Positions 1 through 22,805 of a stretch of DNA of 22,805 nucleotides are shown piece after piece (position 1 is the stretch's first letter; the number at the start of each line of letters is the position of its first letter). A program made the translations under genes and the position numbers. The stretch comes from a virus, in the IMG/VR virus record IMGVR_UViG_3300010379_000064, positions 1-22,805 of that record; one strand, given 5' to 3'. The notes under the pieces were generated by a model. The model did no database searches, had not been told where the DNA came from, and was given only the letters and a program-made list of their open reading frames with translations.

Positions 1-64
1 CGCCGTGGCTCAGGTAGCGGCGCTCGCGCCATCCTCGGTGCCGCCTGCACCGGCCGCTGTCTAA
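1..64 (+). CDS. C-terminal end of a truncated upstream gene (possibly terminase large subunit)
   Basis: An open frame enters from the left edge and ends at a TAA at 62-64. It encodes an Ala/Pro-rich tail (…AVAQVAALAPSS…). The stop lies two bases before the 3' end of the convergent minus-strand gene at 67, the tight packing expected between real phage genes. In HK97-like phages the gene upstream of the portal is usually the terminase large subunit, so that is the natural guess. Only about 20 codons are visible and none carries a diagnostic motif, so the identity is inferred from position only. Confidence 0.45.
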   Translation, partial: AVAQVAALAPSSVPPAPAAV

Positions 65-66
65 GA

Positions 67-501
67 TCACGGGCGGACTGGCCACGTCGCACCCTCGAAC
101 CGGAACACGATCACGCCACCTTCGGTGCAGTAGTGCGGCAGGCCCCGGTCGTCAGTTCCGTGCAGGTAATACATGCGGAAGACGCAGCGGGGGCACGCGA
201 GTTCCAGCACGTCGCCGCGCCAGGTCGCTACCGCTACCGCGGGCTCGCCTGTTGCCACCTGGTCGCCCGTTGCCGCATCCACGACTGAGAGCGTAGACGG
301 TTGCGCCCAGAATCCCGTGAAGTTGCGCACGAGTTCGCCGTCGTGCCACTTCACGTGCCCGGCCAGCGCCTCGGCGCTCTCAGGCACGGCGCAGAAGCAG
401 GCAGGGCACTGGGCGAAGCCGCTGGTGATCGTGCCCCCGGCAACAGAGATGGCAGCCAGCCGCAGCCAGTCCCGCCGGATCGCGGACCGCCCGGTCGTCA
501 C
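67..501 (-). CDS. Cys/His-rich small protein with two zinc-finger-like motifs
   Basis: This 144-residue minus-strand protein has a C2H2-like knuckle (C32-x2-C35, H49-x3-H53, with an extra C37) and a second Cys/His cluster (C103-x2-C106, H114, H123, C125). Small phage proteins with the pattern CPxC…HxxWH are common in actinophages and presumably bind zinc; their function is unknown. The first 30 residues are basic then mildly hydrophobic (RRDWLRLAAISVAGG), which could be a weak membrane or signal segment. The GTG start at 501 lies 3 bases after the stop of the gene at 505-771, suggesting coupled translation from one minus-strand transcript. It ends 2 bases from the upstream plus-strand gene. 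The plus-strand reading frames over this region give low-complexity Arg/Pro translations and look like shadows. Existence is well supported; function is not assigned. Confidence 0.7.
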   Translation of the reverse strand: MTTGRSAIRRDWLRLAAISVAGGTITSGFAQCPACFCAVPESAEALAGHVKWHDGELVRNFTGFWAQPSTLSVVDAATGDQVATGEPAVAVATWRGDVLELACPRCVFRMYYLHGTDDRGLPHYCTEGGVIVFRFEGATWPVRP

Positions 502-504
502 CGC

Positions 505-771
505 TCACAGCCACCGCCGCGTCCACTTCACCGCGTGCCACCTCCGGTACGGCCGCACCAGGACCACGTTCCCCGCGGTCAGGTCTGTCATGACCCGGCG
601 GACCACGACCGTTTCCGTGCTCTCGCCGTGGTCGACGTCCAGCAGCTCCCCGGCGCTGGCGAACGGCCCTGCCAGCGTGATCGTCGCCGTCCGGCGCGCG
701 GCCAGGACCATCACCCCCGCCAGGGCGGCGGCAGCGATCAGGAGCGCGCCGATGGCGATATCCGGGATCAC
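505..771 (-). CDS. Small single-pass membrane protein
   Basis: An 88-residue product is predicted from a GTG at 771. The N-terminus is a hydrophobic helix of about 20 residues (IAIGALLIAAAALAGVMVLA) followed by Arg-Arg, typical of an inner-membrane anchor. A soluble basic domain follows with alternating beta-like segments and ends in …RRWHAVKWTRRWL. The frame stays open further upstream, but that part overlaps the portal gene antisense and reads as shadow. No clear Shine-Dalgarno precedes the GTG, so the start is uncertain. The gene lies 28 bases from the divergent portal start and is followed after 3 bases by the minus-strand zinc-finger gene. A membrane protein paired with a zinc-binding protein, antisense to the structural operon, fits a moron-type cassette such as superinfection exclusion or lysogenic conversion, but this is inference. 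Confidence 0.6.
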   Translation of the reverse strand: MIPDIAIGALLIAAAALAGVMVLAARRTATITLAGPFASAGELLDVDHGESTETVVVRRVMTDLTAGNVVLVRPYRRWHAVKWTRRWL

Positions 772-799
772 GCGGACAGCATAAGGCCGGGAGGTCCGG

Positions 800-2455
800 G
801 TGCCTCTCGCCGACTTGCTGACCGGCCGTCCCCGCGGGAAGCACCACGCCGCAGAGACGGCGCGGACGGTCACGGTGATCGAGGCCGGCCCGGTCAGGGC
901 CATGTCAGCGGACCAGGCCGCCGCCGCCCGCACCGTCACCCGTTCCGGATTCGCGTACGGCATCGGGCCCGGCGGCATGGACGAAGTCCAGTCCGGTATC
1001 GGCGCGGCCACAGCCTCGGATCGCAAGAGCCTGCTGACCGAGCTGTGGGAAGCGTACCTGTGCTGCCCGTGGGCGTGGGTCGCCGTCCAGACCATCGCCC
1101 GCACCGTCACCGCCGGCGGCCTGGTCACGGACTGGGACGCCGACAGCGGCGAGGGCGATCAGGAGGCCCCGGACAAGCCGGCGAATGTCCTGGCGCTGGA
1201 AGCGCTGCTCGATTATGTCAACCCGGCGCAGAACATCCGCCAGCTCTGCCGCAACTTCATCGCCGACCTGCTCGTCTTCGGCGACGCCTACCTCGAGGTC
1301 GTCTGGATCGGGTCGCTGCCGGTCGCCCTGTACAACCAGGACTCGCCGACGACCACCCCGATCGCCGACTCCCACGGCGCGGTCTCCCGCTACGTGCAGG
1401 TGTCCGACTACGGGCAGCGGGCCGACTTCGAGCCGCACGAGATCATCCACGTATCCCTGGACGCGGCCCGCCCGTCGGTGCTCGGCATCTCCCCGATGCA
1501 GGCCGCCGTCGAGTCCGTGAAGGTGTGGCTGTTCGCCAACGGCACCGGCAAGGAGGCCGCGAAGAAAGGCCTGCCGCCGAACTTCCACGCCGACTTCCCG
1601 GCGGGCGCGGCCGACAAGGACATGCGGACCTGGCGGGACCAGCACGCCACCAGGAACCTCGGCGCGAGGAACATCGGCGCGCCGATCATCACCAAGGGCG
1701 GCGTGAAGCTCGCCGAGCTGCAGACGGGGAAGATCGGCGACGTCATCGCGCTGAAGAACCAGGCGCGGGACGAGATCCTGTCCGACTTCGGCGTCCCCCC
1801 GGCCGAGGGCGGGGTGATCGAGGCGGGGAACCTCGGCGGCGGCACGGGCGATTCACAGCACCGGACATATCAGATCAATACGTGCGGCCCGATCGGCGAG
1901 CTCGTCATCGAGGCACTGAACTTCGCGCTCACCATCCAGGCGTTCAGGATCACGGACTGGAAGCTGAAGTTCGGCGAGGTCGACTACCGCGACTCGGTCA
2001 TCGTGGAGGGCATCCGCTCGCAGCGGCTCCGCGACGGCGCCTGGACGCTGAACAAGTACCGCGCCGAGATCGGCGAGCCGCCGGTGCCCGGCGGGGATGA
2101 CGCAGTGCTCGTGGACAGGCAGAACCTGGTCCTGTGGGCCGACATGGCAGCGATGTCGAAGGCGGTCGTGGCAGGCAAGGGCGCGCCCGGTGTGGCCGCC
2201 GGGGAGCAGCCACCGGGAGGGGAGCCGGTCGCAGGCGACCCGTCGGCACCGGACGCGCCGCCGGGTGACGGCGACCCGGACCAGCCGGCGGGCAAGTCCG
2301 GCATGCCTAAGAGCCCGCGAGAGTCACTGCCGCCAGCGCCCCGGGAAGCGCTGCGGGCCACTCAGCTTGCCCTGTACCAGGCACGGCTTCGTGAGGCGAT
2401 GGGACGCATGCCCATCGCCGGGTCAGCCTCATCGACGATCGGCGGGAACCGATGA
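800..2455 (+). CDS. Phage portal protein (HK97 family)
   Basis: The portal is the dodecameric ring at the capsid vertex through which DNA is packaged and to which the tail attaches. The 551-residue product has the HK97-type layout: an N-terminal arm, an early helical segment with LTELWEAYLCCPWAWVAVQTIAR, a central stretch with FGDAYLEVVW and HEIIHVS, then GISPMQAAVESVKV and the long helix region. The motif AGNLGGGTGDSQHRTYQINT and the tail segment YRAEIGEPPVPGGDD are characteristic of portals of this family. The C-terminal ~110 residues are Pro/Gly/Ala-rich linker plus a short helix (RATQLALYQARLREAMGRM). The GTG at 800 is chosen because GGGAGG lies 5 bases upstream; an internal ATG at 903 would cut the N-terminal arm. 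The stop overlaps the next start (ATGA). Confidence 0.92.
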   Translation: MPLADLLTGRPRGKHHAAETARTVTVIEAGPVRAMSADQAAAARTVTRSGFAYGIGPGGMDEVQSGIGAATASDRKSLLTELWEAYLCCPWAWVAVQTIARTVTAGGLVTDWDADSGEGDQEAPDKPANVLALEALLDYVNPAQNIRQLCRNFIADLLVFGDAYLEVVWIGSLPVALYNQDSPTTTPIADSHGAVSRYVQVSDYGQRADFEPHEIIHVSLDAARPSVLGISPMQAAVESVKVWLFANGTGKEAAKKGLPPNFHADFPAGAADKDMRTWRDQHATRNLGARNIGAPIITKGGVKLAELQTGKIGDVIALKNQARDEILSDFGVPPAEGGVIEAGNLGGGTGDSQHRTYQINTCGPIGELVIEALNFALTIQAFRITDWKLKFGEVDYRDSVIVEGIRSQRLRDGAWTLNKYRAEIGEPPVPGGDDAVLVDRQNLVLWADMAAMSKAVVAGKGAPGVAAGEQPPGGEPVAGDPSAPDAPPGDGDPDQPAGKSGMPKSPRESLPPAPREALRATQLALYQARLREAMGRMPIAGSASSTIGGNR

Positions 2456-2739
2456 CGACAGAAACTGGCGCCGGGACGACGGAAATTGGCGCGGCCGTGC
2501 TGGACGGGGCCGCCATCGAGGCGCTGCTGCGCGAGTGCGTGACCGTGGTGGAGCCTGGCCAGGTGCTCATCGTCCGGGTTCCGCTCAGCTTCAGCCAGAA
2601 GGATCTGCGCCTGGCGCAGGAGTGGCTGGACGCCCGCACCGAGCATCTCGGCTTCTCGGCCCTGGCGATCCCGTGCGAGGGTCTGGGCGTGATGGAGATC
2701 GCCAGCGGGCTCGGCCACGTCCTGGGACCGGGCGCATGA
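2452..2739 (+). CDS. Small protein of unknown function downstream of the portal
   Basis: This 95-residue protein starts at the ATGA overlap with the portal stop, and its own stop overlaps the next gene, so it is very likely translationally coupled to both. The sequence looks like a compact alpha/beta domain: a helix (AAIEALLRECVTV), a strand (GQVLIVRVPL), a second helix rich in charged residues (SQKDLRLAQEWLDART), and a strand (FSALAIPCEG). No enzymatic motif is recognised. Its position suggests a head-assembly accessory role, but that rests only on neighbourhood. Confidence 0.75.
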   Translation: MTTETGAGTTEIGAAVLDGAAIEALLRECVTVVEPGQVLIVRVPLSFSQKDLRLAQEWLDARTEHLGFSALAIPCEGLGVMEIASGLGHVLGPGA

Positions 2740-3011
2740 GCACCCGCCGCGGCCGGGCAGTCGCCTCTGCTGAGGTCTCCCACGTCATCGTGCGGGCCTG
2801 CACCGAATGCCAGCACCGCCGGGTCACCGGCGAGCCGTGCGCGGGCTGCGGCAATCCCCGCGAGCCGCACGTCGACCGCGTCGGCGTGACCAACGCCAGC
2901 TACCGGAACCCGCTGCGCCAGATGTGGTGGCGGATCGTCCGGCGGCACGTGGCCAACTGGCGGGTCCGGCGGGCCAACGCGGACGCCGCCACGCTGCGCC
3001 GGCCGTCCTGA
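2736..3011 (+). CDS. Small zinc-ribbon protein
   Basis: A 91-residue protein starts at an ATGA overlap with the preceding gene. It has a compact zinc ribbon, C22-x2-C25 … C35-x2-C38 (ACTEC…PCAGCGNP). The C-terminal half is very basic and Trp/Arg-rich (MWWRIVRRHVANWRVRRANA), suggesting nucleic-acid or membrane-surface contact. Zinc ribbons of this kind are common in phage mini-proteins without a known function. The start is set by the overlap; longer upstream extensions in the same frame run through the portal gene and are shadow. Confidence 0.7.
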   Translation: MSTRRGRAVASAEVSHVIVRACTECQHRRVTGEPCAGCGNPREPHVDRVGVTNASYRNPLRQMWWRIVRRHVANWRVRRANADAATLRRPS

Positions 3012-3013
3012 CA

Positions 3014-3056
3014 ACCCCTCGCCGGGCGCTGGCCCGCTGCCGCCCTGGAAAGGGGT
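3014..3056 (+). promoter_or_regulatory. Possible hairpin covering the ribosome binding site of the next gene
   Basis: ACCCCT at 3014-3019 is the exact complement of AGGGGT at 3051-3056, part of the Shine-Dalgarno region of the gene at 3062. An inner stem CGGGC/GCCCG with loop GCTG lies between them. Together they could fold and hide the ribosome site. The outer arms are only six bases, so chance pairing is possible in such GC-rich DNA. Confidence 0.25.
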
Positions 3057-3061
3057 GACCT

Positions 3062-3724
3062 GTGGCCACAAATACGGTGGTGCTGACCGCCAAGGGCCGC
3101 GAGATCTACCAGAACAGGATCGGCGCGAACGGCGGGTCGTTCTCCGAGCCGAAGCAGCTCGGATGGGGCACCGGCGGCATCGCCGGCGGCCCCTTCACCG
3201 ACGCGGTGACCGACGTCGGCATGTTCCAGGAAGCGGCCGAGGCCAGGGTCGCCGGCACGCCGTCGGTGCAGACCACCACGACGACCAACGACACCTACCA
3301 GGTAGTCGGCACGATCACCTCCGCGTCAGCGCAGACGATCAGCGAGGTCGGGCTGTACCCGTCCGCGACGAAGCCGGCCACGAACACTGTGGCGGCAGGC
3401 GGCGTCGTCGGCTCGAGTTCGGCGACGACGCTGAACACCGGCAGCACCTTCAGCCCCGGCACCAACAGCTACGTGCAGGTCCGCACGGAGGTGATGGAGG
3501 TCACGGCCGGGTCCGGCACGACGGCGCTGACCGTGGTCCGCGGCGCGAACGGGTCCACGGCGATCGCCTCGATCGCGGCGGCTGACATCGTGACTGCCGG
3601 GAACGCCCCCGGCTCCGAGGTGGTCACCAACGGCGACATGTTCCTTCACGCATCAAGCGTGCCGGGCCTGGCGCTGAACAACGGGGACTCGCTGCAGTCC
3701 ACGATCCAGCTCAAGATCACCTGA
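3062..3724 (+). CDS. Tail-fibre or decoration-like structural protein
   Basis: The 220-residue protein starts at a GTG preceded by GGAAAGGGG. It is almost entirely Ser/Thr/Gly/Ala-rich beta structure with no Cys. The N-terminal half contains QTISEVGLYPS, which resembles the (I)xEVGL motif of phage tail-collar and fibre N-terminal domains. Near residues 140-165 there is a hairpin-like unit (RTEVMEVTAGSGTTALTVVRG) of a type common in phage virion proteins. The C-terminus (GDMFLHASSVPGLALNNGDSLQSTIQLKIT) resembles the last strand pair of a virion beta-sandwich. Sitting between portal and MuF genes, it may decorate the head or form a neck or tail appendage. The structural class is likely; the exact location in the virion is unknown. 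Confidence 0.7.
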   Translation: MATNTVVLTAKGREIYQNRIGANGGSFSEPKQLGWGTGGIAGGPFTDAVTDVGMFQEAAEARVAGTPSVQTTTTTNDTYQVVGTITSASAQTISEVGLYPSATKPATNTVAAGGVVGSSSATTLNTGSTFSPGTNSYVQVRTEVMEVTAGSGTTALTVVRGANGSTAIASIAAADIVTAGNAPGSEVVTNGDMFLHASSVPGLALNNGDSLQSTIQLKIT

Positions 3725-3754
3725 ACCAGCGGGCTTTACCTGGGCGGGTGAGCC

Positions 3755-4444
3755 ATGCCGCCCGGCACGCCGTACCTGATCGGCACCAACACCCCGGCTT
3801 CCGCGATCAGCGAGAAGATCGCCGTCGCGACCGCGAACAGCCCCGGCGACCTGATCCTCGTGGCACTCGGCAGCACCAGCGCATCCGGGGCGACGATCAC
3901 CGGCCTGGCCGACGACGCGGGCAACACCTACGCCCAGGTGGCGGGCGCGCAGGTCACCAGCCACCAGTTCGCCGACTGCTGGGTGGCGCACAACTCCAGG
4001 GTGCTGACGACCAGCCAGTTCATCACCGTCACCTGGTCCGGCACCAGCGGGACGAAGAACTGCGTCGCGGTCGGCGTCCCCGGCGCGAGGCGGCAGGCCG
4101 CGGTCGACGCGGCGGTCACGAACAGCGCCAACCAGGGCTCCGGCACCAGCCCGTCAGTTACGTCGGGCACGCCGCAGCAGGCCGGCGAGATGCTCATCGC
4201 GATCTACAACAACGCGAGCGGCGGCGGCGCGCCGACCCTGGGCAACGGCTTCAGCCAGATCGGCCAGCTGCACACCAGCGCCAACACCTACACCACCGTC
4301 GGCTACCTGACCGGCGGCACATCCGCCCAGACAGTGTCGGCGACGATCCTGACCGCGACGGCGACGATCGTCGTGCTCGGCCTGCTGCCGCCCGCCCAGG
4401 CGCTGGCCCTGATGCAGGCCGTGAACCGGGCAGCCATCTACTAA
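3755..4444 (+). CDS. Beta-rich virion protein of unknown type
   Basis: A 229-residue, Ala/Gly/Thr-rich protein with a beta-sandwich look: SPGDLILVALGS, LADDAGNTYAQVA, FITVTWSGTSG and GEMLIAIYNN. The fragment D-D-A-G-N-T-Y is typical of Ig-like or lectin-like secreted and virion modules. The final 20 residues form a helix (AQALALMQAVNRAAIY). The ATG at 3755 follows a G-rich region (GGGCGGGTGAG). It lies in the same transcriptional run as the fibre-like genes on either side and is probably a surface or accessory structural protein. No specific family is recognised. Confidence 0.65.
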   Translation: MPPGTPYLIGTNTPASAISEKIAVATANSPGDLILVALGSTSASGATITGLADDAGNTYAQVAGAQVTSHQFADCWVAHNSRVLTTSQFITVTWSGTSGTKNCVAVGVPGARRQAAVDAAVTNSANQGSGTSPSVTSGTPQQAGEMLIAIYNNASGGGAPTLGNGFSQIGQLHTSANTYTTVGYLTGGTSAQTVSATILTATATIVVLGLLPPAQALALMQAVNRAAIY

Positions 4445-4460
4445 CCCGGGGGTGGTCAGC

Positions 4461-4985
4461 GTGCCAGCGAAGACCTACCTCGTGCACAACAGCGCGATGG
4501 TCACCACCGCCGCCCCGGTGAAGCAGCCGACCGGCACCGCGATCCGCACCATGATGCAGCTGGCCCCGGGCGTGACGATCCGCATCGTCGAGTGGGGCTT
4601 CTCGCTCGACTCCTACGCGACACCCGGCGAGGTCGAGCTGGTTGACACGGGCACCGTGTTCTGCACCGGCATGTCGGCGGCTTACGCGGTGGCGGACGTC
4701 CAGCCGCACAACGACCCGAACGCGCCGGCCAACACGTCAGGCTCGACGGGTGTGCCGCTGAATCTCGGCACCGGCCTGTCGGCGTTCGCCACCGGTGCCG
4801 GCACCGAGGGCACGGTCACTGCGGCGAAAATGAAGGATCTGTGCCTGAACCCGGTCGGCCCGTACTGCAAGCAGTGGCCGCTCGGCCGTGAGCCTGAAGT
4901 GGTGTCCGGCGACGCGCTGCGGGTGCGGATGACCTTCGCCACCTCGGTGAACGCTTACATCTACGCGATCTTCGAAACGTACTGA
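4461..4985 (+). CDS. Beta-rich virion protein of unknown type
   Basis: The protein begins MPAKTYLVHNSAMV if the GTG at 4461 is used; a GTG at 4452 would add three residues but leaves no room for a ribosome site, whereas GGGGG at 4448-4452 is well spaced for 4461. The 174-residue product has strands (GVTIRIVEWGFSL, GEVELVDTG) and a segment with several Cys (FCTGMS, LCLNPVGPYCKQW). It ends with VRMTFATSVNAYIYAIFETY, a pattern seen in jelly-roll or sandwich virion proteins. Similar short beta proteins recur at 10550 and 11046. Likely a surface-exposed structural protein; the family is not recognised. Confidence 0.65.
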   Translation: MPAKTYLVHNSAMVTTAAPVKQPTGTAIRTMMQLAPGVTIRIVEWGFSLDSYATPGEVELVDTGTVFCTGMSAAYAVADVQPHNDPNAPANTSGSTGVPLNLGTGLSAFATGAGTEGTVTAAKMKDLCLNPVGPYCKQWPLGREPEVVSGDALRVRMTFATSVNAYIYAIFETY

Positions 4986-4998
4986 GAGCGGGTAGCCG

Positions 4999-6105
4999 AT
5001 GTCCCGGCTAGGCCGCAGCAGGCCAGCCGCGGCCTACCTGATCCTGCAGCAGCCGAAACCTTCCTCTGGCGGCGGCACGACGTACTTCCTGACGCTCACG
5101 ATGACGGCGGCCACGACCGGATCACTGGTCAGGCAGGCTGGCCGGTCGTGGGCTGGCACGGGAGCGACCGGCGGGGCACTCACGCGGGCAGCCTCGGAAG
5201 CCTTCGCCGGCGCGGCCAGCTCCGCAGGTTCGCTTGCCCGGCTGGCCGGCCGGACGCTGGGCGGCTCAGCTGCGACCACGGGGTCGGCAGCCCGCGCCGC
5301 CGGCCGGACGTTCGCCGGATCGGGGTCAGGCAGCGGCACCCTTGGCCGCGGCTGCGGGAGAAACCTGGCCGGCGCCTCGGCCACGTCAGGGGCCGTGACG
5401 CGGCAGGCAGCCCGGACGCTCGCGGCGACCGCGGCCACGTCGGGATCACTGACCAGGCAGGGTGCCAGGATCTTCGCAGGGACCGCCGCCACATCCGGGT
5501 CGCTGACCCGTCAGGCACGCATGACGTTCGCCGGCACCGCGGCGACGTCAGCCAGCCTGATCCGCGATGTTGCCCGGGCCTGGGCGGCGACGGCGGCCAC
5601 GGCGGCCAGCATGGTGCTCGGCCGGCTGCTGCACCTCACCCTGGCTGCTGTGGCGGCCACCGCTGGCGTGCTCAGCCGCGCGGCAGCCCGGACGTACGCC
5701 GCCTCATTGCCATCGGCCGGGATGTGGCTCCGCGCGGCGTCAGTGACGTACGCCGGGCCGGTCGTGTCCGCGGGCAGCGTCAGCCGTGCCGTGGCCATGC
5801 GGTTCGCTGGCACGACGGCCGCGGCCGGCCGGTGGCTGCGGGGTGCTGCCCGCAGGTTCGCGGGGGCATGCGGGTCCGCCGGCGCCCTTCTGCTGCAGCT
5901 GCTGCCGGGTGCCCCGCCGATCGGGACGGCCGGCGCGTTCGACTGGGCCGTGTTCGGCGCCGGCGCGGCGGACTGGCCGGCGGCAACCACGGGAGCTGCG
6001 GACTGGCCGGTCATGACGGCCGCTGCGGTCGACTGGATGGCGGAGACGGTCACCGCCGCTGACTGGCCGGCGGCGACAGCGGGTGCCTACGACAGCGACC
6101 CGTGA
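4999..6105 (+). CDS. Repeat-built fibre-like protein (18-residue and 10-residue repeats)
   Basis: The 368-residue protein consists mostly of repeats. Residues ~34-302 are about fifteen 18-residue units with consensus AGTAATSGSLTRQAARTF: a small-residue turn, a Ser-Leu pair, an Arg and a closing aromatic or Leu. The regular period and alternation of small, polar and hydrophobic residues fit a beta-solenoid or trimeric fibre shaft. Residues ~315-365 carry five 10-residue units starting D-W (mostly D-W-P). The ATG at 4999 is preceded by GAGCGGG. Sequence-diverged repeats of this 18-residue kind occur in virion-associated actinobacterial proteins, but I do not know a demonstrated function. A host-binding spike or head fibre is the leading guess. 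Composition is extremely Ala/Gly/Thr/Arg-rich with only two Cys. Confidence 0.75.
   Translation: MSRLGRSRPAAAYLILQQPKPSSGGGTTYFLTLTMTAATTGSLVRQAGRSWAGTGATGGALTRAASEAFAGAASSAGSLARLAGRTLGGSAATTGSAARAAGRTFAGSGSGSGTLGRGCGRNLAGASATSGAVTRQAARTLAATAATSGSLTRQGARIFAGTAATSGSLTRQARMTFAGTAATSASLIRDVARAWAATAATAASMVLGRLLHLTLAAVAATAGVLSRAAARTYAASLPSAGMWLRAASVTYAGPVVSAGSVSRAVAMRFAGTTAAAGRWLRGAARRFAGACGSAGALLLQLLPGAPPIGTAGAFDWAVFGAGAADWPAATTGAADWPVMTAAAVDWMAETVTAADWPAATAGAYDSDP
5098..5904 (+). repeat. About fifteen tandem 54-bp coding units (18 residues each)
   Basis: Aligning the translated frame at 18 residues gives consecutive units such as AGTGATGGALTRAASEAF, AATAATSGSLTRQGARIF, AGTAATSGSLTRQARMTF and AGTTAAAGRWLRGAARRF. 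The register is kept from unit 1 to unit 15 with one 20-residue unit (unit 10). DNA identity between units is moderate, so the array is old and held by protein selection. Units 7 and 8 are the closest pair. Confidence 0.85.
5941..6090 (+). repeat. Five tandem 30-bp coding units beginning Asp-Trp
   Basis: GACTGG occurs at 5941, 5971, 6001, 6031 and 6061, exactly 30 bases apart, giving units DWAVFGAGAA, DWPAATTGAA, DWPVMTAAAV, DWMAETVTAA and DWPAATAGAY. This forms the C-terminal tip of the repeat protein. Confidence 0.9.
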
Positions 6106-6118
6106 GCCGGGGGTGGCG

Positions 6119-6448
6119 GTGAACTCCTACCTCGCCGGTTCCCTGGTCAGGGTCGCCACCTACTCCGGGCCGATCCTGTCGCCAGCGGGCGGCTTCCGCG
6201 ACGTTAACGGCAACCTCGCTGACCCGACCACGGTCACGCTGCAGTACCGGCCGGGAACAGGGCAGGCGGTCGTCACTGTCACCTACCCGTCGGCGCCGAT
6301 CGTGAAGGACGGCGTCGGGCTGTATCACGCGGACCTGGACACCACACCGGCGACGGCGACCGGTGTGTGGACATACGAGTGGATCGGCACCGGTGCTGTC
6401 CAGGCACCGGCGCGGAATGCGTTCGCGGTGGACCTGCCGCAACTGTGA
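6119..6448 (+). CDS. Small beta-sandwich virion-type protein
   Basis: A 109-residue product starts at GTG 6119 (MNSYLAGSLVRVATYSG), with CCGGGGG about 6 bases upstream. Earlier in-frame starts at 6083 and 6113 lack such spacing, and 6083 overlaps the preceding gene. The pattern G-x-L-V-R-V…F.D.NG..ADPTTVTLQYRPG … VKDGVGLYHADLDT … GVWTYEWIGTGAVQAPARNAFAV is a recurrent actinophage small structural domain with an immunoglobulin-like strand pattern. Its role is unknown; position next to the fibre-like genes suggests an appendage component. Confidence 0.75.
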   Translation: MNSYLAGSLVRVATYSGPILSPAGGFRDVNGNLADPTTVTLQYRPGTGQAVVTVTYPSAPIVKDGVGLYHADLDTTPATATGVWTYEWIGTGAVQAPARNAFAVDLPQL

Positions 6449-6475
6449 GACCTATCAGCGAGGAGAAGTACGCAA

Positions 6476-6715
6476 ATGGGCCACTGGTCGATGCACATCG
6501 AGGGCGCGGGCATCCACGACAACGAGCGGGATGACGACGCCGACGCGATGCTGAAGGAGTTCGCCGGCAAGCTGGCGGAGCACCACAAGGTGGACTCGGT
6601 CACCTTCACGGTGGGCAGCACGCGGGAGCTTCTGAACGAGGACGACACCACGCCGCTGGCGTCGGCGTCGGAGGAAGTGCCGCTGAAGCACGTCTACCGG
6701 CACCGGGCGCACTGA
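6476..6715 (+). CDS. Small acidic protein of unknown function
   Basis: This 79-residue, His/Asp/Glu-rich protein has a good ribosome site (AGGAGAAG, 7 bases before the ATG). It begins MGHWSMHIEGAGIHDN and has an amphipathic helix (ADAMLKEFAGKLAEHHKVDSV) followed by a strand (VTFTVGSTRELL). The alpha/beta look recalls small host-factor-like phage proteins. The His-rich ends could bind metal. It leads a run of ten tiny genes. No family is recognised. Confidence 0.7.
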   Translation: MGHWSMHIEGAGIHDNERDDDADAMLKEFAGKLAEHHKVDSVTFTVGSTRELLNEDDTTPLASASEEVPLKHVYRHRAH

Positions 6716-6720
6716 CCTGC

Positions 6721-6804
6721 ATGAGTACCACGAGCGACCCGCAGGGCGAGTTCACGTGGATGGGCCCGGACGGTCACGACACTGCGGAGCTGGTCGGCTG
6801 CTGA
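6721..6804 (+). CDS. 27-residue mini-protein
   Basis: ATG at 6721 opens 27 codons (MSTTSDPQGEFTWMGPDGHD…LVGC) ending in a TGA that overlaps the next ATG (TGATG), the same coupling as its neighbours. It lies 5 bases after the preceding stop but has no clear Shine-Dalgarno. It may be a real micro-gene or a re-initiation bridge. Confidence 0.45.
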   Translation: MSTTSDPQGEFTWMGPDGHDTAELVGC

Positions 6805-7037
6805 TGGCCCGCGATCCCCAGCTGGACCACAGCGACGACGGCCGCTCGGTCGCCATCCGGGCAATGCCTGGCGATCCGATCACGGGCCTGTGGTGCGAGA
6901 CCTGCTTCCTCCCCTCGGTGATCTCCGTGCCCGTCTACCTTCTCGGCGGCTCGGGCGTCACCTTGCACGGCTACGCTGAGCAGTGCCAGGCTTGCGAGGG
7001 CAAGCCGAGGCTGGTCAGGTACACCGGGGAGGGCTGA
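6804..7037 (+). CDS. Small zinc-ribbon protein
   Basis: The 77-residue product has two Cys pairs, C31-x2-C34 (WCETCFLP) and C61-x2-C64 (QCQACEGKPR), separated by a beta segment (ISVPVYLLGGSGVTLHGYAE). This is a classic rubredoxin-like zinc ribbon arrangement. The start at 6804 is chosen from the TGATG overlap with the preceding mini-gene; an upstream ATG at 6756 would run through that gene. Its stop overlaps the next start in the same way. Its function is unknown. Confidence 0.7.
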   Translation: MARDPQLDHSDDGRSVAIRAMPGDPITGLWCETCFLPSVISVPVYLLGGSGVTLHGYAEQCQACEGKPRLVRYTGEG

Positions 7038-7498
7038 TGGGAGAGACCGCACCGGGCCTGACTCACGTCGAGCTGACGGGCACCGTGTTCCCCAACCTGG
7101 CGCTGAAGGTCGGCGGCCACCTGCTCCCGTTCGCCCGGCTGGAGTTCGACAGCGGCAACGGGGAGACGGCACCTGAGCTGACAATCACACTGCCCGTCTA
7201 TGAGGGCAGCGTCTGGACGCTCGAAGCCCGGTGCAGCCTGGAGGAAACCACCCGCGACGCATTGGTGGCGATGGGATGGACGCCGCCGGCGGATTGCAGG
7301 GAGCCGGCACCGCGTTACGACACGGCCGCCACGGGCCTGCCTGAACCGGCGATCGGCGCCATCGTTCAGGCCAGCAGCCCGGACGGCCTGGTCTACTACC
7401 GGGTAGCCAGCCGAACGCAGACCGGCATCGGCGAGTACTCCTGCGATCTGGAGCCGCTGGACGCTGCGGCGGTCCAGGCGATCGTGAGCCCGGCATGA
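7037..7498 (+). CDS. Protein of unknown function, beta-rich N-terminus
   Basis: This 153-residue protein begins at a TGATG overlap (MGETAPGLTHVELTG). Early strands (HVELTGTVFPNLALKV, ELTITLPVYEGSVWTLEARC) precede a helix (TTRDALVAMGWTPPADC). A second half contains GAIVQASSPDGLVYYRVASRTQTG. Only two Cys are present, so it is not a zinc ribbon. Hydrophobic and charged residues alternate as in a folded cytoplasmic protein. No domain is recognised. Confidence 0.7.
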   Translation: MGETAPGLTHVELTGTVFPNLALKVGGHLLPFARLEFDSGNGETAPELTITLPVYEGSVWTLEARCSLEETTRDALVAMGWTPPADCREPAPRYDTAATGLPEPAIGAIVQASSPDGLVYYRVASRTQTGIGEYSCDLEPLDAAAVQAIVSPA

Positions 7499-7836
7499 GC
7501 GAGCCGCAACCGCACGTCTGCTACTTCCAGATGACCGAGGGCGGCATGGCCTGCGCCTGCGGGGAGACAATCGAGGCCGAGCCAGTTCACATGGCAACTA
7601 TGCTGCGAGTCGTTGAGCTGGCGATGAGGCTGGAGGGCATTGGGCCGATAGCCCGCGAGCATGTGCTTAACAGGCTGCTCTACGGCGACCCGCGCGGCGC
7701 TGGCCCGAAGGCGATTCCCATCACGGGGTTCACGATCACCGAACGTCCTTTGACCGGAGTCCAGAGGCAGGCGATAGCCCGGCTCGACCAACTTCGGGCG
7801 GCTTCGGTACGAGCCCACTTCGGATTGCCGGTATGA
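7495..7836 (+). CDS. Small protein with a CACG metal-site-like motif
   Basis: This 113-residue product starts at an ATGA overlap. The N-terminal part has H7, C9, C20-A-C22 and H32, enough ligands for one metal site. The rest is helical (MLRVVELAMRLEGIGPIAREHVLNRLL and TGVQRQAIARLDQLRAASVRAHFG). The same C-A-C-G motif recurs in the gene at 8317, so the two may be diverged relatives. Codon use is slightly more relaxed than in the structural genes. Function unknown. Confidence 0.7.
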   Translation: MSEPQPHVCYFQMTEGGMACACGETIEAEPVHMATMLRVVELAMRLEGIGPIAREHVLNRLLYGDPRGAGPKAIPITGFTITERPLTGVQRQAIARLDQLRAASVRAHFGLPV

Positions 7837-7970
7837 GCGATCCGCAGCCGCCGCCCGAGCAGCCCTACCAGCTACCGGGGACTACCGCCGCCTGGGAGCC
7901 GTCGACACTGCCGAACCAGCCGCTCACCGCTGCCGCCGCGAGCCCGTTCCTGCCGAAGCTGATCGGCTGA
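7833..7970 (+). CDS. 45-residue Pro-rich mini-protein
   Basis: It starts at an ATGA overlap with the preceding gene (MSDPQPPPEQPYQLPG) and ends at TGA 7968-7970. It is Pro/Ala-rich and probably disordered, with a hydrophobic end (SPFLPKLIG). Support comes from the coupled start and the exact fit between neighbours. Confidence 0.55.
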   Translation: MSDPQPPPEQPYQLPGTTAAWEPSTLPNQPLTAAAASPFLPKLIG

Positions 7971-7987
7971 CCTGTAGGATGCCGGGC

Positions 7988-8320
7988 ATGAAGCACGGAC
8001 CCCCGCCAAGCGTGCCAGGACTCTCGCCACCGCCCGTTCAGGAGCGCGAGCCGGGCACATGGCGGTTCACGCTCGCCGACGGCCGCGAGCGCATCCTGCA
8101 CGATGTCTACCCGTCCACCGACTCGGACCTGCCGGGCTGCGTGGTCATGCGGAACCGGAGCGTGTCGCCGACCGTCGTCGCGGTGCTGCCGGCAGGCAGC
8201 TACCTGTACCTGGAACGGGTCGCCGGCGATGACAGGGGCGAGCACGTCCCGCCGAAGCCCTTCGAGCCCACGTCCCAGGTGCTGGAGAACGCGGGCATGC
8301 CGATCGGGCCGCCAGCGTGA
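7988..8320 (+). CDS. Small protein of unknown function
   Basis: The 110-residue product starts at ATG 7988 (MKHGPPPSVPGLSPPP), with AGG nine bases upstream. An in-frame ATG at 7979 has no spaced ribosome site. A disordered Pro-rich lead is followed by a beta domain (GTWRFTLADGRERILHDVYPS, PGCVVMRNRSVSPTVVAVLPAGSYLYLERV). Its stop overlaps the next GTG (GTGA). No family is recognised. Confidence 0.65.
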   Translation: MKHGPPPSVPGLSPPPVQEREPGTWRFTLADGRERILHDVYPSTDSDLPGCVVMRNRSVSPTVVAVLPAGSYLYLERVAGDDRGEHVPPKPFEPTSQVLENAGMPIGPPA

Positions 8321-8601
8321 TCCGCCACTGCGACGGCACCGATCCGAACCTCCTCGGCGAAGACCGCGCGCCCTGCGCCTGCGGTCTGACGTTCGACGAC
8401 GTGGACCACGTCGTGATCTGGCCGCACCAGCGGATACCGAGCCGCGAGGAACGGGCCGCGCTGCTGGCGGCGTACTCCGGTGATCGCGGCAGGCACTACG
8501 AGACCGACCAGATGCACGCGCCGACCGGCTCGGTGATCGGTCGGCTGGCCACGCCCGAAGGTCTACCGGGTGCGCCGTCTCCGTCCGCCTACTGGCCGTG
8601 A
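8317..8601 (+). CDS. Small protein with Cys motif (CACG type)
   Basis: A 94-residue product starts at GTG 8317 in a GTGA overlap. C5, C20-A-C22 and nearby His residues (H31, H37) could bind a metal. The helix REERAALLAAYSGD and a tail with GSVIGRLATPEG follow. The C-A-C-G motif matches that of the gene at 7495. Function unknown. Confidence 0.65.
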   Translation: MIRHCDGTDPNLLGEDRAPCACGLTFDDVDHVVIWPHQRIPSREERAALLAAYSGDRGRHYETDQMHAPTGSVIGRLATPEGLPGAPSPSAYWP

Positions 8602-8752
8602 CACGCTCGCCCACCCTCGCCTGCCGGTCCTGGTGCCCGCTGACACCCAGGTACGGCCCCGGCCGGACAGCGGTGTGCTGACCCGGAACCGGAACGGCCC
8701 TACCCGGATCGACTCGCTGATCCTGAGTGCCACGATCATCACTCTCCTATGA
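8570..8752 (+). CDS. Possible 60-residue protein at the end of the small-gene run
   Basis: A GTG at 8570, with GAAGG eight bases upstream, opens 60 codons to a TGA at 8750-8752. It overlaps the preceding gene by 32 bases, longer than the 4-base overlaps elsewhere. The C-terminal half looks protein-like (VLTRNRNGPTRIDSLILSATIITLL), the N-terminal half less so. A later start is possible. It ends 21 bases before the convergent minus-strand gene. Confidence 0.45.
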   Translation: MRRLRPPTGRDTLAHPRLPVLVPADTQVRPRPDSGVLTRNRNGPTRIDSLILSATIITLL

Positions 8753-8771
8753 AGCCGGCTCCCGCCGGGCT
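8753..8771. terminator. Possible bidirectional hairpin between convergent genes
   Basis: AGCCGG at 8753-8758 can pair with CCGGGCT at 8765-8771 with one bulged G, around the loop CTCCCG. It fills the gap between the convergent ends at 8752 and 8774. There is no T tract, so termination is only suggested. Confidence 0.3.
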
Positions 8772-8773
8772 GG

Positions 8774-8962
8774 TCACGGCGACGCCTCCCGCTGCCGCCT
8801 GCGCAGTTCTCTCTGGGCCACGATCCGCGCGCACCGCTGCGAGCAGTAGACGGCATCGGCGCGGCGGAACCGGAACTCCCTGCCGCAGTCCGGCCGGACG
8901 CATGCCTTCGCCGGGGGCATGCGCTGCCCGCAGTGAGGGCAAAACTCCGTAGTGCGCTCCAC
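8774..8962 (-). CDS. Zinc-ribbon protein on the minus strand
   Basis: This 62-residue minus-strand product has three Cys pairs: C8-x2-C11 (CPHCG), C21-x4-C26 (CVRPDCGREF) and C40-x3-C44 (YCSQRC). The segment CVRPDCGREFRFRRADAVYCSQRC closely resembles a treble-clef or zinc-ribbon motif widespread in actinobacterial small proteins, often beside nucleic-acid-binding domains. The C-terminus is a basic helix (ARIVAQRELRRRQREASP). The start is GTG 8962. The plus-strand frames here are low-complexity and lack these motifs. Its gene is convergent with 8570-8752 and divergent from the 2H-MuF gene at 9028. A DNA/RNA-binding regulator is plausible but not shown. Confidence 0.75.
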   Translation of the reverse strand: MERTTEFCPHCGQRMPPAKACVRPDCGREFRFRRADAVYCSQRCARIVAQRELRRRQREASP

Positions 8963-9027
8963 GACCAGAGCGTATCACGGCTATACGGTACCGGCGACCT
9001 GAAATACTACGCGGCGGGAGGCCGGGC
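8963..9027. promoter_or_regulatory. Divergent intergenic region with dyad and -10-like hexamers
   Basis: This 65-base gap separates the minus-strand zinc-ribbon start from the 2H-MuF start and is visibly less GC-rich than its surroundings. It contains CGTAT…ATACG (8971-8987), a short inverted repeat, and TATACG/TATAGC/GATACG hexamers that could serve as -10 boxes on either strand. GGGAGG at 9016-9021 is the ribosome site for the gene at 9028. No convincing -35 pair was found. Confidence 0.35.
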
Positions 9028-10539
9028 GTGGCGCAGCCGGACTACTCAGACGGCAGCATGCTCGCCCTCTACCCGCCGGCGGAACTGGCCGCCAGGCTCG
9101 CCGTCGATGATGGCCTCGAGCCAGCGGACATCCACCTGACCGTCTGCTACACGGGCAGCGCGGCGGACGTGGACGCCGGCGCGCTGAACGAGGTGGCGGG
9201 CAAGCTCGCGGCGAGCACGGGGCCGCTCACCGGGACGATCTCAGGGCACGCCCGCTTCACCGGCGGCGACTCCGATGTGATCGTCGCCCTGGCTGACTCG
9301 GCCGCGCTCGAAACGCTGCGCGCCGCGGCGCTGGACAAGCTCGCCGAAGCCGGGATCGACTTCCCCCGTGACCACGGGTACTGCCCGCATCTCACTTTGC
9401 GGTATATCGGCGCGGATGATGACGACCCGGTAGGGCGCCTGCCGGCTGAGGATGTCAGCTTCGCCGAGCTTCGCGCGGTCCACGGCGAGGACGTAACCAG
9501 CTACCCGTTCGCCGGTGACATCACCCAGGCGGCCGCCGAGGCGTACGCGGCCGGCTGGGCGCTCAGCGGAGGCCCGTGGACGGATCGTGTCGCCGCCGGC
9601 GCGGTCGCAGCAGCCGAGACAGCCCGCGAGCACGCCGGCGACCCGCACGTCCTGGAGACGACCCTGATTATCGGATCGCTCGAAGGCACCATGGCGCGGT
9701 TCTTCCAGCGGCGGCAGGATCTCACCGAGGCGCACACCGCGACCGTGCTCAGGGCGTGGGAGACGGTCGCCCCGCACGAGCACGCCGGCCCGGTCATCGA
9801 CCGGCTCCGCGCCGAGGTCGGCCCGTTCGGCCCGCTGAACCCGGAGCAGCGGGCCTACCTCCGGATGCTGACCGGCACAGCGGCAGGATCGCTCCTGGCC
9901 GGCGTCTACGCCCACGACAGGCACAGCGACCTGCAAGCCGCCGTGGAAGACGCGCTCCGGTCGGCGATGGCCGAGGGCAAAGCCGGCGTGCTCGCGCTGA
10001 ACGCCGAGAAGCACGGCCACACGGTCACCGAGTCAGACAGCAGGACGTACTCGTGGGACGCCGCCTACCAGGCCATCTACGACCGACTGGCCAACCTCCC
10101 CAGCCTGCCGCTCCTGGCGCAGCAGTGGATCCAGCGGATGCTCGCCGGATGCGCCGCCGACGTCGGCCGGCTCCTCGCCCGGCTCTTCGAGGAAGGCGCG
10201 TCGCGCGCCGAGATGGCCACGGCGGTCACGACCGCGATCGAGGCTGACGGGGAGACCTCGGCGGCCGTCCGCGCGGTGACCGCGTTCACGCAGCAGGCGA
10301 TGGCACAGGCCATGTCCCAGGCATCACTGGACCTGTACGCATCAGAGGGCCTGCCCGAATGCAGTTTCATCACAGCCGGCGACGACAGGGTCTGCCCGAT
10401 CTGTGACGACTACGAGGAAAACAACCCGTACTCGCTTTCTGACTGCCCCGTCCCGGCGATCCATCCAGGCTGCCGGTGCGTGGTCGTGCCGGCCGATGAC
10501 GTGGCCCCGTTCAAGGCGCTAGCCGCCTTCCTCGCCTAG
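9028..10539 (+). CDS. Minor head (MuF-type) protein fused to an N-terminal 2H phosphoesterase domain
   Basis: The 503-residue product has two parts. Residues ~1-165 carry the paired H-x-T-x motifs of the 2H phosphoesterase (LigT/2'-5' RNA ligase-like) superfamily: H36-L-T38-V and H121-L-T123-L, 85 residues apart as in that fold. Enzymes of this class cleave or join 2'-5' and cyclic phosphodiesters. Residues ~380-495 match phage head morphogenesis proteins (SPP1 gp7 / Mu gpF): a helical lead, then C456-x2-C459, NPYS, and the signature H479-P-G-C482-R-C484. MuF proteins are packaged in the capsid in few copies and can be ejected with the DNA. The middle is helical (transition region). GTG 9028 has GGGAGG six bases upstream. 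The stop is a TAG followed at once by the next gene's GGGAGG. Both catalytic motifs look intact. Confidence 0.88.
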   Translation: MAQPDYSDGSMLALYPPAELAARLAVDDGLEPADIHLTVCYTGSAADVDAGALNEVAGKLAASTGPLTGTISGHARFTGGDSDVIVALADSAALETLRAAALDKLAEAGIDFPRDHGYCPHLTLRYIGADDDDPVGRLPAEDVSFAELRAVHGEDVTSYPFAGDITQAAAEAYAAGWALSGGPWTDRVAAGAVAAAETAREHAGDPHVLETTLIIGSLEGTMARFFQRRQDLTEAHTATVLRAWETVAPHEHAGPVIDRLRAEVGPFGPLNPEQRAYLRMLTGTAAGSLLAGVYAHDRHSDLQAAVEDALRSAMAEGKAGVLALNAEKHGHTVTESDSRTYSWDAAYQAIYDRLANLPSLPLLAQQWIQRMLAGCAADVGRLLARLFEEGASRAEMATAVTTAIEADGETSAAVRAVTAFTQQAMAQAMSQASLDLYASEGLPECSFITAGDDRVCPICDDYEENNPYSLSDCPVPAIHPGCRCVVVPADDVAPFKALAAFLA

Positions 10540-10549
10540 GGAGGCAGCG

Positions 10550-10975
10550 ATGCCCGACCGCCACGGGCCGCCAGTCCGCCGCATCTGGTCCTCCGCCTCC
10601 GGGCTCGGCACCACCATCGCGGGCGCGGGGAACTCCGGGAACTGGCAGCCGGCGGCCGTCCCGCCGTGGGACCCCGACTTCGAGACGCCCGTCGACCTGC
10701 GGAATGTCACCGACCTGGCGCTGATGGTGTCCATCGCCGCGATCGTCTCCAGCCCGTCGCTGACGGTGAACCTGGACCTGTACGACGACCTGGGGAACCT
10801 GTACGCCGCGTTCCTGACCACGGGCGCGCTTGTCGCCGCCGGGGCGACGGTGAAGTCCTGCGGCCTGCACGGGCCGACCACCTCCTACATAGTGCTGCCC
10901 GGCTGGGGCCGCGTGTCGTGGACCTGCACGGGCGGGTCGGTGACCGGCACCGAGATCTCGCTGATGGCCCGCTGA
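10550..10975 (+). CDS. Small beta-rich virion protein (decoration-like)
   Basis: This 141-residue protein has a strong ribosome site (GGGAGG before ATG 10550). After a Trp-rich start (IWSSASGLGTTIAGAGNSGNW) come regular strands: TDLALMVSIAAIVSS, SLTVNLDLYDDLGNLYAAFLTTG, GRVSWTCTGGSV and GTEISLMAR. This is a compact beta sandwich of the size of capsid decoration proteins. It lies between the MuF gene and the protease/scaffold gene, where accessory head proteins are found. The role is inferred. Confidence 0.7.
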   Translation: MPDRHGPPVRRIWSSASGLGTTIAGAGNSGNWQPAAVPPWDPDFETPVDLRNVTDLALMVSIAAIVSSPSLTVNLDLYDDLGNLYAAFLTTGALVAAGATVKSCGLHGPTTSYIVLPGWGRVSWTCTGGSVTGTEISLMAR

Positions 10976-11045
10976 CGACCTCCCAGGCCGCATGACGGCC
11001 GCCCTGATCACGCAACCACCCGAGCCCGGAAGGGGCGATTCCGCC

Positions 11046-11372
11046 ATGAGCAAGAACGCCAACTGGACCGAGTACGACGACCTCGGCTGGCCGATCCGCG
11101 CCAGCCTCGCCGCCGCCATCGCCGCATCGGCCGGCACCACCACGGTCAAGAACGCCGCAGGCCGGTGCATCAAGATCGTCGTCACCGCAGCGGGCACCAG
11201 CACCGACAACGCGACGATCTACGACGGCCCTGCCGCGTCGGGCATCATCCTGGCGATCGTCCCCGGAGGCGGCACCATCGGCAACGTGATCGCCATCGAC
11301 CTGCCGTTCGCCACGAACCTGACCGTCGTCAACGTCACCTCCGGGCCGGCTTTCACGATCGGCTACTGCTGA
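11046..11372 (+). CDS. Small beta-rich virion protein (decoration-like)
   Basis: ATG 11046 (MSKNANWTEYDDLGWP) with GGAAGGGG ten bases upstream is preferred over an ATG at 10992, which would add 18 residues of poor composition. The 108-residue product has a short helix (SLAAAIAASAG) and then strands (CIKIVVTAAGTSTDNATIYDGP, GIILAIVPGGGTIGNVIAIDLPF, NLTVVNVTSGPAFTIGYC). It resembles small phage capsid-surface proteins with an Ala/Thr/Ile-rich sandwich, but no family is recognised. Confidence 0.65.
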   Translation: MSKNANWTEYDDLGWPIRASLAAAIAASAGTTTVKNAAGRCIKIVVTAAGTSTDNATIYDGPAASGIILAIVPGGGTIGNVIAIDLPFATNLTVVNVTSGPAFTIGYC

Positions 11373-11375
11373 GCG

Positions 11376-11615
11376 TTGGCCCTTCCCAGGGCCGCGCGGG
11401 AGCGGGCGGCCGAGCACCAGGCGGCAGCCGGGGCGGACGCGTTCGCTGCCATGCTCATCGCAGCGCTCGACCGCCCCGACGTCCGTAAGGCCGTCGTCTC
11501 GGCACTGGCCGGTCACGAGTCCCGCAGGCCGCACCGCAACCCGCCCGCATCGGCCGCAGCCGCCCGCGACCTCAAGGCACGCCTGGTGACCGGCGGAAGG
11601 GGGAGCCGTGGCTAA
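11376..11615 (+). CDS. Small helical basic protein, TTG start
   Basis: A TTG three bases after the previous TGA opens 79 codons in the same frame as the preceding gene, so one codon separates stop from start. The product is mainly helix (RERAAEHQAAAGADAFAAMLIAALDRPDVRKAVVSALAGHE) with a basic tail. No Shine-Dalgarno is visible, so coupling by re-initiation is assumed. The end overlaps the protease start by 8 bases. Function unknown; a small helical scaffold-like role is conceivable. Confidence 0.5.
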   Translation: MALPRAARERAAEHQAAAGADAFAAMLIAALDRPDVRKAVVSALAGHESRRPHRNPPASAAAARDLKARLVTGGRGSRG

Positions 11616-13152
11616 GGCCATCGCGACCATCGGCGGAGTCGGGCTCGCGCCGGGGATCTCGAAAAACCGGCGGCTCTACACCCCGGAGCACATCGTCGGA
11701 GCGGTCGCCCGGGCGCAGAAGCGCCTCAAGGACGGCACCGAGCCGATGGTCATGCTCACCCACCACGCGGCAGGCGATGACAGCCGCGAGATCAGCGGCT
11801 CCCTGACTGCGGTGAGCCTGGACGAGAACGGGCGGCTCCGCTTCGCCTCGGACCTCCCTGACACCCCGGCCGGATGGGACATCGCGAACCTGGCCAGCAC
11901 CGCCGACGGGCAGCCGCCGTTCCTGCGGAACGTGTCGATCCGCGGCTACTGGACGGGCACCGTCCGCACGGTCAAGGGACCCGATGGCCAGCCCGTGGAA
12001 ACTGCGGACGGGCTCATCATCGACGGGCTGGACTTCACCCGGTCACCGGGCGTAGCCGACGCTCAGATCGACACGTTCGCCTGGACCGCAGACGGCACCC
12101 GCACCGAGACCGATGAGCGGGTGCCCATCACCGAGAGCGTCCAGGAGGCGCGCGTGACCGCGATCACCGAAGAGACAGCGACGGAGGCGGCACCGCAGAT
12201 GACGGCTGAGGCGCGGGAAGCGCTGAGGGAGACACTGCGCGCTCTGCCGCCCGAGCCGCCGGTCATCCTCCGCAATGGCCTGTGCGAGGCGTCCAGTGCC
12301 GCGCTGCCGCTGTCGAAGCGGGGCAGCGGCCTGACCGGCGGGAGCAAGGTCTACGCCGATCCGGGCTATCAGGCCGATGGCAAGCAGAGGTATGACCTGA
12401 CCACCAAGGCCCTGGCCAAGGCCGCCTGGTCATATGTGAACCAGAAGGACAACGCGGCCAAGTACACCGCGGCGCAGCTCAAGCGCGTCAAGGGCCGGAT
12501 CATGAAGGCGCTGAAGGCCTTCGGCGTCAAGGTCGCCGCTGAGGGCTGGGTCATCGAGCCCGCGCGTCAGGTCACCGAGTCCGAGCTGCGGGAGTGGTAC
12601 GGCAACTACGGCTCGCCGCAGACCTCCGGCTCCTGGTCGCTGAACGCGTCCAACGGCCCGATCAACCTGTGCCTGTCGTGCTACGGCATGGACCCGGCCG
12701 ACCTTGACCTGATCCTCCGCGCCGCCGCTGACGCTGCGTGCAAGGCCCTGGCCGCGCTGGACCCGGACATGGACGGCGACATCGACGTGGACGGCGCCGG
12801 CTCCGAGGACACCGACCACGACGGCGGCGCAGGCGAGACCGCGCCGGCAGACGGCCCGGCCAGCGTGGCCGAGGCAACCGATACCACGGCACCGGAACCG
12901 GCCGCCGGCGAAACCACGGAAAGGACGGAATCCGCGATGCCGGAGACCACCGCCCCCGCGGCCGAGACCACCGCCCCGGCCGCTCCCGCCTACACCCAGG
13001 CGCAGCTCGACGCGATCATCGAGGCTGCCGCAAACCGGGCACTGGCGGCGTTCGCCGCAGCGCACCCGGCACCTGCGGCCGGGACCGCGGCCGCTGCACC
13101 GGCGGCTGAGGCTGCCCCGGCCGCGCCAGCGGCTCCCGCAGCCGTGACTTAG
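11608..13152 (+). CDS. Capsid maturation protease with a DUF6582-like region and scaffold-like tail
   Basis: GTG 11608 follows GGAAGGGGGAG. The N-terminal ~155 residues resemble phage prohead protease domains: GVGLAPGISKNRRLYTPEHI, a His pair at 52-53 (MLTHH) and S110 in LRNVSIRGYW, the spacing expected for a His/Ser prohead protease. I did not identify a third catalytic residue. Residues ~249-306 (KQRYDLTTKALAKAAWSYVNQ…KYTAAQLKRVKGRIMKALKAFG) match a domain often found in actinophage protease/scaffold proteins. A D-x-D-x-D-G stretch lies near 388-399, followed by a long Ala/Pro/Glu linker. The frame stops at TAG 13150-13152 but continues open to 13503. It sits just before the capsid gene, as proteases do. 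Confidence 0.8.
   Translation: MAKAIATIGGVGLAPGISKNRRLYTPEHIVGAVARAQKRLKDGTEPMVMLTHHAAGDDSREISGSLTAVSLDENGRLRFASDLPDTPAGWDIANLASTADGQPPFLRNVSIRGYWTGTVRTVKGPDGQPVETADGLIIDGLDFTRSPGVADAQIDTFAWTADGTRTETDERVPITESVQEARVTAITEETATEAAPQMTAEAREALRETLRALPPEPPVILRNGLCEASSAALPLSKRGSGLTGGSKVYADPGYQADGKQRYDLTTKALAKAAWSYVNQKDNAAKYTAAQLKRVKGRIMKALKAFGVKVAAEGWVIEPARQVTESELREWYGNYGSPQTSGSWSLNASNGPINLCLSCYGMDPADLDLILRAAADAACKALAALDPDMDGDIDVDGAGSEDTDHDGGAGETAPADGPASVAEATDTTAPEPAAGETTERTESAMPETTAPAAETTAPAAPAYTQAQLDAIIEAAANRALAAFAAAHPAPAAGTAAAAPAAEAAPAAPAAPAAVT
13150..13152 (+). other. In-frame TAG between protease and scaffold-like segment
   Basis: Codons run …GCC GTG ACT TAG ACC GAA GCC GAG AAG…, and the frame stays open for another 350 bases with coding-like composition. 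TAG is used as an ordinary terminator elsewhere in the window (10537-10539, 15479-15481), so whole-genome recoding is unlikely. See findings. Confidence 0.8.
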
Positions 13153-13176
13153 ACCGAAGCCGAGAAGGTGCAGCGG

Positions 13177-13503
13177 ATGGTCGACGCCGCGATCGCCGCG
13201 AAGTTCCCGCAGGAGACCGACGAGCAGCGGATTACCCGCCTCGTGCAGGAAGGCGTCGATGCGGCCACCGCGCGGATGGTCCAGTCCGGGCAGCTCGCAC
13301 CCGGCCGCAAGGGCATCGTCATGACCGCCGAGCAGGCCGCCGCGGCGAACAGCGGAGCGGACGTCATCAGCGAGAAGACGAAGATGCCCGCGTCGTGGGG
13401 CGACAAGCCGCTGCACGAGATGTCGCACGAGGACCTGATCGCCCGCACCGCCCCGGTCCTGGCCAACCACGTGTTCGGCGAGCGGGCCGCCAAGATCGCC
13501 TGA
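13177..13503 (+). CDS. Scaffold-like C-terminal segment, separate gene or readthrough extension
   Basis: ATG 13177 has GAGAAGG eight bases upstream and encodes 108 residues: helices (VDAAIAAKFPQETDEQRITRLVQEGVDAATARMVQSG), a loop, then HEMSHEDLIARTAPVLANHVFGERAAKIA. It is in the same frame as the protease gene, and residues before the ATG (TEAEKVQR) read as coding too. Scaffolds in many phages are made from an internal start in the protease gene; here a stop codon separates the two. It could be a free scaffold, the readthrough tail of the protease, or half of a broken gene. Confidence 0.65.
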   Translation: MVDAAIAAKFPQETDEQRITRLVQEGVDAATARMVQSGQLAPGRKGIVMTAEQAAAANSGADVISEKTKMPASWGDKPLHEMSHEDLIARTAPVLANHVFGERAAKIA

Positions 13504-13509
13504 CCATTC

Positions 13510-13569
13510 CCGCCCGGCGCCGTTCTCGCGAGGCGCGGCGCCGGGCGGCAGCCCTTCCCGCCTCGCGAG
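13510..13569 (+). ncRNA. Two interleaved hairpins (possible pseudoknot) upstream of the capsid gene
   Basis: A 13-bp stem pairs 13510-13522 with 13536-13548. Its loop contains CTCGCGAGGCG (13525-13535), which is the exact complement of CGCCTCGCGAG at 13559-13569. The two pairings interleave, so the RNA could fold as an H-type pseudoknot or switch between two hairpins. No T tract follows. Being noncoding, the pairing is not explained by codon constraint. Confidence 0.5.
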
Positions 13570-13590
13570 CCTGACCGCTCTACCTGACCG

Positions 13591-13605
13591 CCAGCGCCGC
13601 GCTGG
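13591..13605. promoter_or_regulatory. Perfect 15-bp palindrome (operator-like)
   Basis: CCAGCGC-C-GCGCTGG is a perfect inverted repeat with one central base. It lies in the leader before the capsid gene, next to a direct repeat CCTGACCGC at 13570-13578 and 13583-13591. It could be a protein binding site or a small RNA hairpin. Confidence 0.35.
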
Positions 13606-13640
13606 TGCCGCATGGCCGCAATGGTCGCCAATCCAACCGT

Positions 13641-13671
13641 GAGCCTTCGCCCGATGGCGGGGGCTCTTCTC
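13641..13671 (+). terminator. Hairpin with T-rich flank just before the capsid gene
   Basis: GAGCCTTCGCC pairs with GGCGGGGGCTC (two G-U pairs) around loop CGAT, giving an 11-bp stem at 13641-13666. It is followed by TTCTCGTT, as in an intrinsic terminator or attenuator. A small second hairpin TTCTC-GTT-GAGAA (13667-13679) overlaps the start of the capsid ribosome site. GGCTC recurs at 13683-13687, so an alternative pairing is available. Confidence 0.5.
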
Positions 13672-13692
13672 GTTGAGAAAGGGGCTCCGGCC

Positions 13693-15075
13693 ATGTCCGA
13701 GCTTCGCGAGGCGCTCACCGCCGCTGGCGCAAGCGCCCTTATCCCCAAGATCATCGACCCGATCCTGGTCGAGTACCAGCGCCGTTTCGCCCCGCTGTGC
13801 CGGTCCGTTCCGACGCAGCCCTGGAAGGGCGACATCTACTACTTCAACCAGCGCACGACTGTCGCGAGCGGCGGCTTCGTCCCCGACGGCGGCGCCCGGC
13901 CCATCTCCACCTCGGTGTACGTGCAGAACCAGTACCAGATGAAGCACGTCCTGACCGTGGGCGGCGTCACCGGGTACACCCAGGAAGTCACCCAGATGGT
14001 CATCGGTGACCTGCGGGCCACTGAAATCATGGGCGCGATCCAGGGCTACTACTGGGACGTCGAGTGCGCCATGGTGTGGGGCTGCGCACTGGCGACCGCG
14101 AACCAGGCGCAGCCGCAGTTCGACGGCCTCGACATCCTCGTGTCCGACTTCACCACCGGCTACAAGAACTCGATCGACTTCGGCGGGAACTCGCTGTCGC
14201 TGGCGATGCTCGACCAGGTGATCAACACCGTCTCCCGGAACTCCTCCCAGCCGGTGCGGGACTCGAGCTGGCAGTTCATCATGTCGACCACGGCGATCGC
14301 GAAGATCGAGCAGCTGCTGACGAACCAGCAGCGGTTCACCCAGGTCGAGATCGCCCCCGGACTCCTGGTGTCCAGCTACAAGAACGTCCCGCTGGTGCCG
14401 ACGTCGTTCCTGAGCCCGTACGGCTACTCGATGGGCACCGTCACCGCGGCCACCGCGACCATCGGCGGGACGATCCCGCTGTCCACCACCTACAAGTACG
14501 TCCTCGCCCCGGTGATCGCGCGGCAGGGCGAGACGCTCCCGTCGGCCGAGGTGTCCCAGGCCACCGGCGGCGGCACCTCCACGAACACCATCACCCTGTC
14601 GTTCACCCCGCCCACCGGCCTGGACGGCCTGTCGCCGCAGTCGTACAAGGTGTACCGGACCGCGGCGGGCGGGCCGCCGGGGTCGGAGACGTTCCTCGGC
14701 TACGTCGACGCGACCGTGGGCCTGGCCGCCGACGGCGTCACGCCCGTCCTGACCAACCAGATCGTCGACACCGGCACCGCGCTGGTGCCGCAGAACTCGA
14801 CCGGCCCGACCGTCCCGTCGACCCTGCCGACCGTGTACTTCGGGACGAACGCGAGCCTGCTGCCCCTGGCAGCCGGCGAGGAGTCGTTCTACCTCATCAG
14901 CCGGGACCGGAACAACGTGGTCAGGCCGTACGTGAGGGAGGCACACCCGGTCGACGTGTATCCAACCACCGCAAGCCCGGACACACTTCCTTACGCAATC
15001 ATAGGTGACACGGTGTTTGCCGTGCGGACCAGCCGATTTGTTGGCCGGGGCGCACGCATGAATCCGTCGCTGTAA
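13693..15075 (+). CDS. Major capsid protein (HK97 fold) with an inserted beta domain
   Basis: The 460-residue product starts at ATG 13693 (MSELREALTAAGASALIP) with GAGAAAGGGG upstream; the ATG at 13612 would add 27 residues spanning a hairpin. It has the features of an HK97-type capsid protein: an N-terminal helical arm, a beta extension (KGDIYYFNQRTTVASGGFVPDGGARP), the spine-helix region, and a P-domain with SSWQFIMSTTAIAKIEQLL. Residues ~247-378 appear to be an inserted module with the strand pattern of a fibronectin-III/Ig-like domain (TTYKYVLAPVIARQGETLPSAE … SYKVYRTAAGG). The fold resumes with TVYFGTNASLLPL and ends in TVFAVRTSRFVGRGARMNPSL. The last ~30 codons use unusual triplets. It follows the protease/scaffold genes as expected. 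Confidence 0.85.
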   Translation: MSELREALTAAGASALIPKIIDPILVEYQRRFAPLCRSVPTQPWKGDIYYFNQRTTVASGGFVPDGGARPISTSVYVQNQYQMKHVLTVGGVTGYTQEVTQMVIGDLRATEIMGAIQGYYWDVECAMVWGCALATANQAQPQFDGLDILVSDFTTGYKNSIDFGGNSLSLAMLDQVINTVSRNSSQPVRDSSWQFIMSTTAIAKIEQLLTNQQRFTQVEIAPGLLVSSYKNVPLVPTSFLSPYGYSMGTVTAATATIGGTIPLSTTYKYVLAPVIARQGETLPSAEVSQATGGGTSTNTITLSFTPPTGLDGLSPQSYKVYRTAAGGPPGSETFLGYVDATVGLAADGVTPVLTNQIVDTGTALVPQNSTGPTVPSTLPTVYFGTNASLLPLAAGEESFYLISRDRNNVVRPYVREAHPVDVYPTTASPDTLPYAIIGDTVFAVRTSRFVGRGARMNPSL

Positions 15076-15081
15076 GCAAGC

Positions 15082-15123
15082 TCGCCGGTCCCGGCTCCGG
15101 TTCCCGCCGGCCGGGACCGGCGA
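15082..15123 (+). terminator. Strong hairpin directly after the capsid gene
   Basis: TCGCCGGTCCCGG at 15082-15094 is the exact complement of CCGGGACCGGCGA at 15111-15123, giving 13 perfect pairs only 6 bases after the capsid stop. There is no clear T tract, so it could be a factor-dependent terminator or an mRNA stabiliser that sets the 3' end of a capsid transcript. Confidence 0.6.
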
Positions 15124-15163
15124 CCCAGTCCGGCCCAGGGCGTCACCAGGGAAGGCGGCTCTC

Positions 15164-15481
15164 ATGCTGCTCGCGAAGGACTCAGGCGGCACCACGATCA
15201 TGCACGGCCGGGTGCCGTACACGTGGGAGAAAGACGGCGACGTCATCGAAGTGCCTGATGACCTCGGGGCGGAGCTGCTGGGCATCAGGGGAGGCGGGTA
15301 CTCCGAGGCGGCGGCGACCCGCGCGGCGCTGAAGTCCGCCGCGGCGGCGAAGGCCAAGGCAGACGCCGATGCCGCGGCCGAGGCGGCCAGAGTTCAGGCT
15401 GAGGCCGACGCTGAAACCGCCAGGGACGATCCCGGCGCGGATGGTGACGGCCAGGACGCGCCGAAGGGCGACGGGGCGTAG
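15164..15481 (+). CDS. Small capsid-associated protein with an Ala-rich helical tail
   Basis: ATG 15164 is preceded by GGGAAGGCGG. The 105-residue product has a short beta domain (TTIMHGRVPYTWEKDGDVIEVPDDLGAELLGIRGGGYSE); the segment V-P-D-D-L…L-L is common in small proteins encoded right after actinophage capsid genes. The rest is a highly charged Ala-rich helix (RAALKSAAAAKAKADADAAAEAARVQAE) and an acidic disordered tail. The gene at 17615 has a similar plan (small N-terminal domain, low-complexity tail). The role may be in head completion or decoration; no experimental function is known to me. Confidence 0.7.
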   Translation: MLLAKDSGGTTIMHGRVPYTWEKDGDVIEVPDDLGAELLGIRGGGYSEAAATRAALKSAAAAKAKADADAAAEAARVQAEADAETARDDPGADGDGQDAPKGDGA

Positions 15482-15742
15482 GCTCCGGCGCGAGGAGTCG
15501 CCCATGAGTGCTGGCTTACGGCCGCGCTGACCACGCGGACTGGATCGGCCAGCCGGATACGGGATGCCGTGGCGCTCGCTCGCTGACCACACGCGAGCGT
15601 GGCGCAGTCGTTCGAATCGACACAGGCGACGCCCGGGTGCACGCGATGGGTCGCGCCGATGCCGGGAATGCGCGCGTCGCTACGTGCGCGAGCGCAGGAA
15701 GCGGTTGCGAGAAGCTGCGCCCTGACCATTTAAGGGGGGGCG
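15482..15742. other. Gap without a convincing gene; contains a mini-ORF, a hairpin and a dyad
   Basis: No open frame here has coding-like composition. A strong GAGGAG (15492-15497) precedes an 8-codon ORF (MSAGLRPR, 15504-15530). A hairpin CGCTCGC/GCGAGCG (15577-15583 with 15593-15599) is followed by the near-palindrome GTCG-TTCGAAT-CGAC (15607-15621). CGCTGACCAC occurs twice (15525-15534 and 15581-15590). The AAGGGGGGG near 15731-15739 is the ribosome site for the next gene. It may be a leader region or a decayed gene. Confidence 0.45.
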
Positions 15743-16405
15743 ATGCCGGACAACGGAACGCCCCTTTGCAGCTACACCCAGTTCACCAGCGGGCCGTTCG
15801 CTGACCTCGCCAGCGCCTGCACGCAGCCGTACGTCAACGACGTGCTGCTCGAGGCCACCCGGCAGTGCGAGGACGAGGTGGATCGCCGGCTCGCGCCGTT
15901 CACGGTCACGGAAACCCACCGGGCTGACGGGATCGACGCCGACGAGTACGGCGGCGCGGCCAACGTGCCCATGTCGATCACCTCCCAGCTCGGCATGTCC
16001 TACGCCCAGTCAATCGGCGGCCAGGATCTGGTCCGCCACTGCTGGCTTGATGAGAAGGCCAGCAAGTACCCCGACATGTGGCAGTACTCCGGCGTGTCGA
16101 TCGAGATCATCCGCTCCTTCGGCGGCACACAGGCCGTCCCGGCGGCTGCGCTGCTGAACGGGCCCGAGAACGATACCGGCCACGTGTGGTTCATGCTGGG
16201 GACGTTCCTGCCCGTCGGCTCCCGCATCCAGGTCACCTACTCCGGCGGGTACGTCCTGGCGACCCCTGCGAGCCTGGTGCGGGCGTGCAAGTTCATGGCG
16301 GCGTACGACATCGTCCGCGAGCTCCAGCCGGGCACCACCCAGCACGACCCGGAGCAGCTGCACACCGACGCGCTGCTGATATTGAGCAACTGGGTTAAGG
16401 ACTGA
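15743..16405 (+). CDS. Head-tail connector (adaptor) protein
   Basis: The 220-residue protein follows the capsid gene cluster and has the shape of phage head-tail adaptors of the gp6/gp15 class: an N-terminal helical region (YTQFTSGPFADLASACTQ, NDVLLEATRQCEDEVDRRLAPF), a central beta section (HVWFMLGTFLPVGSRIQVTYSGGYV), and a C-terminal helix bundle (PASLVRACKFMAAYDIVRELQPG … DALLILSNWVKD). Such proteins add to the portal ring and form the neck. The ATG at 15743 has a G-rich Shine-Dalgarno just upstream. A precise family match needs a profile search. Confidence 0.7.
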   Translation: MPDNGTPLCSYTQFTSGPFADLASACTQPYVNDVLLEATRQCEDEVDRRLAPFTVTETHRADGIDADEYGGAANVPMSITSQLGMSYAQSIGGQDLVRHCWLDEKASKYPDMWQYSGVSIEIIRSFGGTQAVPAAALLNGPENDTGHVWFMLGTFLPVGSRIQVTYSGGYVLATPASLVRACKFMAAYDIVRELQPGTTQHDPEQLHTDALLILSNWVKD

Positions 16406-16409
16406 GCGG

Positions 16410-16700
16410 GTGTTCCGGGCGCACCGGGCCAGGAGCGCCCGGACGTTCAAGGCCCACAAGGCCCGCACGGTCGCGCATTACAAGGCGCACGCCAAGAAGG
16501 CGCTCCGGCACAGGCGGACCCTGGCGCGGCCGTGGAAGCCGCCCCGGCCGGGCACGGCGAGGGCTTACCACTCGCTGCTGCATGTGCCGTCCGGGCGGAA
16601 CGCGCGCACGGTGCGGCCGGGCGGGAAGCCGAAGCCGTACAAGTCGCAGCTCAAGGGCGTGCCGGCCGGGTGGAAGCCGCGCAGGCAGCGGAGGCGGTGA
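16410..16700 (+). CDS. Very basic 96-residue protein
   Basis: GTG 16410 opens a product extraordinarily rich in Arg, Lys and His (AHKARTVAHYKAHAKKALRHRRT; ending KPRRQRRR), about 40% basic with almost no acidic residues. It lies between connector and tail terminator, where a head-closure protein is usually encoded, with tight spacing to both neighbours. It may bind DNA or the acidic connector interior. Basic composition could also reflect a shadow frame, but the region on the other strand has no better candidate. No family is recognised. Confidence 0.55.
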   Translation: MFRAHRARSARTFKAHKARTVAHYKAHAKKALRHRRTLARPWKPPRPGTARAYHSLLHVPSGRNARTVRPGGKPKPYKSQLKGVPAGWKPRRQRRR

Positions 16701-16703
16701 CCA

Positions 16704-17228
16704 GTGCCCGCTCCCTGGTACCCGCAGCCCGACATCACCGCCGACGTCGAGGACCACGAGGCGGCGTGGCTGAACACGACCGGCGACGGCGGCCCGCCGC
16801 TGAGCCAGTCCGCCGGCGGCCCGTGGGATGTGGTGCAGGCGTTCTGGCCGGGCAGCCGGCTCGGGCAGAAGAAACGCGGCGTCTACGTCACCTGCCGGGT
16901 CACCTCCGACGACCACGTGAACGCCCAGCGGTACCGCGACCAGTACACGATCGTGCTGAAGCTCACCTGGCCGGTGAAGACGCCGAACCCGCCGATAGCG
17001 GAGAACGAGCAGCGGGCGTTCAGCGCCGCGATCGGGCTCCTGCTCCAGCGGATCCGCGGCCCGCTGGGCGACAAGTCCCACGGCGGCCGGTTCCTGTCCG
17101 TCGGCGAGGTCCCCGGCCAGGCGAGCGGGCTCGTGGAGTACGAGGACCCGGAGGTCACGATCCCAGCGGACGGCGAACTGCGCGCCACGATCACTTATCA
17201 CGCCGATGAGAAGGAATTCAACGGGTGA
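16704..17228 (+). CDS. Tail terminator-like protein
   Basis: GTG 16704 opens 174 residues. The layout of helix and strands (GVYVTCRVTSDDHVNAQRYRDQYTIVLKLTWPV, EQRAFSAAIGLLLQRIRGPLGD, GELRATITYHADEKEFNG) fits tail-terminator/tail-completion proteins, which cap the tail tube and attach it to the head. Its position just before the tail tube gene supports this. Its last 11 bases overlap the 3' end of the convergent minus-strand gene at 17218. Family assignment is by pattern and order only. Confidence 0.6.
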   Translation: MPAPWYPQPDITADVEDHEAAWLNTTGDGGPPLSQSAGGPWDVVQAFWPGSRLGQKKRGVYVTCRVTSDDHVNAQRYRDQYTIVLKLTWPVKTPNPPIAENEQRAFSAAIGLLLQRIRGPLGDKSHGGRFLSVGEVPGQASGLVEYEDPEVTIPADGELRATITYHADEKEFNG

Positions 17229-17373
17229 GGAAGGGCCTGGGTCCGAGCGGCAGCCCGCACCGGGCGCAGCAGGGCTCCGGTATCCAGCCAGGGCCGTACC
17301 AGCGCTCCTCGTAGCCGCCCCGGACGGCCTGTCTGTGGCCCAGGACGCGGCAGATGACGCGGCTCATGGTCAT
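17218..17373 (-). CDS. 51-residue Cys-containing mini-protein on the minus strand
   Basis: ATG at 17373 overlaps the stop of the upstream minus-strand gene (ATGA), and the frame ends at TGA 17220-17218. The product (MTMSRVICRVLGHRQAVRGG…) has C8, H13 and a CC-A-R-C-G motif (C35, C36, C39), resembling half of a zinc ribbon, and aromatic residues in EERWYGPGW. Composition is clearly protein-like, unlike the plus-strand frame. It overlaps the tail-terminator gene end by 11 bases. Function unknown. Confidence 0.65.
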   Translation of the reverse strand: MTMSRVICRVLGHRQAVRGGYEERWYGPGWIPEPCCARCGLPLGPRPFLTR

Positions 17374-17576
17374 CGCCGCAGTCCGGCGCTCACGACGCTC
17401 GCAGCCTCACCCGGCGTCCGCGCTGACGATCGTCTGGCGAATGGCAGCCGGTCACGCCAGAGGCGGCGCGCAACGAAGCCCGCGAACTCGGCCGATGAGC
17501 CTATGACGGGACCCCACTGGTCGCCGCGCTCCACGTAGACGTTCCAGCCGATCGGCCGGGCCTTTCTGCGCATCAT
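17370..17576 (-). CDS. Small basic protein on the minus strand
   Basis: A 68-residue product starts at ATG 17576 (MMRRKARPIGWNVYVERG). The first 45 residues read as a folded domain (GWNVYVERGDQWGPVIGSSAEFAGFVARRLWRDRLPF), the tail is basic and Ala/Ser-rich. Its stop overlaps the start of the mini-gene at 17373. It faces the plus-strand gene at 17615 across 38 bases. The plus frames across 17229-17614 have no coding-like product. Family not recognised. Confidence 0.6.
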   Translation of the reverse strand: MMRRKARPIGWNVYVERGDQWGPVIGSSAEFAGFVARRLWRDRLPFARRSSARTPGEAASVVSAGLRR

Positions 17577-17614
17577 CCCGCCAGTCTCCCACCCACCACG
17601 CCAGGAGGTCAGCC

Positions 17615-17971
17615 GTGTGGTTCCGCAACATCTCCGGCGAGGTCCTGCACCTGTTCGACCGCGGCCTCAGCGTCGGCCCGGGCGGGGAGTTCGAGTGGCC
17701 CGGCTGGGACCGCGCCGGGCACGGCGTCATCACCGGCTTCGTCCCGGTCGACGGGCCGGGCGGTGAGGTGACCGGCTACCCGGAGCCGTCCGCTGAGCCC
17801 GCAGCCGGGACGCCGCCCGGCAGCGGCGAAGACCCGCCGCCCGCAGCAGGCACAGGCACGCCGAAGCCGGTCCCGGTCATCGCCGCGCCGGGCAAGCCAC
17901 CGGGCGCCAGCCCGGCACCTGACAGCACCGGCACTCCGGCCGGGACCAAGCCCGCAGGGGAGACGGCATGA
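17615..17971 (+). CDS. Small protein with a Pro-rich tail, before the tail tube gene
   Basis: GTG 17615 has a strong AGGAGG seven bases upstream. The 118-residue product has a compact N-terminal domain (MWFRNISGEVLHLFDRGLSVGPGGEFEWPGW) and a long disordered Pro/Ala/Gly/Thr tail. The plan resembles the protein at 15164. The stop overlaps the tail tube start (ATGA), so it is co-translated with it. It may assist tail tube assembly, but that is inference. Confidence 0.7.
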   Translation: MWFRNISGEVLHLFDRGLSVGPGGEFEWPGWDRAGHGVITGFVPVDGPGGEVTGYPEPSAEPAAGTPPGSGEDPPPAAGTGTPKPVPVIAAPGKPPGASPAPDSTGTPAGTKPAGETA

Positions 17972-19137
17972 GCGGCATCCTTTCCCGGCTCGTCAAACTC
18001 GGCCTCGCCAAGGAAGCCACCCCCTACACCTACACGGTGCCCACCGTTTCCATCCCGTTCAACACCGGCACCAAATACGTCGACTCGATCATCCCGCTGC
18101 GCGACGAGTCGTACCGGAACAACGACGTCATCCTCCAGGGCCTCGTCCAGGGCCCGGCGCAGGACGACTGGTCCATCGGCGTCAACGGCTACTCCGACCT
18201 GGCAGGCCACTGGTTCCGCGCCATGATCGGCCCGGATGTGGTCACCGCCGGGGTGTCCACCACCCTGGCGTCCAACAGCGCGGCCAACGCGACCTCCCTG
18301 ACCCTGACCGCGACCGTGCCGACCGGCTCGGTCATCCAGATCTCCGACTCCGCCGGCGCGAACCTGGAGTACGTGAAGGTCACCACCATCGGGACGGCCG
18401 CGACCGTGGTGGTCGGCGGCGGCACGGGCGGCAACTCGACGAAGTTCGCCCACACCGCGGCCGGCGGGAGCGTGCTCAGCCCGACGCTGCACACGTTCAA
18501 GCAGAACCGGTCGTTCTTCACCGTCTGGCCCACCTACAGCCTGACGACTGACGACGGCGTGGACCAGCTCGGCTGGGCCGGGTGCGTCATGTCCGAGCTG
18601 GGCATCAAGATCGACCCGAAGTCGTTCATCACGTTCGCGCCGAAGTACACCGGCATGCCGTCGTCGGTGCAGTCCACGTTCGCCTACGCGGCGTCCGGCG
18701 TGCAGCCGCAGGTCGGCTGGGGCTGGACCGTCACCAACGCCGGCGCGGCGTCCACCAGGGGACTCACCGCGGACCTGACGCTCAAGCGGCCCCTCGAGGT
18801 CGTCCAGTCCTCCGACGGCACGCAGGCGCCGCGGGAGCTGTTCGCCGGGGCGATGGAAATCGACGGCACGTACAAGGCGATCTTCGAGTCAGACGCCGAC
18901 CTGAGCCTCTTCAAGTCCTACGTCCAGTCGCCGACCGTTCACACCCTCACCCAGCCGGTGCTGCTCGGCGGCCAGATCCTGGCCATCACCATGACCAGCT
19001 CCGGCTACACCACCGGCGAGAAGGACGTCTCGACGCCGTACCTGCAGCTCGCGCAGGCGTTCTCGGGCATCGGCAACACCACGGACGGCGGCGTAGCATC
19101 GGTCGCGCTGACCAACTGGGTCACCACCCAGTACTGA
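17968..19137 (+). CDS. Major tail tube protein
   Basis: This 389-residue protein starts at an ATGA overlap (MSGILSRLVKLGLAKEATPYT). It has the pattern of actinophage tail tube proteins: an opening with KEATPYTYTVPTVSIPF, segments with LRDESYRNNDVILQGL and GYSDLAGHWFRAMIG, and a C-terminal half with LTADLTLKRPLEVVQSS and LAITMTSSGYTTGEKDVSTPY. Residues ~90-170 carry an inserted beta unit (NATSLTLTATVPTGSVIQIS … KVTTIGTAATVVVGGG) of the type also seen at 3062. It polymerises into the hollow tail through which DNA passes. Location just upstream of the frameshifted chaperone genes is the standard order. Confidence 0.8.
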   Translation: MSGILSRLVKLGLAKEATPYTYTVPTVSIPFNTGTKYVDSIIPLRDESYRNNDVILQGLVQGPAQDDWSIGVNGYSDLAGHWFRAMIGPDVVTAGVSTTLASNSAANATSLTLTATVPTGSVIQISDSAGANLEYVKVTTIGTAATVVVGGGTGGNSTKFAHTAAGGSVLSPTLHTFKQNRSFFTVWPTYSLTTDDGVDQLGWAGCVMSELGIKIDPKSFITFAPKYTGMPSSVQSTFAYAASGVQPQVGWGWTVTNAGAASTRGLTADLTLKRPLEVVQSSDGTQAPRELFAGAMEIDGTYKAIFESDADLSLFKSYVQSPTVHTLTQPVLLGGQILAITMTSSGYTTGEKDVSTPYLQLAQAFSGIGNTTDGGVASVALTNWVTTQY

Positions 19138-19180
19138 GGTATCCGCACCATCCAGGTAACTACAGGCGGGAACAAGAACA

Positions 19181-19657
19181 ATGGCGGGATACGCGAACAG
19201 GGTCATCAAGAAGTCGTTTCCCGAGCTGGCGGAAGACGGTGACTACATAGAGGTCATCATCCGCAACCCGAAGACCGTGCCCCTTCCCCGGCTCATGCCG
19301 CCCGAGGCTGAGGCGCTGGTGGGCGAAGATGGCGCCGGCGTGGCCTCGGCGTCGACCGTGCAGAAGCTCGGCGCGATGGACGGTTTCCTGGCCGGCCTGG
19401 TCATCGGGTGGCACGTGTACGACGCCACCAGCGACGATGAGGACGACCAGCCGCTGCTGCCGCTGCCCGCCACGGCGGACAGCGTCGCGAAGCTCCCCTC
19501 GGTGATCAAGTCGTGGATGGTCGATGAGGTGGGAAAAGCCATGTCACCGAAGCAGACCGCGAGCCCGGCGGCTGGTACTTCGAGCACCTCCTCGCCGTCG
19601 CCGAATCCGTCTACGACGGAACCTGGTCCGGATCCGAGCCTCTCCCGGCCGAGCTGA
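19181..19657 (+). CDS. Tail assembly chaperone, short form (gpG-like)
   Basis: A 158-residue product starts at ATG 19181 (MAGYANRVIKKSFPELAEDGD). The N-terminal part with YIEVIIRNPKTVPLPRLMP and the helix GAMDGFLAGLVIGWHVYDATSDD resembles G-type chaperones that coat the tape measure during tail assembly. After the slippery site the frame encodes a low-complexity Ser/Pro/Thr tail (SSTSSPSPNPSTTEP), as expected for an under-constrained region. Most ribosomes should make this form. Confidence 0.8.
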   Translation: MAGYANRVIKKSFPELAEDGDYIEVIIRNPKTVPLPRLMPPEAEALVGEDGAGVASASTVQKLGAMDGFLAGLVIGWHVYDATSDDEDDQPLLPLPATADSVAKLPSVIKSWMVDEVGKAMSPKQTASPAAGTSSTSSPSPNPSTTEPGPDPSLSRPS

Positions 19658-19803
19658 CCGACTTCGAGCTGATGCAGGGGATGGGCTGGTCCTGGAGGCA
19701 GCTCGCCGAGGAGACGCCGCCGTACGTGAGGCGGTTCTGCCTGGATCTCCTGTCGGTGAAGCGGCGGATCGCGAAGGAGAACGCTGACCGGCCGCCTGGC
19801 TGA
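19181..19803 (+). CDS. Tail assembly chaperone, -1 frameshift form (gpGT-like)
   Basis: A -1 slip at 19531-19537 moves ribosomes into the frame ending at TGA 19801-19803, giving a product of about 207 residues. The T part continues with EADREPGGWYFEHLLAVAE…, then ELMQGMGWSWRQLAEETPPYVRRFCLDLLSVKRRIAKENA. That region has helical, coding-like composition and no start of its own. The new frame has a TGA at 19525-19527 just before the slippery site, so it can only be entered by frameshifting. Such G/GT pairs are conserved in long-tailed phages. Confidence 0.8.
19531..19537 (+). other. Slippery heptamer G-GGA-AAA for -1 frameshifting
   Basis: In the zero frame the codons are GTG GGA AAA GCC; slipping back one base re-pairs as GGG AAA. 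This heptamer type is used in many phage tail chaperone genes. Confidence 0.85.
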
Positions 19804-19815
19804 GCGGGAGGGCCG

Positions 19816-20307
19816 GTGGCCGTCAACGCAGCCGCGGACGCAGCGGCCCGGCTCCGCGTCATCCGCGACAGGGCCGCGACCACGGCACCGGTCGCGGCTG
19901 CGACGGCAGCGGGGCGTGCGGGCGAGACGATGGTCAAGATGACGCTCCAGCTGCGCACCCACGCGCTGGAAACGCCGACTCCGTCGCCGAGAGGGTCGCC
20001 GCCGGCGAAGATCTCCGGTGACCTGGCCAGGTCCGTGCAGCGCACCCCGGCCGTGCTGACGGGACCCGGCCGGGCGATGACGGCCTGGGGGCCGACCCTG
20101 TTCTACGGCACCGTCCAGGAATTCGGGTACCCGGACATCACCGCTAAGAACTTCCCGGTGCTCGGCAACCCGGCGGCGGGGTTCTTCGGCAAGTCGGTCA
20201 CGATCCCGGCCCGGCCGTTCATGCGGCCGTCTGCGGTGAAGCTGATTGAGTCCGGGACGTTCGGCAAGGTCACCGGTAAGGCGTTCCTGGCCGCACTCGA
20301 AGCCTGA
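19816..20307 (+). CDS. HK97 gp10-like neck/tail component
   Basis: GTG 19816 has GGGAGG upstream. The 163-residue product has a helical N-terminus (ADAAARLRVIRDRAATTAPVAAATAAGRAGETMVKMTLQL) and the core signature of the HK97-gp10 family: a Tyr-Gly…E-F-G segment (LFYGTVQEFGYPD) and an Arg-Pro-Phe-Met-Arg-Pro motif (IPARPFMRPSAVKLI). This family usually sits between head-tail connector and tail terminator. Here it lies after the tail chaperones and before the tape measure, which is unusual. Its role at the neck or tail is inferred from the family. Confidence 0.7.
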   Translation: MAVNAAADAAARLRVIRDRAATTAPVAAATAAGRAGETMVKMTLQLRTHALETPTPSPRGSPPAKISGDLARSVQRTPAVLTGPGRAMTAWGPTLFYGTVQEFGYPDITAKNFPVLGNPAAGFFGKSVTIPARPFMRPSAVKLIESGTFGKVTGKAFLAALEA

Positions 20308-20321
20308 GCCCAGCGGCGGGG

Positions 20322-22805
20322 GTGAGGGCAACGCCTCTCCTGCCGCCGGTGAATCAGGAATTTACGCTTTCGGCGGAAAGCTTCCTGGCCGGGCTCGACG
20401 AGATGCTCGGCGGCCTGGACCGGGTCGCCGCGGCGATCAACGACGTCGCGGACTCAGCGGCGCGGCTGTCCGGGGTCACGGCCAGCACCGCTGAGGCGGA
20501 CACCGGGCTTGCCGACGCCATCGGACAGCTCCTGACCGCGATCGATGACCAGACCGTGGCCACGAACGAGCTGGCCGCATCCCAGGACCGGGCCATCGGC
20601 TCCGTTGATGCCCTGTCGGCGTCCCTGGACGCCCAGGTCGGCTCGGCTGACGCGGCCGCGGCCGCGACCGGGAAGGCTGACGCTTCCACCGGGCTGCTCG
20701 GCACCCACGGGAAGACCGCGTTCCTCGCGATCGCCGCCGGGATGGCGTACAGCGTCGTCGAAGCCGCGAAGTTCCAGGCGGAGGTCACGCGCCTGTACAC
20801 CGCTGCGGGCCTCGTCGGCGTCAGGGCGCAGAAGGTCTCGCAGGATCTGCTGCAGCTCGGGGACCGGGCCGGCTACTCGGGCACGCAGATGGCCGAGGCG
20901 ATGTACCACCCGATCTCGGCCGGGCTGTCCTACGCCGCGGCCCTCCGTGTCGTTGCCTACTCCGCGGAGCTGGCCCGCATCCACGGCGCGAACCTCGAGG
21001 ACACCACCTACGCCCTGTCGTCGGTGATGAAGGCCTACGACGTGTCCGCCGGCGGGGTGGCGAAGACGTCGGCGCTGCTCAACGCCATCGTCGGCCAGGG
21101 CGACATGCGGTTCCAGGACTTCGTCGAGTCGATCAAGAACTGGACGCCGACCGGCGCCGCGATGGGCATCTCCATCCAGTCGATGGGCGCCGCGATCGCG
21201 TACCTCACCGACCGGGGCAACTCGGCCGAGGTCGCGTCGACCCGGCTGACCATGGGCCTGTCCATGGTCACCTCGGGCAGCAAGGCGGCGAACACCTACC
21301 TGTCGGAGCTCGGCCTGACCACCGGGACGCTGACCCTGCGGAACAAGACCCTGCAGGAAGTCATGCTCTCCGCCGGGCTGACGACGAACAAGATCGCCGC
21401 GGACCTGCGGCGGCCTGACGGCATCTACGTGGCGCTCACCCAGATCCAGGACGCGTTCCGCAAGGCCGGGCTGTCCGCCTCCCAGGCCGACGAGGTTATG
21501 GCGAAGATCTTCGGCGGCGGCCGGTCGGACAAGGCGATGCTCTCGCTGATGTCCAACCTGCCGAACCTGCGGGCGAAGTACGAGGACATCGGCCGGGCCG
21601 TCGGCGACTACGGCAAGTCCTGGGAGAAGACCCAGGCCACCGTGGCGCAGCAGTGGCACGAGGCCCTCGCCGGGATCCAGAACCTCGCGATCTCCTTCGG
21701 CCAGATCCTGCTGCCCGCCGTGACGAAGGTTCTGTCCGTGCTGGCCCGGCTGTTCGCGTACATCCAGGCCAACCCGGTCCTCCGGATCCTCGCCGGGCTC
21801 ATCCTGTCCCTGGCCGTGGCCATGGGAGTGGCGGCCACCGCGACGGCGGCACTCAGCGTGGCCATGGACGCCAACCCGGTAATGCTCGTCGTCCTCGCGG
21901 TCATCGCCCTGATCGCGGGCCTGTACGAGCTGTACAAGCACTGCGCCCTCGTCCGCCGGATCGTCGCCGACGTCGCGCATTTCTTCGCCGGCGTCTGGCG
22001 TGACGCGGTCCGGCTCGCGGGCGACGTCGTGCACTGGTTCGTCACCGGGCCGCTGGCCTGGATCAAGGCGCAGCTCGCCGTTTTCGCCGCGTTCTGGAAG
22101 GCGCACGGCGCCGAGATCATGAAGATAGCGAAGGCGGTCTGGGATTTCGTCGCCGTCGCCATCCAGGCCGACTGGGACATCATCAAGACCGTCGTCCGGG
22201 TCGCGGCTGCCCTGGTCGTGGGGGTGGTCAAGTCCGCGTGGGATGTGGTCTGGGGCGTCACGAAAATGGCGTGGAATCTGGTCGCAACGGTCATAAGCAC
22301 CACAATTCGTGTTATACTGGATATAGTGGGTGCCGTTCTCGACATAATCCAGGGCAAATGGTCACAAGCAGGCCGGGAGCTGTCAAACGCGACATCCGCG
22401 ATCTGGCACGGAATCGTGCACATCATCGAGAACATCGCGTCCGGGTTCGGCACGATCCTGATCCAGGCCGGAAATGCCCTGGTCAGGGGCCTGATCGGCG
22501 GCATAAAGTCCGCTCTGGGCGGCCTGTGGAGCACCATCACCGGCATCGGCCACGGCATCGCGTCCGCGTTCTCCTCCGTGATGCACATCTTCTCCCCGTC
22601 CAAGGTCATGGAACGGCTCGGCCTCCTGGTCGGCGAGGGCATCATCGTCGGCCTTGAGGGGACCGCCTCGCAGGTGCGGTCCGCTGCGGGCAAGCTGGCC
22701 ACGGCGGTGAAGGACGCGCTCACAGCCGGGCTGATCACCGACCGGACCGCGGTCACCCTGACGAACTGGATCGAGCGGGACAACCTGCGGCTCCAGGCCG
22801 ACGCC
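20322..22805 (+). CDS. Tail tape measure protein, N-terminal part (runs off the window)
   Basis: The frame from GTG 20322 is open to the right edge (828 codons seen). It follows the chaperone genes. Residues 1-145 are helical and repetitive (DDQTVATNELAASQDRAIGSVD). Residues ~150-330 look like a TP901-type core (FQAEVTRLYTAAGLVGV, DLLQLGDRAGYSGTQMAEAM, ALSSVMKAYDVSAGGVAKTS). Two hydrophobic segments lie near residues 484-540 (LRILAGLILSLAVAMGVAA and PVMLVVLAVIALIAGLYELY), the usual membrane-active region of tape measures. The final visible part contains VLDIIQGKWSQAGRELSNATSAIW and IFSPSKVMERLG. A GTG at 20349 is an alternative start. It sets tail length and helps DNA entry. Confidence 0.88.
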   Translation, partial: MRATPLLPPVNQEFTLSAESFLAGLDEMLGGLDRVAAAINDVADSAARLSGVTASTAEADTGLADAIGQLLTAIDDQTVATNELAASQDRAIGSVDALSASLDAQVGSADAAAAATGKADASTGLLGTHGKTAFLAIAAGMAYSVVEAAKFQAEVTRLYTAAGLVGVRAQKVSQDLLQLGDRAGYSGTQMAEAMYHPISAGLSYAAALRVVAYSAELARIHGANLEDTTYALSSVMKAYDVSAGGVAKTSALLNAIVGQGDMRFQDFVESIKNWTPTGAAMGISIQSMGAAIAYLTDRGNSAEVASTRLTMGLSMVTSGSKAANTYLSELGLTTGTLTLRNKTLQEVMLSAGLTTNKIAADLRRPDGIYVALTQIQDAFRKAGLSASQADEVMAKIFGGGRSDKAMLSLMSNLPNLRAKYEDIGRAVGDYGKSWEKTQATVAQQWHEALAGIQNLAISFGQILLPAVTKVLSVLARLFAYIQANPVLRILAGLILSLAVAMGVAATATAALSVAMDANPVMLVVLAVIALIAGLYELYKHCALVRRIVADVAHFFAGVWRDAVRLAGDVVHWFVTGPLAWIKAQLAVFAAFWKAHGAEIMKIAKAVWDFVAVAIQADWDIIKTVVRVAAALVVGVVKSAWDVVWGVTKMAWNLVATVISTTIRVILDIVGAVLDIIQGKWSQAGRELSNATSAIWHGIVHIIENIASGFGTILIQAGNALVRGLIGGIKSALGGLWSTITGIGHGIASAFSSVMHIFSPSKVMERLGLLVGEGIIVGLEGTASQVRSAAGKLATAVKDALTAGLITDRTAVTLTNWIERDNLRLQADA

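Follow-up and report, generated by a model that had tools for sequence, protein, structure and literature searches.

The window analysed here, a 22,805-nucleotide stretch of the IMG/VR virus record IMGVR_UViG_3300010379_000064, carries a gene in which a 2H phosphoesterase domain and a MuF-like head domain are joined in one reading frame, a real and natural fusion from a bacterial virus whose host is probably actinobacterial. The balance of our evidence tilts toward reading its product as an accessory effector that the virion carries and that would cut a nucleotide signal or RNA in the infected host.

Passages of a 2017 paper (PMC5512222) describe phage proteins in which a 2H domain is fused to a MuF or portal domain; they state that no such version was ever encountered alongside RNA ligases, and they propose either a role as RNase or the degradation of defence nucleotides; passages of a 2022 study (PMC9503650) suggest that 2H-MuF/portal fusions may be packaged, injected and used to counter nucleotide signalling. 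The idea of an injected, anti-signalling 2H-MuF protein, raised in an initial annotation of this DNA, is thus already in print in those passages, and the window protein is a further case of the published kind, sharing its two domains and its injection proposal with no essential difference seen from what they describe. New here are the size of the family and the constraint acting on it, cassettes scored by presence and absence, a domain order that differs between two MuF lineages, and the occurrence of relatives in isolated phages.

The fusion gene and its surroundings

The residues named in the initial annotation (H36/T38, H121/T123, C456, C459, H479, C482 and C484) are all present in a single frame of 503 residues, which lies between the portal and capsid genes of a head module (Table 1). 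The same frame occurs in three other IMG/VR contigs (L001-L003) at 99.8% DNA identity, the sole residue change being F112V, and these contigs, together with related fusions in many records, rule out an assembly artefact. A search of the whole window against named phages for near-identical DNA gave no match. The GTG start is supported by the frames of four related loci (L023, L021, L017 and L018), which begin at the same place; those of L019 and L015 are longer, and that of L014 is cut.

Table 1. Features of the fusion gene and its head module, in window coordinates
Feature	Position	Strand	Evidence
Portal protein, upstream	800..2455	+	PF04860, 78 bits
Shine-Dalgarno-like GGGAGG	9016..9021	+	Read directly; 6 nt 5' of start codon
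2H-MuF fusion gene, 503 aa, GTG start	9028..10539	+	One open frame
2H phosphoesterase domain, residues 1-163	9028..9516	+	PF13563; AF2 pLDDT 95.5; fold matches
HxT motif 1, H36-L-T38	9133..9141	+	H and T in 44/44 cluster representatives
HxT motif 2, H121-L-T123	9388..9396	+	H in 44/44; T 33, S 10, A 1
MuF-like head domain, residues 164-503	9517..10536	+	PHROG 595/4728/115/2841; minor capsid proteins in whole-protein fold search
MuF Cys/His motif, C456-x2-C459 ... H479-x2-C482-x-C484	10393..10479	+	Invariant in 30 A6 proteins
Downstream neighbour	10550..10975	+	Homologue in 5/5 MuF loci without 2H
DUF6582 head-module protein, between fusion and capsid genes	11608..13152	+	Conserved
Major capsid protein	13612..15075	+	phrog_752, E 5.2e-26; PF17236

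The protein encoded at 11608-13152 has DUF6582 in its middle and no PHROG match; most fusion loci with flanks long enough to cover the position have a homologue. A toxin-immunity pairing of the fusion with the neighbour at 10550-10975 was rejected: that gene is kept in all five loci where the 2H domain is absent, and so is not a dedicated immunity gene.

The MuF-like half

Within the phage head, MuF proteins are located at the portal. The assignment of the C-terminal half to a MuF module, made in the initial annotation, held as to head families and genomic position: PHROG families 595, 4728, 115 and 2841 match this part of the protein with E-values from 1.3e-9 to 6.7e-9, all below 1e-8 (in the best case over residues 378-492), the gene occupies a head-module position, and minor capsid proteins are among the fold matches of the whole 503-residue protein. 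It did not extend to the curated cut-offs of PF04233 (26 versus 29.6 bits) and TIGR01641 (32.9 versus 39.65), for which reason we use the label MuF-like. Among the 30 A6 proteins, six match PF04233 at E <= 0.001.

The 2H domain: profile, active site and predicted fold

PF13563 (2_5_RNA_ligase2) matches residues 27-130 with an E-value of 3.8e-9 and 37.2 bits against a Pfam cut-off of 27, and a 2H fold is predicted for the domain with a pLDDT of 95.5 (AF2), bearing out the N-terminal assignment. The whole-protein model (pLDDT 88.1) has a pTM of 0.62, and the relative placing of the two halves was therefore left unused. The pair of HxT motifs had been called intact, and it is so throughout the family: none of 44 cluster representatives has lost the His pair, H36, T38 and H121 are kept in all of them, and position 123 is Thr or Ser in 43. 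This conservation, together with the invariance of the MuF Cys/His residues, excludes motifs arisen by chance. Five positions past the His of the second motif (+5) the residue is Tyr in 41 representatives, Trp in two and Phe in one.

A likeness to T4 Acb1, also put forward in the initial annotation, survives at the level of the superfamily (predicted-fold Z 11.9 for Acb1, against 15-18 for ThpR-type enzymes) and fails at that of the family, because the domain scores 24.2 bits against the Pfam cut-off of 27 for PF23474; that profile is matched at E <= 0.001 by 12 of the 30 A6 proteins. LigT_PEase is likewise missed (18.2 versus 23.3, Pfam), and the ThpR model TIGR02258 by far (21.6 versus 65.7 bits). 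Membership of Acb1 or ThpR was dropped, both scores lying below the curated cut-off. The TIGR02258 score and the Tyr at +5 lean away from ThpR: a carrier Streptomyces genome has its own ThpR above cut-off, with Arg at the equivalent position (HLTLAR).

Among solved structures the predicted domain is closest, by VIA-align, to drCPDase (5h7e; Z 17.9, 2.8 A over 155 residues), followed by 1iuh (17.6), E. coli LigT (15.4), human Usb1 (14.6), a rotavirus VP3 domain (13.8), Acb1 (7t26; 11.9) and a penguinpox enzyme (9bkq; 9.9). Because the matches span such varied enzymes, the fold alone does not choose a substrate. The closest folds are cellular RNA cyclic phosphodiesterases rather than Acb1, which counts against our preferred reading; the ThpR/LigT structures (5h7e, 1iuh and 5ldm) share 17-19% identity with the window domain. 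Sequence searches of the PDB with the single window protein, or with P0003, returned nothing, and those with a 2H profile returned at best two weak matches, to 1vdx, an archaeal ThpR-like protein (E 0.0069), and to 9q2g, a Burkholderia phage protein labelled Acb1 (E 0.013).

T4 Acb1 (gp57B), the known 2H phosphodiesterase that counters CBASS, shares with the window domain the 2H fold, the HxT/HxT tetrad and, at +5 of each motif, a Tyr (Y49 and Y118 in T4, Y41 and Y126 in the window), but is a small solo protein of 152 residues where the window domain is fused and below the PF23474 cut-off. When the Acb1 base contacts (Y12, W74, F107, E141 and W147) were placed on a profile alignment, W74 adjoined the column of an invariant F77, F107 fell in a gapped loop, and Y12, E141 and W147 lay outside the aligned block. 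Judged by its active-site residues and predicted fold, the 2H enzyme of the window fusion is apparently intact; two outcomes that the initial annotation named as refuting, a prediction lacking the 2H fold and a His pair lost in homologues, did not occur.

Family size and constraint

Scanning with the MuF half retrieved 15 loci, ten with a 2H domain, three of which belong to the phage of the window itself, and five without; scanning with the 2H half retrieved 46 loci in viral contigs and three in genome contigs, namely a Streptomyces, a Thermomonosporaceae MAG and Peterkaempfera griseoplana. The 64 open 2H frames, among them three named phage loci and duplicate contigs, fall into 44 clusters at 95% identity. 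Complete 2H-MuF fusions, defined by an uncut frame and a MuF match over 250 residues, account for 27 of these; the remainder are truncated at the end of a contig, encode 2H by itself, or include a MuF part that is matched by the profile partly or not at all. One of them, L069, lies outside the complete fusions but ends in a Cys-rich motif that by eye reads as MuF-like. Every representative lies in a locus with at least one homologue of the portal-protease-capsid module genes, that of L017 being solely a homologue of the neighbour at 10550.

The two halves differ in how closely they are held. Over the 27 complete fusions the mean pairwise identity is 0.543 for the 2H domain and 0.387 for the MuF part, and in 332 of 351 pairs the 2H domains resemble each other more than the MuF parts do. 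For 12 pairs above 68% 2H identity, which are not independent and in which low MuF identity makes that alignment less sure, dN/dS is 0.15-0.34 in the 2H domain and 0.21-0.99 in the MuF part, with the 2H value lower in 11; in the one exception the MuF part is the more constrained half, which speaks against an effector. Measured by these substitution patterns, constraint is shown to be stronger on the enzyme than on its carrier. Similarity in the two halves is correlated (Mantel r 0.316; 5 of 2000 permutations as high), at a level implying that they share their history only partly.

2H relatives also occur in named actinophages, and part of their genes are annotated as head proteins. At E <= 0.01, relatives were found in 288 of 50,697 phage records, 184 of them Mycobacterium phages; among the matches listed, most of these measure about 153-160 kb and have the 2H gene at about 38-44 kb.

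Optional presence and two domain orders

In the lineage of the window, five loci (L004, L016, L020, L022 and L024) have the module without a 2H domain, retaining the portal, the MuF protein and homologues of the genes at 10550 and 11608, with the capsid gene scored only where the contig reaches it. At L004 (5445-5966), where the MuF protein is without 2H, the portal protein has a tail of about 170 residues with a VDGHHR motif and no PHROG match; the motif is reminiscent of ParB/sulfiredoxin-like domains, and the tail may represent another cargo carried by this module.

Another lineage has a solo 2H gene of about 200 codons, with the same active site, set between portal and ClpP-type protease genes and flanked, in most cases listed, by ATGA/GTGA-type overlaps. 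A portal scan of this lineage gave 14 loci: six with the cassette, five with the portal gene joined directly to the protease gene, and three not assessable, the independent cases being fewer since L085/L089 and L087/L088 look alike. This recurrent and optional tie to head genes fits a packaged cargo better than a part needed in assembly.

In the ClpP lineage the portal protein has AAWN[AS]LAGAR, or a near variant, at its C-terminus whether or not the 2H cassette is there; a W[DNEST]xL peptide lies close to the N-terminus of stand-alone 2H proteins at six of seven loci and close to their C-terminus at three of seven, with looser W-x-x-L forms elsewhere (L034:5920-5990, L067:6528-6603, L032, L046, L052, L053 and L060). 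We considered two origins for these peptides, as a tag for packaging and as a remnant of recombination; the C-terminal form may be a by-product of recombination, as the 3' end of the L067 2H gene resembles those of portal genes.

Isolated phages extend the range of arrangements. The Streptomyces griseus phages TP1604 and Geonosis (KP876466 and PP750866) have, like the window, 2H and MuF in one protein, there encoded directly after the portal gene; whereas the window lineage has 2H N-terminal to MuF, theirs has the reverse order (MuF at residues 115-241 and 2H at about 268-435 of about 1190), with a MuF domain of another lineage that the window-lineage profile does not match. Gordonia phage Chidiebere (L006:11755-13835) has a solo 2H gene one small gene past the portal; it directly precedes a gene for an ADP-ribosyltransferase (PF03496, 50.5 bits), the two forming a two-gene effector block. 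The 2H domain is also found in Orf10 of Gordonia phage GMA2, labelled "putative structural protein", and in Orf18 of GTE6, labelled "hypothetical".

Two other fusions are also larger than that of the window. At L050 (5531-12037) a frame of at least 2169 residues, cut by the end of the locus, encodes a very large polyvalent head protein with 2H, MuF, an intein-like region (PF14890 below cut-off, phrog_15127), Rho_N, HeH and SAP in that order. An 815-residue 2H-MuF protein at L048 (2493-4940) has a C-terminal extension with a weak likeness to PI3/PI4 kinases (17.2 bits, below cut-off) and to phrog_3162, a possible second effector.

Interpretation and alternatives

Fold, active site, fusion, head position, constraint and optional presence together favour an injected effector, and the 2H domain is probably an accessory one borne by the virion. 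While the head assembles, the MuF-like half would place the protein within it, at the portal or close by; at infection the whole protein, or its 2H half, would enter the host with the DNA. Catalysis by 2H enzymes is independent of metal and proceeds by attack of the adjacent 2'-OH; the two histidines here would in this way cut a phosphodiester bearing a 2'-OH, the likeliest targets being CBASS-type cyclic oligonucleotides or 2'-5'/3'-5' oligoadenylate, with host RNA as the alternative. Knowledge of other MuF proteins leads us to consider packaging of the protein in the virion likely, and its ejection into the host somewhat better than an even chance. As to what the injected domain would act on, a defence nucleotide signal is a tentative choice and RNA, cut by an RNase activity, a slightly more doubtful one, the balance going to repair or other roles; the anti-defence role is plausible. 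A more specific proposal, that of a phosphodiesterase carried in the head that cuts CBASS-type or oligoadenylate signals starting in the first minute of infection, before the phage expresses its genes, as a virion-delivered counterpart of Acb1, is doubtful to a further degree; on this view one and the same cassette would have entered head modules more than once, ahead of MuF in one lineage, behind it in another, and by itself between portal and protease. CD-NTases of the AGS_C type, the one CBASS cyclase family tested, were found in none of the three host genomes that carry relatives, an uninformative result. Acb1 itself is described in passages of PMC9117128, and those of PMC11410667 report LigT-like viral enzymes that target different signals.

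A different form of injected effector would be an RNase resembling MuF polymorphic toxins or Usb1, one that attacks host RNA for the benefit of the phage or to the harm of rival phages; this reading overlaps the RNase branch of our own. MuF proteins are known to carry toxin domains (passages of PMC5576092), and these proteins, like that of the window, unite an enzyme with MuF in one phage head gene; the fold matches include Usb1, and a Usb1-like RNase is one of the two proposals in the passages of PMC5512222. The toxin parts described in passages of PMC5576092 and in the abstract of PMC12226406 are, however, C-terminal, whereas the 2H domain of the window is N-terminal; no dedicated immunity gene was seen in the immediate downstream position tested, the gene there being kept in all five loci without 2H; and the fusion gene is under purifying selection rather than diversified. 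We regard such a toxin as unlikely.

Less probable still is a housekeeping role in RNA repair, in which a 2',3'-cyclic phosphodiesterase of LigT/ThpR type would heal RNA ends together with an RNA ligase, mending tRNAs of host or phage after cleavage by defence nucleases, the tether to the head being an accident of fusion. Passages of PMC7824862 assign 2H enzymes of jumbo phages to such repair beside RNA ligases. The best solved folds are of this type, and phage relatives are often annotated "RNA ligase"; an RNA ligase (PF09414) scores over cut-off in one of the 21 records with 2H, and a further record gives a weak match. In the other 20 it is below cut-off or absent, and it is over cut-off also in one of four records without 2H, although in this sample of 25 chosen records, mostly longer contigs, most are fragments and absence is for that reason weak evidence. 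The distance from TIGR02258, an aromatic residue where the carrier-genome ThpR has Arg, and the presence of that ThpR in a carrier already also speak against repair, for which a head-protein fusion would be an odd place. The initial annotation had kept a housekeeping role in view; the scarcity of the ligase and the syntenic head modules without 2H weaken it, though with little weight. Were the 2H fold instead a binding module with a structural or assembly role in the head and no need of catalysis, its conservation as part of a head protein would be expected; the active-site histidines would not have to persist in all 44 cluster representatives nor in stand-alone proteins of about 200 residues, and similar head modules exist without the domain, so that we hold this to be very improbable.

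In the same 25 records a phage integrase is present in nine of the 21 with 2H and in two of the four without, and carriers therefore include likely temperate phages. In the literature found, as far as its passages extend, the predictions of 2017 and 2022 that the 2H domain is injected have remained inference to date. The literature searched held no virion proteomics for any 2H-MuF protein; virion mass spectrometry of Gordonia phages is published, as passages of PMC4524720 record, and the isolated Streptomyces griseus and Gordonia phages in the families collected here make the prediction directly testable. If the injected effector is real, a head-borne enzyme would remove the lag in which the cell raises its alarm, and the head module would give phages a modular means of delivering an enzyme to actinobacterial cells.
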